Assembly (NCBI RefSeq): GCF_022698145.1
Contig: NZ_JALDAX010000030.1
Location: forward strand, 1-64,000
DNA from: Streptomyces spinosisporus
GTDB taxonomy: Bacteria > Actinomycetota > Actinomycetes > Streptomycetales > Streptomycetaceae
DNA length: 64,000 bases
Direction: 5' to 3'
The translations under genes and the position numbers were made by a program. Below the pieces are notes generated by a model that saw only the letters and a list, made by a program, of their open reading frames with translations, ran no database searches and was not told the origin of the DNA. Positions 1 through 64,000 of this stretch are shown piece after piece (within the stretch, counting starts at the first letter, position 1; each line of letters begins with the position of its first letter).

Positions 1-100
1 CATGCCGTTCGTCTGGTACCGCATCGCGCTCGGCATCGTCATCATCGCCCTGGTCACGGCGGGCGCACTGAGCCCGCACGCGGCGGAGTCCGCGAGCTGA
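1..100 (+). CDS. uppP: Undecaprenyl-diphosphatase (UppP/BacA), C-terminal end only
   Basis: Only the last ~32 residues are inside the window, so the gene is partial at its 5' end. The visible residues start FVWYRIALGIVIIALV and end in a short polar tail. A Tyr-Arg-(Ile) followed by one hydrophobic helix is the usual C-terminus of the UppP/BacA integral membrane phosphatase, which recycles undecaprenyl pyrophosphate for peptidoglycan synthesis. The stop is TGA at 98-100. The assignment rests on this short segment alone; another polytopic membrane protein ending in a similar helix cannot be excluded. About 130 bases without a recognisable feature follow. Confidence 0.6.
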   Translation, partial: MPFVWYRIALGIVIIALVTAGALSPHAAESAS

Positions 101-234
101 GCGCTCAACGCCCTTGCGGGAGGCGCGAGTTCAGGGTCCTGGTGGCCACGGCCGGTGAAATCCGTGACCCATCACATACGGTCTGGGTAGCCGTCCGGTA
201 GCGCACTGTCAGCCCTTCCCCCTAGGCTTGTGCC

Positions 235-420
235 ATGTCCCCCGACTCCATGCCCCCTGGTTCCGTACGCTTACGGTCGGCCGCCGAGGTGAACGAGCAG
301 ATCCGCGCCCTGTGGATGCGCGCGGGCGGCACCCTGTCGGCCCAAGAGCGCGCGGAGTACGAGCTGTTGGTGGTCGAGTGGGCGGCCGCGATCCGCGCCG
401 ACGTCATCGAGGCGGCGTGA
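235..420 (+). CDS. Small conserved hypothetical protein with a TTA leucine codon
   Basis: This 61-residue acidic, helical, soluble protein has no signal peptide or membrane segment. The body (about residues 14-61) looks like a single helical hairpin rich in Glu, Ala and Arg. The ATG at 235 follows a pyrimidine-rich leader with no strong Shine-Dalgarno sequence. Codon 13 (271-273) is TTA, the rare leucine codon read by the bldA tRNA in Streptomyces, so translation may be developmentally gated. Its 3' end overlaps the end of the convergent monooxygenase gene by 17 bases. The function is unknown. Confidence 0.6.
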   Translation: MSPDSMPPGSVRLRSAAEVNEQIRALWMRAGGTLSAQERAEYELLVVEWAAAIRADVIEAA

Positions 421-1384
421 CCGCGTCCCGCACGAGTTCGTACGAGCGCAGACGGTCGGCCAGGGCGTAGACCGGCGTCACCAGCATCAGTTCGTCCGCC
501 CCGGTCGTCTCGACCAGATCCGCCAGCCGCCCGGCGACCGTGTCGGGTGTGCCGTGTGCCTGCTGCGCGCGGAAGGCCGTCAGCGCCTGCGCCTCCTCCG
601 GGGTGAACGTGTGGGTCGCCGCCTCCCGCGGAGTGGGAAAGGGAAAGTCGCCCCGCCCTTTCAGCAGCCCGGCCTTGACCACGTCCATCGGACCCGCGAG
701 CCAGGCCGCCTCCTTCTGCGTCTCGGCGCACACCGTCTCCACGCAGACCAGCACACGCGGGCGCTCGCACCAGCGCGAGGGGACGAAGTGCTCGCGGTAG
801 TGCGCGAGTCCGGCGAGGGTGTTGTCGGGACGGATGTGATGCGCGAAGGCGAGCGGCAGGCCGAGCTCCGCGGCGAGCCCCGCACCGGCCGTGCTCGACG
901 CCAGCAGCCACGGCTCGGGGAGCGTGCCGAGCGCGACCTCGTCCACCAGGAAGCGCAGGATCGCCGACACGTCCCCGCGGTACTCCTCGTCGGTCGTCGG
1001 TCCGGCACCCCGGCGAAGGGCCCGTGCCGTCGGCTCGTCGAAGGTGCCCGGGCCCCGTCCGATGCCCAGGTCGATCCGGTCCGGGTGCAGTGCGGCCAGG
1101 GTGCCGAACTGCTCCGCCAGCATGATCGGCGCGTGGTTGGGGGCGAGTACGCCACCGGACCCCACCCGCAGAGAGGACGTCGACGCCGCCGCGTGCGCGC
1201 ACAGGACCACCGGGGGAAACGCCCCGATGGCCGGCGAGTGGTGGTGCTCGGCGTACCAGAGCCGCCGGTGACCGAGGTCCTCGATGCGCCGGGCGAACTC
1301 AATGGTGTCCCGTAGCGTGTCCACGGCCGGGGCGCCCGACTGGACCATGGCCACTTCGAGCGCGCTGAGCGGGGTGGTGATCAT
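404..1384 (-). CDS. LLM-class flavin-dependent oxidoreductase (luciferase-like monooxygenase)
   Basis: The 326-residue protein begins MITTPLSALEVAMVQSG and has the (beta/alpha)8 luciferase-like pattern: RRLWYAEHHHSPAIG near residue 60, a VGSGGVLAPNHAP loop, DLGIGRGPG and a C-terminal half ending in LMLVTPVYALADRLRS. Members use reduced FMN or F420 to oxidise small organic substrates. The 'MsnO8-like' branch fits the YAEHH and GGV motifs. The start ATG at 1384 was chosen because the family N-terminus begins a few residues before the first beta strand. The reading frame stays open upstream, but that part has no family resemblance. The substrate is unknown. Confidence 0.85.
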   Translation of the reverse strand: MITTPLSALEVAMVQSGAPAVDTLRDTIEFARRIEDLGHRRLWYAEHHHSPAIGAFPPVVLCAHAAASTSSLRVGSGGVLAPNHAPIMLAEQFGTLAALHPDRIDLGIGRGPGTFDEPTARALRRGAGPTTDEEYRGDVSAILRFLVDEVALGTLPEPWLLASSTAGAGLAAELGLPLAFAHHIRPDNTLAGLAHYREHFVPSRWCERPRVLVCVETVCAETQKEAAWLAGPMDVVKAGLLKGRGDFPFPTPREAATHTFTPEEAQALTAFRAQQAHGTPDTVAGRLADLVETTGADELMLVTPVYALADRLRSYELVRDAVTPPR

Positions 1385-1513
1385 TCGGCCAGTATAGGAA
1401 GCGCTCACCCGCGTCCCGGTGGTGAGGCCTGCGAACGACGGCCGCGGACACGGAAGTTGGGTTGTTGCCGTACACCTCTTGGCCCCGCACGCCCCATGCC
1501 CAACACTTGGCCG

Positions 1514-1999
1514 ATGACCCAGCGCGTGCAGCTCGCGACCGTGATGGACCGGCTGGCCGTCGACGAAGTCGTCACCGACTACGCGGCGGCCGTGGACGAC
1601 GGCGACTGGGAGGCATACCAGCGGCTGTTCACGCCCGACGGACGGGCGGACTACCGCTCGGCCGGCGGCGTCGAGGGAAGCGCCCGCGAGATCGCCGCCT
1701 GGCTCGCCGAGAACCTGCGCCTCTTCCCGATGCGCCAGCATCTGATCGTCAACCGCCGGGTGCGGTTCGAGACCCTGGACCAGGACACCGGCGACACCGC
1801 GCGCGTGCGGGCCGACTACGTCAACCCGATGCGGTTCACCGCCGACGGCGCCGGAGCCGCCGCTCCCGACTTCGTGTGCGGCGGCCGCTACGCCTTCGGG
1901 CTGCTGCGGACCTACGACGGCTGGCGGCTCACCGAGGTCGTCGTACAGGAGAAGTGGCGGCGCCTGCCCGAGCCGGACGCCGCGCGTGTGACCGACTGA
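1514..1999 (+). CDS. SnoaL-like / nuclear transport factor 2 family protein
   Basis: This 161-residue protein has the cone-shaped alpha+beta barrel pattern of the NTF2-like superfamily: an N-terminal helix (RLAVDEVVTDYAAAVDDGDW), a FTPDGRADYRSAGG strand-loop, RQHLIVNRRVRFE, and a C-terminal strand pair YAFGLLRTYDGWRLTEVVV. Such proteins act as small hydrolases, isomerases, polyketide cyclases or simple ligand binders, and no catalytic set can be assigned here. The start at 1514 (MTQRVQLATVMDRL) was chosen because it directly precedes the first helix; ATG at 1496 in the same frame would add six residues. Neither start has a good ribosome binding site. Confidence 0.75.
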   Translation: MTQRVQLATVMDRLAVDEVVTDYAAAVDDGDWEAYQRLFTPDGRADYRSAGGVEGSAREIAAWLAENLRLFPMRQHLIVNRRVRFETLDQDTGDTARVRADYVNPMRFTADGAGAAAPDFVCGGRYAFGLLRTYDGWRLTEVVVQEKWRRLPEPDAARVTD

Positions 2000-2070
2000 T
2001 CACCGGTGGCTCTGTCCACGATCAGCGAAAACACGCACACTGGAGCTTCTGGCGGGTAGGGAGGCTCTCC

Positions 2071-3645
2071 ATGAAGACCTTGGGTCACTGGCTCGCCTCG
2101 CCGTGGCGCCGCTCCGCGCTCGCCGCGCTGGCCGGCGCCCTGCCCGTGTTCGCCTTTCCCGCGCCCTCGCTGTGGTGGTTCGCCTATGTCGCGCTGGTCC
2201 CCTGGATCGTGCTGATCCGGACGGCACCGACCGGGAAACGGGCCGCCTACGACGGCTGGAGCGGCGGTTTCGGCTATCTGCTGGCGGTGCACCACTGGCT
2301 GCTGCCGAGCCTGCACGTGTTCATCTTCCTCATAGCCGTGCTCCTGGGCGCGCTGTGGGCCCCGTGGGGCTGGCTCGTACGGCGCTTTCTGGGCGGGATG
2401 CCCGGGCCGGGGCGCGGTCTCGCCGCCCTCGCCGTCCTGCCGTCGGGCTGGCTGATGGTCGAGCTGGTGCGCTCCTGGCAGGGCCTTGGCGGCCCCTGGG
2501 GCATGCTCGGCTCCAGTCAGTGGCAGGTGGAGCCCGCGCTGCGGCTCGCCTCGGTCGGCGGGGTGTGGCTGCTGAGCTTCCTGGTGGTGGCCGTCAACGT
2601 CTCGGTCGCCGTGCTGGTGTCGGTGCGCGAGTCGAGGGTTCCGGCGGTGGCGGGCCTCGTCGCGACGGCCGCCGCGACCTCGGCGGCCTGGGTGTGGTCG
2701 CCGCGCCCCGACGTCGACGGCCGGACGCGGATCGCCGTGGTGCAGCCGGGCGTCGTCGACGGTGCCGCGAGCGGTGACCGGCGCTTCGACCGCGAGGAGC
2801 GGCTGACCCGGCAACTCGTGGGCCGGGACGTCGATCTGATCGTCTGGGGTGAGAGCAGCGTCGGTTTCGACCTCGGCGACCGCCCGGACCTGGCGCGGCG
2901 GATCGCGGCGCTCTCCCGCGCGACGGGGGCCGACATCCTGGTCAACGTGGACGCCCGGCGCTCCGACAAGCCCGGTATCTACAAGAGTTCGGTGCTGGTC
3001 GGCCCCGGCGGCCCGACCGGCGACCGCTACGACAAGATGCGGCTGGTGCCGTTCGGCGAGTACGTCCCCTTCCGCTCGGTGCTCGGCTGGGCGACCTCGG
3101 TCGGCAAGGCGGCGGGCGAGGACCGCCGGCGCGGCACCGAGCAGGTCGTGATGGACGTGGGGCACGGGCTGAGCATCGGGCCGATGGTGTGCTTCGAGTC
3201 GGCATTCCCGGACATGAGCCGCCATCTCGCCGAGGACGGCGCGGACGTCCTCATAGCGCAGTCGGCGACGTCGACGTTCCAGCACAGCTGGGCGCCCGAG
3301 CAGCACGCCTCGCTCGCCGCGCTGCGCGCCGCCGAGACCGGCCGGCCCATGGTGCACGGGACGTTGACCGGCGTCTCGGCGGTGTACGGGCCGAGCGGGC
3401 AGCGGATCGGCTCCTGGCTCGGCACGGACGCGAGCAGCTCGCGGCTGTACGACATCCCGCTGGCGCACGGCACCACGCCGTACGTCCGCTACGGCGACTG
3501 GCCGGTGCAGCTCTCGCTGCTCGTCCTCGCCGGGTGGTGCGTCAGTGAAGGCGTGCGGGCCGTGCGGCTCAGGCGGCCCGGTCCAGCACCGCGCGTACCA
3601 CCCGCTCGCACAGCTCATGAGTCGCCAGTGCGTCCCGGGCGCTGA
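2071..3645 (+). CDS. lnt: Apolipoprotein N-acyltransferase
   Basis: The 524-residue protein transfers a third acyl chain onto the N-terminal cysteine of lipoproteins at the outer face of the cytoplasmic membrane. The N-terminal ~215 residues hold about six hydrophobic segments. A carbon-nitrogen hydrolase (nitrilase) domain follows with the Glu-Lys-Cys triad visible as Glu261 (VWGESSVGF), Lys322 (YDKMRLVPFGEY) and Cys374 (PMVCFESAFPD). The RLVPFGEYVP loop is diagnostic of Lnt. The ATG at 2071 follows a purine-rich GGGAGG at 2058-2063. The last 77 bases overlap the end of the convergent oxidoreductase gene, so the basic Pro/Arg-rich tail past residue ~500 may be poorly conserved. Several lipobox proteins in this window are potential substrates. 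Confidence 0.88.
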   Translation: MKTLGHWLASPWRRSALAALAGALPVFAFPAPSLWWFAYVALVPWIVLIRTAPTGKRAAYDGWSGGFGYLLAVHHWLLPSLHVFIFLIAVLLGALWAPWGWLVRRFLGGMPGPGRGLAALAVLPSGWLMVELVRSWQGLGGPWGMLGSSQWQVEPALRLASVGGVWLLSFLVVAVNVSVAVLVSVRESRVPAVAGLVATAAATSAAWVWSPRPDVDGRTRIAVVQPGVVDGAASGDRRFDREERLTRQLVGRDVDLIVWGESSVGFDLGDRPDLARRIAALSRATGADILVNVDARRSDKPGIYKSSVLVGPGGPTGDRYDKMRLVPFGEYVPFRSVLGWATSVGKAAGEDRRRGTEQVVMDVGHGLSIGPMVCFESAFPDMSRHLAEDGADVLIAQSATSTFQHSWAPEQHASLAALRAAETGRPMVHGTLTGVSAVYGPSGQRIGSWLGTDASSSRLYDIPLAHGTTPYVRYGDWPVQLSLLVLAGWCVSEGVRAVRLRRPGPAPRVPPARTAHESPVRPGR

Positions 3646-4474
3646 GCACCTTGCCCGCGCCCACGGCGTCGAGGAAGGCCAGCACGGCCTGCTCGATGCC
3701 GCGCTGGCGGGCCACGGGCACCCAGTCGCCGCGCCGCCGCACGGTGGGCTGGCCCTTGTGGTCGATCACCTCGGCGAGGTTGAGCACCTGACGCTTGGTG
3801 TCCTGCCCCGACACCTCCAGGATCTCCTCCGTCGAGCCGCTGAGCCGGTTCATCACGCCCAGTGCGGTGAACCCGTCGCCGGACAGCTGCAGCACGATGT
3901 GGTGCAGCAGCCCGTCCTCGACGCGGGCGCGCACGGTCACGTCGTCGACCGGCCCGGGCACCAGGAAGCGCAGGGTGTCCACGACGTGGATGAAGTCGTC
4001 GAGGACCATGGTGCGCGGCTCCTCCGGCAGCCCGATCCGGTTCTTCTGCATGAGGATCAGCTCGCGCGGGTGGTCGGCGCACTGGGCGTAGCCGGGTGCG
4101 TGGCGCCGGTTGAAGCCGACGGCGAGCGAGATGCCGCGCTCCTCGGCGAGGGTCACCAGCCGCTCGGAGTCGGCGAGTTCGTAGGCGAGCGGCTTGTCGA
4201 CGTAGGTCGGCACGCCCGCTTCCAGGAGCCGGGTCACGATCTCCGGGTGCACCGCGGTGGGCGCGTGCACGAAGGCGGCGTCCAGGTCCTGGGCGAGCAG
4301 CGCGTCCAGGGTGGCGTGCCGGTGGTCGACCGGGAGGTGCAGGCCGTCGCCGACCCGGTCGAGGGTCGCCGGTGTCCGGGTCTGCAGATGCAGTTCGATT
4401 CCGGGCAGGCCGCCGAGCACCGGGAGATAGGCCTTCTGCGCGATGTCGCCGAGTCCGATGCAGCCGACCTTCAC
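3569..4474 (-). CDS. Gfo/Idh/MocA family oxidoreductase
   Basis: The 301-residue NAD(P)-dependent dehydrogenase starts VKVGCIGLGDIAQKAYLPVL, a Rossmann fold with GLGDIA as dinucleotide-binding loop. It continues with AAFVHAPTAVHPEIV, the conserved YVDKPLAYELADSERL (the EKP-like lysine motif, here DKP) and VGFNRRHAP, then the C-terminal alpha/beta domain. Substrates in the family are sugars, inositols and related polyols; none can be named here. The GTG start at 4474 is preceded by GAAGGAGA at the right distance. It lies 13 bases downstream of the FAD monooxygenase gene on the same strand, so the two are probably cotranscribed. Its tail overlaps lnt by 77 bases in convergent orientation. Confidence 0.85.
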   Translation of the reverse strand: MKVGCIGLGDIAQKAYLPVLGGLPGIELHLQTRTPATLDRVGDGLHLPVDHRHATLDALLAQDLDAAFVHAPTAVHPEIVTRLLEAGVPTYVDKPLAYELADSERLVTLAEERGISLAVGFNRRHAPGYAQCADHPRELILMQKNRIGLPEEPRTMVLDDFIHVVDTLRFLVPGPVDDVTVRARVEDGLLHHIVLQLSGDGFTALGVMNRLSGSTEEILEVSGQDTKRQVLNLAEVIDHKGQPTVRRRGDWVPVARQRGIEQAVLAFLDAVGAGKVLSARDALATHELCERVVRAVLDRAA

Positions 4475-4487
4475 GGGGTGGTCTCCT

Positions 4488-5672
4488 TCAGCGCTTGCCT
4501 GCCGGTGTGCTGCCGGAAGCATACGGCTGCTGCGGCGGACGCCAGCCGGCGACGGAGTCGAAGCTGCGCAGGAGGAGTTCGGGAACCGCCTGGGACAGCA
4601 CGGCGATCGCGGTGTTCCGGACGGCGATCCCGGCGCGACCCGACATCAGGTTGAGGCGGGCGGCCCGGACCGACTGCCGTGCGATCGCGGTCGTACGGGG
4701 CAGCCGGGCCGCGCTGTAGGCGGCGAGATCGTCGTGGTGGTGGGCGAGCACGACCGCGTCCTCGACGGCCTGGCAGCCGCCCTGTCCGAGCATCGGCGGC
4801 ATGGCGTGCGCGGCGTCCCCGAGCAGGGCCACCCGGCCGCTGTGGAGGGCGGGCAGTGGCTCGTCGAGATGGTGGACGTCGTGCCGCAGGACGTCCTCGG
4901 GGCGGGTGGCGGCGAGGATGGCGGGGACCGGGTCGTGCCAGTCGCCGAAGCGGCGCAGCAGTTCCGCCTTCTCGTCGTCCGGCGCCCGTTCACCGGCCGG
5001 GGCGAGGGCGGCCGCGTAGGCGTAGATCCGGCCGTCCTTGAGCGGCTGCGTGCCCCAGAGGCAGCCGCGGCCCCAGGTCTCGTGCGGGGCGAACTCGACG
5101 CCGGGCAGCGGGACGACGACCCGCCAGGTGGTGAAGCCCGAGTGGACGGGGCCGGGGTGCCGCGGGAAGAGGGAGCGGCGTACGGCGGAATGGATGCCGT
5201 CCGCGGCCACGACGAGTTCGGCCTCCCACTCGCCGTCGGGGGTGCTCACCCGGGCCGGCCGGTCGGCGTCGCCGGGGTCGGTGATCGTGGCGGCGGCCGA
5301 GGTGTGGACGGCGTCTGGCGGGATCCGGGCGGCGAGGCTGGTGACGAGGGTTGACCGGTGCAGCAGCACGAGCGGTCCGCCGAAGCGCTCGGCGGACGCG
5401 TCCGCGGTGGAGCGGGAGAGCCAGCGCCCGCGCGGGGTGCGCAGCCCCGCGTCGCCCTGCCAGGCGGCGAGGTCCCGGATCTCCTCGCCGACGCCGATGA
5501 CGTCCAGCGCGCGCAGGGCGTTGGGCGCGAGCGAGATCCCGGCGCCGACCGGCTGCAGGGAGTCCGCCCGCTCCAGCACGGTGACCCGCAGGCCGCGCTG
5601 GTGCAGGGCCGCGGCCGCGGTCAGGCCGCCTATGCCGCCGCCGATCACGACGGCCCGCTTGGGGTGTGCCAT
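4488..5672 (-). CDS. FAD-dependent monooxygenase (salicylate-hydroxylase type)
   Basis: This 394-residue group A flavoprotein has three cofactor motifs in order: GGGIGGLTAAAALHQRG near residues 12-28 (GxGxxG Rossmann loop), AADGIHSAVRRSLFP near 160 (DG motif) and VALLGDAAHAMPPMLGQGG near 285 (GD motif). It lacks an N-terminal signal, so it is cytosolic. Family members hydroxylate or epoxidise aromatic or polyketide-like substrates with NAD(P)H and O2. The ATG at 5672 has AGGAGG just upstream. It is transcribed away from a TetR regulator, and two near-identical palindromes lie in the shared promoter region, implying repression by that TetR and induction by an aromatic or related ligand. Confidence 0.88.
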   Translation of the reverse strand: MAHPKRAVVIGGGIGGLTAAAALHQRGLRVTVLERADSLQPVGAGISLAPNALRALDVIGVGEEIRDLAAWQGDAGLRTPRGRWLSRSTADASAERFGGPLVLLHRSTLVTSLAARIPPDAVHTSAAATITDPGDADRPARVSTPDGEWEAELVVAADGIHSAVRRSLFPRHPGPVHSGFTTWRVVVPLPGVEFAPHETWGRGCLWGTQPLKDGRIYAYAAALAPAGERAPDDEKAELLRRFGDWHDPVPAILAATRPEDVLRHDVHHLDEPLPALHSGRVALLGDAAHAMPPMLGQGGCQAVEDAVVLAHHHDDLAAYSAARLPRTTAIARQSVRAARLNLMSGRAGIAVRNTAIAVLSQAVPELLLRSFDSVAGWRPPQQPYASGSTPAGKR

Positions 5673-5731
5673 GGGTCCTCCTTCGGTACGGCCCGCACGA
5701 GTCGGGGTTCCGGCCGGCTCGGGCAGTCGGT

Positions 5732-5747
5732 CACTACAGATGTAGTG
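5732..5747. promoter_or_regulatory. Probable TetR operator, site 1
   Basis: The site is a perfect inverted repeat, CACTACA-GA-TGTAGTG, in the divergent promoter region between the FAD monooxygenase and the tetR gene. It shares its 7-2-7 architecture with site 2 centred 33 bases away, about three helical turns. Confidence 0.7.
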
Positions 5748-5764
5748 TGCGCCTGCGTCGACTG

Positions 5765-5780
5765 TACTACAGGCGTAGTG
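5765..5780. promoter_or_regulatory. Probable TetR operator, site 2
   Basis: The site TACTACA-GG-CGTAGTG is the same 16-base palindrome as site 1 with changes at three positions. It lies 20 bases upstream of the tetR start, where repressor binding would block tetR transcription as well. Confidence 0.65.
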
Positions 5781-5800
5781 CCCCAGGTAGGTTGGTCCGT

Positions 5801-6403
5801 ATGTCGACCTCCTCCCCCGTGGGACCCCCGAGCGCCTCCCGCGCCGACCTCGTCGCGGACACCGCGCTCGCCCTGCTCGCCGAGCGCGGTATGCGCGGGC
5901 TCACGCACCGGGCGGTCGACGAGGCGGCCGGGCTCCCCCAGGGCTCCACGTCGAACCTCGCGCGAACGCGGCAGGCGCTTCTGGAGCTGGCGGTGCGCCG
6001 GCTGGCCGACCGTGAGGCGCGGGTGCTGGCGCTGCACGAGATGCCGGACCCGGCGGCCGGGCTCGCCGGACTGGTGGACGCGCTGGCCCTCGCCACCCAC
6101 CGCGCCCTGACCCGCAACCGCGAACTGACGCTCGCCCGCTACGAACTGGCCCTGGAGGCGACCCGCCGACCCGAGCTGCGCACGTACTTCGACGCGGCAG
6201 GCGCCCGCTTCCGCGATCAGCTCGCCGGCATGGTCACCGCGATGGGCTCGACCGATCCTGCCCGGCACGCCCTGTCGCTCGTGGCCTGGGCGGACGGCCT
6301 GATGTTCTCCTGCGTGGCGGGGTCCTTCAGCGCGGAGGTGCCGGGGCTGGGCGAGGTACGGGCCGGGTTGCAGGAGCTGCTGGACGGGATGCTCGGAAGG
6401 TGA
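5801..6403 (+). CDS. TetR/AcrR family transcriptional regulator
   Basis: The 200-residue regulator begins MSTSSPVGPPSASRADLVADTALALLAERG. The helix-turn-helix is readable at about residues 28-52 (MRGLTHRAVDEAAGLPQGSTSNLARTRQALLELA), where the usual Tyr/Phe after the HTH is replaced by Asn-Leu-Ala, typical of one TetR branch. The C-terminal ligand-binding domain is all-helical with a TetR_C_6-like pattern (LARYELALEATRRPELRTYF). The ATG at 5801 was chosen because it lies just downstream of two operators; an upstream in-frame ATG at 5666 would place the operators inside the gene. The likely target is the divergent FAD monooxygenase and its own promoter. Confidence 0.88.
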   Translation: MSTSSPVGPPSASRADLVADTALALLAERGMRGLTHRAVDEAAGLPQGSTSNLARTRQALLELAVRRLADREARVLALHEMPDPAAGLAGLVDALALATHRALTRNRELTLARYELALEATRRPELRTYFDAAGARFRDQLAGMVTAMGSTDPARHALSLVAWADGLMFSCVAGSFSAEVPGLGEVRAGLQELLDGMLGR

Positions 6404-6461
6404 GGGACCCTGGCTGTGAAATCGACTGGTGCGGGCAGGGCGGGCGGGACAGGATGCGGGG

Positions 6462-6983
6462 ATGACCACCGAGCGCCGTGAACCCGCCACCACCGCCGAC
6501 GAACGCACCATGCTGGAGGGCTGGCTCGACTACCACCGGCAGACCCTGGCCTGGAAATGCGAGGGCCTGAGCGACGAACAGCTGCGGACCCCCTCCGTGG
6601 CACCCTCCACCCTCTCGCTCATGGGCCTGGTGCGGCACATGGCCGAGGTGGAGCGAAGCTGGTTCCGCCGGGTCCTGGCGAACGAGCCGGACGAGCAGGC
6701 CGGGCCCATCTACTACGGCGACGACGACCCGGACGGCGAGTTCCGTCTCACCGAGGCGGACACCTGGGCGCAGGCGTACGCCACCTGGCAGGCCGAGATC
6801 GAGGCCGCGCGCGGCCATGCCGCCCGCTTCGCCCTGGACGACCTGTCCGCGGGCAAGCACCGGCGCACCGGTGAGCGCTTCAACCTGCGGTGGATCTACA
6901 CCCACATGATCGAGGAGTACGCGCGCCACAACGGCCACGCCGACCTGCTGCGCGAACGCATCGACGGCGCCACCGGCGACTGA
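6462..6983 (+). CDS. DinB superfamily protein (DUF664 / mini-circle type)
   Basis: This 173-residue four-helix-bundle protein has the metal-ligand histidine pattern of the DinB/YfiT family: a His in LMGLVRHMAEVERSWF (helix 2) and His residues in WIYTHMIEEYARHNGHADLLRE (last helix). In actinomycetes such proteins are often thiol-dependent S-transferases or isomerases using mycothiol. The ATG at 6462 follows the purine-rich GGATGCGGGG. It is 58 bases downstream of tetR in the same direction and may be read from the same transcript. The substrate is unknown. Confidence 0.8.
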   Translation: MTTERREPATTADERTMLEGWLDYHRQTLAWKCEGLSDEQLRTPSVAPSTLSLMGLVRHMAEVERSWFRRVLANEPDEQAGPIYYGDDDPDGEFRLTEADTWAQAYATWQAEIEAARGHAARFALDDLSAGKHRRTGERFNLRWIYTHMIEEYARHNGHADLLRERIDGATGD

Positions 6984-7086
6984 CGTCACCCGCGCCACCC
7001 GCACGGCCTCCGTACGGGGCGGGAGATCACCCGTGCGGGGCATCCTCCGCCCGTCCGCTGTCCCCCGGGCCACCGGACCCGTCATC

Positions 7087-7554
7087 GTGGCGCGCGTGCA
7101 TCGAACGACGACCACCGCAACACTCCTGGTCACCGTGGCCGTCTCGGCCCTCACCGGCTGCGTGACCATCCAGCGTCCACCGGCATCCGTGCCGCCCCGC
7201 CCCTCCTCTGCACACCCGGACGGCGACGCCGGCCCACAGATCGTCCAGGCACCGGCCCGCGAGGCACTGGAGATGATCGGCCCGTCCCGCCGCGCGGAGC
7301 CGAAACCACGTAATCACCAGCACCGGACGCCGACAGCGACAGCGGCCCCTGCCGAACGGAGACCCGCACCTCGACCGAGCGAGCGCCCCCACCCACGAGC
7401 GACGCCTCCGGCGGCGGAGCCGCAGCGGCAGCCGCGCGTCGACATCCCGGATCTGACCAAGGGGACGGACCTCTGCGCCCTCGGCAGACAGTACGGCGGC
7501 TGGCGGGCCGACAGCCCGGAGGCGGCCATCTGCGAGCAGACGTACGGGCGTTGA
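7087..7554 (+). CDS. Putative lipoprotein, Pro-rich linker and conserved C-terminal motif
   Basis: This secreted protein of about 155 residues has a basic start (ARVHRTTTT), a hydrophobic segment and a lipobox LTGC, so it should be lipid-anchored. A long Pro/Arg/Ala-rich unstructured stretch follows, and then a compact C-terminal block DLCALGRQYGGWRADSPEA followed by ICEQTYGR, where Cys pairs may form a disulphide. That block looks like the conserved part. The start is uncertain: GTG at 7087, 7096 or 7033 are all in frame, and 7087/7096 give the best signal peptide. The function is unknown. Confidence 0.6.
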   Translation: MARVHRTTTTATLLVTVAVSALTGCVTIQRPPASVPPRPSSAHPDGDAGPQIVQAPAREALEMIGPSRRAEPKPRNHQHRTPTATAAPAERRPAPRPSERPHPRATPPAAEPQRQPRVDIPDLTKGTDLCALGRQYGGWRADSPEAAICEQTYGR

Positions 7555-7592
7555 GGCGGGCACAGGCGTCGGGGCCGGCGCAGCCGAAGGAG

Positions 7593-8180
7593 CTAACGCC
7601 CCTGTCGTGGCGGCCCCCAGTCGCCCTCCCCCGCCGGGCCGTCCGCGGCGAGACGCAGTTCCATGCGGGTGATGGCCGCCCGTACCCCGTCGCCGTAGCT
7701 GTCGTCCGCCAGGGCGTCGACTGCGCTGCGGGCCCGGTGCGCGTGGGTGCGGGCGGCGGTGCGGTGGCCGAGTCTGACGTAGTCGGCTGCCAGGTTCAGA
7801 TGGAGCGAGGGGTAGAGCGCACGTACCGCGAGTGCGCCGTCGTGCTCGGTGAGGCGGTCGCCGGTGAGCTCCTCCGCGGCCGTCAACGCCCGCAGGTCCC
7901 AGGCGAGTTCGTCCGCCGGGTCGTCCTGGGTGTCGGCCATGTAGTGGGCAAGGGTGCAGCGGTGCAGTGGATCGCCGTCCTCCCCGATCTCCGCCCAGAG
8001 CTGCAGGAAGCGGTGCCGGGCCTCCTCACGGTCACCGGCGTGATGGAGCATGACCACCTGCCCGATCCGCGTCATCACGGCATCCGGCGCCGTCTGCTCC
8101 TGTCCCTGGGCCACCGCGTCCTCCGCACACTCACCGGCTGCTCGCCTGTCCCGGTCGACGCTAACCGCAGCCCGCGTCAA
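7593..8180 (-). CDS. TPR-like helical protein, conserved hypothetical
   Basis: The 195-residue all-helical protein contains HCTLAHYMADTQDD-like and YPSLHLNLAADYVRLGHRTAARTHAHRARSAV segments; the latter reads as one tetratricopeptide unit. It has no signal or membrane segment. An internal ATG at 8075 (MTRIGQVVMLHHAGDREEARHR) coincides with the first predicted helix and could be the true start, which would shorten the protein to 160 residues. TPR proteins mediate protein-protein contacts; no partner is suggested by the neighbours. Confidence 0.65.
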   Translation of the reverse strand: MTRAAVSVDRDRRAAGECAEDAVAQGQEQTAPDAVMTRIGQVVMLHHAGDREEARHRFLQLWAEIGEDGDPLHRCTLAHYMADTQDDPADELAWDLRALTAAEELTGDRLTEHDGALAVRALYPSLHLNLAADYVRLGHRTAARTHAHRARSAVDALADDSYGDGVRAAITRMELRLAADGPAGEGDWGPPRQGR

Positions 8181-8272
8181 TCCCGGTCAGGCGGCACCGG
8201 GCCGGTGCACCCGAGGACCGGCCCGGCGGCAGCCTCACCCCACGTTCGGAATCATCCGACCGGTCGGCAGCC

Positions 8273-8956
8273 TCACCCCAGGTTCGGGATCGTCCAGTCG
8301 ATCGGCTGGTGGCCCTGGCGCGCGACCGCCTCGTTGATCTGGGTGAAGGGGCGGGAGCCGAAGAACCTCTTCGCGGACAGGGGGGAGGGGTGTGCGCCCT
8401 TGACCACCGCGTGCCGGGTCTCGTCGATCAGGGGGAGCTTCTTCTGTGCGTAGTTGCCCCACAGCACGAAGACGGCCGGGTCGGGGCGCTCGGCGACAGC
8501 CCGGATCACCGCGTCGGTGAACTTCTCCCACCCCTTGCCCTTGTGCGAGTTGGCCTCGCCCGAGCGGACCGTCAGGACCGCGTTGAGCAGCAGCACGCCC
8601 TGCCGGGCCCACGGCATCAGATAGCCGTTGTCCGGGATCGGGGTGCCCAGCTCCTCCCGCATCTCCTTGTAGATGTTGCGCAGCGAGGGCGGGGTCTTCA
8701 CGCCGGGACGGACGGAGAAGCACAGACCGTGGCCCTGGCCCTCGCCGTGGTACGGGTCCTGGCCGAGGATCAGGACCTTCACCCCGTCGTACGGCGTGGC
8801 GTCCAGCGCGGCGAAGACCTCCTCACGCGGAGGGTAGACGGGACCCTTCGCCCGCTCCTCCTCCACGAAGTCCGTGAGCTCCTTGAAGTAGGGCTGCTGC
8901 AGCTCGTCGCCCAGGACCCCGCGCCAGGACTCGGGCAGCATGGCGATGTCGGTCAC
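8273..8956 (-). CDS. ung: Uracil-DNA glycosylase, family 1
   Basis: The 227-residue base-excision repair enzyme removes uracil from DNA. Motif A GQDPYHGEGQGHG carries the catalytic water-activating Asp67. FSVRPGVKTPPSLRNI forms the uracil pocket, LLLNAVLTV is the strand preceding the Asn ligand region, and HPSPLSAKRFFGS is the minor-groove Leu intercalation loop with the catalytic His. The GTG start at 8956 is preceded by AAGGAC at the right spacing and gives the normal family length; an upstream ATG at 8983 would add nine residues. High-GC genomes often carry two ung copies; whether this is the only one cannot be judged here. Confidence 0.95.
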   Translation of the reverse strand: MTDIAMLPESWRGVLGDELQQPYFKELTDFVEEERAKGPVYPPREEVFAALDATPYDGVKVLILGQDPYHGEGQGHGLCFSVRPGVKTPPSLRNIYKEMREELGTPIPDNGYLMPWARQGVLLLNAVLTVRSGEANSHKGKGWEKFTDAVIRAVAERPDPAVFVLWGNYAQKKLPLIDETRHAVVKGAHPSPLSAKRFFGSRPFTQINEAVARQGHQPIDWTIPNLG

Positions 8957-9045
8957 GTCAACGTCCTTATGTCGTGCGGTCACTTCAGGTCTCAGAACCT
9001 ACAGGCGACCACTGACAACGGCCCCGGCTCCGCGAACCACGCCAC

Positions 9046-10629
9046 CTACCAGCTGGTCTTGCGGTACAGCTCCCACATCAGCATGATCGTCGACGGGTCC
9101 AGCGCCTGCTGCGCGCCGGAGATGTCGTCGCTCGCCGCCACGTACTGCTTGCCCTGCCAGAGCGGCAGCAGCCGGGCGTCGTTGACGAGGATCTGCTGGG
9201 CCTGCTCGAAGTCGGAGACCACGTTGGCGCGGTCGCTCTCGCCGCGCGAGCGGGGCAGCAGCACACCGGTGATCTCGGGCGCGGGATACGGCGTGCCCAG
9301 CGCGTTCTGCTTGCCGACGAACGGCGCGATGAAGTTGTCGGGGTCCGGGAAGTCGGGGAACCAGCCACGCCCGAACACCGGGTACTCGCCCTTCTGGTAG
9401 CCCGTCACATACGTCTTCCAGGGGCGGCTCTTGAGCGTGATCGTGAACAGCCCCGATGCCTCCAGCTGACGCTTGATCTCCTCGAACTCCAGCTTCGTGG
9501 AGGATCCGTAGCGGTCGGTGGTGTACCAGAGGGTGAGCGGGACGCGCTCGGTGATGCCGGCCTCGGTGAGGATCCTGCGCGCCTTGTCGGTGCTCGGGCT
9601 GCCGAAGTCGTCGAAGAAGTCGGTCGTGTGCCCGGTCAGCCCCTTGGGGACCATGGAGTACAGCGGCTCGACGGTGTCCTTGTAGACCTTGTGCGCGATC
9701 GCCCCGCGGTCGATGATCTGCGCGACCGCCTTGCGGACGGCGGGCTTCGAGGCCCAGGAGTCCTTCGGGTTGAACACCAGGTAGTTGATCTCGACGCCGG
9801 CTCCCTCGTTGATCTGGAGGGCGCCGTCGGAGTTGTGCTTCTGCAGGTTGACGATGTCGTCGGCGTTCAGACCGCGGAAGGCGACGTCGATGTCCTGGCG
9901 CTTCAGCGCGGACACCATGGTGGACGAGTCCTGGAAGTAGCGGATGGTCACCGCGTTGTTCTCGCGCCGGGCGTAGCCCTTGTAGTTGCCGTTCTTGGCG
10001 AGCTCGGCCTTCTTGCCCTCCTCGTAGGCCTGGAGCGTGTACGGCCCGGAGCCATAGACCTTGTCGTCCTTGCGCAGGGAGTCGGCCGGGTACTCCTCGG
10101 GGTCGACGATCGACATCGCCGGTGTCGCGAGCACGAACGGGAACGTCGCGTCGGGCTTGTTGAGGTGGAAGACGACCTCCCTGTCGCCGGTCACCTGCAC
10201 CCGGTCGAGGCTGCCGAGCAGTCCGGCGGGCCCGCCGTTGACGTTGATCTTCCGGATCCGGTCGATCGAGTACTTGACGGCTCTGGCGTCCAGCGTGTGC
10301 CCGTCGGAGAACTTCAGGCCCGAACGCAGCTGACAGGTGTACGTCGTGTTGGAGCTGTCGGAGAAGCGGCAGGTGTCGGCCGCGTCCGGCTGGGGCGTGG
10401 TCGCCCCCGAGGGGTAGCTGAGGAGCGTCTGGTAGATGTTGCGGAAGAGTTCCCAGGACTGGTCCCAGGAGGCGGCGGGGTCCAGCGTGCTGGGGGCGCT
10501 GGTCGTGCCCACCACGATGGGTCCCTTGTCGTCGGACGAGTCCGACGAGAGGATGCCGCATCCGGCCACCAGCGACGAGACGGACGCCATGGCAGCCAGT
10601 TGCCACAGGCCTCGGTTCCGGTTGAACAC
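9046..10629 (-). CDS. Peptide/oligopeptide ABC transporter substrate-binding lipoprotein (family 5)
   Basis: The 527-residue protein has a signal peptide and lipobox (SSLVAGCGIL), then a SBP_bac_5 domain: PSTLDPAASWDQ, LRSGLKFSDGHTLDARAVKYSIDRI, and a C-terminal lobe with DFPDPDNF. This is the DppA/OppA pattern for binding peptides, with nickel or other small ligands as alternatives. The GTG start at 10629 has GAGGAG seven bases upstream; the frame is open to an ATG at 10731 but that stretch lacks signal-peptide character. No permease or ATPase genes adjoin it, so it is an orphan binding protein that may use a distant transporter. Confidence 0.88.
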   Translation of the reverse strand: MFNRNRGLWQLAAMASVSSLVAGCGILSSDSSDDKGPIVVGTTSAPSTLDPAASWDQSWELFRNIYQTLLSYPSGATTPQPDAADTCRFSDSSNTTYTCQLRSGLKFSDGHTLDARAVKYSIDRIRKINVNGGPAGLLGSLDRVQVTGDREVVFHLNKPDATFPFVLATPAMSIVDPEEYPADSLRKDDKVYGSGPYTLQAYEEGKKAELAKNGNYKGYARRENNAVTIRYFQDSSTMVSALKRQDIDVAFRGLNADDIVNLQKHNSDGALQINEGAGVEINYLVFNPKDSWASKPAVRKAVAQIIDRGAIAHKVYKDTVEPLYSMVPKGLTGHTTDFFDDFGSPSTDKARRILTEAGITERVPLTLWYTTDRYGSSTKLEFEEIKRQLEASGLFTITLKSRPWKTYVTGYQKGEYPVFGRGWFPDFPDPDNFIAPFVGKQNALGTPYPAPEITGVLLPRSRGESDRANVVSDFEQAQQILVNDARLLPLWQGKQYVAASDDISGAQQALDPSTIMLMWELYRKTSW

Positions 10630-10773
10630 GCGCTCGCTCCTCGATCTGCCGTACCAAGGGTCGGCAGACGATACCGCAGCGAACCGGTAGTTGAACCCGC
10701 TTTGTACAAGGCCCTTGATCAGGTCATTCATGACGACGTTGTCATCCGCCTGTGCCGCCTCTGTGGCATGACA

Positions 10774-10806
10774 AGAGCGCCGTTTCCGTCAAGGAAACGG
10801 CGCTCT
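10774..10806 (-). terminator. Rho-independent-type terminator of the SDR pair
   Basis: The stem GAGCGCCGTTTCC pairs perfectly with GGAAACGGCGCTC around a five-base loop (gtcaa). One further A-T pair closes it. It lies 36 bases past the stop of the SDR gene. There is no U-tract, as is common in Streptomyces. Confidence 0.8.
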
Positions 10807-10841
10807 CGGGTATCTGATCGTTACGGCTGCGACGGCTGGTT

Positions 10842-11603
10842 TCAGCCAACGCCGGCGTTCAGGAAGATCCCGCCGTCGACGACGAGCGTCTGACCGGTGA
10901 CCCAGTCGGCCTGCTCGGAGGTGAGGAACGCGGCGGCGCCGCCGATGTCGGACGGGACGCCGAGCCGCGCGAGCGGGTAGGCGGCGGCCGCCTCCTCCTC
11001 GCGGCCCTCGTACAACGCCTGCGCGAACTTGGTCTTCACGACGGCCGGCGCGATCGCGTTGACCCGCACCTTGGGCGCGAACTCGTGCGCGAGCTGCTGG
11101 GTCAGGTTGATCAGCGCGGCCTTGCTGACGCCGTAGGCGGCGATGAACGGCGAGGGCGCGATGCCCGCCACCGAGGCGATGTTGACGATCGCCCCGCCGT
11201 TGTCCTTCTGCCAGGCGTGCCAGGTCTTCTGGGCGAAGCCGAGCGCGGAGATCACATTGGTCTCGAAGACCTTGCGCGCCACGTTCAGGTCGAGGTCGGC
11301 GATCGGGCCGAACACCGGGTTGGTACCGGCGTTGTTGACCAGGAAGTCGAGGCGGCCGAAGGCCTCCATGGTGCGCTCGACGGCCTCGCTCTGGTGGTCC
11401 AGGTCGTGTGCCTTGCCGGGGATGGCGATGACGCGCTCGGCGCCGAGCTTGTCGACGGCCTCCTTCAGTGCGTCCTCGTTGCGGCCGGTGATGGCCACGC
11501 GGTCGCCGCGGGCGACGAGCGCCTCGGCGACGCCGTAGCCGATGCCGCGGCTGGCGCCCGTGACGAGGGCGGCCTTGCCGGAGAGTGCGGGCAGTTCAGT
11601 CAT
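10842..11603 (-). CDS. SDR family oxidoreductase (FabG-like)
   Basis: The 253-residue classical short-chain dehydrogenase shows the cofactor loop VTGASRGIGYG near residue 14, NNAG near residue 90, catalytic Ser in NIASVAGIAPS, the YGVSK Tyr-Lys pair, and a C-terminal VVDGGIFLNAGVG. The reaction is NAD(P)H-dependent ketone/alcohol interconversion, most likely on an acyl or polyol substrate. It is the second gene of a two-gene operon, 14 bases after another FabG-like gene. Having two adjacent, clearly different FabG paralogues suggests sequential steps on related substrates or a heteromeric enzyme. Confidence 0.88.
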   Translation of the reverse strand: MTELPALSGKAALVTGASRGIGYGVAEALVARGDRVAITGRNEDALKEAVDKLGAERVIAIPGKAHDLDHQSEAVERTMEAFGRLDFLVNNAGTNPVFGPIADLDLNVARKVFETNVISALGFAQKTWHAWQKDNGGAIVNIASVAGIAPSPFIAAYGVSKAALINLTQQLAHEFAPKVRVNAIAPAVVKTKFAQALYEGREEEAAAAYPLARLGVPSDIGGAAAFLTSEQADWVTGQTLVVDGGIFLNAGVG

Positions 11604-11617
11604 GGCTGGGAGTTCTC

Positions 11618-12379
11618 CTAGTCGAGCGGTCCGCCGGCGACGTACAGCACCTGGCCGGAGACGAAGCCGGCCGCCTCGCCGGTGAAGAAGGCGATGGCGT
11701 TGGCGATGTCGTCCGGCTCGCCGACCCGCGCCACCGGGATCTGGGTGGCGGCCGCGGCCTTGAAGTCCTCGAAGCCCATGCCGACGCGCTCGGCGGTGGC
11801 CTTGGTCATCTCGGTGGCGATGAAGCCGGGCGCGACGGCATTGGCGGTGATGCCGAACTTGCCGAGCTCCTTGGCGAGGGTCTTGGTGAAGCCCTGCAGA
11901 CCGGCCTTGGCGGCCGAGTAGTTGACCTGGCCGCGGTTGCCGAGCGCCGAGGAGGAGGACAGGTTGACGATGCGGCCGAAGCCGGCGTCGACCATGTGCT
12001 TCTGGCAGGCCCTGGTCATCAGGAAGGCGCCGCGCAGGTGCACGTTCATGACGGTGTCCCAGTCGGAGGCACTCATCTTGAACAGCAGGTTGTCGCGCAG
12101 CACGCCCGCGTTGTTGACCAGGATGGTCGGTGCGCCGAGCTCGTCGGCCACGCGTGCGACGGCGGCCTCGACCTGCGCCTCGTCGGACACGTCGGCGCCG
12201 ACCGCGAGGGCCCTGCCGCCCGCCGCGGTGATCTTCTCCACGGTGTCCTTGCAGGCTCCCTCGTCGAGGTCGATCACGGCGACCGCGTGGCCCTCGGCGG
12301 CCAGCCGTACGGCGGTGGCGGCGCCGATGCCGCGCGCTCCGCCGGTGACGACCGCGACCCGCTGCTCAGTGGTGGACAT
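11618..12379 (-). CDS. fabG: 3-oxoacyl-ACP reductase-like SDR (FabG)
   Basis: The 253-residue SDR has VTGGARGIGAATAV (Rossmann loop), NNAGVLRDNLLFKMSASDW (typical of FabG), VNLSSSSALGNRGQ with the catalytic Ser, and VNYSAAKAGLQGFTKTLAKELG with the Tyr-Lys pair. The chain ends VSGQVLYVAGGPLD. The RDNLL and TEMT features place it close to beta-ketoacyl-ACP reductases, although a role outside core fatty acid synthesis is likely because no other fab genes adjoin. The ATG at 12379 follows GAGGAGAAGCA. It is the first gene of the operon with the downstream SDR. Confidence 0.88.
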   Translation of the reverse strand: MSTTEQRVAVVTGGARGIGAATAVRLAAEGHAVAVIDLDEGACKDTVEKITAAGGRALAVGADVSDEAQVEAAVARVADELGAPTILVNNAGVLRDNLLFKMSASDWDTVMNVHLRGAFLMTRACQKHMVDAGFGRIVNLSSSSALGNRGQVNYSAAKAGLQGFTKTLAKELGKFGITANAVAPGFIATEMTKATAERVGMGFEDFKAAAATQIPVARVGEPDDIANAIAFFTGEAAGFVSGQVLYVAGGPLD

Positions 12380-12537
12380 TGCTGCTTCTCCTCGCCCTCG
12401 AGAAAGTACGCCCGCCGGAAAGTACGTCCGTACGCACCGCACCCGCTTGGGTGAGCGACCGCTTAGTACCTTCGGCAGACGTGACGCTAGAAGGCCTGGC
12501 ACTCGGTGTCAACGGCACATGGTGCGGGTGTGATCCA

Positions 12538-12987
12538 TTACCTCACCAGCAGGTCGAGCAACCGCTGCGTCTCGGCCGCCGGATCGGCGGTGAGCCCAGT
12601 GTGCACCGGTCCGGGCTGTACGACCGTGGAGCGCGGCGCGATCAGCCAGCGAAAGCGCCGTCCGGCGTCGTCGCCCGCGGCCTGGCCGGCCGCCTCTCCG
12701 CCGCCGCAGACCCGCTCGACGGCCCCCAGGGCGGCGCGGATGCCGGCGACGTCCGCGGCCGGGTCGAGGGCGAGCAGCCGGGCCTCGTCGAGATGGGTGC
12801 GGGCGCCGACGTAGGCCTGCGCACGGCAGTAGACGAGCACGCCGGCGTTGATGCACTCGCCGCGCTCCACGCGGGGCACGACCCGCAGCAGGGCGTACTC
12901 GTACACGTCCCGGTCGCCGCCCTGGCCGCCGCGGATGATGTGCCGCTCCACCACGGAACCGGCCATGTGGATGTGGCGCTCGCTCAT
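12538..12987 (-). CDS. DUF3037 family protein, coupled to HipA-like kinase
   Basis: The 149-residue protein has the DUF3037 pattern DVYEYALLRVVPRVERGECINAGV followed by LVYCRAQAYVGAR and a C-terminal FRWLIAPRSTVVQPGPVHTGLT. It has no signal or membrane segment. The start ATG at 12987 overlaps the stop of the upstream HipA-like gene (ATGA) and has GAGGAGGG in front, so the two proteins are made together and probably act together. DUF3037 has no established biochemical role known to me. It may be the partner or substrate of the kinase. The coupling is direct sequence evidence; the functional partnership is inference. Confidence 0.85.
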   Translation of the reverse strand: MSERHIHMAGSVVERHIIRGGQGGDRDVYEYALLRVVPRVERGECINAGVLVYCRAQAYVGARTHLDEARLLALDPAADVAGIRAALGAVERVCGGGEAAGQAAGDDAGRRFRWLIAPRSTVVQPGPVHTGLTADPAAETQRLLDLLVR

Positions 12988-13748
12988 GTGCCCTCCTCGA
13001 TTCCGGTGACGCGCTCGTGGACGGCGGCGGCCCGGGCGAGCAGCGGCCGGGCGTAGGCCCGTCTGAGGTCGTCCGGGGTGTCGAATCCGGGTTCGCCCAC
13101 GAGCCAGGCGTCCGGGACCTGGGCGGTGACCTCGGCCAGCAGTTCCTCGGTGACCCGGGGCGCGAGATCCGCCGCGGCGCCCGCGACGTCGGGGCGGAAG
13201 CGGGCGAGGGCGTGGTCGGAGGCGTCGTAGGAACGGGTCGCGGAGGCGTCGGCGCCGGGCCAGTTGTGGTGCCAGATCATGGTGGCGCCGTGGTCGATGA
13301 GCCACAGGTCGCCCTGGCTCATCAGGAGGTTGGGGTTGCGCCAGGAGCGGTCGACGTTGTTCACCAGCGCGTCGAACCAGACGATCCGGCCGGCCTCCTC
13401 ACCGCTCACCTCGAAGGCGAGCGGGTCGAAGCCGAGGGCGCCCGAGAGGAAGTCCATGCCGAGGTTGGTGCCGCCGCTGGACCGCAGCAGGTCCTGCACC
13501 TGCTGCTCCGGCTCGCCGAGGCCCAGCACCGCGTCCAGGCCGATCGTCACGAGTCCCGGCACCCTGAGGCCCAGCCGGCGGGCGAGCTCAGCGCAGATCA
13601 CCTCGGCGACCAGCGTCTTGCGGCCCTGTCCGGCGCCGGTGAACTTCATGACGTACGTCCCGAGGTCGTCGGCCTCGACGAGCCCCGGCAGCGATCCGCC
13701 CTCGCGCAGCGGCGCGATGTAGCGGGTCGCGATCACTTCCTTGAGCAT
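12984..13748 (-). CDS. HipA-like kinase domain protein
   Basis: The 254-residue protein matches the stand-alone HipA-like kinase family. YVMKFTGAGQGRK (Lys35) looks like the ATP-binding lysine region, RIVWFDALVNNVDRSWRNPNLL (residues ~121-142) like the catalytic Asp/Asn loop, and LWLIDHGATM (Asp152) like the metal-binding Asp. Unlike E. coli HipA (about 440 residues) it lacks the N-terminal subdomain and has no HipB-like antitoxin beside it; the coupled gene is DUF3037 instead. It might phosphorylate a protein target, but a toxin role is not shown. The start ATG at 13748 lies in a promoter region shared with the divergent Rieske gene. Confidence 0.82.
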   Translation of the reverse strand: MLKEVIATRYIAPLREGGSLPGLVEADDLGTYVMKFTGAGQGRKTLVAEVICAELARRLGLRVPGLVTIGLDAVLGLGEPEQQVQDLLRSSGGTNLGMDFLSGALGFDPLAFEVSGEEAGRIVWFDALVNNVDRSWRNPNLLMSQGDLWLIDHGATMIWHHNWPGADASATRSYDASDHALARFRPDVAGAAADLAPRVTEELLAEVTAQVPDAWLVGEPGFDTPDDLRRAYARPLLARAAAVHERVTGIEEGT

Positions 13749-13939
13749 CGCCCCAGGTTACTGGGGCACCGGCGGTCGCCGGACGTGCGGTGCGCCGACA
13801 TCGACAGCAAAGCGACAGCGCGGCTTTACCCACCTGTGGACGCGACCTTGACAAGCTCTCGACGTCGGCTGAACAACCCGTGGCAACCGGCCGTACCCCT
13901 GTACAGATCAACGACGCTTGCAAGGAAGGGAACGTCAGC

Positions 13940-14437
13940 ATGACCAGCGAATCAATTCCCCCCACCCCGGCACCCGCCCGCCGCACGGTCGTGGCGGCGG
14001 TGGGCGCGGCGGGACTCGCCGTCGCGCTGACCGCGTGCGGATCCTCCGACGACAGCTCGTCGGGCAGTTCCGACACCCAGGCCGGCGACAACGCGTCGAC
14101 CGGCGGCGACACCGGATCGGGCAGCAGCGCCTCCTCCGGCTCGGGCGGGGGCAGCGCGCTCGCCAAGACCTCCGACATCCCCGAGGGCGGCGGGAAGATC
14201 TTCAAGGACCCGGCCGTGGTGGTCACCCAGCCCGCCGCGGGGACCTTCAAGGCCTTCTCGACGAAGTGCCCCCACCAGGGCTGCGCGGTGTCCAGCATCG
14301 CGAACGGCGCCATCGTCTGCCCCTGCCACGGCAGCCAGTTCTCGGTCGAGGACGGCAGTGTGAAGAAGGGTCCGGCGACCACCGGCCTCACCGCCCAGAA
14401 CGTGACCGTCAGCGGGGACTCGATCACCCTGGCGTGA
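13940..14437 (+). CDS. Rieske [2Fe-2S] lipoprotein
   Basis: The 165-residue protein has a signal sequence with Arg-Arg before the hydrophobic core (PARRTVVAAVGAAGLAVALTAC), so it may use Tat export, and a lipobox LTAC. A Ser/Gly/Asp-rich linker of about 45 residues follows. The C-terminal Rieske fold has both cluster-binding motifs, CPHQGC and CPCHGS, which supply Cys-His pairs. It probably acts as an extracytoplasmic electron carrier. The ATG at 13940 follows AAGGAAGGG. Its end overlaps the convergent isochorismatase-like gene by 14 bases. An electron donor or acceptor cannot be named from the neighbours. Confidence 0.92.
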   Translation: MTSESIPPTPAPARRTVVAAVGAAGLAVALTACGSSDDSSSGSSDTQAGDNASTGGDTGSGSSASSGSGGGSALAKTSDIPEGGGKIFKDPAVVVTQPAAGTFKAFSTKCPHQGCAVSSIANGAIVCPCHGSQFSVEDGSVKKGPATTGLTAQNVTVSGDSITLA

Positions 14438-15071
14438 CCCGGGGCCGCTCGAAGCAGCCGAGCACCTCGTCCGTGGTCGCGACCGTGGCGACCAATGCGA
14501 GGGTGTTGCGGATCATCGCGGGGGTGTAGTCGGAGGGCACCCCCGCGACGGCGTCCGAGGGCACGACGGCGGTGTAGCCGCGGTTCACGGCGTCGAAGAC
14601 GGCGTTGGGGATCGCCACGTTGGCCGAGACACCGGTCACGACGAGCGTGCGGCAGCCCAGGTTGCGCAGCAGCGCGTCGACGTCGGTGCCCTGGATCGGC
14701 GACAGCCCGTGCAGTCGCCGTACGACGAAGTCCTCCTCGGTGACCTCGATCGGAGCGGCGACCCGTACCGCCGAGGTGCCCGACAGCTGCTGGACCGGGA
14801 GGCGTTCGGCGGCGCGGAACAGGCGTGCGTTGCGGTTCGCGCCGCGGCCGTCGGGACGGCGCTCGGCGATCGCGTGGACGACCTGGATCCCGCCCTCGTG
14901 CGCGGCGGCGACCAGCCGCGCGACGTTGGCGAGGGCGCCCGAGGAGCGTGCCTCCTCGGCCAGTTCGGGCAGCGCGCTGTCCGGGCCGACCACGCCCTGC
15001 TGGCACTCGACGGTCAACAGCACGGTGGAGTCGGGATCGAGGAGTGCGCTGAGCTGTTCGTACGACGGCAC
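14424..15071 (-). CDS. Isochorismatase-family protein lacking the catalytic cysteine
   Basis: The 215-residue protein has the cysteine-hydrolase fold: TVLLTVECQQGVVGP, a central strand IQVVHAIAE, and RTLVVTGVSANVAIPNAVFDAVNRGY. In active members the first strand ends in Asp, a Lys follows mid-protein, and the GV-x-x-x-V-C motif gives the nucleophile. Here the Asp is Glu22, the Lys region reads VVRRLHGLS, and the Cys position is Ala153. It is therefore unlikely to hydrolyse by the usual mechanism. The GTG start at 15071 has GAGGGGGA upstream. It could be a binding protein or use altered chemistry. Confidence 0.82.
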   Translation of the reverse strand: MPSYEQLSALLDPDSTVLLTVECQQGVVGPDSALPELAEEARSSGALANVARLVAAAHEGGIQVVHAIAERRPDGRGANRNARLFRAAERLPVQQLSGTSAVRVAAPIEVTEEDFVVRRLHGLSPIQGTDVDALLRNLGCRTLVVTGVSANVAIPNAVFDAVNRGYTAVVPSDAVAGVPSDYTPAMIRNTLALVATVATTDEVLGCFERPRVTPG

Positions 15072-15113
15072 GGGTCCCCCTCGTCGGCGGTGGTCCGGGC
15101 GGGCGAGGGTAAC

Positions 15114-15155
15114 GGTCATCGCGTACGGACGGAAGGTCATTGCGTACGGACGCAA
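15114..15155. repeat. Two tandem 21-base repeats upstream of the isochorismatase-like gene
   Basis: The units at 15114-15134 and 15135-15155 share the core GCGTACGGACG and differ at two positions. They lie within the 157-base intergenic region between the isochorismatase-like gene and the PPOX gene and could be regulator sites. Two short inverted repeats follow at 15172-15186 (CTGAC/GTCAG) and 15185-15200 (AGAGGA/TCCTCT). Confidence 0.6.
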
Positions 15156-15228
15156 GACGACTCATCCTTTTCTGACGTGATGTCAGAGGATCTCTCCTCT
15201 GGCACGACGTGAGAGAAGAGGGGGCCGC

Positions 15229-15696
15229 ATGACCGCAACGCAGCGACGGGGCCGGAAGATCATGATGACGCCCGGTGAGCTGGACGATTTCCTCGCCACG
15301 CAGCGCACCTGCCGGGTGGCGACCGTGTCGGCGAACGGTGCGCCGCACGTGAGCACGCTGTGGTTCGCCTGGGACGGCAAGTCGATCTGGCTGTACTCCG
15401 TGATGCGCAGCAAGCGCTGGGCCGACCTGCGCCGCGATCCCCGGGTCGCGATCGTGGTCGACACGGGCGAGGAGTACGGCGAGCTGCGCGGTGTCGAGCT
15501 GTCCGGATCCGTGGAGTTCGTGGGCGAGTTCCCGCGCACCGGGGAGCTGTGCGCCGAACTCGACTTCCCCGAGACGCTGTTCGCCCGCAAGAACTTCGGC
15601 CTGGACGAGATGCCCTACGACGGCCGGCACGCCTGGATACGGCTCACCCCGGAGAAGATCGTGTCCTGGGACTTCCGCAAGCTGGGCGGCGTCTGA
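15229..15696 (+). CDS. Pyridoxamine 5'-phosphate oxidase-fold (F420/FMN-binding) protein
   Basis: The 155-residue split-barrel protein shows RTCRVATVSANGAPHVSTLWFAW and SIWLYSVMRSKRWADLRRDPRVAIVVDTG, the N-terminal half of a PPOX-class flavin/deazaflavin-binding barrel. In actinomycetes this group includes F420-dependent reductases as well as FMN-binding proteins. A cofactor cannot be chosen by eye. The ATG at 15229 follows GAGAAGAGGGGG. Only one base separates its stop from that of the convergent LysR gene. Confidence 0.85.
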   Translation: MTATQRRGRKIMMTPGELDDFLATQRTCRVATVSANGAPHVSTLWFAWDGKSIWLYSVMRSKRWADLRRDPRVAIVVDTGEEYGELRGVELSGSVEFVGEFPRTGELCAELDFPETLFARKNFGLDEMPYDGRHAWIRLTPEKIVSWDFRKLGGV

Positions 15697-15697
15697 C

Positions 15698-16600
15698 TCA
15701 GCCCACCTTGCGCGCCGCGTCCTGCAGCGCCCGGACCGCCGCCCTGATCGACGGGCGGCGGTCGGCGTCCGCGCGCCAGACGACGTACACATGCCGGCGT
15801 ACGCGCTGGACGAGGGGGACGGTGACGACGCCCGCGGGCATGGGGTGACGGCCCAGCAGGGGTGCGATGCAGACGCCCAACCCGGCTGCGACCAGGCCCA
15901 TTTGGGTGTGGGTCTCGGCGGCGCGGTGGCCGACGATGGGCTCGACGCCGCGCGAGCGGAGCGTGAACATCAGCCACTCGTGGCAGAACTCGCCCTCGCC
16001 CCAGGTGATCCACTCGTCCTCGGCGAACTCCCCGAGGTCCACCTCATCGCGTCCGGCGAGCCGGTGCCGGGACGGCATCGCCACGTCCGCGGGGTCGTCC
16101 AGGAGCGCGGCCTTCACCAGCCCCTCGGGCAGCGGCATCGGCTTGTTGTACCAGTCGAGCACCACCGCGAGGTCGAGGTCGCCGCGGACCACTCCGGCGA
16201 TGCCGGCCGCGGGTTCCAGCTCGCTGGAGCGCACCCGCAGCGCCGGGTGCTCGGCGCGCAGGTCGGCGAGCGCGGTGGGGAACAGGCCACGTGCGGCGGT
16301 CGGGAACGCCGAGAGCCTGAGCTCGCCGACCACCTGGCCGCGGTGCGCCTCCAGGTCGGACTGCGCGAGCTCGACCTGCGAGAGGATGCGGGTCGCGTGC
16401 TCGGCGAGCAGCCGGCCCGCGTCCGTGAGCCGCACCCCCCGACCGTTCTTGGCCAGCAGCTGCTGGCCGACCTCCCGCTCCAGCTTGGCCATCTGCTGGG
16501 AGACCGCCGACGTCGTGACATGCAGCCCCTCGGCGGCACCGCTGACCGAGCCGTGCCGGGCCAGGGCGTCGAGGGTGCGCAGCCGCTCCAGATTCAACAT
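15698..16600 (-). CDS. LysR family transcriptional regulator
   Basis: The 300-residue regulator begins MLNLERLRTLDALARHGSVS and has a winged HTH through AAEGLHVTTSAVSQQMAKLEREVG to residue ~65. A periplasmic-binding-like effector domain follows (GELRLSAFPTAARGLFP and later GLGVCIAPLLGR). It is divergent from a DMT-type exporter with only 50 bases between starts, so it probably regulates that transporter and itself. The ATG at 16600 was chosen because the HTH begins directly; the upstream open frame would run through the shared promoter. Confidence 0.9.
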   Translation of the reverse strand: MLNLERLRTLDALARHGSVSGAAEGLHVTTSAVSQQMAKLEREVGQQLLAKNGRGVRLTDAGRLLAEHATRILSQVELAQSDLEAHRGQVVGELRLSAFPTAARGLFPTALADLRAEHPALRVRSSELEPAAGIAGVVRGDLDLAVVLDWYNKPMPLPEGLVKAALLDDPADVAMPSRHRLAGRDEVDLGEFAEDEWITWGEGEFCHEWLMFTLRSRGVEPIVGHRAAETHTQMGLVAAGLGVCIAPLLGRHPMPAGVVTVPLVQRVRRHVYVVWRADADRRPSIRAAVRALQDAARKVG

Positions 16601-16650
16601 GTAAGCAATCCTACGAGGTACCCATAGAAAATTCTCGATTGTGCTACGCG

Positions 16651-17607
16651 ATGAGCCGAAGCATTCTTGTCGACGTGACCACTGCGACCACACCCCGGAC
16701 CCCTGTACGCGTCCCCGCGCGCCGCGCCGCCCTCGACTGGCGTCTGCGCTTCGGCGCCCTCTCGCTGATCTGGGGCTTCAGCTTCCTGCTCATCAAGGTC
16801 GGCACGCACGGGTACGCGCCCTTCCAGGTCACCCTGGGGCGCCTGGCGTTCGGCACGGCCGTGCTGGCCGCGGCGATGCTGGTCAAGCGGGAGCGGCTGC
16901 CGCGCGGAGTGCGGCTGTGGGGGCATCTGACGGTGGCGGCGTTCCTGCTGAACGCGCTGCCGTTCTCGCTGTTCGCCTACTCCGAGCTGACGATCCCGTC
17001 GACGCTGGCGGGCATCTGCAACGCCACCTCGCCCCTGTGGGGCATGGCACTGTCGCTGGTCGCGCTGTCGGAGGACCGGCCGACCCGGGTCCGGGTCGCG
17101 GGGCTGGGGATCGGGTTCCTCGGCGTGCTGACCGTGCTCGGCGCGTGGGAGGGCTTCAGCGGTCTGGACGCCAGGGGCACGACGATGGCGCTGCTCGCCT
17201 CCCTGAGCTATCCCGTCGGCTGGATCTACGTCCGCAGGACCCTGGCGGGCAGCGGGTACTCCCATCTGTCCATGACCGGGGCGCAGTTGCTGCTCGCCAC
17301 CGTGCAACTGGCCGTCGTGACCCCGTTGTTCACCTCTTTCCCGACCCACTTCTCCGTCGTGCCGCTGCTCGCGATCGCCGCACTGGGAGCCCTGGGCACC
17401 GGCCTGGCGGTGCTCCTCCAGTACGGCCTGGTCGCCGAAGTCGGTCCGACCACCGCGCAGATGGTCACGTACTTCATCCCCGTCATCGCCACGGCGGCGG
17501 GGGTGGCCATTCTCGGGGAGACGCTGCGGTGGTCGACCCCTGTCGGGGCAGTGGTCGTTCTGGCGGGGGCGGCGCTGACGCAGGTGCGGCGGGGAGGTCG
17601 TGCGTAG
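16651..17607 (+). CDS. EamA/DMT-superfamily transporter
   Basis: The 318-residue protein has about ten transmembrane helices in two EamA repeats: the first from LRFGALSLIWGFSFLLIKVG to about residue 145, the second from LDARGTTMALLASLSYPVGWIYV to the end, closing with GETLRWSTPVGAVVVLAGAAL. DMT proteins export or import metabolites and amino acids. The substrate is unknown. The divergent LysR gene is the likely regulator. The ATG at 16651 is preferred over the upstream TTG at 16639. Confidence 0.88.
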   Translation: MSRSILVDVTTATTPRTPVRVPARRAALDWRLRFGALSLIWGFSFLLIKVGTHGYAPFQVTLGRLAFGTAVLAAAMLVKRERLPRGVRLWGHLTVAAFLLNALPFSLFAYSELTIPSTLAGICNATSPLWGMALSLVALSEDRPTRVRVAGLGIGFLGVLTVLGAWEGFSGLDARGTTMALLASLSYPVGWIYVRRTLAGSGYSHLSMTGAQLLLATVQLAVVTPLFTSFPTHFSVVPLLAIAALGALGTGLAVLLQYGLVAEVGPTTAQMVTYFIPVIATAAGVAILGETLRWSTPVGAVVVLAGAALTQVRRGGRA

Positions 17608-17660
17608 CGGGTGGCGGGGGGGCAGGTCCGGGGCTACACGTAACTGCTGTTCGCCGACGG

Positions 17661-18992
17661 TTAGGCGTAACTCCTGTTGGGCGTGGGCCTCATGGCACCC
17701 GCGATCGCGTCCGCCAAGGGGGGCACCTCGTCCGGCGCGAGGGTCGCGACCGTGATGCGGATGCCCGGGCGTGCGCTGTGGCGGAAGCGGGCGCCGGGGG
17801 CCACCGCCCAGCCGGCGTGCAGGAGGCGGGAGACGGCGCCCGTCTCGTCGGGGACCGGGATCCAGACGTTCAGGCCAGTACGGCCGTGGGCCTCGATGCC
17901 GCGCTGCGCGAGCGCGGCGATCAGAAGGTCACGGCGCTCGCGGTAGGCGGCCGCCACCTCCTGGGTGTCCAGGGCGTCATCGGCCCACAGACGCACCACG
18001 GCCCGCTGGATGATGCGGCTGACCCAGCCGGGGCCGAGGCGGTGCCGGCCCGTCACCCGGTCGACGGTGGTGGTGTCGCCCGTGAGGACGGCGAGGCGCA
18101 GATCGGGGCCGTAGGCCTTGGCGACCGAGCGGACGAAGGCCCAGTGGCGGGTGCCGCCGGCCAGGGGGTGCAGGGGCAGGTCGACGATGCCGTGGCCGTG
18201 GTCGTCCTCGATCAGGAGGATCTCCGGGTGCTCGTGGAGCACGGCGCGCAGGGCACGCGCGCGCGTGGCGGTCACGGCGGCTCCGGTCGGGTTCTGGGCG
18301 CGGTCGGTGACGATCAGGGCGCGGGCGCCGCGCGCGAGGGCTCGTCGTACGTCGTCGGGGAGCGGCCCCTCGTCGTCCACGCCCACCGGGGCGGTGCGCA
18401 GTCCGAGCGCCGGGACGAGGTCGAGCAGGCTGCCCCAGCCGGGGTCCTCCACGGCGACGGTGTCCCCCGGCTTGAGATGCGCGGCGAGCACGCGCTCGAT
18501 GGCGTCCAGCGAGCCGGACGCGACGGTCAGGGGGCCGTCCGGCACCCCGTCGGCGTCCAGTGCCGCGCGCGCCGTCCTCGCCAACTCCGGCTCCACCAGG
18601 GCGTCTCCGTACAGCACGGGCTCCTGGTCGGCCTGCTCGCCCGCGGCCGCGAACACCTTCGCCAGCGAGGGCAGCAGTGCCGGGTCGGGGTTGCCGTTCG
18701 CCACGTCCCGCACGCCCTCCGGCACGTCCATCCGGACGTACTCGCGCCCCGTGGTGGCCGGCTTGGGCCGCACCCTGCTCCCCCGCCGCCCGGACGTCTC
18801 GATGACCCCGCGCTCCCGCAGGATCCGGTACGCGGACGCGACCGTGTTGGCATTCACGCCCAGCTCGGCGGCCAACTCGCGCATGGGGGGCAGCAGTTGG
18901 CCCGGTTCCAGCTCGCCCGAGCCCACCGCGCGCTCGACGCTGCCCGCGATGTCCGCAGCGCGCCGGCCCTCGATCCGATATCCTCCTAGCAC
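17661..18992 (-). CDS. MocR-type regulator (GntR wHTH fused to PLP aminotransferase fold)
   Basis: The 443-residue protein opens with a GntR-type winged helix (IAGSVERAVGSGELEPGQLLPPMRELAAELGVNANTVASAYRILRERG, residues ~15-62). A fold-type I aminotransferase domain follows: PNPTGA-like NPTGAAVT, and FVRSVAKAYGPDLRLAV with the PLP-binding Lys. MocR proteins sense PLP or amino-linked ligands and control vitamin B6 or amine metabolism. It is divergent from a PPOX-fold gene, the same enzyme superfamily as PdxH, and the two starts flank a 12-base palindrome, so control of that gene is likely. Confidence 0.9.
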   Translation of the reverse strand: MLGGYRIEGRRAADIAGSVERAVGSGELEPGQLLPPMRELAAELGVNANTVASAYRILRERGVIETSGRRGSRVRPKPATTGREYVRMDVPEGVRDVANGNPDPALLPSLAKVFAAAGEQADQEPVLYGDALVEPELARTARAALDADGVPDGPLTVASGSLDAIERVLAAHLKPGDTVAVEDPGWGSLLDLVPALGLRTAPVGVDDEGPLPDDVRRALARGARALIVTDRAQNPTGAAVTATRARALRAVLHEHPEILLIEDDHGHGIVDLPLHPLAGGTRHWAFVRSVAKAYGPDLRLAVLTGDTTTVDRVTGRHRLGPGWVSRIIQRAVVRLWADDALDTQEVAAAYRERRDLLIAALAQRGIEAHGRTGLNVWIPVPDETGAVSRLLHAGWAVAPGARFRHSARPGIRITVATLAPDEVPPLADAIAGAMRPTPNRSYA

Positions 18993-19003
18993 AAAGCAGA
19001 TTA

Positions 19004-19015
19004 TGCACTAGTGCA
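19004..19015. promoter_or_regulatory. Palindrome in the MocR / PPOX divergent promoter
   Basis: TGCACTAGTGCA is a perfect 12-base palindrome in the AT-rich, 52-base space between the MocR gene and the PPOX gene. It is a probable MocR operator. A half-site-like AGCAC occurs about 15 bases to its left. Confidence 0.6.
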
Positions 19016-19044
19016 ATATGGACCGCAACGCGATGGAGATCGTC

Positions 19045-19728
19045 ATGCAGGGGACCGCGCAGCAGCCCACGCCGCCCGCCGCCTACACGCCGACCGACCG
19101 CACCGTTCCCACCCGCTCCCCGGAGAGGGCGTCGTACGACAGGGAACTGGTGCACTCGATACTCGACGAGGGCTACGTCTGCCATCTCGGCTTCGTCCGC
19201 GACGGACGGCCGGTGGTGCTGCCCACGCTGTACGGCCGGGTCGGTGAGCGGCTCTATGTGCACGGCTCGACGGGGTCACGCCCGCTGCGGATGACCGGCG
19301 GGGCAGACCCCGGTCTTCCGGTGTGCCTGACGGTGACGCACATCGACGCGCTGGTCCTGGCCCGCTCGGCCTTCCACCACTCGATCAACTACCGCTCCGT
19401 GGTGGTGCACGGCATCGCCCACGACGTGACGGACCCTGAGGAGAAGCGCGCCGCCCTGGACGCGCTGGTCGACCATGTCGTGCCGGGCCGCGCGGCCGAC
19501 AGCCGCCCCCCGAACAAGAAGGAACTCGCGGCCACCGCCGTGATCCGCCTCGACCTGAACGAGATCTCCGCCAAGCTCCGCACGGGCGGCGTGAACGACG
19601 AGCCCGAGGACCTCGCCCTGCCGCACTGGGCGGGCCTCGTCCCCCTGCGCAAGGGCTACGAAGCCCCGGTACCCGACACCGACCTGACCCCCGGCACCCG
19701 GCTTCCCGAGTATCTGGCGGTGCCGTGA
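19045..19728 (+). CDS. PPOX-fold flavin-binding protein next to MocR
   Basis: This protein of about 227 residues has the FMN-binding split barrel: DEGYVCHLGFVRDGRPVVLPTLYGRVGERLYVHGSTGSRPLR, then VCLTVTHIDALVLARSAFHHSINYRSVVVHG. It resembles the nitroimidazole-reductase/NimA branch of the PPOX superfamily. The ATG at 19045 has GGAG at 19035-19038; in-frame ATGs at 19018 and 19033 lie closer to the palindrome and are less likely. Its position against a divergent MocR regulator suggests a role linked to PLP or amines. The substrate is unknown. Confidence 0.82.
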   Translation: MQGTAQQPTPPAAYTPTDRTVPTRSPERASYDRELVHSILDEGYVCHLGFVRDGRPVVLPTLYGRVGERLYVHGSTGSRPLRMTGGADPGLPVCLTVTHIDALVLARSAFHHSINYRSVVVHGIAHDVTDPEEKRAALDALVDHVVPGRAADSRPPNKKELAATAVIRLDLNEISAKLRTGGVNDEPEDLALPHWAGLVPLRKGYEAPVPDTDLTPGTRLPEYLAVP

Positions 19729-19798
19729 CGGGCGACGGCGAGGAGCCTGTCCTCAGCGCTGACGTTCGGGTGCTGCGACCCGAAGCACGTGGGATGTG

Positions 19799-20731
19799 AT
19801 GTCGACGGTCGATGTGCAGCGGGTCTGGAAGCCGTCCGTGACGGACCGTTGGGCCGGGCGCCGCTCTCTGTGGTGGACCGTCGGCCCGGCGGGCGAGCTG
19901 GCCGTCCTGCTGGTCCATCGGCGGTACCTCCGCCGAAGCCGCTCCGTGAAGGGCTGGGTGGGATGGGGGCCGCAGATCCCCTTCGATGCGGTGCTCGTGA
20001 CGCGCCTGGCGGACGGGTCGCTGCGACGTCGTCCGATCAGGGACGTCCCGGTCAGGCCGAGCCACATCGCGCTTCTCCCGGAGGCCCGACTTCTCATCGC
20101 GAGCGGTCGAACGCGCAAGGAGGAGTCGGGGGTGTGGAGCCCGAACGCCGTGGTGATCTCTCTGGAAAGCGGTGACCAGGAGGCCGCTTTCTGCATCGGC
20201 GACGACATCCCTGCGTTGGTGACCGATTCCGGGGGTTCGATCTGGACGGCTTACGGAGACGAAGGCATCTACGGAGGGCATCCGGAGTCTGCGGCCGGTC
20301 TCGCCGGCTGGAGTGCCGAGGGTCGGGCGACCTGGGCTCCGGGAGCCGGCCTTCCTGACGCGCCTTTGCAGGGATGCACCGCCGCCACCGAGGGGGACCA
20401 GGTCTGGCTGATCTGGTATTCCGGCGGTGGCCGGGCAGGCACGTTCTTGACGCGGATCACCCCGTCGACCGGTGAGGTGACGAGTTGGCCGAGCCCCGTA
20501 CCCAACCCGGACGGGTTCGCCGTACGCGACCGTCGAGCGGTCCTGACCAAGCGCGTCCACAACCAGAGGGCGACCGAAGTGGTGCGAGCCGAGTTGGACG
20601 GTGACACCTGGAGTGTGACCGAGCGGCGCACGATCCGAGTCCCCGGACGGGTGGTCATGCGCTGCGGTCAGGGTCGCGACGGTGTCCTTTGGCTTCGCAC
20701 CGGCGACACGTGGCTCCGCATCGAGGCCTGA
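19799..20731 (+). CDS. Hypothetical protein, possible beta-propeller
   Basis: The 310-residue soluble protein has no signal peptide and many Trp/Gly-rich strands: WWTVGPAGELAVLLVHR, LLPEARLLIASGRTRKEE, NAVVISLESGDQ, SIWTAYGDEGIYG, QVWLIWYSGGG and GVLWLRTGDTWLRIEA. About six repeated 'strand - turn - Asp/Gly' blocks suggest a beta-propeller, but no catalytic residues are evident. The start ATG 19799 directly follows a GTG in the same frame. A strong terminator follows the stop. It is flanked by unrelated genes. The function is unknown. Confidence 0.6.
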   Translation: MSTVDVQRVWKPSVTDRWAGRRSLWWTVGPAGELAVLLVHRRYLRRSRSVKGWVGWGPQIPFDAVLVTRLADGSLRRRPIRDVPVRPSHIALLPEARLLIASGRTRKEESGVWSPNAVVISLESGDQEAAFCIGDDIPALVTDSGGSIWTAYGDEGIYGGHPESAAGLAGWSAEGRATWAPGAGLPDAPLQGCTAATEGDQVWLIWYSGGGRAGTFLTRITPSTGEVTSWPSPVPNPDGFAVRDRRAVLTKRVHNQRATEVVRAELDGDTWSVTERRTIRVPGRVVMRCGQGRDGVLWLRTGDTWLRIEA

Positions 20732-20744
20732 CGGCGGCCGATCC

Positions 20745-20768
20745 GGGGCGGGGCAAGGGCCCCGCCCC
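20745..20768. terminator. Bidirectional terminator between convergent genes
   Basis: The stem GGGGCGGGGC pairs perfectly with GCCCCGCCCC around a four-base loop (aagg), between the ends of the 310-residue gene and the DMT gene. Confidence 0.8.
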
Positions 20769-20773
20769 CCGGT

Positions 20774-21718
20774 TCACGCCAGGACCGGTTTCTCTGTTGT
20801 CGTGCCGCGGGCTTCCGTCAGCGTCAGGCCCGCGACCGAGCCCAGCATCAGGAGAGTGCCCACGAGGGTTGTCGTGGTGAGCCGTTCGCCCAGGAGGACG
20901 ATCGCGAGGACCGCCGCGCCGACCGGCTCCAGGAGCATGATCACGGAGACGGTGGCGGAGCGGACGACGGCCGCGCCCGCGAAGTACAGGGCGTAGGCCA
21001 GGGCCGTGGGGATGGCCGCGATGTAGGCCATCAGCCAGAGCACATGGACGGGCTGGGCCGTGTGCGGAACGAGCCCGTCGGACAGGGCGAACGGGAACAG
21101 GCACAGGCTGGTGACCGCGAACGCGCCCACCGACGTACCCCCCGCGTCCGCTTCGCCGTTACGCCCCCACCAGCGGGTCAGCAGCGTCATCACGCAGTAC
21201 CCGGCCGCGGACAGCAGCCCCAGCAGCACGCCCCACGGGCGTACGGACGCCCCTCCGCCGCCCAGCACGAGTACGGCAAGACCGGCCAGCGCTCCGACGA
21301 CGGCGGCGATGCCGCCCCGGCCGAGCCGCTCCCCCAGCGTCATACGGGCGCCGAGCGCGATGAGCACGGGACCGGCGCCGAGGGTGACCACGGTGGCCAC
21401 GGCGAGCCCGGTGGCGGCGACGGCCGCGAAGTAGGCCGTCTGGAAGACGGCGAGCCCCACACCCGTGGCGAGGACCCGCAGCGCGCGGCGCCGCAGCGGT
21501 TCGGACACGGCGGCTCGGGGGCGCCTGCGCAGCAGACGGGCGGCGAGCAGCAGGACGAGGCCTGCCGCGCAGCGCCAGAAGGAGAGGGTGACGGCGCCCA
21601 TGTCACTGGTCCGGTAGACCAGGGAGGCGGCCGCGCCCGCGGTGCCCCAGGCGGCACCGGCGATGATCAGAAAGAGCAGGCCTCGCCCGACGGGCAGGCC
21701 GAAAGCAGCTTGCGACAC
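20774..21718 (-). CDS. EamA/DMT-superfamily transporter
   Basis: The 314-residue protein has about ten transmembrane helices in two EamA repeats; [20 protein letters not shown] opens the first and [25 protein letters not shown] the second. It is a metabolite exporter-like protein with unknown substrate. The start is GTG at 21718. It is one of three DMT permeases in the window and shares its orientation with the next one upstream, but the 167-base gap and a candidate hairpin suggest separate transcription. Confidence 0.87.
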
Positions 21719-21745
21719 GAATGTCTCCGCAGAAGTTCGGAAGTG

Positions 21746-21765
21746 GGCCCGGGATCGACCGGGCC
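21746..21765 (-). terminator. Candidate terminator downstream of the second DMT gene
   Basis: GGCCCGG pairs with CCGGGCC around a six-base loop about 120 bases after the stop of the upstream DMT gene. The stem is short, so this is tentative. Confidence 0.35.
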
Positions 21766-21885
21766 GTGGACTGCTTCTGCGGGCAGCACCGTTCAGCCCG
21801 GCCGGTGGCCGGGCGTCGTTCCGGAGGGCGCCCGCCTCAGGCGGCGGGGGGCGGAAGAACGAGCGTCGACGGCATGAACGGCACT

Positions 21886-22893
21886 CTAGGCAGCCCTCTC
21901 ACGGGACGACAACTGCGTTTCCGGGCCGCCGCTCGCCACCGGCTCCGCGGAGCCCTTGGCGGGCGCCGACGACTGGGCGATGAACGCGCCCACCAGGACG
22001 ACGAACCCGCCGACGATCTGCGGCGCCGACAGGTGTTCGCCGAGCAGCACCCAGGCCAGGACGGTCGCGATGACCGCTTCGAGGCAGGCGACGACGCCCG
22101 CGACCTGCGGTGAGAGCCGGCGCACCGAGACCACGCCGGTGACGTAGGCGAGGACGGTGGCGACGAGCACGATCCAGGCCAGCAGCAGGACGGCGGCGAC
22201 GGGGGTGCCGTTCATGCGGGCGGTGCCCGTCAGCACCGACCAGTCCATGGTCCAGGGGCGGGCCACCGCGGTCAGTACGACGGCGCCGATCAGCAGCCCG
22301 TAGGCGATGACGCCGAGCGGGTCGGGCGCCGCGTCGCCGGCGTCGCTGCCCTGGTCGGACAGGACGAAGTAGCCGACCTGGCAGCAGGCCGCGCCGAGAG
22401 CGAGCAGCAGGCCGAGGGCGTCGAAGCTCAGCCCCGACCAGACCTCGACGACGCAGGCGAGGCCGCCGGCCGCGAGGACCACGCCGAGCGCGGCCGCGCG
22501 GGTCACCGGACGCCGCTGCACGAACCGGACCCAGCCGAGGACGAGGGCGGGCGCGAGGTACTCGACGAGCAGCGCGACACCGACGGGGATGCGGGAGATC
22601 GCGGCGAAGTAGCAGGCCTGCACCCCGGCCACGGCCAGCAGTCCGAAGCCGGCGAGCAGCGCCGGGCGGCGCAGCAGCAGCGCACGGTGGCGTACGGCGA
22701 CCGGCAGCATCACCAGGGCCGCGCCCGCCACCCGCAGCCACACCACGTGGAGCGGGTCGAGGCCCGCTTCGATCAGTGGCTTCGCCGCGACCCCGGACCC
22801 GCCGAAGGCCACCGCGGACCCGAGGGCGAGCCCCAGCCCGACCCCTCTGCCACTCCCGGCCCTGCCTACCTGCCGGCTCTCAGACGTATGCAC
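21886..22893 (-). CDS. EamA/DMT-superfamily transporter
   Basis: This protein of about 335 residues has ten hydrophobic helices in two EamA units: [24 protein letters not shown] at the start and [22 protein letters not shown] mid-protein. Long acidic and Ala/Pro-rich segments join and end the chain ([16 protein letters not shown]). The GTG start at 22893 is uncertain: GTG at 22899 is equivalent, and the frame stays open to 23040. The substrate is unknown. Confidence 0.83.
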
Positions 22894-22945
22894 CGGCACA
22901 TGATGACAGCCAACGACAGGAGCGTCATCCCCGTTGACACCTGTC

Positions 22946-23524
22946 TCAACGACTGGACCACCGCCGCGCCACCCGCTCCTCGACGCGCGCGACCACCACC
23001 TCGATCGCAATACCCGCCCGACCGAGCACCTCCACAGCACGGGCCTGCGGATCGGCGACGAGGCAGGCCAAAAGGTCGATGCCGCGGGCGGGTCCGGTGC
23101 CGCGAGTGGCGGCGCGTTCGGTGGTGTGGTCCATGGCCGCGGCGGCCAGCGGGGAGAAGCCGTCGGACTCCGCCATCACGGGTACCGCGCCGGAGTCCTC
23201 GACCGAGCCCTGCCAGCGCAGGCCGTAGCCGATGCTGCGCTGCACGAGATAGCCGAGCAGCCGGGCGATCTCGGGGCCGTCGTCGAAGACGGAACGCACC
23301 TCGGGGTCGTGCTCCAGCAGGGAGTGCAGCAGATGGGCCGTGTCGATCTGCCGGTCCCCGTCCCGGACGGCCCGGCGGCGGGCACCCAGGACCACGGCCG
23401 CCAGCTCGTCGGTGAGCCCGGCATCGCCGTCCGCGCGAGGGCCGAGGGCCTGCTCGCCGACCGCCTGCCGGGGGATACGGGGTTGCACATCCCCTACCCC
23501 ATCAACCACTTCGCCTGCGGTCAT
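22946..23524 (-). CDS. Clp N-terminal (Clp_N) domain protein without ATPase
   Basis: The 192-residue protein consists of two Clp_N-like repeats: LTDELAAVVLGARRRAVRDGDRQIDTAHLLHSLLEHDPE (first) and FSPLAAAAMDHTTERAATRGTGPARGIDLLACLVADPQARAVEVLGRAG (second). It has no AAA+ domain, so it cannot unfold substrates. Such isolated Clp_N proteins (ClpS/ClpC-like adaptors) may present substrates to ClpC or bind phosphoarginine-like degrons. The residues before ~35 are Val/Gly-rich and weakly conserved in appearance. The start at 23524 is not well supported by an RBS. Confidence 0.78.
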   Translation of the reverse strand: MTAGEVVDGVGDVQPRIPRQAVGEQALGPRADGDAGLTDELAAVVLGARRRAVRDGDRQIDTAHLLHSLLEHDPEVRSVFDDGPEIARLLGYLVQRSIGYGLRWQGSVEDSGAVPVMAESDGFSPLAAAAMDHTTERAATRGTGPARGIDLLACLVADPQARAVEVLGRAGIAIEVVVARVEERVARRWSSR

Positions 23525-23687
23525 CCCCGACGGGAAGCATCTTCGCGTCCCACACAGAGTGGACCCGGCGGGCCCAAATCTCCTCCTTACGGATGAGATC
23601 AGGCCGTTTTACCCGCAGGGGCGTGCGCCGCCTTGCCTCGCGCCTCGAACGCAACCAGGGTGCCCCGTCGCACGTCCCATGGGATGC

Positions 23688-23882
23688 ATGGAGACGGAGA
23701 CCAGGTCCTGGCTGGTGTCGCTGCCGGCCGTCGACGGCAAGCAGTACGTGTACCGGGTGTACGCCCCGGAGGACGCACTGCCCGCCGACCTGTTCTGGGA
23801 CGCCTGGCACTGCCACGACGAGAGCGCACTCCCGCGAGCGTGGGACGTCTTCGACGCGGCGGTGATATGGCAGGTCGCGTGA
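23688..23882 (+). CDS. Small hypothetical protein
   Basis: The 64-residue acidic, Trp-rich protein contains WLVSLPAVDGKQYVYRVYAP and DLFWDAWHCHDESALPRAWD. It has no signal peptide. The start at 23688 was chosen over the ATG at 23679 nine bases upstream because the first has only a weak GGGA before it; both are plausible. Codon use is typical of the genome. The 163 bases between the Clp_N gene and this one contain no recognisable feature. The function is unknown. Confidence 0.5.
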   Translation: METETRSWLVSLPAVDGKQYVYRVYAPEDALPADLFWDAWHCHDESALPRAWDVFDAAVIWQVA

Positions 23883-24012
23883 GCGCCGCGCGAGCGAGTC
23901 GCCCCGAGCACCCGGGAGACGCTCACATCTTCTGACGGTTCATAAGTATTGAATGTTCCGGGCCGTGCGGCTACTTTCCGCGACACCGTAGCCCGACAGA
24001 AGAGGTGGTCGC

Positions 24013-24441
24013 ATGGCCGAGGTCAGCGCGGAGGCCCGTATCGAGGCACCCGCCGAGAAGGTGTGGGCGCAGCTCACGGACTGGTCCGCGTACGGCGAGT
24101 GGAACGCGACCCACACCAGCTTCCCCGAGGGCGGTCCCCAGAGCCTCGAAACGGGCGGGACCTACCAGGAGAACATGAAGCTCATGGGCTTCCCGGCGGA
24201 GGTCGAGTGGACCATCGACGAGCTGGAGCCGGCCCGGGTGTTCGCCACCCGCGGCAAGGGCCCGATGGCGGTGAGCCTGGTCAACCGCTACACACTGACC
24301 CCCGACGGCGACGCCACGACGGTCCGCATCGACAGCGAGTTCACGGGCGCGGCGGTGTCGCTGATGGCGGGCAAGCTCAAGGACTCGGCGACGGCGGCGC
24401 TCAACGAGTCGCTGCGCAAGCTGGCCGGACTGGTGACCTGA
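24013..24441 (+). CDS. SRPBCC (START/Bet v1-like) family protein
   Basis: The 142-residue helix-grip protein begins AEVSAEARIEAPAEKVWAQLTDWSAYGEWN, the standard first strand plus two helices of a polyketide-cyclase/dehydrase-type SRPBCC fold. It ends with a long C-terminal helix (AAVSLMAGKLKDSATAALNESLRKLAGLV). It binds a hydrophobic ligand in a cavity; any enzymatic role is unknown. The ATG at 24013 follows GAGGTGG. A strong hairpin follows and separates it from the convergent PadR gene. Confidence 0.87.
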   Translation: MAEVSAEARIEAPAEKVWAQLTDWSAYGEWNATHTSFPEGGPQSLETGGTYQENMKLMGFPAEVEWTIDELEPARVFATRGKGPMAVSLVNRYTLTPDGDATTVRIDSEFTGAAVSLMAGKLKDSATAALNESLRKLAGLVT

Positions 24442-24480
24442 AGGACCGGGCGCCGATACGAGGCGGACGGGCACAGGCAT

Positions 24481-24516
24481 GAGGGCGCCCCGCGGAGCGT
24501 TCCGCGGGGCGCCCTC
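24481..24516. terminator. Strong bidirectional terminator
   Basis: GAGGGCGCCCCGCGGA pairs over 16 bases without mismatch with TCCGCGGGGCGCCCTC around a four-base loop (gcgt), between the SRPBCC and PadR genes. Confidence 0.9.
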
Positions 24517-24534
24517 CTCACGGCGGGGAGGCCG

Positions 24535-25176
24535 TCAGTCCTCGTCGGCGAGGATCAGATACAGCTTCTTGCGGGCTTCGTTGATGACGGTCAGCGCCTT
24601 GTCGCGCTGCTCCTTGCTGCCGGTCTTCCAGACCTGCCCGAAGGCCTCCATCAGACCGAAGCCGGCCTGCCGGATCTCACCGAGCGCCTCGAAGTCGATG
24701 CCGCGGGAGGCTTCCTCCCAGGGCGCGTCCGGGCCCTCGTCGGCCGCGGCGCGGCCGGACTCGGTCAGCGAGAACAGCTTCTTGCCGCCCTCGGTCTCAC
24801 TGGTGATCAGGCCCTCGTCCTCCAACAGCTGGAGGGTGGGGTACACCGAACCCGGGCTGGGCTTCCACGCCCCGCCACTGCGCTCGGCGATCTCCTGGAT
24901 CATCTCGTAACCGTGCATGGGCCGGTCCTTCAGCAGGGCCAGGATCGACGCCCTCACGTCGCCTCGCCGTGCCCTGCCCCGCGGTCCGCCACGCCCTCGT
25001 GGCCCCCAGGGGCCCGGGCCGAAGCCGGGACCGCCGGGACCACCGAAACCGAAGCCCGGACCACCACCGGGCCCACCCGGACCGAAGGGCCCGAAGGCGC
25101 CACGGCGCCCCTCGAAACCACCCCCGCCGCGCGGGCCGTGTCCACCGTGTCCACGTTCGAATCCATGGGAACGCAT
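24535..25176 (-). CDS. PadR family regulator with Gly/Pro-rich N-terminal extension
   Basis: The 213-residue protein has residues ~5-65 made almost entirely of Gly, Pro, Phe and Arg in short GPGG/GFGG runs. The PadR winged helix follows (RRGDVRASILALLKDRPMHGYEMIQEIAERSGGAWKPSPGSVYPTLQLLEDEGLI) and then a helical C-terminal domain for dimerisation. PadR proteins repress phenolic stress or transport genes. The ATG at 25176 has AAGGAG eight bases upstream; an ATG at 25182 would be only two bases from it. Palindromes upstream imply autoregulation. Confidence 0.85.
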   Translation of the reverse strand: MRSHGFERGHGGHGPRGGGGFEGRRGAFGPFGPGGPGGGPGFGFGGPGGPGFGPGPWGPRGRGGPRGRARRGDVRASILALLKDRPMHGYEMIQEIAERSGGAWKPSPGSVYPTLQLLEDEGLITSETEGGKKLFSLTESGRAAADEGPDAPWEEASRGIDFEALGEIRQAGFGLMEAFGQVWKTGSKEQRDKALTVINEARKKLYLILADED

Positions 25177-25191
25177 CGCCATCACTCCTTC

Positions 25192-25228
25192 TATCGTTGA
25201 TCTGTCGCGATGCGTCAACGATATATCG
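25192..25228. promoter_or_regulatory. Probable PadR autoregulatory operator
   Basis: TATCGTTGA at 25192-25200 and TCAACGATA at 25215-25223 form a perfect nine-base inverted repeat with a 14-base spacer. The right arm overlaps the ten-base palindrome CGATATATCG at 25219-25228. All lie just upstream of the PadR start, where a self-repressing PadR would bind. Confidence 0.65.
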
Positions 25229-25317
25229 GAATGCTTCGCAGAGCAAGGCTCGGCGGAAAACGACAGCGGAAGGGCCCGGCCCCAGGTCAGGGCCGGGCCC
25301 GCAGGCGCCCCCTCCGC

Positions 25318-26958
25318 TCAGTGGCCGCGGAACGCCTCCTCCAGCCACCAGGACCCGTGGTCGCGGGTCACCTTGGCGTCGATGAGCAGGGGCGCCGAGC
25401 GCGGCCCCTCCACCCAGTCCTGTACGGCCTTGAGATCGGCCGCCGTCCGCACGGTCACCGCCTCGAAGCCGTAGCCGCGGGCCACGGCCGCGATGTCCGT
25501 CTCCGGGAAGGTGACCGTGTCGAGCGGGAACCCGTCGGGGCCGAAGTGGTGCACCTCGGCGCCGTAGGCCTCGTCGTTGTAGACGACGACCACCATCGGC
25601 AGGCCGAGCCGGCGCACGGTGTCCAGCTCCACGGCGCTCATCAGCGCGCCGCCGTCGCCGAGCGCGGCCACGGGCAGGCGGTCCGGCTGCGCCAGGGCCG
25701 CGCCGATCGTGGTCGCGAGGCCGAGGCCGATCGACTGGAAGGCCTGGGTGAAACAGAACCCGTTGTGGTCCGGCACCGACAGATACGCGCTCGGGTAGCC
25801 CATGAAGTTGCCCGAGTCCACGCCGACGATCCGCTCCGCGGGGAGGATGTCGTCGAGTCCGATGCTGAGCGTGCGCGGGTCGATGCGCTCGCGGGTGGAC
25901 TCGTCCTCGTACGGCACGTCCCGCCACCGCGCCCGCGTGGCGAGCGCGTCGGCGACCTCGGACGTCCGGTAGCCCTCGCGGCCCGCGCCGCCCGCCTCCA
26001 GCGCGAGCCGTGCCGTGCGTTGCACGTCGCCGGTGACCCCGAGGCCGATCTCCCGGTGGGCGCCGAGGGCCTCCGGGTCGTTGTCGACCTGGACGACGTT
26101 CGCCCCGGCGCCGATCAGCCGGCCGTGCCGCATGGTCCACATGTTCAGCGCGCAGCCCCAGCCCACGACCAGGTCGGCGCCCTGCATCAGTTCGGCCACC
26201 AGCGGCGCCGCGAAGCCGCCGGACACATCGAGCGACCAGGGGTTGCCCCGGAACAGACCGCGGGCGACGGCCGAGGTGGCGAGCAGGGCGCCGTGCCGCT
26301 CGGCGAGTGCGGCGAGGGCATCGCGAGCGGCGGGGGTGCGCGCGCCGCGGCCCGCCACGAAGACGGGGCGCCGGGACGCTTCGAGCGTACGGACGAGATC
26401 GGCGACGGCCGCCTGCGACGGCTCGACGGGCCGGGGTGCGGGCATCGGCTCGCCCGAGAGGGACACGCCGTCGGGCACGTCGAGGGCCTGCACCTCCAGG
26501 GGGAGGTTGAGGACCACGGTGCGCCGTTCGTGGCGCGCCCGGCGCAGCGCCGCCAGGGCCTGCTCGACGGCGTCGTGCGCGGTCGTCACGCGTGCGGTGA
26601 CGGCACCCACGGCGTGTGCCGCGACCGCCTGGTCGATACGGAAGTTGGACCGCGGCTGCGTCGCCTCGGCGGCCAGTACGAGCAGTGGCGTACGGCTCTT
26701 GGCCGCCTCGGTGATGCCGGTCAGGGCGTTGGTCAGACCGGGCCCCTGGTGGACGCTGAGCGCGGCCGGTGCGCCGCTCGTGCGGACGTAGGCGTCCGCC
26801 ATGGTCGCCGCGCCGCCCTCGTGCCGTGCGGCGACGAACCGCGCGCCCGCCGCGACCATGGCGTTGGTCAGATGGAAGTTGCCGGAGCCGACCACGCCGA
26901 AGACATGGTCGATCCCGGAGGCGGTCAGGGCCCGTCCGACGGCTTCGGCGACCTTCAC
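25318..26958 (-). CDS. Thiamine-diphosphate-dependent enzyme (acetolactate synthase-like)
   Basis: The 546-residue three-domain ThDP enzyme has an N-terminal Pyr domain with the catalytic Glu in ARHEGGAATMADAYVR, a central DHS-like domain (VFVAGRGARTPAARDALAAL) and a C-terminal PP domain with GDGGALMSAVELDTVRRLGLPMVVVVYND, the GDG-Asn motif for Mg-ThDP. It resembles acetolactate synthase/benzoylformate decarboxylase relatives. The GTG start at 26958 overlaps the cyclase stop (GTGA) and has GGAG upstream, so translation is coupled to the cyclase. Together they could process a 2-oxo acid released by the cyclase-type hydrolase. Confidence 0.87.
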   Translation of the reverse strand: MKVAEAVGRALTASGIDHVFGVVGSGNFHLTNAMVAAGARFVAARHEGGAATMADAYVRTSGAPAALSVHQGPGLTNALTGITEAAKSRTPLLVLAAEATQPRSNFRIDQAVAAHAVGAVTARVTTAHDAVEQALAALRRARHERRTVVLNLPLEVQALDVPDGVSLSGEPMPAPRPVEPSQAAVADLVRTLEASRRPVFVAGRGARTPAARDALAALAERHGALLATSAVARGLFRGNPWSLDVSGGFAAPLVAELMQGADLVVGWGCALNMWTMRHGRLIGAGANVVQVDNDPEALGAHREIGLGVTGDVQRTARLALEAGGAGREGYRTSEVADALATRARWRDVPYEDESTRERIDPRTLSIGLDDILPAERIVGVDSGNFMGYPSAYLSVPDHNGFCFTQAFQSIGLGLATTIGAALAQPDRLPVAALGDGGALMSAVELDTVRRLGLPMVVVVYNDEAYGAEVHHFGPDGFPLDTVTFPETDIAAVARGYGFEAVTVRTAADLKAVQDWVEGPRSAPLLIDAKVTRDHGSWWLEEAFRGH

Positions 26959-27740
26959 GACCGCTCCACCAGGGCGAGTACGCGGGCGGGGGCGCCGGAG
27001 CCCGAGACGATGGGCAGCGGACCGGCGACGACGAGGGCGCCGGTCGGGGGCAGGGAGCCGAGGTTCTGCAGCTGGGTGAGCCCGTACTTGTCGCTGCCCA
27101 GGAGGTGGGAGTGGCAGGGGAAGGGCGGGTCGAAGGAGTGCGCGCGACCGGCGTCGGTGCCCACGGTCTCCACGCCGAGGCCGATCACCGGGGCCTCCTC
27201 GGCCACCCAGCGGGCGCACTCCGGTGACAGGCCGGGGGTGTGCGGGCCGTTCTCGTCCGCGTTCAGGAACTCCTCCTGCGACTGCGCGCGGGCGTCCCAG
27301 CCGGTGCGCAGAAGCAGCCAACCCCCTTCCGGCAACGGCCCGTTGTCGGCCTCCCAGGCCTTGATGTGGTCCACCTCGACCAGGAAGTCGGGGTCCTTCG
27401 CAGCCGCCGCGGAGAAGTCGAGGACGGCCGCCGGGGCGATCAGCCGGCCCGCCGGGACCGACGCGACGTCGGCGAGGTCCTTGCCGGTGACCCAGTGCAC
27501 CGGCGCGTCGAAGTGTGTGCCGGTGTGCTCACCGCTGCGGAAGTTGTTCCAGTACCAGGCGGGCCCCCGGTCGTCGTACCGGCTGATCTCCTCCAGCTCG
27601 AAGACCTGGGTCTGCCCGAACTGCGGCGGCAACTGGATCACCGGTGTGGACGCCGACAACGGCGACGTCAGGTCGACCACTTCGATCGACCCACCTCGCA
27701 ACCCGGACAGCAGAGCGGCGAGCACGGACGGCTGGGACAT
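26955..27740 (-). CDS. Cyclase / kynurenine-formamidase-like hydrolase
   Basis: The 261-residue metal-dependent amidohydrolase fold has the diagnostic His-rich strand GEHTGTHFDAPVHW (metal-binding HxGTHxDxPxH) and a second metal-ligand region CHSHLLGSDKYG. The family includes KynB kynurenine formamidase, isatin hydrolase and cyclases. It is the first gene of a two-gene operon with the ThDP enzyme, and its start faces the divergent PhzF gene across a repeat-containing promoter. The ATG at 27740 follows GGAGGCCGTC. Confidence 0.87.
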   Translation of the reverse strand: MSQPSVLAALLSGLRGGSIEVVDLTSPLSASTPVIQLPPQFGQTQVFELEEISRYDDRGPAWYWNNFRSGEHTGTHFDAPVHWVTGKDLADVASVPAGRLIAPAAVLDFSAAAAKDPDFLVEVDHIKAWEADNGPLPEGGWLLLRTGWDARAQSQEEFLNADENGPHTPGLSPECARWVAEEAPVIGLGVETVGTDAGRAHSFDPPFPCHSHLLGSDKYGLTQLQNLGSLPPTGALVVAGPLPIVSGSGAPARVLALVERS

Positions 27741-27819
27741 GACGGCCTCCAGGGACGGGGCTGAACTGCCAACGCCTTTCTGTACAGCGTGTCAGCCGGG
27801 ACCCGTCCGCGCCGAGACC

Positions 27820-27845
27820 ACTGCGCCCGAATACTGCGCCCGGAT
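27820..27845. repeat. Two tandem 13-base repeats
   Basis: The units are ACTGCGCCCGAAT and ACTGCGCCCGGAT, one after the other. They lie in the 209-base divergent promoter region of the cyclase and PhzF genes and differ at one base. Confidence 0.6.
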
Positions 27846-27868
27846 TCGGTGCGGCGTCCGCGATGTCG

Positions 27869-27905
27869 GTCCAGCATCCCCGAGATTTCAGTCCAGCATC
27901 CCCGA
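27869..27905. repeat. Two 15-base direct repeats with 22-base period
   Basis: The copies of GTCCAGCATCCCCGA start at 27869 and 27891. They lie just upstream of the PhzF gene and, with the 13-base pair, are probably binding sites of an unidentified activator or repressor. Confidence 0.65.
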
Positions 27906-27949
27906 ATTGGCCTTGGCGGCCGTGCTCCGGCCCGCCCTAGCGTCGACTC

Positions 27950-28759
27950 ATGCGCATTCGAATCGTCGACGCCTTCACCGACCGCCCCTTCACCGGCAAC
28001 CCCGCCGGTGTACTGCTGCTCGACTCGTTTCCGTCCGACGAGCGGCTGCAGCAGATCGCCCTGGAGGTCAATCACGCCGAGACCGCGTTCGCGCACCGCC
28101 TGGACGCGGGCGGCGAGGCCGACTGGGCGCTGCGCTGGTTCACCCCGGCGACCGAGGTGAACATGTGCGGGCACGCCACGCTGGCGACGGCGCACGTCCT
28201 GCACACCACCGGCGCCCACGAGGGCGCCGTGCGCTTCGCCACCCGCAGCGGCGTGCTCGTGGCGACGCCGGGCGAGGACGGTTCGATCACGCTGGACTTC
28301 CCGACCGCGCCGCTCACGCCGGTCGAGGTCTCGGCCGGGGTCGCCGAGGCACTGGGCGCCGCTCCGCGAGCCGCCTGCGACACCGGGCCGAACGTGGGCG
28401 ACCTCGTGGTGGAGTTCGCCGACGAGAAGACGGTGCACGCCCTCACCCCGGACCTCAGGGCGCTCGGCCGGTACTCGGAGCGCGGCATCATCGCCACCGC
28501 CCGTGCCGAGGACCCCTCGCGCGGCTACGACTTCGTCTCCCGCTGCTTCTTCCCGAACGTCGGCATCGACGAGGACCCGGTCACCGGCAGCGCCCACACC
28601 GCGCTCGCCCCCTTCTGGTCCGAGCGCCTGGGCCGCACCGTCCTGACCGGGCTGCAGGCCTCGCCCCGCTCCGGGCGGGTCCGCACCGAACTGCGCGGCG
28701 ACCGCACTCTGCTGACCGGCCGCGCGGTCACCACGATCGAGGGCGAGCTGCTGGTCTAG
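27950..28759 (+). CDS. PhzF-family isomerase/epimerase-like protein
   Basis: The 269-residue protein has the two-domain diaminopimelate-epimerase fold of PhzF: MRIRIVDAFTDRPFTGNPAGV, the catalytic Glu in LEVNHAETAF, MCGHATLATAHVLHTTGAHE, and the C-terminal EDPVTGSAHTALAPFWSERLG. PhzF itself isomerises a dihydrohydroxyanthranilate intermediate in phenazine synthesis. No other phenazine genes adjoin, so its substrate is likely different. It is divergent from the cyclase/ThDP operon. Confidence 0.9.
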   Translation: MRIRIVDAFTDRPFTGNPAGVLLLDSFPSDERLQQIALEVNHAETAFAHRLDAGGEADWALRWFTPATEVNMCGHATLATAHVLHTTGAHEGAVRFATRSGVLVATPGEDGSITLDFPTAPLTPVEVSAGVAEALGAAPRAACDTGPNVGDLVVEFADEKTVHALTPDLRALGRYSERGIIATARAEDPSRGYDFVSRCFFPNVGIDEDPVTGSAHTALAPFWSERLGRTVLTGLQASPRSGRVRTELRGDRTLLTGRAVTTIEGELLV

Positions 28760-28766
28760 CGGGCCG

Positions 28767-29567
28767 TCAGGCCGTCGGCAGCCAGCCCACCTTCCCGGCC
28801 AGCAGCGCGTATCCGACGAACGCCCCGATGTCGAGCAGGGAATGCGCCACCACCAGGGGGCCCACCCGGCCCCACCGGCGGTACAGGTACACGAACACCA
28901 CGCCCATCACCATGTTGCCGAGGAAGCCGCCGATGCCCTGGTAGAGGTGGTACGAGCCGCGCAGCACGGCACTGGCCACCAGGGCGGCCCCCGGCGTCCA
29001 GCCCAACTGCCCCAGCCGGCGCAGCAGATAGCCGACGACGACGACCTCTTCGAGGATCGCGTTCTGCATCGCCGACAGCACCAGCACCGGGTACTTCCAC
29101 CACACGTCGGGCAGCGCCTCCGGGACCACCGTGAGGTTGAAGCCGAGCCCGCGCGCCGCCAGGTAGAAGGCGATCCCGGTACTGCCGATCACCGCCGCGA
29201 TCGCCGCGCCGCGGCCGAGGTCCGGCCAGGGCCGGGTGCGGTCGAAGCCGATCGTGCGCATGCCCGCGCCCTCGCGCAGCAGCAGATGCGCGACGAGGGC
29301 GACCGGCACCAGAGCGCTCGCGATCCCGAACAGCTGCCAGGCGAGATCGAGCCACGGGCGGCCCGGCGCGGCCGACGCGTTGAGGGTCGCCGCCTGGTCC
29401 TTCAGACCCCCCGGTTTGGTGACCGAGCCGACAAAGCTGATCAGGGCGGACACACCACTCGCACCGAGCGAAAGCCCCAGAACGAGGAGCGTCTCGTCAC
29501 GGAAGATCCGTCGCGAGGGCCGCTCCGGCGGAACAGAATCGGCCACCGGGCCCGCCTCTGCCTGCAC
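28767..29567 (-). CDS. CPBP-family intramembrane metalloprotease (CAAX-like)
   Basis: The 266-residue protein has about six to eight hydrophobic helices and the Abi/CPBP motifs: NAILEEVVVVGYLLRRL (the EExxxR-type Glu pair), RGSYHLYQGIGGFLGN with the first His, and PLVVAHSLLDIGAFVG with the second His. It is predicted to cleave a protein within or near the membrane. The start is GTG at 29567. Eight bases separate its end from the convergent PhzF gene. The substrate is unknown. Confidence 0.88.
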   Translation of the reverse strand: MQAEAGPVADSVPPERPSRRIFRDETLLVLGLSLGASGVSALISFVGSVTKPGGLKDQAATLNASAAPGRPWLDLAWQLFGIASALVPVALVAHLLLREGAGMRTIGFDRTRPWPDLGRGAAIAAVIGSTGIAFYLAARGLGFNLTVVPEALPDVWWKYPVLVLSAMQNAILEEVVVVGYLLRRLGQLGWTPGAALVASAVLRGSYHLYQGIGGFLGNMVMGVVFVYLYRRWGRVGPLVVAHSLLDIGAFVGYALLAGKVGWLPTA

Positions 29568-29754
29568 ACCTGCCTCCAGTTGAGTAATCCAGCCTCATCC
29601 CCACCGTCGCACCGCTAGGGTCACGAAAGAAGTTACGAAGATCGTGCGCGACAGGCCGTCTGGGGGGACGGGCGCCGTACGGGGCGTACCTCCCCCTTGC
29701 CTGCCTTACGGCCGAAATCCGCCGCGAGGTCAACAAGGGAGGGGCACGACCGTC

Positions 29755-31518
29755 ATGGGACGTCACAGCTTGCCCGATCAGTATGGGGCGGGCCGCAGCG
29801 ACCCCCGTCCACGCGCGCGCCGCCGCACGGTGGCCATCGCGACGGTGCTCGTCCTCACCGTCGCGGGCGGCACCGCGGCCGCCGCCAGAAGCGGGCTGCT
29901 GTCGTTCGGTTCCTCGTGCCAGGACAACCCGGTGCGCCTCAAGCTGGACGCCGCGCCGGACATCACCCCCGCCCTCACGGCCGCGGCGCAGCGCGCGCAC
30001 GACGACAAGATCACCTCGGACGGCCGCTGTCTCGCGGTCACGGTGACCGCGCGGGACGCCTACAAGGTCGCGGACGGGCTCGCCGCGGGCCGTAAGTCCG
30101 ACGCGCAACTGTGGGTGCCGGACTCGGACCTGTGGATCGACCGGATCACGGCGAACAACAGCGCCGTCGACGTGACCCCGGCGGGCACGATCGCCTCGAC
30201 ACCGATCGGCGTGGCGATGGTGCCGACGGCCGCGAAGTCCCTGGGCTGGCCGCAGAAGACGTACGACTGGCTCGAGTTGGTCGGTGCCGCCATGCAGAGC
30301 GACTCGGTCAAGCTCGGCGCGGCCGATCCGGCGCGCAGCGCCACCGGGCTGCTCGCGCTCACGCAGCTCAGCACGGCCGCAACCAGGATCAAGGGCGGCG
30401 ACACCCAGGCCGTGGCCATGATGAAGACGCTGGCGCAGCGCACCTCGGACAGCGACGGGCAGGTCGTGGACACCCTGCCCCGTGACTCCTCGGGCACCGA
30501 GCTGGGCAATCCGAAGCGGAACCAGGCGCTGATCCTGTCCGAGCAGGCGGCGTACACGTACAACTCCTCCGCCGACAGTGCGGGCGGGCTGGACATGTTC
30601 TACCCGAAGGACGGCTCGCCGCGGCTGGACTACCCGTACGCGATGGTCGGCGAGCTGAGCACCGACCAGAGCCGGGCCGCGCTGCGGTTCATGAACTATC
30701 TGCGCCAGCCGGAGCAGCTGCGGCTCCTGCAGAAGTACGGTTTCCGCACCTCCGACGACGAGACGCCGCAGACGGTGGTGTCCGCGGCCGGCGGCAGCAG
30801 TCCGCAGCCGTACGAGGAGCCGGCGCTGAAGCCGGCCGCGGCCGCGGCGCTGCAGGAGGCCCTCGGTACCTGGACGATCACCGTGCAGAGCGCCCGGATC
30901 ACCACGGTCGTGGACGCCTCCTCGTCGATGTCGGAAACGGTGCCGGGGACCGGCCAGTCGCGCATGGACGTCACGAAGGGGGCGCTGCTGCAGGCCCTCG
31001 CCACGTTCACGCCCGAGGACGAGATCGGCCTGTGGAAGTTCTCCACGAAGCTGGACGGCGACAAGGACTACCGCATCCTGGTGCCGACCGAGCGGCTCGG
31101 CGACCAGAAGGGCGGCGGCACCCAGCGCGACCGGCTCTCGGCGGCCTTCGGCGCGCTCAAGCCGGTCCCGAACGGGGCGACCGGGCTCTACGACACCACG
31201 CTCGCCGCGTACAAGGCGGCCGCCTCGTCCTACGCCAAGGGGAAGTTCAACGCCCTGGTGATCCTCACCGACGGCGTCAACCAGGACCCGGGCAGCATCT
31301 CCCGCGACGCCCTCATCACCCAGCTCCAGAAACTCACCGACCCCGAGCGCCCGGTACCCCTCATCATGATCGCCGTGGGCCCCGACGCCGACCGCGAAGA
31401 AGCCGACGAAATCGCCCGGGCAACCGGCGGCTCGGGCCAGTCGGTCAGCAACCCCGCCCAGATCCAGTCGGTGATCCTGAAGGCGATCGTGGCGGCGGGT
31501 TCTCAGGGGGACGACTAG
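29755..31518 (+). CDS. Extracytoplasmic substrate-binding-like/VWA domain protein
   Basis: The 587-residue protein has an N-terminal basic region then a hydrophobic helix (TVAIATVLVLTVAGGTAAAA), giving signal-anchor or signal-peptide topology. Residues ~50-360 resemble an ABC-type solute-binding domain. Residues ~375-585 form a von Willebrand factor A domain with MIDAS residues in VVDASSSMS (Asp387) and later VILTDGVNQD. The ATG at 29755 has GGGAGGGG upstream. VWA domains bind metal-dependent protein ligands, so the protein may recognise something at the cell surface. Its neighbours are unrelated. Confidence 0.82.
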   Translation: MGRHSLPDQYGAGRSDPRPRARRRTVAIATVLVLTVAGGTAAAARSGLLSFGSSCQDNPVRLKLDAAPDITPALTAAAQRAHDDKITSDGRCLAVTVTARDAYKVADGLAAGRKSDAQLWVPDSDLWIDRITANNSAVDVTPAGTIASTPIGVAMVPTAAKSLGWPQKTYDWLELVGAAMQSDSVKLGAADPARSATGLLALTQLSTAATRIKGGDTQAVAMMKTLAQRTSDSDGQVVDTLPRDSSGTELGNPKRNQALILSEQAAYTYNSSADSAGGLDMFYPKDGSPRLDYPYAMVGELSTDQSRAALRFMNYLRQPEQLRLLQKYGFRTSDDETPQTVVSAAGGSSPQPYEEPALKPAAAAALQEALGTWTITVQSARITTVVDASSSMSETVPGTGQSRMDVTKGALLQALATFTPEDEIGLWKFSTKLDGDKDYRILVPTERLGDQKGGGTQRDRLSAAFGALKPVPNGATGLYDTTLAAYKAAASSYAKGKFNALVILTDGVNQDPGSISRDALITQLQKLTDPERPVPLIMIAVGPDADREEADEIARATGGSGQSVSNPAQIQSVILKAIVAAGSQGDD

Positions 31519-31569
31519 GCCGGCGGTCTGCTGCGGGATGCGGGCGCTGAGCTTGGAGACCGACGGCGC

Positions 31570-33087
31570 TCAGGGTGCCGGCACCGGTTCCGGGATTCCC
31601 ACCGGCCAGGTGTGTACCGGGTCGCCCAGGTGCATCAAGCGGCGGTAGGTGCGGGTGGTGGCGGCTAGGGCGGCGTCTCGGGGGAGGCCGGCTTCCAGGG
31701 CGCGGTGGAAGGTTGCGGCCTGCCAGGTGGCGCCGTTGACGCGGCGGCGGCAGCGTTCGTCGATGACGCCGAGGTACAGGTCGCGGTCGGCGCGTTCGAT
31801 GCCCCACGCGGCCAGGCCCGTTTCGGCGAGGGGCAGGAGTTCGTCGCGCACCAGGGTCACCGCGTCGATCTGTGCGGTGCCGCCGTAGCGGCCGCGTCGC
31901 GGCCATTCGAGTCGGGCCTCGATCCCGTGCTTGCACGCGGCGTCGAAGTTGGCCTCGGCCGCCTCGAAGGGCAGCCGGGTCCACACCGGGCGCGACTCCT
32001 CGGCGAGGGCGCGGACGAGGCCGTAGTAGAAGGCGGCGTTCGCGATGACGTCGGTGATGGTGGGTCCCGCGGGCAGGACGCGGTTCTCGACGCGCAGGTG
32101 CGGGACGCCGTCGGCGATGCCGTAGACCGGGCGGTTCCAGCGGTACACGGTGCCGTTGTGCAGGACGAGTTCGGCGAGTTTGGGGACGCCGCCCGCGTCG
32201 AGCACCTCCAGCGGGTCCTCCTCGTCGCAGATCGGCAGCAGCGCCGGGAAGTACCGCAGGTTCTCCTCGAAGAGGTCGTACGCGGAGGAGATCCACCGCT
32301 CCCCGAACCAGGTACGGGGGCGCACGCCCTGGGCCTGCAGCTCGGGCGGCCGGGTGTCGGTGGACTGCAGGAACAGCGGCGGCCGGGACTCCCGCCACAG
32401 CTCACGCCCGAACAGGAACGGCGAGTTGGCGCCGACGGCGATCTGCGCCGCGGCGACGGCCTGCGCGGCGTTCCAGACGTCGGCGAAACGGCCCGGGGTG
32501 ACCTGCAGATGCAGCTGCACGGAGGTGCAGGCCGCTTCCGGCGCGATGGATTTCGAGGTGCACGTCAGCCGCTCCACCCCGTCGATGTCGAGGACGAAGT
32601 CCTCACCGCGGGCGGCCACGATCTGCTCGTTGAGCAGGGCGTAGCGGTCGACGTCGGAGAGGTTGGAGGAGATCAGGTCGTCCCGGTCGAGCGTCGGCAG
32701 AATGCCGATCATCACGATTCCCGCGTCGACCTCGCCCGCTTTTCGGTCGGCATATGCCAGCGACGTCCGCAGTTCTTCCGCAAGCCGGTCGAATACCCGC
32801 CCGTCCAATCGGTGTGGGGCTATGTTCACTTCCAGATTGAACATGGCGAGTTCTGTTTGGAAATCCCGGCTCGCGATCCGTTCGAGGACCTGCCCATTGA
32901 GCATTTTCGGCATGCCGTCGCCACCGGCCAGATTCAGTTCGATCTCCACGCCCATGAGGTTCTTCGGGCGGTCGAACCGCTTCTGGTCCAGAAGTCGCTC
33001 CAGGCCCGTCAGGCAGCTGCGGAGCTTGTCGCGGTAGAGCTGCCGATCCGACAGGTCGAACCGCCCTGCCACGACCTTCTCCCCCAT
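31570..33087 (-). CDS. Glutamate-cysteine ligase-like (carboxylate-amine ligase) family protein
   Basis: The 505-residue cytosolic protein has the GCS2-like fold: KNLMGVEIELNLAGGDG, FNLEVNIAPHRLDGR, a large central LQLHLQVTP region and LRVENRVLPAGPTITD near residue 340. Those Glu-rich strands match ATP-grasp-like metal and glutamate sites in this family (NLEVN, ELVLHNGTVYRWNRP). Streptomyces make mycothiol rather than glutathione, so the product is unlikely to be glutathione precursor. The start at 33087 has GGGA and a good spacing; the upstream extension lacks family similarity. Its 3' end sits 51 bases from the VWA protein end. Confidence 0.82.
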   Translation of the reverse strand: MGEKVVAGRFDLSDRQLYRDKLRSCLTGLERLLDQKRFDRPKNLMGVEIELNLAGGDGMPKMLNGQVLERIASRDFQTELAMFNLEVNIAPHRLDGRVFDRLAEELRTSLAYADRKAGEVDAGIVMIGILPTLDRDDLISSNLSDVDRYALLNEQIVAARGEDFVLDIDGVERLTCTSKSIAPEAACTSVQLHLQVTPGRFADVWNAAQAVAAAQIAVGANSPFLFGRELWRESRPPLFLQSTDTRPPELQAQGVRPRTWFGERWISSAYDLFEENLRYFPALLPICDEEDPLEVLDAGGVPKLAELVLHNGTVYRWNRPVYGIADGVPHLRVENRVLPAGPTITDVIANAAFYYGLVRALAEESRPVWTRLPFEAAEANFDAACKHGIEARLEWPRRGRYGGTAQIDAVTLVRDELLPLAETGLAAWGIERADRDLYLGVIDERCRRRVNGATWQAATFHRALEAGLPRDAALAATTRTYRRLMHLGDPVHTWPVGIPEPVPAP

Positions 33088-33239
33088 CGAAGCGTCCCTT
33101 CTCGAATGTACGGCCCAAGATCCGGCCGCGGGCGCCGGGTCACGAATGAGGATGCCCAGCCCTGGCGATCGATAACGTCCCCATGCGGCCCCGCCGCCCG
33201 CTACTCTGACCGATGTGACCCGGGGCACATTCACCGGGC

Positions 33240-33416
33240 ATGGACATGTCGCAGTTTCGGGCCGTCGACAACCTCGTGAAAAACGCCGACGAGAATTGGC
33301 CGACCGCTTCCCGGGTATTTCCCGAGGTCACCGCCGCGGCACCGGAGCGGAATCGGGATGATTCCCACGTATCGCCGACCGTATACGCCCTTGCCGAGTA
33401 CACCGGAAACGGCTAG
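33240..33416 (+). CDS. Possible 58-residue small protein
   Basis: In the 556-base gap, an open frame from ATG 33240 reads MDMSQFRAVDNLVKNADENW, then a Thr/Ala/Pro-rich middle and SPTVYALAEYTGNG. It is less GC-biased in third codon positions than its neighbours and starts with no strong ribosome binding site; ATG at 33246 is an alternative. It could be a recent or small regulatory gene or a spurious ORF. The rest of the gap, on both sides, shows no other recognisable feature. Confidence 0.35.
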   Translation: MDMSQFRAVDNLVKNADENWPTASRVFPEVTAAAPERNRDDSHVSPTVYALAEYTGNG

Positions 33417-33643
33417 ACGAAACACCGTCTCAACACAGGTCGTATAAACTCCGCGAACAAGACAGAGGGCGGGCGTCAGCGGTCATGGAACCTGCCGTCG
33501 AGGTGACGTGCGGCAGGCCTCACCCACATTCCTCGTTCCCGGGCCCCGGCCCCCGCCTCTCTGTCCCCACGTGAGCTGACAGTGCCGTCCGCCCCCGCCC
33601 CGCCCTCGCGCCACCGTGCCTGTCGAATGAGAGGCGACCCACC

Positions 33644-34228
33644 ATGCCGCTGCATGTCCCCCCGGCTCCCGCGCCTGCCCTACGCACCGTTCTCACCGCC
33701 CTTGGTTCGCCCACCGCGGTACGCGAGGCCCGAACGCCCTCCCTGCTCCACGCCCAGGGCCCGCTGACCCCCGAAGTCCCGCTGCCCGTACACATCCTGG
33801 ACCGGTTCACGCCCGCGGGCGCATCGTCCACCCGGCTGGCCGGGTGGCGCTTTCTGATCCGCTGCGGCGAGCGCGCGGTGGCCGCGGCCGACACGATGCT
33901 GACCCCCGACGGCTGGGCGTTCTCCCGCTTCTTCGAGGGCCCCTACATCGCCTCCACCGAGCGCGCGCTGCGCCAGGCCGAGACGATGAGCCAGTCGTAC
34001 CAGCCGCGTCTGCTCTCGGTGCCCGGCCTCTACATGCTCACGCTGTGGCTGCACGGCGACTGCACCGAGGACGGCGCCACCGGCCACCCCGCCGCCACGG
34101 ACATCCTCGTCCCGCTGGCGCCGGCCCCGCCCGGCATCGCGCCCCACCGCCCGCACCGCGTCGCCGAACTGCTCCCGGTCCTCACCCATCGGGTGACTCC
34201 CGCCCCGCTGCTGGGCTCACCCGCCTGA
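33644..34228 (+). CDS. Hypothetical protein
   Basis: The 194-residue Pro/Ala-rich protein has no signal peptide. A compact region (about 60-145) contains TRLAGWRFLIRCGERAVAAADTM, FSRFFEGPYIASTERALRQAE and SVPGLYMLTLWLHGD, suggesting a mixed alpha/beta domain. N- and C-termini are low-complexity. The ATG at 33644 follows GAGAGGCG. I do not recognise a family; it may be a Streptomyces-specific conserved hypothetical. Confidence 0.6.
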   Translation: MPLHVPPAPAPALRTVLTALGSPTAVREARTPSLLHAQGPLTPEVPLPVHILDRFTPAGASSTRLAGWRFLIRCGERAVAAADTMLTPDGWAFSRFFEGPYIASTERALRQAETMSQSYQPRLLSVPGLYMLTLWLHGDCTEDGATGHPAATDILVPLAPAPPGIAPHRPHRVAELLPVLTHRVTPAPLLGSPA

Positions 34229-34306
34229 ACACGACCCCCGCACCGCGCCCCGTACCCCGCCCTGGAATTCCGGGAGTCGGGGTACGCCGCTTTTCCGCTC
34301 CGCATT

Positions 34307-34346
34307 CTGCTCGTACGAGCCAATAGCTGCTCGTACGAGCCAAATA
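34307..34346. repeat. Two tandem 20-base repeats each containing GCTCGTACGAGC
   Basis: The perfect 12-base palindrome GCTCGTACGAGC occurs at 34309-34320 and 34329-34340, within 20-base units 34307-34326 and 34327-34346 differing only at their last three positions. Palindromes exactly two helical turns apart look like a cooperative operator pair upstream of the DUF5999 gene. The rest of the 386-base gap shows no gene. Confidence 0.75.
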
Positions 34347-34614
34347 TCCTCCCTGGCCAGTACGGACTAGCCCCATCCGGTCACCCAGAACCACCCGAAC
34401 TGACAGTGCAGTTGGGATGAACCATCCGCACGGGTGATGCGTCATCAACCTGTGAGAAGCGGTGCTGCTAAATCCCTGCGGAACGACGCCCGTGGGGCAA
34501 CACTGGGACTGGACCGACTTATCACTACGGGGGGCGGCCATGAACGGAGCTTCAAGCCGCGGGACAGACAAGACATCCATCTCACCCACCACGACAGAGC
34601 GAAAGATCCCACCA

Positions 34615-34821
34615 ATGTGCCAGCACCAGCCACCGTGTCCGACAGCCGACTCCGCCGACCGGGAATCCGCGCGCCTCGTGGCGCACCACCCGGAACAGGG
34701 ATGGAGCCTGCTGTGCAACGGAGTTCTGCTCTTCGAGGACACCGGTGAGCTCCTGCCCGACGGCCAGATCATCGCCCCGCACCGCCCGCTGGGTGCGGAC
34801 CACGTGATGACGGCCGCCTGA
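34615..34821 (+). CDS. DUF5999 family protein
   Basis: The 68-residue protein begins MCQHQPPCPTADSADRESAR, and contains HHPEQGWSLLCNGVLLFEDTGELLPDGQIIAPHRP. The four Cys/His-rich positions (CQH, C, HH, C) could hold a metal, but a motif is not certain. It has no signal peptide. The frame is open upstream to 34462; ATG 34615 was chosen because the conserved block begins there. Duplicated palindromes upstream suggest specific regulation. The function is unknown. Confidence 0.75.
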   Translation: MCQHQPPCPTADSADRESARLVAHHPEQGWSLLCNGVLLFEDTGELLPDGQIIAPHRPLGADHVMTAA

Positions 34822-34906
34822 GCGCGGCCGGGCGGTGCACACCGCCCGGAGATCTGAGGGGCCGCTCGCAAGAACACGCTGCGAGTCGGCCCCGACGCAT
34901 GTCTGC

Positions 34907-34934
34907 ACCCCCCTCTCCGCACCCCCCTCTCCGC
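34907..34934. repeat. Exact tandem 14-base repeat
   Basis: ACCCCCCTCTCCGC occurs twice, back to back, in the intergenic space between DUF5999 and the xylanase gene. No function is evident. Confidence 0.6.
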
Positions 34935-34942
34935 GCCGCAGT

Positions 34943-34976
34943 CCGGCACCCCCGGCGCCCTGACCGGGGGTGCCGG
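34943..34976. terminator. Terminator between DUF5999 and xylanase genes
   Basis: CCGGCACCCCCGG pairs perfectly with CCGGGGGTGCCGG around an eight-base loop. It lies about 65 bases downstream of the xylanase stop and could serve both converging transcripts. Confidence 0.75.
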
Positions 34977-35041
34977 GCCCCGGCGGCGCTCCCCACTGCA
35001 CCGCCGGGGCGTTCCGGAGCCCCTTCCTTGCCGCCCGGCCC

Positions 35042-36112
35042 CTACCTTCCGCCCAGCGCCTTCCTGATCGCGAAGTAGGCGGGCTTGGGCCGCAGTTGCT
35101 CGTCCCAGGGCAGCGCGGCGCCCTCACCGGGGAAGAACGCCGGGATCCACGAGTACTTGTCGGTGTAGTCCCACACCGTGATCCCCACGCAGCGCCGCAC
35201 CGCGAGACAGGCCGCCGTCAGGTCCCGGTACCAGTCGGCCTGCTGGGCCAGCTTCTCCTCGGTGGCGGGCAGCAGCATCCGTACGTCGACCTCGGTGAGC
35301 GCGGTGTCCAGGCCCAGCCGGGAGAAGCGCCGCAGGTTGTCCTCCAGGCTCGCCGGATATCCGTACTGCAGCGCCAGATGGGCCTGCAGACCGATGCCGT
35401 CGAGCGGGACGTGCCGTGCCTTGAGGTCCTTGGCCAGCCGGTAGTAGGCGTCCGACTTCGCGCCGACGGCCTCGATGTTGTAGTCGTTGAGGTAGAGCTT
35501 CGCGTGCGGGTCGGCCTGGTGGGCCCAGCGCAGGGCGTCGGCGATGTAGCCGGGGCCGAGCGTCTGGTACCAGAGCGTCTCGCGGTAGCTGCCGTCTTCG
35601 TTGAACGCCTCGTTGACGACGTCCCAGGAGTAGACCTTGCCGCGGTAGTGCCGTACCTCGGTCTGGATGTGTTTCTTCAGTACGGCCCTGAGCTCGTCGG
35701 CCGTCCACGTGCGGCCGGTGAGCCAGTCGGGCAGCTGGCTGTGCCAGACCAAGGTGTGGGCGCGCACCCGCTGGTGGTTGCTGCGCGCGAGGTCCACGAT
35801 CTGGTCGCCGTATCTCCAGTCGAAGACGTCCTGCTGGGGCTCGGTGGCGTACCACTTCATGCCGTTGCCGGGTGTGATCATGTCGAACTCGTCGCCGAGC
35901 AGGGCCGTGTAGGCGGTGTCGGTGAGTTCGGGGTTGTCGGTGGCGCTGCCGAAGTAGCGGCCGTGGCGCTGGGCCAGCTCCGCGAGCGTCGGCTGCCGCG
36001 GACTCGCCTGGGCGCCCGGACTCGCCTGGGCGCCGGGCCCGGTGGCGAGTCCGGCCGTGACCAGGGCGGCAGCCAGTGCGCCGACGAGTCTCAGGCGGGT
36101 GTTCCTTCGCAT
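35042..36112 (-). CDS. Endo-1,4-beta-xylanase, glycoside hydrolase family 10
   Basis: The 356-residue secreted enzyme has a signal peptide (MRRNTRLRLVGALAAALVTAGLA) and a GH10 TIM barrel: ITPGNGMKWYATEP, VRAHTLVWHSQLPDWL, the acid/base Glu in YSWDVVNEAFNEDG, and the nucleophile Glu in LDTALTEVDVRM. It lacks a carbohydrate-binding module. It hydrolyses beta-1,4-xylan to xylo-oligosaccharides outside the cell. The ATG at 36112 follows GAGGAG. It ends the operon of an ABC sugar importer, which would take up the products. Its promoter is therefore probably that upstream of the binding protein. Confidence 0.95.
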   Translation of the reverse strand: MRRNTRLRLVGALAAALVTAGLATGPGAQASPGAQASPRQPTLAELAQRHGRYFGSATDNPELTDTAYTALLGDEFDMITPGNGMKWYATEPQQDVFDWRYGDQIVDLARSNHQRVRAHTLVWHSQLPDWLTGRTWTADELRAVLKKHIQTEVRHYRGKVYSWDVVNEAFNEDGSYRETLWYQTLGPGYIADALRWAHQADPHAKLYLNDYNIEAVGAKSDAYYRLAKDLKARHVPLDGIGLQAHLALQYGYPASLEDNLRRFSRLGLDTALTEVDVRMLLPATEEKLAQQADWYRDLTAACLAVRRCVGITVWDYTDKYSWIPAFFPGEGAALPWDEQLRPKPAYFAIRKALGGR

Positions 36113-36163
36113 GGTGCGACTCCTCACGTGTGTGGTGCGGGGCCGTACGTCCGCCGAAGCGGG

Positions 36164-36985
36164 TCATCCCTTCGTGGCACCGGCGGCCAGGCCGCCGACG
36201 AGTTGGCGTTCGGCGACCGAGTAGAAGGCGAGGGCGGGGACCATCGCCAGGACGAGATAGGCGAAGACACGGGCGTACTGCGCCGAGTACTCGCCCTGGA
36301 ACTGGGCGACGCCGAGGGGCAGCGTCCACCACTTGGAGTCGGTGAACACCAGCAGCGGCAGCATGAAGTTGTTCCAGCTGGTGACGACGGCGAGCACCGA
36401 GACCGTGCCGAGCGCCGGCCGTGCCATGGGCAGCAGGACCCGCCAGAAGAACCCGAAGGCGCTGCAGCCGTCGAGGGTGGCGGCCTCCTCCAGCTCGCCG
36501 GGGATCTGCCGGAAGAAGGCACGCAGGATGATGATCGTCATCGGCAGCCCGAAGGCCGCCTGCGGGAGGATCACGCCGAGCGGGTTGTCCAGCAGTCCGA
36601 GGGAGCGCAGCAGCAGGAACAGCGGGAGGGCGGCCACCGCGAAGGGGAACATCAGCCCCATCGTGAAGAGGGTGAACAGCACCTCCCGGCCGCGGAAGGC
36701 GAACCGCGCGAAGGAGAAGGAGGCGAGCGCGGAGACGGCGACCACGAGCACGGTCGTCGCGACCGCGATCAGCGTGCTGTTGCCGAGCAGCCGCCAGAAG
36801 GCGCCCGAGCCGAGGATGTCGGTGTAGTTGCCGGTCAGCCAGCGCTCGGGGAACCCGAAGGCGTTGCGGGAGAGTTCGTCGGTCGACTTGAAGCCGGACA
36901 GGACGGCGTACAGCAGGGGGACGACCATCACCGCGCCGACCACGACGAGGACCGCGTGCAGCGGCAGATTGCGTACGGTCTTCAC
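36164..36985 (-). CDS. Carbohydrate ABC transporter permease (MalG-type)
   Basis: The 273-residue inner membrane permease has about six transmembrane helices and the EAA-like cytoplasmic loop ELEEAATLDGCSAFGFFWRVLLPMARPAL. It pairs with the adjacent MalF-type permease and the lipoprotein to import xylo-oligosaccharides. Its GTG start (36985) overlaps the stop of the upstream permease (GTGA), so translation is coupled. No ATPase gene is present; such CUT1 systems in Streptomyces share the MsiK ATPase encoded elsewhere. Confidence 0.92.
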   Translation of the reverse strand: MKTVRNLPLHAVLVVVGAVMVVPLLYAVLSGFKSTDELSRNAFGFPERWLTGNYTDILGSGAFWRLLGNSTLIAVATTVLVVAVSALASFSFARFAFRGREVLFTLFTMGLMFPFAVAALPLFLLLRSLGLLDNPLGVILPQAAFGLPMTIIILRAFFRQIPGELEEAATLDGCSAFGFFWRVLLPMARPALGTVSVLAVVTSWNNFMLPLLVFTDSKWWTLPLGVAQFQGEYSAQYARVFAYLVLAMVPALAFYSVAERQLVGGLAAGATKG

Positions 36986-37980
36986 GTGCCGTCCCCCCTC
37001 ATCGTCGTGGTGGCACCTTCGAGGTCGCGGCGGAGCACGAACCGCTGGTAGGCGAGGGCGAAGACGAGACAGATGCCGAACATGACGACGCTGATCGCGC
37101 TGGCGTAGCCGACCTGGTAGCGCTTGAAGCCGTACTGGAACATCGTCACGGCCATCGTCTCGGAGTGGTGGTCGGGCCCGCCCTGGGTGATCACCCAGAC
37201 CAGGTCGAAGAGCTGGATCGCCCCGATGACGGAGAGGAACACGCTGATGCGCAGGGTGGGCGCGAGCAGCGGCAGGATGACATTGCGGAAGCGCTGCCAC
37301 GGGTTCGCGCCGTCGATGAGGGCCGCCTCCGTCAACTCGGCCGGGATGGACTGGAGTCCGGCCAGGTAGAGCATCATGTGGAAGCCGAAGTACTTCCAGG
37401 TCATGACGAGGAAGAGGCTCGCCATGACCCAGGAGGGGTCGGCGAACCACTCGCCGCCGAGCGTGTCCAGGCCGATCGCGCCGAGGACATGGTCGGCGAG
37501 CCCGTCGTCCGGGGCGAAGATCATGCTGAACAGCACGCCGGTGATGGCCTCGGACAGGACGTACGGCGCGAAGAAGAGCATCCGGTAGACGGCCCGGCCG
37601 CGCAGCTTCTGGTTGAGGGCGACGGCCATGGCGAGCGCGAACGGCAGTTGCAGGGCGAGCGAGAGCACGACCAGGAGCAGACAGCGCCACAGGTCGCCGA
37701 GGAAGACGGGGTCGTCGAAGAGGTGGGTGAAGTTGTCGGCGCCGATGTAGTCGGAGGGCATGCCGAAGCCGCCCCAGCGGAAGAAGGCGGCGTACAGCGC
37801 GAACAGCATCGGCAGCAGCACGAGCCCGATGAACAGCACCAGTGCGGGCACCTGGAAGCCGACGGCGGTGAGCCAGTTCAGCAGGCGCCGGCGCGCCCGC
37901 CCCCGGGCCGATGCCGCGGCCGGGGGCGGGAGGGCGACGTCGGGGCCCTTCCGCTGGTCCGGAAGGAAGGTCGAGGTCAT
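36982..37980 (-). CDS. Carbohydrate ABC transporter permease (MalF-type)
   Basis: The 332-residue protein has six predicted transmembrane segments starting at FQVPALVLFIGLVLLPMLFALY and the EAA loop IPAELTEAALIDGANPWQRFRNVILPLLAPTL. The first ~35 residues are polar and basic. It is the second gene of the xylan-type operon, six bases after the binding-protein stop. Same transport role as its MalG-type partner. Confidence 0.92.
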   Translation of the reverse strand: MTSTFLPDQRKGPDVALPPPAAASARGRARRRLLNWLTAVGFQVPALVLFIGLVLLPMLFALYAAFFRWGGFGMPSDYIGADNFTHLFDDPVFLGDLWRCLLLVVLSLALQLPFALAMAVALNQKLRGRAVYRMLFFAPYVLSEAITGVLFSMIFAPDDGLADHVLGAIGLDTLGGEWFADPSWVMASLFLVMTWKYFGFHMMLYLAGLQSIPAELTEAALIDGANPWQRFRNVILPLLAPTLRISVFLSVIGAIQLFDLVWVITQGGPDHHSETMAVTMFQYGFKRYQVGYASAISVVMFGICLVFALAYQRFVLRRDLEGATTTMRGDGT

Positions 37981-37986
37981 CGCCGG

Positions 37987-39282
37987 CTACTGCTCTTCCT
38001 TCGCGACCTTGGTGATCGACTGCGCGACCTGCCCGGGGGACTTGGACCCGGCGATGAGTGCGGCGACGCTGTCGTTGACCTCCTGGCCGACGGCGGGGGC
38101 GTATGCCTGGTCGAGGTAGAGCTGGAAGCCGGTGGCGCCCTTCAACTGGGCTTGTACGGCCTTGGTGTTGGGGTCGGCGAGCGCCTTCTCCGCGCCGGGC
38201 ACGACGGGCAGGGTGTTGGTCTTCTTGACCAGTTCCAGGTCGGTGGTCTCGGAGGCGAAGAACTTCAGGAAGTCGACGGCCTCCTTCGGGGCGCCCCTGC
38301 GCAGGGCGTGGCCTCCGCCGCCGCCGAAGACCTCGGTGATCGCGCCCTGTCCGCCGTCGACGGCGGGGAAGGGGAAGAACCCGAGGTTCGCGCCGAGGCC
38401 CTTGCCCGCGTCCGCCTCGACGACGGGGGCCCACTGCCCCATCAGCTCCATGGCCGCCTTGCCGTTGCCGACCGTGGCGGCCTGGCCGTTGGGCGTCGAG
38501 TAGGCGGCGCCGAGGAAGCCCTTCTGGAACGGCTGCAGGTCGACGAGTTCCTTGAGATGCTCGCCGGCCTGGACGAACCCGTCGCCGGTGAAGTCCTTGT
38601 TCTCGTTCGCCTTCTCCAGGGCGTCGATGCCGGCGGTGCGCATGGCGAGATACGCCCAGTAGTACATGCCGGTCCAGCTCTCCTTGCCCGCGAGGGCGAG
38701 CGGGGTGATGCCCTTGGCCTTCAGCTTCTTCACCGCGTCGAGGAAGCCGGCCCAGGTGGTGGGGGGCTCGCCGATGCCGGCCTGCTCGAAGAGCGCCTTG
38801 TTGTACCAGAAGCCGACCATGCCGATGTCGAACGGGATGCCGTAGAGCTTCTTGTCGATCAGATACGGCTGCTTGGCGACCGACAGCATCCCGTCCGACC
38901 AGGGCTTGGTGGAGTCGCTGAGGTCCTCCACGAGCCCCGCGTCAACCTGCTGCTCGAGCACTCCGCCGCCCCAGGTGTGGAAGATGTCCGGCAGCTTCCC
39001 CGAGGCGATGAGCGCCGTCATCTTCGACTTGTAGGCGTCGTTCTCCAGCTGGACGATCTTCAGCTTGACCTTGGGGTTCTGGGCCTCGAACTTCTTGGCG
39101 AGGCCGGCCCATACGGTCTTGGTGGGTTCGGTGGTGGAGATGTTCCACCACTCGATCGTGGTCGTCCCGTCCGACGACCCCCCGTCCGAATCGCCGCCGC
39201 AGCCGCTCAGTGCCGTCATGCCCAGACCGGCCGCGGCGGAGGCCGCCAGGAAGCCGCGGCGGGACAGTGCCCGGTCGCCCAT
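37987..39282 (-). CDS. Sugar ABC transporter substrate-binding lipoprotein, Tat-type signal
   Basis: The 431-residue protein begins MGDRALSRRGFLAASAAAGL, a twin-arginine signal, then the lipobox ALSGC, and a CUT1-type solute-binding fold (TIEWWNISTTEP, GKLPDIFHTWGGG, FWYNKALFEQAGIGEPPTTW). It should deliver xylo-oligosaccharides to the two permeases. The ATG at 39282 has AAGGAG upstream; an ATG three bases earlier is too close to the RBS. It is the first gene of the operon binding protein - permease - permease - xylanase. Confidence 0.92.
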   Translation of the reverse strand: MGDRALSRRGFLAASAAAGLGMTALSGCGGDSDGGSSDGTTTIEWWNISTTEPTKTVWAGLAKKFEAQNPKVKLKIVQLENDAYKSKMTALIASGKLPDIFHTWGGGVLEQQVDAGLVEDLSDSTKPWSDGMLSVAKQPYLIDKKLYGIPFDIGMVGFWYNKALFEQAGIGEPPTTWAGFLDAVKKLKAKGITPLALAGKESWTGMYYWAYLAMRTAGIDALEKANENKDFTGDGFVQAGEHLKELVDLQPFQKGFLGAAYSTPNGQAATVGNGKAAMELMGQWAPVVEADAGKGLGANLGFFPFPAVDGGQGAITEVFGGGGGHALRRGAPKEAVDFLKFFASETTDLELVKKTNTLPVVPGAEKALADPNTKAVQAQLKGATGFQLYLDQAYAPAVGQEVNDSVAALIAGSKSPGQVAQSITKVAKEEQ

Positions 39283-39333
39283 CATGCGCTCCTTGGGGTA
39301 GGGACGGCGCGCGTCCACGACCGTCCGTCGTGA

Positions 39334-39346
39334 CCGAAAGTTTCGG
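39334..39346. promoter_or_regulatory. Candidate xylan-operon operator, CGAA-type palindrome
   Basis: CCGAAAGTTTCGG is a near-perfect inverted repeat (CCGAAA-G-TTTCGG) about 50 bases upstream of the binding-protein start. It matches the CGAA-N-TTCG core reported for xylose-operon regulators in Streptomyces, so it is a plausible repressor site. Further short inverted repeats occur at 39428-39447 (GGAGTA/TACTCC) and 39459-39469 (CGAATGATTCG). Confidence 0.6.
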
Positions 39347-39499
39347 AGAAGATCCAGAAAGATGCGTTGTTGCCGCACCCTAGAGACAGCTCCTAAACGG
39401 TGGCAACCCCTTGCGCACGGTAAATCTGGAGTAGGAAACGGTACTCCGTAATGTTCGCCGAATGATTCGAATGTTTCGCCTCGTTGCGTGGACTCCCGG

Positions 39500-40831
39500 C
39501 TAGAGGCCTATGTCGCGGCTACGGATGTCGTCCAGGGACTCGCGGCGCACCAAAAGCCGGGCCCGGCCCTCGTGCACGGCGGCGACCGGCGGGCGGCCGA
39601 CGAGGTTGTAGGTCGAGGCCATCGACAGGTGGTAGGCCCCGGCGACGGGGATCGCGAGCAGGTCTCCGGGACGGACGTCGGCGGGGAGTTCGCTCTCGGC
39701 GAGGACATCGCCGGCCTCGCAGTGCCGGCCGACCACGGCCGCCGGGGCGAGCGGCGCCGCGCTGTGCCGGCCGACCAGCCGGGGCGCGTAGCGCACGCCG
39801 TAGAGCGCGGGCCGCGGGTTGTCGCTCATGCCGCCGTCGACGGCCACGAACGTACGGTCGCCGGAGCGCTTGACGGCCAGGACGTGGTAGAGGGCCACGC
39901 CGGCCGGTCCCACGACGGCACGGCCGGGTTCGATGATCAGACGCGGCACGGGCAGTCCTGCGGAGGCGCAGGCCTCGGCGAGTTCGGTGCGGACCTTGCG
40001 GGACAGCGTGGTCAGGTCCAGGGCCTCGTCGCCCGGGCGGTAGGCGATGCCGTGGCCGCCGCCGAGGTCGAGTTCGGGCAGCAGCAGGCCGTGCTGCTCG
40101 TGCAGCCGGGCCATCAGGCCCACCATGCGCCGTACGGCGGCCAGATAGGGCTTGACCGTGGTGATCTGCGACCCCAAGTGGCAGTGCAGGCCGGTGAGTT
40201 CGAGCTGCGGCTGGTCCAGGATCCGCGCGATGGCGTGCTGGGCGTAGCCGTCGGAGATGGACAGGCCGAACTTCTGGTCGTCGGTGCCGGTACGGATCTT
40301 CGCGTGGCCGCCCGCGCTGATACCGGGCACCACCCGGACCATGACCCTCTGATGGCCGCCCGGGCCGACCGCGGCGGCCAGTCGCGCGATCTCGGAGGGG
40401 CTGTCGATGACGATCCGGCCGACGCCCAGGCGCAGCGCGCTCTGAAGGTCGCGCGGGCTCTTGGCGTTGCCGTGCAGGACGATGCGCTCGGGCGGGAAGC
40501 CGGTGGTGACGGCGAGTTCCAGTTCGCCGGCCGAGCAGACGTCGAGCCCCAGGCCCTCCTCCTGCATCCAGTGGACCATGGCCCGGCACAGGAACGCCTT
40601 GGCCGCGTACAGGACTTCGGCGTCCGGGAAGGCGTGCCGGTAGGTGCGGCAGCGTTCACGGACCTCGCCCTCGTCGAGGACGTAGACGGGCGTGCCGAAC
40701 CGGTCGGCGATCTCGGCGAGCGGCACTCCGCCCACGGCCGGATGCCCGGACCGGGGCTCGGTGGTGGAGGCGGGCCAGACCGACAGCTCGTCGGCGACCG
40801 CGGTGACGGCTCGTTCGTGGACGGTGGTCAT
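39500..40831 (-). CDS. Diaminopimelate decarboxylase-like PLP enzyme (fold type III)
   Basis: The 443-residue enzyme shows AAKAFLCRAMVHWM with the PLP Lys, the HGNAKS loop, GLHCHLGSQI, LDLGGGHGIAYRPGDE, IIEPGRAVVGPAGV and GRHCEAGDVLAESELP with the active-site Cys. It decarboxylates meso-diaminopimelate to lysine or a related amino acid. It is alone among non-lysine genes, and Streptomyces usually has a separate lysA, so this copy may serve a secondary pathway. The ATG at 40831 follows GGGGAGAG. A small gene on the same strand lies 16 bases upstream. Confidence 0.86.
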   Translation of the reverse strand: MTTVHERAVTAVADELSVWPASTTEPRSGHPAVGGVPLAEIADRFGTPVYVLDEGEVRERCRTYRHAFPDAEVLYAAKAFLCRAMVHWMQEEGLGLDVCSAGELELAVTTGFPPERIVLHGNAKSPRDLQSALRLGVGRIVIDSPSEIARLAAAVGPGGHQRVMVRVVPGISAGGHAKIRTGTDDQKFGLSISDGYAQHAIARILDQPQLELTGLHCHLGSQITTVKPYLAAVRRMVGLMARLHEQHGLLLPELDLGGGHGIAYRPGDEALDLTTLSRKVRTELAEACASAGLPVPRLIIEPGRAVVGPAGVALYHVLAVKRSGDRTFVAVDGGMSDNPRPALYGVRYAPRLVGRHSAAPLAPAAVVGRHCEAGDVLAESELPADVRPGDLLAIPVAGAYHLSMASTYNLVGRPPVAAVHEGRARLLVRRESLDDIRSRDIGL

Positions 40832-40847
40832 CGTGTGTGCTCTCCCC

Positions 40848-41183
40848 TCAACCGATCCGCAGGGCGGGCGCGGGTGCGACAGGTGTGAGCGGCGCGGGCG
40901 CCGGTGCCGAGAACTGGGGGTCCAGCGTGAGCCGGGTGACGCCGAGCGGTGCGGTCAGGGCACGCAGCGCGGGTTCGGCGAGCATGATCCACGCCTGGTC
41001 GGGGCCGAGGGTCGCGGTCAGGGCGCGTACGGAGGTGAAGGCGACGGCTGTGCGCTCGCCGAGGGGCGTGCGGAAGAGCCGCGCCACGCAGCCCGAGGGT
41101 CCCGGCCGGACCGGAACGAACAGTGGCCCGGCCGGGGTTGGATCGGCGGGCTCGGGGTCTTCGCCGCACAGGGGGTCGGTCAT
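40848..41183 (-). CDS. Small conserved protein, SAV_915-like (tentative)
   Basis: The 111-residue soluble protein has LFVPVRPGPSGCVARLFRTPLGERTAVAFTSVRALTATLGPDQAWIMLAEPALRALTAPLGVTRLTLDP as its conserved core and Pro-rich ends. The FRTPLGERTAVAFTS block recalls a Streptomyces family I know only as SAV_915-like; this is tentative. The ATG at 41183 has AGGAGCCCCTC upstream. It lies 16 bases before the decarboxylase-like gene on the same strand, so the two form an operon. A 112-base heptamer array begins 11 bases upstream of its start. Confidence 0.62.
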   Translation of the reverse strand: MTDPLCGEDPEPADPTPAGPLFVPVRPGPSGCVARLFRTPLGERTAVAFTSVRALTATLGPDQAWIMLAEPALRALTAPLGVTRLTLDPQFSAPAPAPLTPVAPAPALRIG

Positions 41184-41194
41184 GAGGGGCTCCT

Positions 41195-41306
41195 GGTTCT
41201 CGGTTCTCGGTTCTCGGTTCTTGGTTCTCGGTTCTTGGTTCTCGGTTCTTGGTTCTCGGTTCTTGGTTCGTGGTTCTCGATGCTCGGTACTCGGTACTCG
41301 GTGCTT
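41195..41306. repeat. Heptamer minisatellite, 16 tandem 7-base units
   Basis: Starting at 41195 the sequence is an unbroken register of 7-base units: GGTTCTC x3, then GGTTCTT and GGTTCTC alternating to 41264, then GGTTCGT, GGTTCTC, GATGCTC, GGTACTC x2 and GGTGCTT. Sixteen units fill 112 bases. It lies directly upstream of the 111-residue gene, where slippage could change promoter spacing. Confidence 0.9.
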
Positions 41307-41385
41307 GCCCCGGGAGATGCCTGGTGGGGGGGCTCGTCATCGACGCTATGCCCGCTCACCCGGGGTTCCGGCCCCCTCATGACGC

Positions 41386-41427
41386 GACGCTGACGGCGAT
41401 CGGGCGGACGCTGACGGGACGCTGACG
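41386..41427. repeat. Three direct repeats of GACGCTGACG
   Basis: Exact ten-base copies start at 41386, 41407 and 41418 in the region upstream of the universal stress gene. They may be binding sites of a stress or potassium regulator. The rest of this 403-base gene-free stretch is the heptamer array and about 80 bases with no recognisable feature. Confidence 0.5.
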
Positions 41428-41586
41428 CGGCGGTCTGCGGAGGCGGAAACGTGCCGTCAGAAGCGCGCCAAAAACGGCGGACGAGGTGGCTGCGGGCGGC
41501 GGACGAGGAGTGGGATGGAAGGCAGCAGCGGCGCCCACGAGGAACGTACGGCGCCCACGGTGGACGTACGGAGAGGCGGTGGAGCC

Positions 41587-42150
41587 ATGTCCGATTCCGA
41601 CCCTGTGCCCACCCGGGTCGTGGTGGGGGTGAGCGGTTCGCTGGGCAGCCTCACCGCGCTGTGCCGCGCCGCGGCGGAGGCCCGGCTCCGGGGCGCCTCG
41701 CTGTGGCCGGTACTGGCCTGGGAGCCGCCGGGCGGAGAACTCGCCGCACGCCGCTCCCCCGCCTCCGCGCTGATGGTCGGCGAGTGGCAGCGTCTGGCCC
41801 GGGAGCGGCTGCTCGCGGCGCTCGACGACGTGTTCGGCGACGACGGCCCGCGGGTCCCGATGACCGCGCTCGTCGTCCGGGGCGCCCCGGGCCGCGCCCT
41901 CGTCGCGACGGCCGACCGCGAGAGCGACGTGCTGGTCGTCGGCGCCGGCCGGCGCAGCGCGCTGCACCGCGCCCTCGCCCCTTCGACGAGCCGGTACTGC
42001 CTGGCCCACGCCACCTGCCCGGTCCTCGCGGTGCCGCCGTCCCCGCTCCAGTCCGAACTGGCGGCCGTCCACCGCCGCAACACCTGGCGGCGGCGCCTGG
42101 ACTCCGGGGACGTGCTCAGGGGGACGAAGACGCTACGACCGGAGGCGTGA
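41587..42150 (+). CDS. Universal stress protein (UspA) family
   Basis: This protein of about 187 residues has one Usp domain: TRVVVGVSGSLGSLTALCRAA at the start (Rossmann-like strand 1), a mid ALVVRGAPGRALVATAD, and DVLVVGAGRRSALHRALAPSTSRYCLAHATCPVLAVP, where the GxG(9)GS/T ATP-binding motif is readable. It lacks a signal peptide. C-terminal ~30 residues are basic and extra. The ATG at 41587 follows GGTGGAGCC. It is oriented towards the remnant of kdpE and may be part of the kdp-linked stress response. Confidence 0.85.
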   Translation: MSDSDPVPTRVVVGVSGSLGSLTALCRAAAEARLRGASLWPVLAWEPPGGELAARRSPASALMVGEWQRLARERLLAALDDVFGDDGPRVPMTALVVRGAPGRALVATADRESDVLVVGAGRRSALHRALAPSTSRYCLAHATCPVLAVPPSPLQSELAAVHRRNTWRRRLDSGDVLRGTKTLRPEA

Positions 42151-42194
42151 GAGCTCGACGCCCACCTCGTCCCCTGCCGCGTGCTCCGGGAGAC

Positions 42195-42622
42195 CCCCCA
42201 GACCTCCTGGAGCAGGTACTTCTGGGTGACGAGCCGGCCAGGGTTGGTGATCGCGGGGTCTCCTCGACGCGGCGCACGGCCGCGCGCAGCCGGGCCATCA
42301 GCTCGTCCATGCTGAAGGGCTTGGTGATGTAGTCGTCGGCGCCCGCGTCGAGTGCGGCCACCTTCTCCTCGGAGGCCCGGCGCGCGGACAGCACCAGCAC
42401 CGGGACCCGGCTCCAGCCGCGCAGGGCCTTGAGGACGTCGACGCCGTCCATGTCCGGCAGTCCGAGGTCGAGTATCACCACGTCGGGCCGGCGCGTGGCG
42501 GCGAGCCGCAGGGCCGTGGCCCCGTCGGGGGCGGCGTCCACGCCGTACCGGCGCACCTGCATGTTGATCACGAGGGCCCGCACCAGCTGCGGGTCGTCCT
42601 CCACCACCAGCACCCTGGTCAT
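42195..42622 (-). pseudogene. kdpE: Truncated and frameshifted KdpE response regulator
   Basis: The receiver domain is intact: MTRVLVVEDDPQLVRALVIN, phospho-acceptor Asp52 in VILDLGLPDMDG and Lys101 in YITKPFSMDEL. After about residue 121 the family sequence stops. Fifteen or so bases on, in another frame (42195-42251), appears ITNPGRLVTQKYLLQEVWG, which is the middle of the KdpE winged-helix output domain. The rest of that domain, the strand-loop-helix start and the DNA-recognition end, is missing. A deletion plus frameshift fits. No kdpD-like kinase exists between it and kdpC. Confidence 0.8.
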
Positions 42623-42647
42623 GGGTGTAGCCCCTCCTCACAGCCGT

Positions 42648-42686
42648 GTGAGCCGGCCGGCCGGACGGCTCCGGTGGCCGGCTCAC
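42648..42686 (-). terminator. Hairpin downstream of kdpC
   Basis: GTGAGCCGGCC pairs over 11 bases with GGCCGGCTCAC around a 17-base loop. It lies 21 bases past the kdpC stop. It would end the kdp transcript before the kdpE remnant. Confidence 0.55.
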
Positions 42687-42706
42687 GCCGGGTTCACGTA
42701 ACGCCA

Positions 42707-43375
42707 TCAGCCCTTGGCCACGAGGGCCTTGAGCGCCATGTTGAGTTCGAGGACGTTCACCCGGGGCTCACCGATGAAGCCGAGCGTGCGGCTCTCGGTG
42801 TGGTCCTGGACGAGCCGGTTCACCTGCGCGACGGACAGACCGTTGCGTTCGGCGACCCGATGCACCTGGATCTCGGCGTACTGGGGAGAGATGTCCGGGT
42901 CCAGGCCGGAGCCGGAGGACGTGACCGCGTCGGCGGGCACCTGGGACGCCCTGACCGTGTAGCCGGGCACCGAGTTGTCCTTGACGACGGCGGCCTTCGC
43001 GTCCTTGACCCACTTGATCAGGTCGGCGTTGTCGCCGGAACGGTTGGTGGCGCCGGACAGGATCAGCTTGTACTGCGTGTTGACGCTGTTGGTGCCGAGG
43101 CCGTTCTGCGGCCGTCCCTGGAACCACTTCAGGTCGGGTGCCGGCGTCTCCTGCCCCTTCTTCAACGGCAGGTTGTACGCCTGGCCGATCAGCGAGGAGC
43201 CGACGACCCTGCCGTCCGCCTTGATCTCGGAACCGTTCGCCTTGCCGGTGAACAGCCCCTGGGCGATGCCGGTGAGGACCAGCGGGTAGATGACGCCCGT
43301 CACCAGGGTCAGCACGAGGAGGGCACGCAGGCCCGCCCCGAGCAACCGGGCGGTGTTGGTCACGGAGTTGTTCAT
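42707..43375 (-). CDS. kdpC: K+-transporting ATPase subunit C
   Basis: The 222-residue subunit has one N-terminal membrane anchor (LLGAGLRALLVLTLVTGVIYPLVLTGIAQ) and an extracytoplasmic domain with GSSLIGQAY, KWFQGRPQNG, VTSSGSGLDPDISPQYAEIQVHRVA and a C-terminal NVLELNMAL. It stabilises KdpB within the pump. It is the last gene of the kdp operon, five bases after kdpB. Confidence 0.96.
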   Translation of the reverse strand: MNNSVTNTARLLGAGLRALLVLTLVTGVIYPLVLTGIAQGLFTGKANGSEIKADGRVVGSSLIGQAYNLPLKKGQETPAPDLKWFQGRPQNGLGTNSVNTQYKLILSGATNRSGDNADLIKWVKDAKAAVVKDNSVPGYTVRASQVPADAVTSSGSGLDPDISPQYAEIQVHRVAERNGLSVAQVNRLVQDHTESRTLGFIGEPRVNVLELNMALKALVAKG

Positions 43376-43380
43376 GGCGA

Positions 43381-45495
43381 TCAGCCGATTCCGGGGATGA
43401 GGGAGATGAGCAGGTCGATGAGCTTGATGCCGACGAACGGCGCGACCAGCCCGCCGAGGCCGTAGATCGTGAGGTTGCGCCGCAGCAACTTGTCCGCACT
43501 GACCGGCCGGTACTGCACACCCCTGAGGGACAGCGGCACCAGCGCGACGATGATCAGCGCGTTGAAGACGACCGCGGACAGGATCGCGGAGTCGGGTGAG
43601 GACAGGTCCATGATGTTGAGCTTGTCGAGGCCCGGGTAGACGGCCGCGAACAGCGCCGGGATGATCGCGAAGTACTTCGCGACGTCGTTGGCGATGGAGA
43701 ACGTGGTCAACGCGCCCCGGGTGATGAGGAGTTGCTTGCCGATCTCGACGATCTCGATGAGCTTGGTCGGGTTGGAGTCGAGGTCGACCATGTTGCCGGC
43801 CTCCTTGGCGGCCGACGTGCCGGTGTTCATCGCGACCCCGACGTCCGCCTGGGCCAGCGCGGGTGCGTCGTTGGTGCCGTCACCGGTCATGGCGACGAGC
43901 TTGCCGCCCGCCTGCTCCCGCTTGATGAGCGCCATCTTGTCCTCGGGCGTGGCCTCGGCGAGGAAGTCGTCGACGCCCGCCTCCTCGGCGATCGCCTTGG
44001 CGGTCAGCGGGTTGTCGCCCGTGATCATGACCGTCTTGATGCCCATGCGGCGCAGCTCGTCGAACCGCTCGCGCATGCCGTCCTTGACGACGTCCTTGAG
44101 GTGGATGACCCCCAGCACGCGGGCACCGCGGCCGTCCTTGACGGCGACCAGCAGCGGCGTACCGCCGGCCTCGGAGATGCGGTCGGCCATGCCGTCCGCG
44201 TCCTCGGCGACCGTGCCGCCCTCGTTCTGGACCCAGGCGATGACCGAACCGGCCGCGCCCTTGCGGATCCTGCGCCCGTCGACGTCCACGCCCGACATAC
44301 GGGTCTGGGCGGTGAAGGCGATCCAGTCGGCGCCCGCGAGCTCTCCTTGGTGACGCTCGCGCAGCCCGTACTTCTCCTTCGCCAGGACGACGATGGAGCG
44401 GCCCTCGGGTGTCTCGTCGGCCAGCGACGAGAGTTGGGCTGCGTCCGCGACCTCGGCCTCGGTGGTGCCGCTCACCGGCACGAACTCGGCTGCCTGACGG
44501 TTGCCGAGGGTGATGGTGCCGGTCTTGTCGAGGAGCAGCGTGGAGACGTCGCCGGCGGCCTCGACCGCACGGCCCGACATGGCCAGGACGTTGCGCTGGA
44601 CGAGCCGGTCCATGCCCGCGATGCCGATCGCGGAGAGCAGGGCGCCGATCGTGGTCGGAATCAGACAGACCAGGAGTGCGACCAGCACGACCATCGTCAG
44701 GTGCGTGCCCGCGTAGTCCGCGAGCGGCGGCAGGGTGGCCACGGCGAGCAGGAAGACGATCGTCAGCGAGGCCAGCAGGATGTTCAGCGCGATCTCGTTC
44801 GGCGTCTTCTGCCGGGCCGCGCCCTCGACCAGGTTGATCATCCGGTCGATGAAGGTCTCCCCGGGCCTTGTCGTGATCTTGATGACGATGCGGTCGGAGA
44901 GGACCTTCGTGCCGCCGGTGACGGCCGAGCGGTCGCCGCCGGACTCACGGATGACCGGGGCCGACTCACCGGTGATCGCCGACTCGTCGACGGAGGCGAC
45001 GCCCTCGATGACGTCACCGTCACCGGGGATGATGTCGCCGGCCTCGCAGACGACCAGGTCACCGATCCTCAGCTCCGTGCCGGGCACCCGCTCCTCACGG
45101 TCGTCCACGAGACGGTCGTCCACGAGCCGGCGCGCCACCGTGTCGGTCTTGGCCTTGCGCAGGGTGTCGGCCTGCGCCTTGCCACGGCCCTCGGCGACGG
45201 CCTCCGCCAGGTTGGCGAAGATCACGGTCAGCCACAGCCAGGCGCTGATCGCCCAGCCGAACCAGTCGCCCGGGTCCTTGAAGGAGAAGACGGTGGTCAG
45301 GAGGGAGCCGACCCACACCACGAACATCACGGGGGACTTGACCATCACCCGCGGGTCCAGCTTGCGGAAGGCGTCCGGCAGCGACGTGAGCAGCTGCCTG
45401 GGGTCGAAGAGGCCGGCGCCGACACGTCCTTCGGCGGGCTTGTGCCCGGTGGGTACGTCGCTGTGCGGCGCCCGGGTCGGAGTGGCTGTGGACAT
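43381..45495 (-). CDS. kdpB: K+-transporting P-type ATPase subunit B
   Basis: The ~704-residue catalytic ATPase has the phosphorylation motif [35 protein letters not shown], and [19 protein letters not shown], all standard P-type signatures, plus ~8 membrane helices. It hydrolyses ATP to drive K+ uptake through KdpA. The start at 45495 ([10 protein letters not shown]) has AGAGGA at the right distance; an in-frame ATG at 45528 overlapping the kdpA stop is possible. The joint between the two contains GGTTCTCGGTAC, matching the heptamer array upstream of the 111-residue gene. Confidence 0.95.
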
Positions 45496-45524
45496 CGAGT
45501 CCTCTTGGTTCTCGGTACGGGTGG

Positions 45525-47189
45525 TCATGACGCCAGCCCCTCGGCCAGCGGGCCCAGCGCGAGCGCCGGGAAGTACGTCAGACCGGTGATGATCAGGATG
45601 GCGCCCACCAGCAGACCGGTGAACAGCGGCTTCTCGGTGCGCAGGGTGCCCGCGGTGGCCGGGACCGGCTTCTGCTCGCCGAGCGAACCCGCCAGCGCCA
45701 GGACGAACACCATCGGCAGGAAGCGGCCGAACAGCATCGCCAGACCGATCGTGCTGTTGAACCACTGCGTGTCCGCGTTCAGTCCGGCGAACGCCGAGCC
45801 GTTGTTGTTGGCCCCCGACGTATAGGCGTAGAGGATCTCGGAGAAGCCGTGCGCCCCGGAGTTCGTCATCGAGTTCGCCGGAGTGGGCAGCGCCATGGCG
45901 AAGGCCGTGAAGACCAGCACCAGTGCCGGCGTGATCAGGATGTAGCAGGCCGCCAGCTTGATCTCGCGTGAGCCGATCTTCTTGCCCAGGTACTCGGGTG
46001 TACGTCCGACCATCAGACCGGCGATGAACACCGCGATGACCGCCATGATCAGCATGCCGTAGAGACCGGAGCCGGTACCACCCGGCGCGATCTCGCCCAG
46101 CATCATGCCGAGCATGGTGATGCCGCCGCCGAGGCCGGTGAAGGAGGAGTGGAAGGAGTCCACCGCGCCGGTCGAGGTGAGCGTGGTCGACGTCGCGAAG
46201 ATCGACGAGGCACCGACGCCGAAGCGGACCTCCTTGCCCTCCATGGCACCACGGGCGAGTTCGAAGGCCGGGCCGTGGTGGGTGAACTCGGTCCACATCA
46301 TCAGCGAGACGAAGCCGACCCAGATGGTGGCCATGGTCGCGAGGATCGCGTAGCCCTGCTTGGCCGAGCCCACCATGACGCCGAAGGTGCGGGTCAGCGA
46401 GAACGGGATGACCAGGATCAGGAAGATCTCGAAGAGGTTCGTGAACGGCGTGGGGTTCTCGAACGGGTGGGCGCTGTTGGCGTTGAAGTAGCCGCCGCCG
46501 TTGGTGCCCAGCTCCTTGATGGCCTCCTGGGAGGCGACTGCGCCGCCGTTCCACTGCTGCGAGCCGCCCATGAACTGGCCGACCTCGTGGATGCCGGAGA
46601 AGTTCTGGATGGCGCCGCAGGCGACCAGGACCACCGCGGCGATCGCGGCCATCGGTACCAGGATGCGGATGACACCGCGCACCAGGTCGGACCAGAAGTT
46701 GCCGAGTTCACCGGTGCGCGACCGCGCGAAGCCGCGCACCAGCGCCACCGCGACGGCGATGCCGACGGCGGCCGAGACGAAGTTCTGGACGGCCAGACCG
46801 GCGGTCTGCACGACATGGCCCATGGTCTGTTCGCCGTAGTACGACTGCCAGTTGGTGTTGGTCACGAAGGAAACGGCGGTGTTGAACGCCTGGTCCGGGT
46901 CGATCGAGGAGAAGCCGAGCGAACCGGGCAGGACGCCCTGGATCCGCTGCAGCAGGTAGAGGAAGAGGACGCCGACGACGGAGAAGGCCAGGACGCCACG
47001 CAGATACGCGGGCCAGCGCATCTCCGTGTCGGGGTCGGCACCGATGCCCTTGTAGATCCACTTCTCGACACGCCAGTGCTTGTCGGAGGAGTAGACCCCG
47101 GCCATGTAGTTGCCGAGCGGGATGTGGACGACCGCCAGCGCGCCTATGAGGGCGAGCAGCTGGAGGACGCCTGCGAGTACGGGACCCAT
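45525..47189 (-). CDS. kdpA: K+-transporting ATPase subunit A
   Basis: The 554-residue membrane subunit binds and translocates K+, with ten or more hydrophobic helices and selectivity-filter-like loops ([57 protein letters not shown]). It begins [26 protein letters not shown]. It lies seven bases after kdpF. The operon order is 27-residue peptide - kdpF - kdpA - kdpB - kdpC. Confidence 0.96.
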
Positions 47190-47196
47190 GTCTGTC

Positions 47197-47286
47197 TCAG
47201 AACCTCTCCGGGAAGATCAGGGCGAGGACGAGATAACCCAGCAGGGCGACGGCCACGACGAGGCCGACGATGTTCTCGGCGGTCAC
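47197..47286 (-). CDS. kdpF: K+-transporting ATPase subunit F, small membrane protein
   Basis: The 29-residue single-pass protein ([19 protein letters not shown], then ALIFPERF) has the length and Pro-Glu-Arg-Phe ending typical of KdpF, which stabilises the pump. The GTG start at 47286 overlaps the stop of the upstream small gene by GTGA. Confidence 0.88.
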
Positions 47287-47366
47287 AGCTTGGTCACCCC
47301 CTTGGCGACGAGGGCCACCAGAACGAAACACGCGATCGTGGTGACGACGAAGGCCAGATCGGCCAT
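47283..47366 (-). CDS. 27-residue single-pass membrane peptide upstream of kdpF
   Basis: The ATG at 47366 follows AGGAGCTCACG and opens MADLAFVVTTIACFVLVALV then AKGVTKL, followed by TGA that overlaps the kdpF start. It is one membrane helix with a basic C-terminus. Because it is coupled to kdpF it is probably a real subunit or regulator of the pump. It is too short for most gene finders. I know of no assigned function. Confidence 0.72.
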   Translation of the reverse strand: MADLAFVVTTIACFVLVALVAKGVTKL

Positions 47367-47723
47367 CGTGAGCTCCTGGAGTGAGGTTCGATCGGACGGG
47401 GACGGTTCGAGGAAACAGCCTTCGTGGCCGGAATCGAGCGCCGTTGACGGGTCCCATACGGCACACTGCGCGCCTTTGACGGAACTCTTACGGAAGGGCG
47501 ATCACCGCAGGTCGGCGGGTGATTCGGGTCACGCCAGACAGCAGCGTGCGGTGCTCGCAGGCGAGCCGGATCAGGGGCAGACGCCGTACGTCATGACGCT
47601 GAGTGCTCGCCTCCGGTCGCCGGAGCCGCCCTCCCCCGTACAGCGGATCCACCGGCCTGTGTGACTCAGCGCCCGCTCCTTGATGTGCGGCCTACGCCGA
47701 CCAGGCCACTCTTAACGGAAGCT

Positions 47724-47762
47724 TGACGCCCAAGGGCCCATGATCCGTGGGCCCAGGCGTCA
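47724..47762. promoter_or_regulatory. Nested hairpin upstream of the APC permease
   Basis: Outer arms TGACGCC (47724-47730) and GGCGTCA (47756-47762), inner arms GGGCCC (47734-47739) and GGGCCC (47749-47754). It lies 75 bases upstream of the permease start; an operator or RNA element is possible. The other ~430 bases between the kdp peptide and the permease contain no recognisable gene. Confidence 0.5.
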
Positions 47763-47837
47763 CGCTCCGCTTACGCTGGTGCCGCCGTCCGCGTGATGGC
47801 CCGACACCACGCTGAGCCGCACATCAGGAGCACGCCG

Positions 47838-49790
47838 ATGGCCACGACCGAGCACCCCCCACCCAGCCGATTGCGCGCGTGGATGCTGGAAGGCCTGTCC
47901 GACATGGGCAAGGGCCACGCCAAGCAGGAACAGCCGGCCGAGTCGGACCCGGAGCACAAGGGTCAGCCCTGGTACCGGGTCATGTGCCTCACCGGTGTCG
48001 ACTACTTCTCGACCCTGGGTTACCAGCCGGGCATCGCGGCCTTGGCGGCGGGGCTGCTGTCACCCGTGGCGACCATCGTGCTGGTGATCGTCACCCTCGC
48101 GGGCGCCCTCCCGGTGTACCGGCGCGTGGCCGAGGAGAGTCCGCACGGGCAGGGCTCGATCGCGATGCTGGAGCGGCTGCTGACGTTCTGGAAGGGCAAG
48201 CTCTTCGTCCTGACCCTGCTCGGCTTCGCCGCCACCGACTTCCTGATCACCATCACGCTCTCGGCGGCGGACGCCTCGACCCACCTGGTCGAGAACCCGC
48301 ACCTGAACAGCGCCCTGCACGACAAGCAGATGCTGATCACCCTGCTCCTGGTGGCCCTGCTCGGCGCGGTCTTCCTCAAGGGCTTCCTGGAGGCCATCGG
48401 TGTCGCGTTCGCCCTGGTGGGCGTCTACCTCAGCCTGAACGTGGTGGTCGTGATCGTCGGCCTGTGGCACGTCGCCACCGCCGGGCACGTGGTCACCGAC
48501 TGGTCCAGCGGCCTGACCGCCGAGCACGGCAACGCCTTCGCGATGATCGGTGTCGCCCTGGTCGTCTTCCCCAAACTCGCCCTGGGCCTCTCCGGCTTCG
48601 AGACCGGCGTCGCCGTCATGCCGCACGTCAAGGGCGACCCGGACGACACCGAGGAGCGGCCCACGGGCCGGATCCGGGACACCAAGAAGCTGCTCACCAC
48701 GGCCGCCATCATCATGAGCGCCTTCCTGATCACGACCAGTTTCATCACCACACTTCTGATCCCGGAGAAGGAGTTCGAGACCGGCGGCGAGGCCAACGGC
48801 CGTGCGCTCGCCTACCTGGCCCACCACTACCTGGGCAGCGGCTTCGGCACGGTCTACGACATCTCGACGATCGCCATCCTGTGGTTCGCCGGCGCCTCCG
48901 CGATGGCCGGCCTGCTCAACCTCATGCCGCGCTATCTCCCGCGCTACGGCATGGCCCCGCACTGGGCGCGGGCCGTGCGCCCCATGGTCATCGTCTTCAT
49001 CCTGATCGCCTTCCTGGTCACCTGGATCTTCGACGCGAACGTCGACGCGCAGGGCGGCGCGTACGCCACCGGCGTGCTGGTGCTGATCAGCTCCGCCGCG
49101 ATCGCGGTGACCATCGCCGCCCACAAGGCAGGCCAGCGCGGCTGGACCATCGCCTTCGGCGTGATCTCGGCGGTGTTCCTCTACACGACCGTCGTCAACG
49201 TCATCGAGCGCCCCGACGGCGTCAAGATCGGTGCCTGCTTCATCGCCGGCATCATCCTGGTCTCCCTGCTGTCCCGGCTGGCCCGCGCCTTCGAGCTGCG
49301 TGTGACCAGCGTGTCCCTGGACCCGATGGCGGATCGTTTCATCAGGGACATGGCGAGCCGGAAGATCCGGTTCATCGCCAACGAGCCGGACCAGCGGGAC
49401 AAGGCCGAGTACCGCGAGAAGATCGAGCAGATCCAGACCGACAACGACCTGCCCGGCGAGGACTTCGTCTTCGTCGAGGTCACGGTCCTCGACCCGTCCG
49501 AGTTCGAGGCGGGCCTGACCGTGCGCGGCGAGGTCCTGCACAACCGCTACCGGATCCTGACCCTCGAGTCCTCCTCCATCCCGAACGCCCTGGCAGCGCT
49601 GCTCCTCCACGTCCGCGACGTCACGGGCTGCACCCCGCACATCTACTTCGAGTGGACCGAGGGCAGCCCCTTCGCCAACTTCCTGCGCTTCTTCCTCTTC
49701 GGCCAGGGCGAGGTCGCCCCGGTCACCCGCGAGGTGCTGCGCGAGGCGGAGCCCGACCGCGACCGCAGGCCGCGCGTCCACACCGGCTGA
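47838..49790 (+). CDS. APC-family permease, possibly KimA-like potassium importer
   Basis: The 650-residue protein has about 12 membrane helices between residues ~60 and 480, beginning [28 protein letters not shown] ~150-residue cytoplasmic C-terminal domain follows ([31 protein letters not shown] through [25 protein letters not shown]). This layout matches KimA/Kup-like members of the APC superfamily better than amino acid permeases. Its position beside kdpFABC supports potassium, but substrate is inference. The ATG at 47838 follows AGGAGCACGCCG. Confidence 0.8.
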
Positions 49791-49909
49791 ACCGGCGGCC
49801 CACATCGAAGCGGCGTCCGCATCAGAGCGGCGTCAAGACCCGGCGTCACGCCGTCAGAACCCCGTCAGCGACAGCCGCACCGGCGCCCCACCACCCCTAC
49901 GGTCCCCTC

Positions 49910-50428
49910 ATGGACCGGAGCACACCCCGGCGCCCGGCCGTCGACCGCCACTGGCGTGGCAGTGCCCGACTGGCCGCCTGCTGCGCCGTCGTCTTCCTCG
50001 CCATGACGACCCTGGTCGACTGGAACGCCGGGACCCTGACCCCGGCGCGCGGTCTGCTGTGGCTGGCGCTGTCGTCCATGGTCTTCACCGTCCTCCTCCC
50101 GCCCCACGTCACCGCGGATTCCGGCAGGTTGACGGTACGTGGCCCACTGCACAGCAGCACCGTCCACACCGACGCCCTGGTCTCGGTCCGGCAGTACGAC
50201 GGCGCCTCCTCACACCTCGTACTGCAGGACACCCACGGCCACCGCCTGGAACTCGACCCCCGCGTCCTGACCGCCAACCCCCTCCTCTGGCACGAACTGG
50301 ACACCGGCGTCCGCCGCTCCCTCGACCACGGCACCCTCCGCCACGGCGCGGACGTCCTGCACCGCCTCGGCCACCACATCGACGACGAAACCGCCGAGGC
50401 GGTACTCAGAGCATCGGGCCTGTCCTGA
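49910..50428 (+). CDS. Membrane protein with PH-like domain (hypothetical)
   Basis: The 172-residue protein has two adjacent hydrophobic helices (SARLAACCAVVFLAMTTLV and TPARGLLWLALSSMVFTVLLPP) followed by a ~110-residue domain with GRLTVRGPLHSSTVHTDALVSVRQYDGASSHLVLQDTHGHRLELDPRVL, a beta-rich pattern like bacterial PH-like (bPH) domains, and a C-terminal helix. It may bind a membrane or ligand. The start follows a weak RBS. The 3' end overlaps the first of three tandem 25-base repeats. The function is unknown. Confidence 0.65.
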   Translation: MDRSTPRRPAVDRHWRGSARLAACCAVVFLAMTTLVDWNAGTLTPARGLLWLALSSMVFTVLLPPHVTADSGRLTVRGPLHSSTVHTDALVSVRQYDGASSHLVLQDTHGHRLELDPRVLTANPLLWHELDTGVRRSLDHGTLRHGADVLHRLGHHIDDETAEAVLRASGLS

Positions 50429-50479
50429 TCTCAGAACATCGGGCCTGTCCTGAACTCAGGGCATCGGGCCTGTCCCGAC
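50405..50479. repeat. Three tandem 25-base repeats across a stop codon
   Basis: Units at 50405-50429, 50430-50454 and 50455-50479 share CTCAG, CATCGGGCCTGTCC and a final GA with few substitutions. The first includes the stop codon of the upstream gene. The unit is not a multiple of three, so this is not a repeat protein. Confidence 0.8.
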
Positions 50480-50587
50480 ACACGCACTCACCAGGCGGAC
50501 ATGACGCGGAATCACGCGAACATCGCCTCGACGCCGACACCCCGCCCCCGGTCCACCCTGCCCCATCACCGGCCCTATGGTGACCGC

Positions 50588-50983
50588 ATGCAGAGCTACA
50601 CGATCGGTCAGGCAGCGCGGCTGCTCGGCGTGAGTCCGGACACCGCGCGCCGCTGGGCGGACGCCGGACGGGTGGCGACCCATCGCGACGAGGGCGGCCG
50701 CCGGCTCATCGATGGCCGGGATCTGGCCGCGTTCTCCGTCGAACTCGCCAAGGCGGGCGGCGCCGAGGAGGACACGTCCTACACCTCGGTCCGCAACGCG
50801 TTCCCCGGCATCGTCACCGCGATCAAGCTCGGCGACGTCGCGGCCCAGGTCGAGATCCAGGCGGGCCCGCACCGCCTGGTCTCCCTGCTGACCCGCGAGG
50901 CCGTCGAGGAACTGGGCCTGGAGGTCGGCATGGAGGCCACCGCCCGCGTCAAGTCGACCAACGTACACATCGACCGCGCCTGA
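50588..50983 (+). CDS. HTH (MerR-like) regulator fused to a TOBE domain
   Basis: The 131-residue protein has an N-terminal helix-turn-helix, MQSYTIGQAARLLGVSPDTARRWADAGRVATHRDEGGRRLIDGRDLAAF, and a C-terminal TOBE/Mop domain (RNAFPGIVTAIKLGDVAAQVEIQAGPHRLVSLLTREAVEELGLEVGMEATARVKSTNVHI), which binds molybdate or tungstate. It may be a molybdate-responsive regulator. Its 3' neighbour is the terminator before gcvP; no molybdenum transport genes adjoin. The ATG at 50588 has a weak RBS. Confidence 0.85.
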   Translation: MQSYTIGQAARLLGVSPDTARRWADAGRVATHRDEGGRRLIDGRDLAAFSVELAKAGGAEEDTSYTSVRNAFPGIVTAIKLGDVAAQVEIQAGPHRLVSLLTREAVEELGLEVGMEATARVKSTNVHIDRA

Positions 50984-51003
50984 CCTCCGAGAGCCCGACG
51001 CAG

Positions 51004-51029
51004 AAGGACCCCGCCGAAGCGGGGCCCTT
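51004..51029. terminator. Terminator between TOBE regulator and gcvP
   Basis: AAGGACCCCGC pairs with GCGGGGCCCTT around a four-base loop (cgaa), with one mismatch (A against C). It lies between the convergent gene ends. Confidence 0.7.
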
Positions 51030-51052
51030 CACACCATCCCGATACGCGGACG

Positions 51053-53938
<2,886 letters not shown>

Positions 53939-54015
53939 TGCGGAGGCCTCCTGGTCGACACGACCTTCGAGGGGCACCACGGCACGGGTACCCGGACGGC
54001 CTCCCCCTCTGTCAT

Positions 54016-54206
54016 CTCAACCTGAGAGCTTCACCGGGTCGCCCGAAAGCTCCCGGTTTTCACCGTCGGTGAGAGCGGAAGCCGTCGACACCCGCCCTGC
54101 TTTCCAGAGTGACCTCGTCCGCGCGGTACGTGTGCCTGAGAGATTCCGGGGAGGATTTGCTCCTTCGGCGCCTCCGATGGTGTCTGGAGGACTCTCCCGC
54201 ACGGGG
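54016..54206 (-). ncRNA. Tandem glycine riboswitch upstream of gcvP
   Basis: Read on the minus strand, the leader contains the glycine aptamer signatures: GGGAGAGTCCTCC, GCGCCGAAGGAGCAA and AATCTCTCAGG (first aptamer, about 54206-54131), then a second aptamer with ACTCTGG, CACCGACGGTGAAA and AGCTCTCAGG ending near 54018. It lies about 80 bases before the gcvP ATG. Glycine would switch gcvP expression on. The two aptamers make this the cooperative tandem form. Confidence 0.9.
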
Positions 54207-54322
54207 TCAGCAGCCGCTGTCAGCCTACCAGCGAGTGCAATGCGCGTATTTTCGAGTGGCCGCCTCGCCCGTTGTGCTCTTTTGTAGTGCTTACGGATGA
54301 GTTGCGACCAAGTGGAGGGACC

Positions 54323-54730
54323 GTGCAGACCGACATCGATCCGCGCAACCTGATCGGCCGCAGGGCGTTCGACCGCAACGGCACCAAGCTCGGCACCGTC
54401 GACGAGGTCTATCTCGACGACGCGACCGGCGTGCCCGAGTGGGCGGCCATACGCACCGGCCTGTTCTCCCGGGACGCCTTCGTCCCCCTGGCGCCCAGCG
54501 AGCTCGTCGAGGGCACCCTGCACGTCCCCTTCGACCGCACCCTGATCAAGGACGCCCCGGACTTCGGTGTCGGCCGCCATCTCTCCCCCGAACAGGAACT
54601 CCAGCTCTATCACCACTACGGCCTCGACATCGGCGCGAGCGGCCCCATGCCGGACCGCTCCTTCGGCAAGCTCGCGGACGCCGAGGACACCAAGGACGCC
54701 GACGCCCAGGACACCTCGGCCGACGCCTGA
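54323..54730 (+). CDS. PRC-barrel domain protein
   Basis: The 135-residue protein has one PRC-barrel: IGRRAFDRNGTKLGTVDEVYLDDATGVPEWAAIRTGLFSRDAFVPLAPSELVEGTLHVPFD, then a helical tail and Asp-rich end. PRC-barrels act in RNA processing or as small membrane-adjacent modules. The GTG at 54323 follows GGAGGGACC. It is divergent from gcvP with the riboswitch between, and convergent with polymerase IV. The function is unknown. Confidence 0.85.
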   Translation: MQTDIDPRNLIGRRAFDRNGTKLGTVDEVYLDDATGVPEWAAIRTGLFSRDAFVPLAPSELVEGTLHVPFDRTLIKDAPDFGVGRHLSPEQELQLYHHYGLDIGASGPMPDRSFGKLADAEDTKDADAQDTSADA

Positions 54731-54782
54731 CCCTGTCCCCTGTCAGGGCCGCTCCGTCCGACAACCAGGACACCCCAGCCGC

Positions 54783-56144
54783 CTAGGACACCCCGGCCAC
54801 GGATGCGCCCGGTCCCTGCGCCACCAGCGGCAACGGATCCGCCCGTTCCAGGTCGCCGTCGTCGGTCCGGAAGGTCCGCACCCGCCCCGGCTCCGAGTCC
54901 GGCGTCTCGAACCGCACGGTGACCCGGCCCAGGCCGCTGCCCTGCACCCACCCGTGCCCGAACTCCGCGTGCCGCACATCGTGCCCCGCGGGCCAGCGCC
55001 GCTCGACCGGCTCCTGCGGCACCTCCGCGGTCTCCTGCGACGGCTCCTCCACCGGCACGGCCGCCTGCTCCCCCGCGGCCTGCGCGAACAGATCCTCCTG
55101 GGTGTAGTCGGCGAGACCGCTGACCCCGACGCCCAGCAGCCGTACCCCGCCCGTGGTGTCCACCGTGTCCAGCAGCCGGGCCGCGGCCTCGCGCACCACC
55201 GCCGGATCGTCCGTGGGTCCCCGCAGCGTCTCGGAGCGCGTCAGCGTCGAGAAGTCGTACCGGCGCACCTTCAGCACGATCGTCCGCCCCGACAGCCCCG
55301 CCTCGCGCAGCCGCCGTACACAGCGCTCGGCCAGCCGCTGCACCTCCATGCCCACCCGGAGACGGTCGTGGATGTCCACGTCGTAGGTGTCCTCGACCGA
55401 CACCGACTTGGTCTCCCGCTCCGCGACCACCGGCCGGTCGTCGCGCGCCAGCGCCATGGCGTACAACGCGTGCCCGTGGGCCTTGCCCAACAGCCGCACC
55501 AGCTCGTCCTCGCCCGCCTCGGCGATCTCGTCGACCGTGCTGATCCCGGCCCGTCTCAGATGGTCCCCCGTCGCCGGCCCCACCCCCGGCAGCGTCCGCA
55601 CCGACATGGGCCCGAGCAGGGCCCGCTCGGTCCCGGGCTCGATCAGCACCAGCCCGTCCGGCTTGGCCTCCTCGGAGGCGATCTTGGCGACCATCTTGGA
55701 CGCGGCGAGGCCCACGGACCCGGTCAGGCCCGTACCCACCCGTATGTCGGAACGCAGCTTCTCCCCCACCAGCCGCGCCGACGCGTCGTCCCAGGCGGCG
55801 TCGCCGGCCTCCAGGTCCACGAAGGCCTCGTCCAGACTCAGCGGCTCGACCAGCGGCGACAGCGCATGCAGCAACGCCATGACCTGCTCGCTGATCGACC
55901 GGTAGAACCCGAAGCGGGGCACCAGATACGCGGCGTTCGGTGCCAGCCGCCGCGCCTGGGCCATGGGCATCGCCGACCGCACCCCGAAGACACGTGCCTC
56001 GTACGAGGCCGTCGCGACGACACCGCGCGGCCCGAGCCCGCCCACGATCACGGCCTTCCCGCGCAGACTCGGCTTGGACGCCTGCTCCACCGAAGCGTAG
56101 AAGGCGTCCATGTCGAGATGCAGGATCGTAGCCGCGTTCCTCAC
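54783..56144 (-). CDS. dinB: DNA polymerase IV (Y-family translesion polymerase)
   Basis: The 453-residue Y-family polymerase shows ILHLDMDAFYASVEQ and LSLDEAFVDLEAGD, the metal-binding acidic motifs, GTGLTGSVGLAASKMVAKIASEEAKPDGLV and the HhH-like LPGVGPATGDHLRRAG. A Glu/Pro-rich tail of about 90 residues continues past the little-finger domain and ends in a WPAGHDVRHAEFGHGWVQG-type block. It bypasses lesions at a cost in fidelity. The start is GTG at 56144, with MerR gene upstream on the same strand. No SOS box is visible to me. Confidence 0.94.
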   Translation of the reverse strand: MRNAATILHLDMDAFYASVEQASKPSLRGKAVIVGGLGPRGVVATASYEARVFGVRSAMPMAQARRLAPNAAYLVPRFGFYRSISEQVMALLHALSPLVEPLSLDEAFVDLEAGDAAWDDASARLVGEKLRSDIRVGTGLTGSVGLAASKMVAKIASEEAKPDGLVLIEPGTERALLGPMSVRTLPGVGPATGDHLRRAGISTVDEIAEAGEDELVRLLGKAHGHALYAMALARDDRPVVAERETKSVSVEDTYDVDIHDRLRVGMEVQRLAERCVRRLREAGLSGRTIVLKVRRYDFSTLTRSETLRGPTDDPAVVREAAARLLDTVDTTGGVRLLGVGVSGLADYTQEDLFAQAAGEQAAVPVEEPSQETAEVPQEPVERRWPAGHDVRHAEFGHGWVQGSGLGRVTVRFETPDSEPGRVRTFRTDDGDLERADPLPLVAQGPGASVAGVS

Positions 56145-56241
56145 AGGTCCGATGCTGCCCTACGCCACTGACAATGCCGTCGTAGCACCGCTCGAACGCG
56201 CGTTTTCTGGCGAGCCACGCATGCCGGGCAGGTCAGGAGGC

Positions 56242-56742
56242 TCAGACCGCGCGGTTCCGCCGCCGCGCCAGTTCGTCCGCCGGGTTGTGCCCGATCAGCG
56301 TCTCGCCGGTGTCCACCCGCTCGCCGTGCAGCTGTGAGAGGGCGCTCTCGACGTCCCGCCACACCACGCCGACGGCGATCCCGAAGACGCCCTGACCGCC
56401 CTGGAGCAGCGCGTGCACCTCGTCGGGCGACGTGCACTCGTAGACCGTGGCGCCGTCGCTCATCAGCGTCATGCGCTCCAGGTCCCGGAAGCCGCGCTCA
56501 CGCAGATGCGTCACCGCCGTGCGGATGTTCTGCAGCGAGACACCGGTGTCCAGGAACCGCTTGACGATCTTCAGGACGACGACGTCCCGGAAGCTGTACA
56601 GCCGCTGCGTCCCCGACCCGTACGCCGGCCGGACGCTCGGCTCGACGAGTCCGGTGCGGGCCCAGTAGTCCAGCTGCCGATAGGTGATGCCGGCGGCCGC
56701 GCAGGCCGTCGGTCCGCGGTAGCCGATCTCCTCCGACGCCAT
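56242..56742 (-). CDS. MerR-family regulator (Rv1830/McdR-like)
   Basis: The 166-residue regulator has a MerR HTH near the N-terminus: GYRGPTACAAAGITYRQLDYWARTGLVEPSVRPAYGSGTQRLYSFRDVVVLKIVKRFLDTG, then a helix and a small C-terminal domain (MTLMSDGATVYECTSPDEVHALLQGGQGVFGIAVGVV). It corresponds by position and sequence to M. tuberculosis Rv1830, a cell-division/DNA-related MerR. The ATG at 56742 follows GAGGAG. A 398-base gap with palindromes lies upstream, suggesting autoregulation. Confidence 0.9.
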   Translation of the reverse strand: MASEEIGYRGPTACAAAGITYRQLDYWARTGLVEPSVRPAYGSGTQRLYSFRDVVVLKIVKRFLDTGVSLQNIRTAVTHLRERGFRDLERMTLMSDGATVYECTSPDEVHALLQGGQGVFGIAVGVVWRDVESALSQLHGERVDTGETLIGHNPADELARRRNRAV

Positions 56743-56993
56743 GGACGTCGCTCCTCCGCCGGTCGGCACCGCGGCCGGTCGCTGCGGAGCGTGATCGGCG
56801 CCGCCGCCGTGAGGGGGACACCCCCCGCCCGGGCGGAGCCGAGAGCCGGGGGGAGGGTACGGACCGCTCTCCCCCGGACTGCGTCCAGGGGCTCCCCCAG
56901 CCGTACCGTCGCCGCTACTTCTCACGCCGACCTCCGTCCTTGACCTGCCTCCTCGAAGGTAGGCAGCCACTCGGGGTGCGTCAACGACCGCCA

Positions 56994-57011
56994 CACTCGG
57001 CACGCCGAGTG
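56994..57011. promoter_or_regulatory. Inverted repeat in the MerR promoter region
   Basis: CACTCGG-cacg-CCGAGTG is a perfect seven-base inverted repeat. Flanking copies CCACTCG (56967-56973) and CGAGTGG (57024-57030) form an outer pair, so the region holds four related half-sites. It is a probable operator. The remaining part of the 398-base gap shows no gene. Confidence 0.55.
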
Positions 57012-57140
57012 ATAATCACCCTACGAGTGGTTTCCCGCATCCAACCGCGGGGAAAGGCTAGCCGAATGCCTTCGGGCGGGGCCGCTGGACGCTCCCACCC
57101 GCCGCCGGTCCGGCCCATCTGCCGCCGGTCCGGCGATGTG

Positions 57141-57614
57141 TCACTGGCTGCTGGTCCCGAAGTCCTCGGGCGAGATCTGGTCGAGGAACTCGCGGAACTT
57201 CTCGACCTCGTCCTCCTGCTCGTCCGGGATCGCGATGCCCGCGTCGTCGAGCACACCGTCGCTGCCGTAGATCGGCGTTCCCGTGCGCAGGGCTAGCGCT
57301 ATGGCGTCGGACGGACGGGCGCTGACCTCGACCCCGCTGGCGAAGACCAGCTCGGCGTAGAAGACGCCCTCGCGCAGGTCGGTGATGCGTACTTCGGTGA
57401 GCTCCTGACCGACGGCCTCCAGCACGTCCTTGAACAGGTCGTGGGTCAGCGGCCGCGCGGGGGCCATGCCCTGCTGGGCGAAGGCGATCGCCGTCGCCTC
57501 CCCCGGTCCGATCCAGATGGGGAGGTAGCGGTCGCCTCCCACTTCACGCAGGAGCACGATCGGCTGGTTGGAGGGCATTTCGACCCGGACACCTACGACA
57601 TCGAGCTCGTTCAC
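57141..57614 (-). CDS. Bifunctional nuclease family protein (Rv1829-like)
   Basis: The 157-residue protein matches the BFN/DUF151 family: MNELDVVGVRVEMPSNQPIVLLREVGGDRYLPIWIGPGEATAIAFAQQG and SARPSDAIALALRTGTPIYGSDGVL. Family members have been reported with DNase/RNase activity, but activity here is unproven. Its place between two MerR genes matches the mycobacterial locus. The GTG at 57614 is the likely start. C-terminus is acidic. Confidence 0.92.
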   Translation of the reverse strand: MNELDVVGVRVEMPSNQPIVLLREVGGDRYLPIWIGPGEATAIAFAQQGMAPARPLTHDLFKDVLEAVGQELTEVRITDLREGVFYAELVFASGVEVSARPSDAIALALRTGTPIYGSDGVLDDAGIAIPDEQEDEVEKFREFLDQISPEDFGTSSQ

Positions 57615-57698
57615 ACAGTAACCCTAGGACGTGCCCGGGACGTTTGGGTAGTCGGGCAGACATCGGGGGGACGATCCGGCCTTGGCGAACGCGCCGGT

Positions 57699-58439
57699 TC
57701 AGGGCAGCCGTACACCGAGCGCGGTCTGCACGAGCGAGGCGTGCAACCTGACCGTGAGCGCCGCGAGCTCCTTCGTACGCGCCTCGGCATGCGCCCTGGT
57801 CTGCGGGTTGCGATGCCGCTTCAGGGGCGCCACCACCTGGTCCACGAGTCCGGCCTCACGCTCGGCGGAGGCCTTCATGGCCCTGAGGTGACGCGGCTCG
57901 ATCCCGAACCGGCCCAGCTCCAGGACGAGCGAGGCCACCGTCACCGCCTCGGCGTCGTACGTCCCGTCCGCCAGTGGTGTGAGGAGCCCGTACGACTCCC
58001 ACTCCTGGAGCTCCCGCTCACCGATCCCGGCGGCGGCGAGCAGCTCGGCCCGTCCGATGCGGGCCGCCGTGGGCCCCTCGGCCGGCTCCAGCAGGGGCTC
58101 GCCGTCCCGCTGGCGCCCCACCGTGGGCAGCGGGGCGGCCTCACCGCGCTCCATGGCGTCCAGATGCTCGCGGATGACCTTGAGGGGCAGATAGTGGTCC
58201 CGCTGCATCCTCAGCACGTGGCCGAGGCGCTCGACGTCCTGAGCGCTGAACTTGCGGTAGCCCGAGGGGGTGCGCTGCGGCTCGATGAGCCCCTCGGACT
58301 CCAGGAAACGGATCTTGGAGATGGTGACTTCGGGAAACTCGTCGCGCAGCACGGTCAGCACCGTGCCGATGCTCATCAGACCGTCCGTGGCGGCGGTACC
58401 GTGACCGGCACCGCCGCTCGGTGTTCGCAGCATGGACAT
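57699..58439 (-). CDS. ftsR: MerR-family regulator, FtsR-like (Rv1828)
   Basis: This protein of about 246 residues has a MerR winged helix (MSIGTVLTVLRDEFPEVTISKIRFLESEGLIEPQRTPSGYRKFSAQDVERLGHVLRMQRDHYLPLKVIREHLDAM) and a C-terminal helical dimerisation/effector part. It corresponds to Rv1828/FtsR of Corynebacterium and mycobacteria, where FtsR activates ftsZ. The ATG at 58439 has GGGGGGAT at a workable distance; ATG 58433 and TTG 58463 are alternatives. It lies 38 bases after the FHA gene on the same strand. Confidence 0.87.
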   Translation of the reverse strand: MSMLRTPSGGAGHGTAATDGLMSIGTVLTVLRDEFPEVTISKIRFLESEGLIEPQRTPSGYRKFSAQDVERLGHVLRMQRDHYLPLKVIREHLDAMERGEAAPLPTVGRQRDGEPLLEPAEGPTAARIGRAELLAAAGIGERELQEWESYGLLTPLADGTYDAEAVTVASLVLELGRFGIEPRHLRAMKASAEREAGLVDQVVAPLKRHRNPQTRAHAEARTKELAALTVRLHASLVQTALGVRLP

Positions 58440-58477
58440 TCCCTGTAGATCCCCCCGGACCAAGTCCGGTGGCCGGG

Positions 58478-59254
58478 TCAGTAGCCCCGCTGGCTCGCGT
58501 AGAAGACCAGCCGGTACTTTCCGATCTGCACCTCGTCACCGTTGTTCAGGCCGACCTGGTCGATCCGCTCGCGGTTGACGTACGTGCCGTTCAGGCTGCC
58601 CACGTCGGCCACCGTGAAGGAGCCGTCACCGCCGCGGCGGAACTCCACGTGCCGGCGCGAGACCGTCACGTCGTCCAGGAAGATGTCGCTCTGCGGATGG
58701 CGTCCGGCCGTGGTCAGGTCGCCGTCCAGGAGGAAGCGGCTGCCCGAGTTCGGTCCGCGGCGCACGACCAGGAGCGCGGAGCCCACCGGGAGCGCGTCCA
58801 CGGCCGCCTGGGCCTCCGGGGACAGCGCCGGCATCTGCGTCTGACCGGTCGCCTCGGCGTCGTAGGCCTCGATGCCGGAGATCGAGATCGTGGACGTCGT
58901 CTCCGAAGGACGCTCGGGGGTGGCCCCCGCCCGCAGCGGCGCGCCGCAGTTGCTGCAGAAGCGGCTGCTCTCCGCGTTGCGGTTACCGCACCTCGTACAC
59001 ACCAGGGCCGACATAGGGGAAAACCCTCCACCCGTACTTGAGGTTGACGGTTGCCCGAAACCTATGCCGCCGGACTGCGCAGGGTCAACAGACGGCGCGC
59101 CCTGACCTCCGGAAATGTCGCCGCCCGGGCCTGGGACCTGGTCCCGGAACAGCGGGCGCTGGCCTTCCGCGTCTGGCTGCGCGCGATGGCGAGCGGTCGC
59201 GTTCTCGCTGTCCTCTCGCGCACTCTTGCCGAACAACTTCGCAAACAACTTCAC
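58478..59254 (-). CDS. FHA-domain protein with zinc ribbon (GarA-like, Rv1827)
   Basis: The 258-residue protein has a basic N-terminus (VKLFAKLFGKSARED), a Gly/Ser linker, a zinc-ribbon (Cys86-xx-Cys89 ... Cys100-xx-Cys103, CTRCGN and CSNCGA), the phosphothreonine motif ETTST at 118-122, and a C-terminal FHA domain (164-255) with AGRHPQSDIFLDDVTVSRRHVEF and GSLNGTYVNRE. GarA-type proteins regulate central carbon enzymes when dephosphorylated; the ETT site is the PknB/PknG target in mycobacteria. The zinc ribbon and longer N-terminus differ from mycobacterial GarA (about 160 residues). The GTG 59254 follows GGGGA. Confidence 0.88.
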   Translation of the reverse strand: MKLFAKLFGKSAREDSENATARHRAQPDAEGQRPLFRDQVPGPGGDISGGQGAPSVDPAQSGGIGFGQPSTSSTGGGFSPMSALVCTRCGNRNAESSRFCSNCGAPLRAGATPERPSETTSTISISGIEAYDAEATGQTQMPALSPEAQAAVDALPVGSALLVVRRGPNSGSRFLLDGDLTTAGRHPQSDIFLDDVTVSRRHVEFRRGGDGSFTVADVGSLNGTYVNRERIDQVGLNNGDEVQIGKYRLVFYASQRGY

Positions 59255-59447
59255 GGGCGATTCCCCTTGACCGAAACAGACCCGCCCGTGGGGCAGGACG
59301 AACCCTGATTGCATACACCGGCCGACCCGGACATCTTCACAACGTCCGTATCCACCAGACAGTTTCCACCACGCACCACCCATTCGGTGCGCCGACCCCC
59401 CGCAACCTCATGCCCTCGCCGGACGTCCCCCATGCACCGCCGGTTCA

Positions 59448-60374
59448 CTAGGAGGACGACCGAGCGTAGTCAGGCCGCTTCGCAGCTCGCAAGGCGTCCA
59501 CAACGATCTTGCCGGACCGCTCGACGGTGACGGTGGCCTGCTCCTTCTCGAGGGTCTGCACCACGCCTCCAGGGATGTTGAGCGCCGGCTCGAGGTCCTC
59601 CGGCTTGCCGATGACCTTGAAACGATACGGGGCGTTGATCTTGTTCCCGTCGACACTCACGCTCTTGCCGGAGTCGGTCAGATAGGTGCCGGCGACCACC
59701 CGCACGTCGTTCACCTGGATCGCCTCCGCCCCCGCCGCACGCAGTTCCTGGATCGCGTCGAGCAGCATGTCCGCCTGTACCGACCCCTTCGTGTCCTCGA
59801 TGGTCATCGTGATGCCGGGCCCCTGAGCCGCCACCGTGCCCGCCAGAATGCCGAGTTGCTTCTCCTTCTCGACGGTCTGCTTGCGGGCCTCCTCGGCCTG
59901 GTCGGAGCTGTTCTCCAGCTCGTCGCGCTGCTTCTGAAGTCCCTGCTTCTCGTCCTCAAGACGTTGTGTGCGGTCGTCGAGTTCATCGAGGATGCGAACG
60001 AGATCTTCCTGACGCGCACCGCGCAGGGCACTGTCGCTGTTGCTGTTCGAGGCGACCTGGACGGCCAGACCGAAGCCGAGGCCGAACAGCAGGACGGCGA
60101 CGATGAGTTGGGCACGGGTGACCCGCGGCGGCCAGATGCCCTTCACCAGCCGCTGCCGCCCGGTCAGGTCGCTCTGCTCCGGCCGTTTCTGCTCGGGAGC
60201 CTCAGCGGCGTCAGGGGCCTTCTCGGGCCCCGTCCGGGGCGCGTCCTCGGGGGTCTTCTCGGCCGCGGGTCCGTCGGGCGCGGCATCGGGTCCACTGGGC
60301 GCGGGCCGCTCCGCCGGAAGTTCCCTGCGCAGCCTGTTCTCGGGGGTCTGGTCCTTGTCGTTCATCAAGCTCAC
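59448..60374 (-). CDS. DUF881 membrane protein (Rv1825-like)
   Basis: The 308-residue protein has a Pro/Glu-rich cytoplasmic N-terminus, one membrane helix (AQLIVAVLLFGLGFGLAVQV, ~90-109), a coiled coil (ELDDRTQRLEDEKQGLQKQRDELENSSDQAEEARKQTVE) and a DUF881 beta domain (GPGITMTIEDTKGSVQADMLLDAIQELRAAGAEAIQVNDVRVV). The GTG 60374 overlaps the small basic gene by GTGA. Together with the other DUF881 and the small basic protein it forms a conserved cell-envelope/division module. Confidence 0.92.
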   Translation of the reverse strand: MSLMNDKDQTPENRLRRELPAERPAPSGPDAAPDGPAAEKTPEDAPRTGPEKAPDAAEAPEQKRPEQSDLTGRQRLVKGIWPPRVTRAQLIVAVLLFGLGFGLAVQVASNSNSDSALRGARQEDLVRILDELDDRTQRLEDEKQGLQKQRDELENSSDQAEEARKQTVEKEKQLGILAGTVAAQGPGITMTIEDTKGSVQADMLLDAIQELRAAGAEAIQVNDVRVVAGTYLTDSGKSVSVDGNKINAPYRFKVIGKPEDLEPALNIPGGVVQTLEKEQATVTVERSGKIVVDALRAAKRPDYARSSS

Positions 60375-60703
60375 GCCCGGAAGACGTGCCGGCGGATCGC
60401 CGCGGCGTTCGAGAAGATCCGGATGCCGAGCACCACCACGACACCGGTCGACAGCTGGGCGCCCACGCCCAACTTGTCGCCCAGGAACACGATCAGGGCG
60501 GCCACGACCACGTTGGACAGGAACGACACCACGAAGACCTTGTCGTCGAAGATCCCGTCGAGCATGGCCCGCAGACCACCGAAGACGGCATCGAGCGCCG
60601 CGACGACGGCGATCGGCAGATAAGGCTCGACGACCGCCGGAACCTCAGGCCGGACCAACAATCCAGCCACGACTCCCACGACGAGGCCCAGTACGGCGAT
60701 CAC
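60371..60703 (-). CDS. sbp: Small basic family membrane protein (Sbp, Rv1824-like)
   Basis: The 110-residue protein has three hydrophobic helices: IAVLGLVVGVVAGLLV, AVVAALDAVFGGL and VVSFLSNVVVAALIVFLGDKLGVG, and ends RIFSNAAAIRRHVFRA. It sits between two DUF881 genes and both joints are GTGA overlaps, so all three are translationally coupled. It belongs to a division-linked membrane complex. Confidence 0.92.
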   Translation of the reverse strand: MIAVLGLVVGVVAGLLVRPEVPAVVEPYLPIAVVAALDAVFGGLRAMLDGIFDDKVFVVSFLSNVVVAALIVFLGDKLGVGAQLSTGVVVVLGIRIFSNAAAIRRHVFRA

Positions 60704-61605
60704 GATGTGCCCTTCTCAGATTTCTCGTTGTTCGGCTGTGCAGTACGTACGATCACACTCGGTGCGGCCGGCAGCCGCAGGTCGCTCTCCACGGAAATGC
60801 TGTTCCGGATGCCGTAGTTCTCCTGCAGGGCATGCAGATACAGCCCGTCGGCACTGTTCTGGAACCTGTTGCTCAACTGCTTGCCGTTGCCCACGGCCAG
60901 CACCGTGTAGGGGGGAACCAGCGGCTTGTTGTCGACCAGTATCGCGTCGCCCGCGGCCCTGATCGCCGACAGGGCCGTGAGCCGCTGCCCGTTGATCGCG
61001 ACGGCCTCGGCGCCCGACTCCCACAACCCGTTGACCACGCGCTGCATGTCGCGGTCGCGCACCCGGCCCGTGTCGGAGAAGTCCGAGGTCTCGCGCGGAT
61101 CCCCGTTGCCGCCGCTGGTCGCTTCCTTGGCGTCGTCGACCACCAGCTTCACGCCGGGGCCGTGCACCTCGACCGCGCCCGACAGAATGCCCACCAGCTC
61201 GCCGCCGTCGCCGCCACCGCTCTTCTTCAGCGCCTCGCGCTGCCGCGTGTTCACGTCGTCGCGGAGCTTGTCGACGGAGGTCTCCAACTTGTCCGCTGCC
61301 GCGGTCTCGCGATCGATGCGATCGATCAGCTCCTCGCGCTCCTTGGCGACGACGGGAGCCGCCACGCGCGCCTGTGCCGCTCCGACGGTGACGACGAGCG
61401 CGGCGAGCACCAGCCCGGCGGCCAGACCGAGCCTGGCCCGCAGCGTCTTCGGCATACCGCTCTCGCCCGCCGCCTTCTTGCGGGCGGCCGCCTCGGCGTA
61501 GCCGTCGTCGAGACTGTGGTCCATGACGTTGGTGAGCAGCGACATGGAAGCGTCCGGACGCGGGGGTCGCGTAGGTGTGCTCCGAACGGGGGGCTGCTGC
61601 GGCAT
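60700..61605 (-). CDS. DUF881 membrane protein (Rv1823-like)
   Basis: The ~301-residue protein has a cytoplasmic N-terminus (SMSLLTNVMDHSLDDGYAEAAARKKAAGES), one membrane helix (RLGLAAGLVLAALVVTVGAAQ), a coiled-coil (REELIDRIDRETAAADKLETSVDKLRDDVNTRQREAL) and a DUF881 domain (GPGVKLVVDDAKEATSG, VVNGLWESGAEAVAINGQRLTALSAI). It is the first gene of the coupled DUF881 - Sbp - DUF881 set. ATG 61605 was chosen; ATG 61614 is equally possible. Confidence 0.9.
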   Translation of the reverse strand: MPQQPPVRSTPTRPPRPDASMSLLTNVMDHSLDDGYAEAAARKKAAGESGMPKTLRARLGLAAGLVLAALVVTVGAAQARVAAPVVAKEREELIDRIDRETAAADKLETSVDKLRDDVNTRQREALKKSGGGDGGELVGILSGAVEVHGPGVKLVVDDAKEATSGGNGDPRETSDFSDTGRVRDRDMQRVVNGLWESGAEAVAINGQRLTALSAIRAAGDAILVDNKPLVPPYTVLAVGNGKQLSNRFQNSADGLYLHALQENYGIRNSISVESDLRLPAAPSVIVRTAQPNNEKSEKGTS

Positions 61606-61712
61606 GCCGCACATCGTCGCATGTCGCGAGCGCTACCTCCGAATGGCCCCACCTGCGTGCCGGACAGGCCCCGTTGGGGACGCATGTCCGGCACGCACGC
61701 GTGCTGCGCTTT

Positions 61713-64000
61713 TCAGCGGCCGGCGCTGTCCACGACGGCCGACCACTCGTCGAGCAGGGCCTGCGCGGAGGCGTCGTCGGGCCCTTCCGCCCACAGATGG
61801 GTGACGGCCTCGGCCGGGTCGGGCAGCACCATCACCCAGCGCCCGTCGGTCTCCACCACCCGCACGCCGTCGGTGGTGTCCACAAAGCGCTCTCCGGCCG
61901 CTTCGACCACGCGCCGCATCACAAGTCCCTTGACGGCCCACGGAGTCGCGAGATCGCGCTTGAGGACGTGCGCCCGCGGGATCCGGGCGTCGATCTGGCT
62001 GAGCGTGAGCTGAGTCCGCGCCACCAGTCCGATCAGCCGTACGAAGGCGGCAGTGCCGTCGAAGACGCTGCTGAACTCCGGGATGATGAAGCCGCCCTTG
62101 CCGTCACCACCGAAGATGGTCGCGTCACCGCCGCCGACCCGCGTCAGGTCATCGGGCGACGTCGTCGTCCACTCCACCTGGGTGCCGTGATACGCCGCCA
62201 CCTGCTCGGCGATCCTCGTCGTGGTCACCGGCAGCGCCACGCGCCCGCTGCGCCGCTCCGCGGCCACCAGGTCCAGCATGACAAGCAGAGCCCGGTCGTC
62301 CTCGACGATCCGCCCCTTCTCGTCGACCAGCGACAGCCGCTCGCCGACGGGGTCGAAGCGCACACCGAAGGCCGCCCGCGACGACGCCACGATCTCCCCG
62401 AGCCGCACCAGCCCCGACCGGCGCACATCGGCGGTCTCGGTGGGCCTGGACTCGTCGAGCCCGGGATTGATGGTGAGCGAGTCGACACCGAGCTTGCCGA
62501 GCAGGCTGGGCAGCACCAGGCCGGCACTGCCGTTCGTCGCGTCCACGACGACCTTCAGCCCGCTCTCACTGATCCCGGTCGTGTCGACATTGCGCAGCAA
62601 CGAACCGGTGTACGAATCGAAGACGCTGGACGGGAAGTGCAGATCCCCGATCTCACCCGGGAACGCCCGCCGGTACTCCTGCCGCGCGAAAACCCGGTCC
62701 AGCTTCCGCTGGCTGCCCTGGGACAGGTCCGCGCCGTTCCCGTCGAAGAACATGATGTCGACGGAGTCCGGCACCCCCTGCGTGGTCCGGATCATGATCC
62801 CGCCGGCACTGCCCCGAGCGGTCTGCTGCCGGGCGACGGGCAGCGGCACGTTCTCCAGATCGCGTACGTCGATAGCGCTCGCCTGCAGCGCGGAGATGAC
62901 CGCACGCTTCAGCGCTCGGGCACCACGGGAGTGGTCGCGGGCGGTGGTGACGGTCGACCCCTTCTTCAGGGTCGTCGCATACGCGCCGGCGAGCCGCACC
63001 GCGAGTTCTGGCGTGATCTCGACGTTCAGGATGCCGGAGACCCCACGTGCGCCGAAGAGGTGCGCCTGCCCCCTGGACTCCCAGATCACCGAGGTGTTGA
63101 CGAAGGCACCGGCCTCGATGGTCTTGAACGGGTAGACCCGCACATTGCCCTGAACGATCGATTCTTCACCGATCAGGCACTCGTCACCGATGACGGCGCC
63201 GTCCTCGATTCGCGCGGCACGCATGATGTCGGTGTTCTTTCCGACCACGCAACCCCGCAGATTGCTGTGCTGCCCCACGTACACGTTGTCGTGGACGACG
63301 GCCTTGTGCAGAAAGGCCCCGCTCTTCACGACGACGTTCGAGCCGACGACCGTGTGCTCGCGGATTTCGGCACCGGCCTCGACCTTGGCGTAGTCGCCGA
63401 TGTACAGCGGGCCGCGGAGCACGGCATCGGGATGGACCTCGGCGCCCTCGGCCACCCAGACGCCCGGAGAGATCTCGAAGCCGTCCAGTTCGACGTCGAC
63501 CTTGCCCTCCAGGACATCGGCCTGCGCCTTCACATAGCTCTCGTGTGTGCCTACGTCCTCCCAGTAGCCCTCGGCGACATAGCCGTAGATCGGCTTGCCC
63601 TCCTTCATCAACTGCGGGAAGACGTCACCGGACCAGTCGACGGGCACATCGGCCTCGACATAGTCGAAGACCTCGGGCTCCATGACATAGATGCCCGTGT
63701 TCACGGTGTCGGAGAAGACCTGCCCCCAGGTCGGCTTCTCCAGAAAACGCTCGACCTTCCCCTCTTCGTCGACAATCGTGATCCCGAATTCCAGCGGATT
63801 GGGCACACGCGTCAGACAGACGGTGACGAGCGCACCCTTCTCCTTGTGGAAATTGATCAGCTCAGTGAGGTCGAAGTCGGTCAGGGCATCACCGGAGATG
63901 ACGAGGAAAGCATCGTCCTTCAACGCCGCTTCGGCGTTCTTGACGCTTCCGGCGGTACCGAGTGGCTTCTCCTCATTGGCATAAGAGAGCTCCATTCCGA
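61713..64000 (-). CDS. Mannose-1-phosphate guanylyltransferase fused to phosphomannomutase-like domain (partial)
   Basis: The gene runs off the window at its 5' end; the ~70 N-terminal residues with the GxGxRL nucleotidyltransferase motif are missing. Visible are the rest of the transferase domain ([51 protein letters not shown]), a left-handed beta-helix of hexapeptide repeats (about 190-320 here) and a four-part phosphohexomutase-like region. The mutase active-site loop (TASHNP in active enzymes) reads [20 protein letters not shown] and lacks Ser/His. GDP-mannose formation is likely the main activity. Confidence 0.88.

Follow-up and report, generated by a model that had tools for sequence, protein, structure and literature searches.

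The window, which is the whole 64-kb stretch of Streptomyces spinosisporus DNA analysed here, carries a kdp potassium-pump operon on the reverse strand, the remnant of a kdpE gene beyond kdpC, and a predicted operator upstream of a kdpF-like micro-ORF. The features of the locus are the following, the term box being used for sites of the tandem element:

41379..41427, (-): weaker candidate box with 4 mismatches to the looser consensus, flanked by usp and the lysA-like gene
41515..42150, (+): universal stress protein gene (usp), Pfam Usp E 1.6e-19; convergent; follows kdpD in relatives
42116..42622, (-): remaining open frame of 168 aa, composed of the receiver and about 45 out-of-frame residues
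42151..42182: scar of the second deletion, between the point where kdpE homology runs out and the usp stop
42182..42622, (-): kdpE remnant; receiver codons 1-123 intact, followed by a net deletion of 124 bp and part of the output domain out of frame
42707..43375, (-): kdpC, 222 aa, complete; Pfam KdpC E 6.2e-63, NCBIfam NF010599 above cut-off
43381..45495, (-): kdpB, 704 aa, complete; NCBIfam TIGR01497 1057.5 bits, cut-off 527.9
45525..47189, (-): kdpA, 554 aa, complete; PF03814 E 4.0e-228, TIGR00680 above cut-off
47197..47286, (-): kdpF-like micro-ORF, named from resemblance and position only
47444..47492, (-): predicted tandem KdpE-type operator, CGTAAGAGTTCCGTCAA-N15-CGTATGGGACCCGTCAA, 0 mismatches to consensus
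49820..49868, (+): second box of the window, with 3 mismatches; the gene for a 172-aa protein begins 41 bp downstream

Full-length kdpA, kdpB and kdpC agree with the first-pass annotation, which had described the pump genes as complete, and together they mark the locus as a predicted KdpFABC pump operon. The kdpB product contains what we take to be its DKTGT and TGES motifs. An Rfam scan of 39000-49500 returned no match at gathering scores, on which riboswitch control of the pump was rejected. Divergent from kdpF lies a permease-like ORF of 665 aa (47793-49790), for which Pfam and NCBIfam gave no match and the PDB none that was meaningful; we take it to be possibly KimA-like, and it is left unnamed given the absence of a database match.

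Two deletions at kdpE and kdpD

The kdpE remnant is preceded by GAGGAGG, and its 168-aa frame, whose translation opens with MTRVLVVEDDPQLVRALVIN, overlaps the usp gene at the 3' end. The product is recognized as a KdpE-type receiver by Pfam Response_reg (E 7.6e-29), and its best NCBIfam model is KdpE NF007820, with 128 bits against a full-length cut-off of 325 that the intact paralogue also fails to reach (238). Its residues 1-126 share 87% identity with the intact KdpE encoded in the second kdp operon of this genome (L018). D9, D10, D52, S79 and K101, numbered on the translation, are all present, and we take their phosphorylation roles to be those of the corresponding residues in E. coli KdpE. 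An in-frame winged-helix output domain is absent, Pfam Trans_reg_C being found in both intact KdpE proteins and not in the remnant. Alignment with the paralogue and seven relatives places a single net deletion of 124 bp at about codon 123-124; this length causes the frameshift, and the output-domain piece ITNPGRLVTQKYLLQEVWGVS (about 42251-42182) lies in a frame different from that of the receiver. Homology to kdpE then stops near 42182, about 40 codons short of the normal stop. Relative to L050, a second deletion of about 2.7 kb, estimated by coordinate subtraction, removed the 3' end of kdpE and the whole of kdpD, reaching within about 31 bp of the usp stop. No kdpD match was found in 41000-43000, where the best hit (E 0.37) is that of the KdpD Usp domain on the usp gene.

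The order kdpABC-kdpE-kdpD-usp(convergent)-lysA-like is intact at six of 20 relatives' loci (L051, L053, L056, L058, L061 and L064), and the window reads kdpABC-kdpE'-usp-lysA-like; the state of the window is therefore derived, by loss. This comparison with related Streptomyces, which the first-pass annotation had proposed as a check, bears out the local loss, and the alignment and the Pfam match confirm its view that kdpE is broken past an intact receiver. Its description needs correction in two respects. The frameshifting deletion in kdpE is real, but it is not the only lesion, and kdpD is indeed missing locally, but its expected place is not between kdpC and kdpE: given the order in relatives, its loss occurred beyond kdpE, on the side away from kdpC.

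The lesion site lies more than 20 kb from both ends of its 65,181-bp contig, and the lesions far exceed typical sequencing slips. A sequencing or assembly artefact could be suspected in a draft genome of 83 contigs (9,405,312 bases) with a junction matched nowhere else, but it is extremely unlikely, as there are two separate large lesions, around whose junctions no repeats were found, and similar losses occur in many independent assemblies, including the single-contig G009 and G193.

Intact KdpDE pairs elsewhere in the genome

An adjacent intact kdpD is absent from the window operon, which thus has no complete KdpDE in cis, and intact KdpD and KdpE are present in trans in the same genome. The contigs contain two full kdpD genes (C1:86372 and C1:889757; the two KdpD matches have E 2.2e-100 and 6.1e-100) and two full kdpE genes (C1:88945 and C1:889030), both of the latter encoding receiver and output domains; the KdpD and KdpE of both pairs carry the expected domains. 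One pair, in the order kdpE-kdpD, follows a second complete kdpABC that begins at C1:884532 (L018), and the other, in the order kdpD-kdpE, is free-standing (L017). The genome thus totals two KdpA, two KdpC, two KdpD and two full KdpE, with 84 receiver matches of all families. Since intact KdpD and KdpE occur twice elsewhere, the KdpDE system has not been lost, which refutes the central claim of the first-pass annotation under the refuting condition that it had itself named. A further group of features lies in L018 at 2037-3182, some 2.1 kb ahead of the intact operon's own box: a degenerate box with 5 mismatches, a micro-ORF resembling kdpF, and a DUF4118 protein. Together they may be a relic, or else form a sensor unit of their own.

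A conserved, predicted tandem operator upstream of kdpF

The element upstream of kdpF (47492-47444) spans 49 bp, with two units separated by 15 bases, and is exact in the window. Across 101 upstream regions, L066 being left out for too little upstream DNA, it is present with at most 3 mismatches over 28 constrained positions in 100, and in 66 it is exact; 1010 dinucleotide-chain shuffles never gave fewer than 8 mismatches. Only the 15-bp spacer occurs, with 0 of 101 for each of the spacers 8-14 and 16-23. A slightly looser consensus gives 90 sites in 60 whole genomes, and the reversed pattern gives none. These 60 genomes comprise 54 hand-picked for few contigs (six or fewer), the window's own genome, and G189, G193, G207, G244 and G255, which were added as top matches to the window kdpE.

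In this set the box lies upstream of 59 of the 64 kdpA loci, with or without adjacent kdpDE: 19/19 loci with kdpE-kdpD, 9/10 with kdpD-kdpE, 22/24 with neither gene, 8/8 with kdpE only, 1/1 with truncated kdpE and 0/2 with a kdpD fragment. Three of the five loci below threshold carry a box at 4 mismatches, and G047 and G105 have none; in the latter two (L169 and L170) kdpABC is followed by an N-terminal KdpD piece only, and kdpE is missing. Pairwise identity at the constrained positions is 97.7% among 16 operons without kdpE or kdpD versus 97.4% among 47 with the full pair, while flanking 40-bp blocks reach 33-52% and the spacer 48-57%. Control in trans is the best explanation for an operator that remains so conserved where its regulator is missing locally. 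It could be argued that the pump has become either constitutive or silent, the operator being a relic and the operon drifting, given that the local kdpE and kdpD are gone and that redundancy with a second complete operon would permit decay. Such a state is improbable: the operator is exact and, in contrast to its flanks, equally conserved in operons lacking kdpDE, and KdpA, KdpB and KdpC are full length. The exact match of this conserved KdpE-type element to its consensus makes the earlier proposal, of a pump that is constitutive or under a different regulator, unlikely.

The predicted binder of the element

From these sequence comparisons we infer that KdpE would be the protein that binds the tandem element. 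According to the consulted sections of PMC5401905, the M. smegmatis KdpE site CCGTAAAGAAACCATCAAGGCC, 22 bp long, was mapped by footprint and EMSA, and KdpE binding was not seen at the M. smegmatis kdpDE promoter. The Streptomyces element shares with this site the (C)CGTAA and TCAA halves, the 11-bp step and the position upstream of kdpF. M. smegmatis, as described in those sections, has one unit, local kdpDE and demonstrated KdpE binding, whereas in Streptomyces there are two units in a fixed 32-bp repeat, which also stand upstream of operons without kdpDE. The two units of the window are identical to the M. smegmatis site at 14 and 15 of 22 positions, and that site fits the half-site at 11 of 14 fixed positions (3 mismatches), a partial likeness. 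This resemblance is suggestive of KdpE binding and not proof of it, because 15 of the approximately 128,000 22-mers on both strands of the 64-kb window reach at least 14 identities, both units included, and one other reaches 16.

In 20 of 21 genomes the free-standing kdpD is preceded by a half-site with no more than 2 mismatches, compared with 13 of 420 shuffles; this half-site is often looser (CATCAG forms) and is absent in G025. The scan covered the whole fetched stretch in L153 and L155, in which the position of the kinase motif was not identified. A single unit upstream of kdpD is consistent with autoregulation. Four full boxes directly precede kdpD (G096, G055 and G089) or kdpE (G019). 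Beyond Streptomyces, a scan of 246 genomes of the class found the site in 15 of the 224 non-Streptomyces genomes, kdp-bearing or not; of 13 such sites fetched, nine adjoin kdpA, three adjoin KdpD/KdpE-like genes, and L200 adjoins neither.

Direct repeats with an 11-bp step are a general design of the OmpR/PhoB family, and the many response regulators of the genome, with its 84 receiver matches, offer other candidates of the OmpR family that could use the tandem element in place of KdpE. That another regulator does so is nevertheless unlikely, in view of the likeness to the mapped M. smegmatis KdpE site, the half-site found upstream of kdpD itself (20/21) and the presence of the box beside kdp genes in other genera.

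Boxes away from kdpA

The 31 box sites not associated with kdpA include 15 that were fetched and read, one in the window, four at kdpD or kdpE, one at the usp/lysA position of L058, and ten others. At nine of the 15 fetched sites, a relative of the 172-aa protein starts 40-42 bp from the box, one of them being cut by the fetched end. The gene region of this protein in the window, with its box 41 bp upstream, spans 49820-50425. Eight relatives show 50-70% identity, the protein has a weak bacterial PH-domain match below cut-off, and a structural model predicts two helices and a beta domain (pLDDT 75).

At three further sites (L179, L180 and L184) the box is located 74-86 bp upstream of a 404-aa membrane protein without a Pfam match, which in L184 is cut by the fetched end; in G193 and G255 the box of this protein lies about 3.7 kb before a third KdpD-type kinase. 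In L182 (G074) a box with 2 mismatches is found 100 bp upstream of an ORF judged by eye to be universal-stress-protein-like, and L178 and L188 have no clear gene. The position between usp and the lysA-like gene, scanned in four syntenic relatives, gave 3 mismatches in L058, 4 in L064, 5 in L056 and 7 in L051 (near chance).

Recurrent local absence of kdpDE in Streptomyces

Local absence of kdpDE is common in Streptomyces. Among the 60 genomes, 52 have kdpA, at the 64 loci mentioned above, and within 12 kb downstream 24 of these loci have neither gene, 19 have kdpE-kdpD, 10 kdpD-kdpE, 8 kdpE only, 2 a kdpD fragment and 1, the window, a truncated kdpE; a complete kdpDE is thus absent downstream in 35 of 64. 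When the five genomes chosen for their likeness to the window kdpE are set aside, the 56 remaining loci divide into 23 with neither gene, 14 kdpE-kdpD, 10 kdpD-kdpE, 6 kdpE only, 2 kdpD fragments and the window. KdpD and KdpE are nonetheless both kept in 52/52 genomes with kdpA. All but two of the 60 genomes (58) contain a kdpD-kdpE pair; in G012 the pair has the order kdpE-kdpD, and G107 lacks kdpA as well. Seven of the eight genomes without kdpA keep the pair (G013, G025, G057, G080, G089, G110 and G124; not G107), for which reason it may have other targets.

A second sample consisted of 102 loci, namely the window, its paralogue L018 and 100 others selected by similarity to the window kdpE (20) or KdpA (80); L060 and L099 are the same sequence, and seven loci cut by contig ends were excluded, leaving 95. 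Of these, 43 have full kdpE-kdpD, 4 kdpD-kdpE, 17 kdpE alone, 6 kdpE with a kdpD fragment, 16 neither gene, 4 a broken kdpE without kdpD (the window, L085, L096 and L100), 3 a broken kdpE with full kdpD, 1 kdpD alone and 1 a kdpD fragment alone. On a KdpA tree of the 102 loci, with these 95 counted, the full and not-full states require at least 26 changes; the tree is a quick one with 34 of 98 inner forks open, and its counts of change cannot separate gain from loss. Remaining gene fragments indicate that the recurrence includes loss. The truncated kdpE of the window represents one stage of a common process. In L100 (14605-16632) kdpE carries an independent truncation, at residue 126, and beyond it comes an ORF for a transposase of the IS110 family (Transposase_20 in Pfam, E 2.4e-18); in the sister locus L133 both kdpE and kdpD are full.

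Fate of the truncated receiver

The mean pN/pS of the remnant receiver against 42 intact receivers is 0.241, and only two of the 42, a set that includes one outlier with a ratio of 0.99, show a higher value. Two residues of the remnant are unseen among the 42. The receiver would thus be slightly relaxed, if anything, and the pattern fits a recent loss with little or no constraint. A search of the genome collection with the exact junction pattern gave 0 matches, a search from which a diverged junction or near records may escape, and among the matches listed, from 295 Streptomyces genomes, none extends more than 7 bases past the junction. A shared or conserved truncation was rejected on these two results, the first of them strict. 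Elsewhere, the matching part of a broken kdpE stops at residue 31, 46 or 60, so there is no preferred receiver-only form.

The first-pass annotation had also proposed that a stand-alone receiver could compete for phosphate. The receiver is intact, as it stated, but no sign of retained function was found in pN/pS. An expressed regulator of this kind would take phosphate from KdpD or pair with full KdpE and so damp the response, and an intact receiver with a good start region, the small number of unseen residues and the independent truncation in L100 are in its favour. It is distinctly improbable, because extra constraint is not seen in a ratio exceeded by only 2/42, the junction has no match in the genome collection, and a receiver-only form is not preferred. 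The truncated receiver is probably a decaying recent pseudogene without function.

Probable control of the pump in trans

In E. coli, the kdpFABCDE region unites the pump and its two-component system, an arrangement like that of the window's ancestor. Unlike E. coli, the present genome has the order kdpE-kdpD and two operons, with the local regulators lost in one. The kdpFABC of Bacillus thuringiensis, according to the consulted part of PMC6488665, resembles the window operon in having no adjacent kdpDE, but it carries a c-di-AMP riboswitch, whereas the window has a predicted protein-type operator and no Rfam match in 39000-49500. Deinococcus radiodurans likewise has an unusual Kdp regulator arrangement, a naturally split KdpD, but as presented in the sections of PMC5716572 consulted, an intact response regulator lies in an operon beside the pump, while in the window the regulator is truncated and the kinase gone. 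In the portion of the review PMC10117811 consulted, KdpDE is described as widely conserved in Streptomyces and unanalysed, and unpublished data are mentioned by which it is not required for growth of S. venezuelae at 0.5 M NaCl or KCl. A search of titles and abstracts, mainly of freely available literature, found no description of the tandem element or of a Streptomyces KdpE regulon. The broken kdpE is therefore ordinary in itself, and the operator would be a new form of a known KdpE site.

With a probability of about 0.8, the window operon, one of two kdpFABC operons in the genome, is controlled in trans by a surviving KdpDE, its own pair having been destroyed by at least two deletions. The surviving KdpD would sense potassium or osmotic stress and phosphorylate its KdpE, which would then bind the tandem operator and activate the pump in trans. 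The local kdpDE would have become dispensable because the copy in trans suffices. A broader arrangement is quite possible and is put forward tentatively, in which one genus-wide core KdpDE would act as a hub that controls all kdpFABC copies, small membrane and universal-stress proteins, and itself, via one 49-bp operator; local kdpDE copies would be gained and lost freely, and in this strain the leftover receiver might even damp the hub.

The predicted operator is concrete and testable, and a short list of predicted targets results from the comparison. Control in trans would account for the many Streptomyces kdp operons that have no adjacent regulators, and in genomes with several copies of such a system, it is misleading to infer that the system is lost from the absence of a neighbouring gene.
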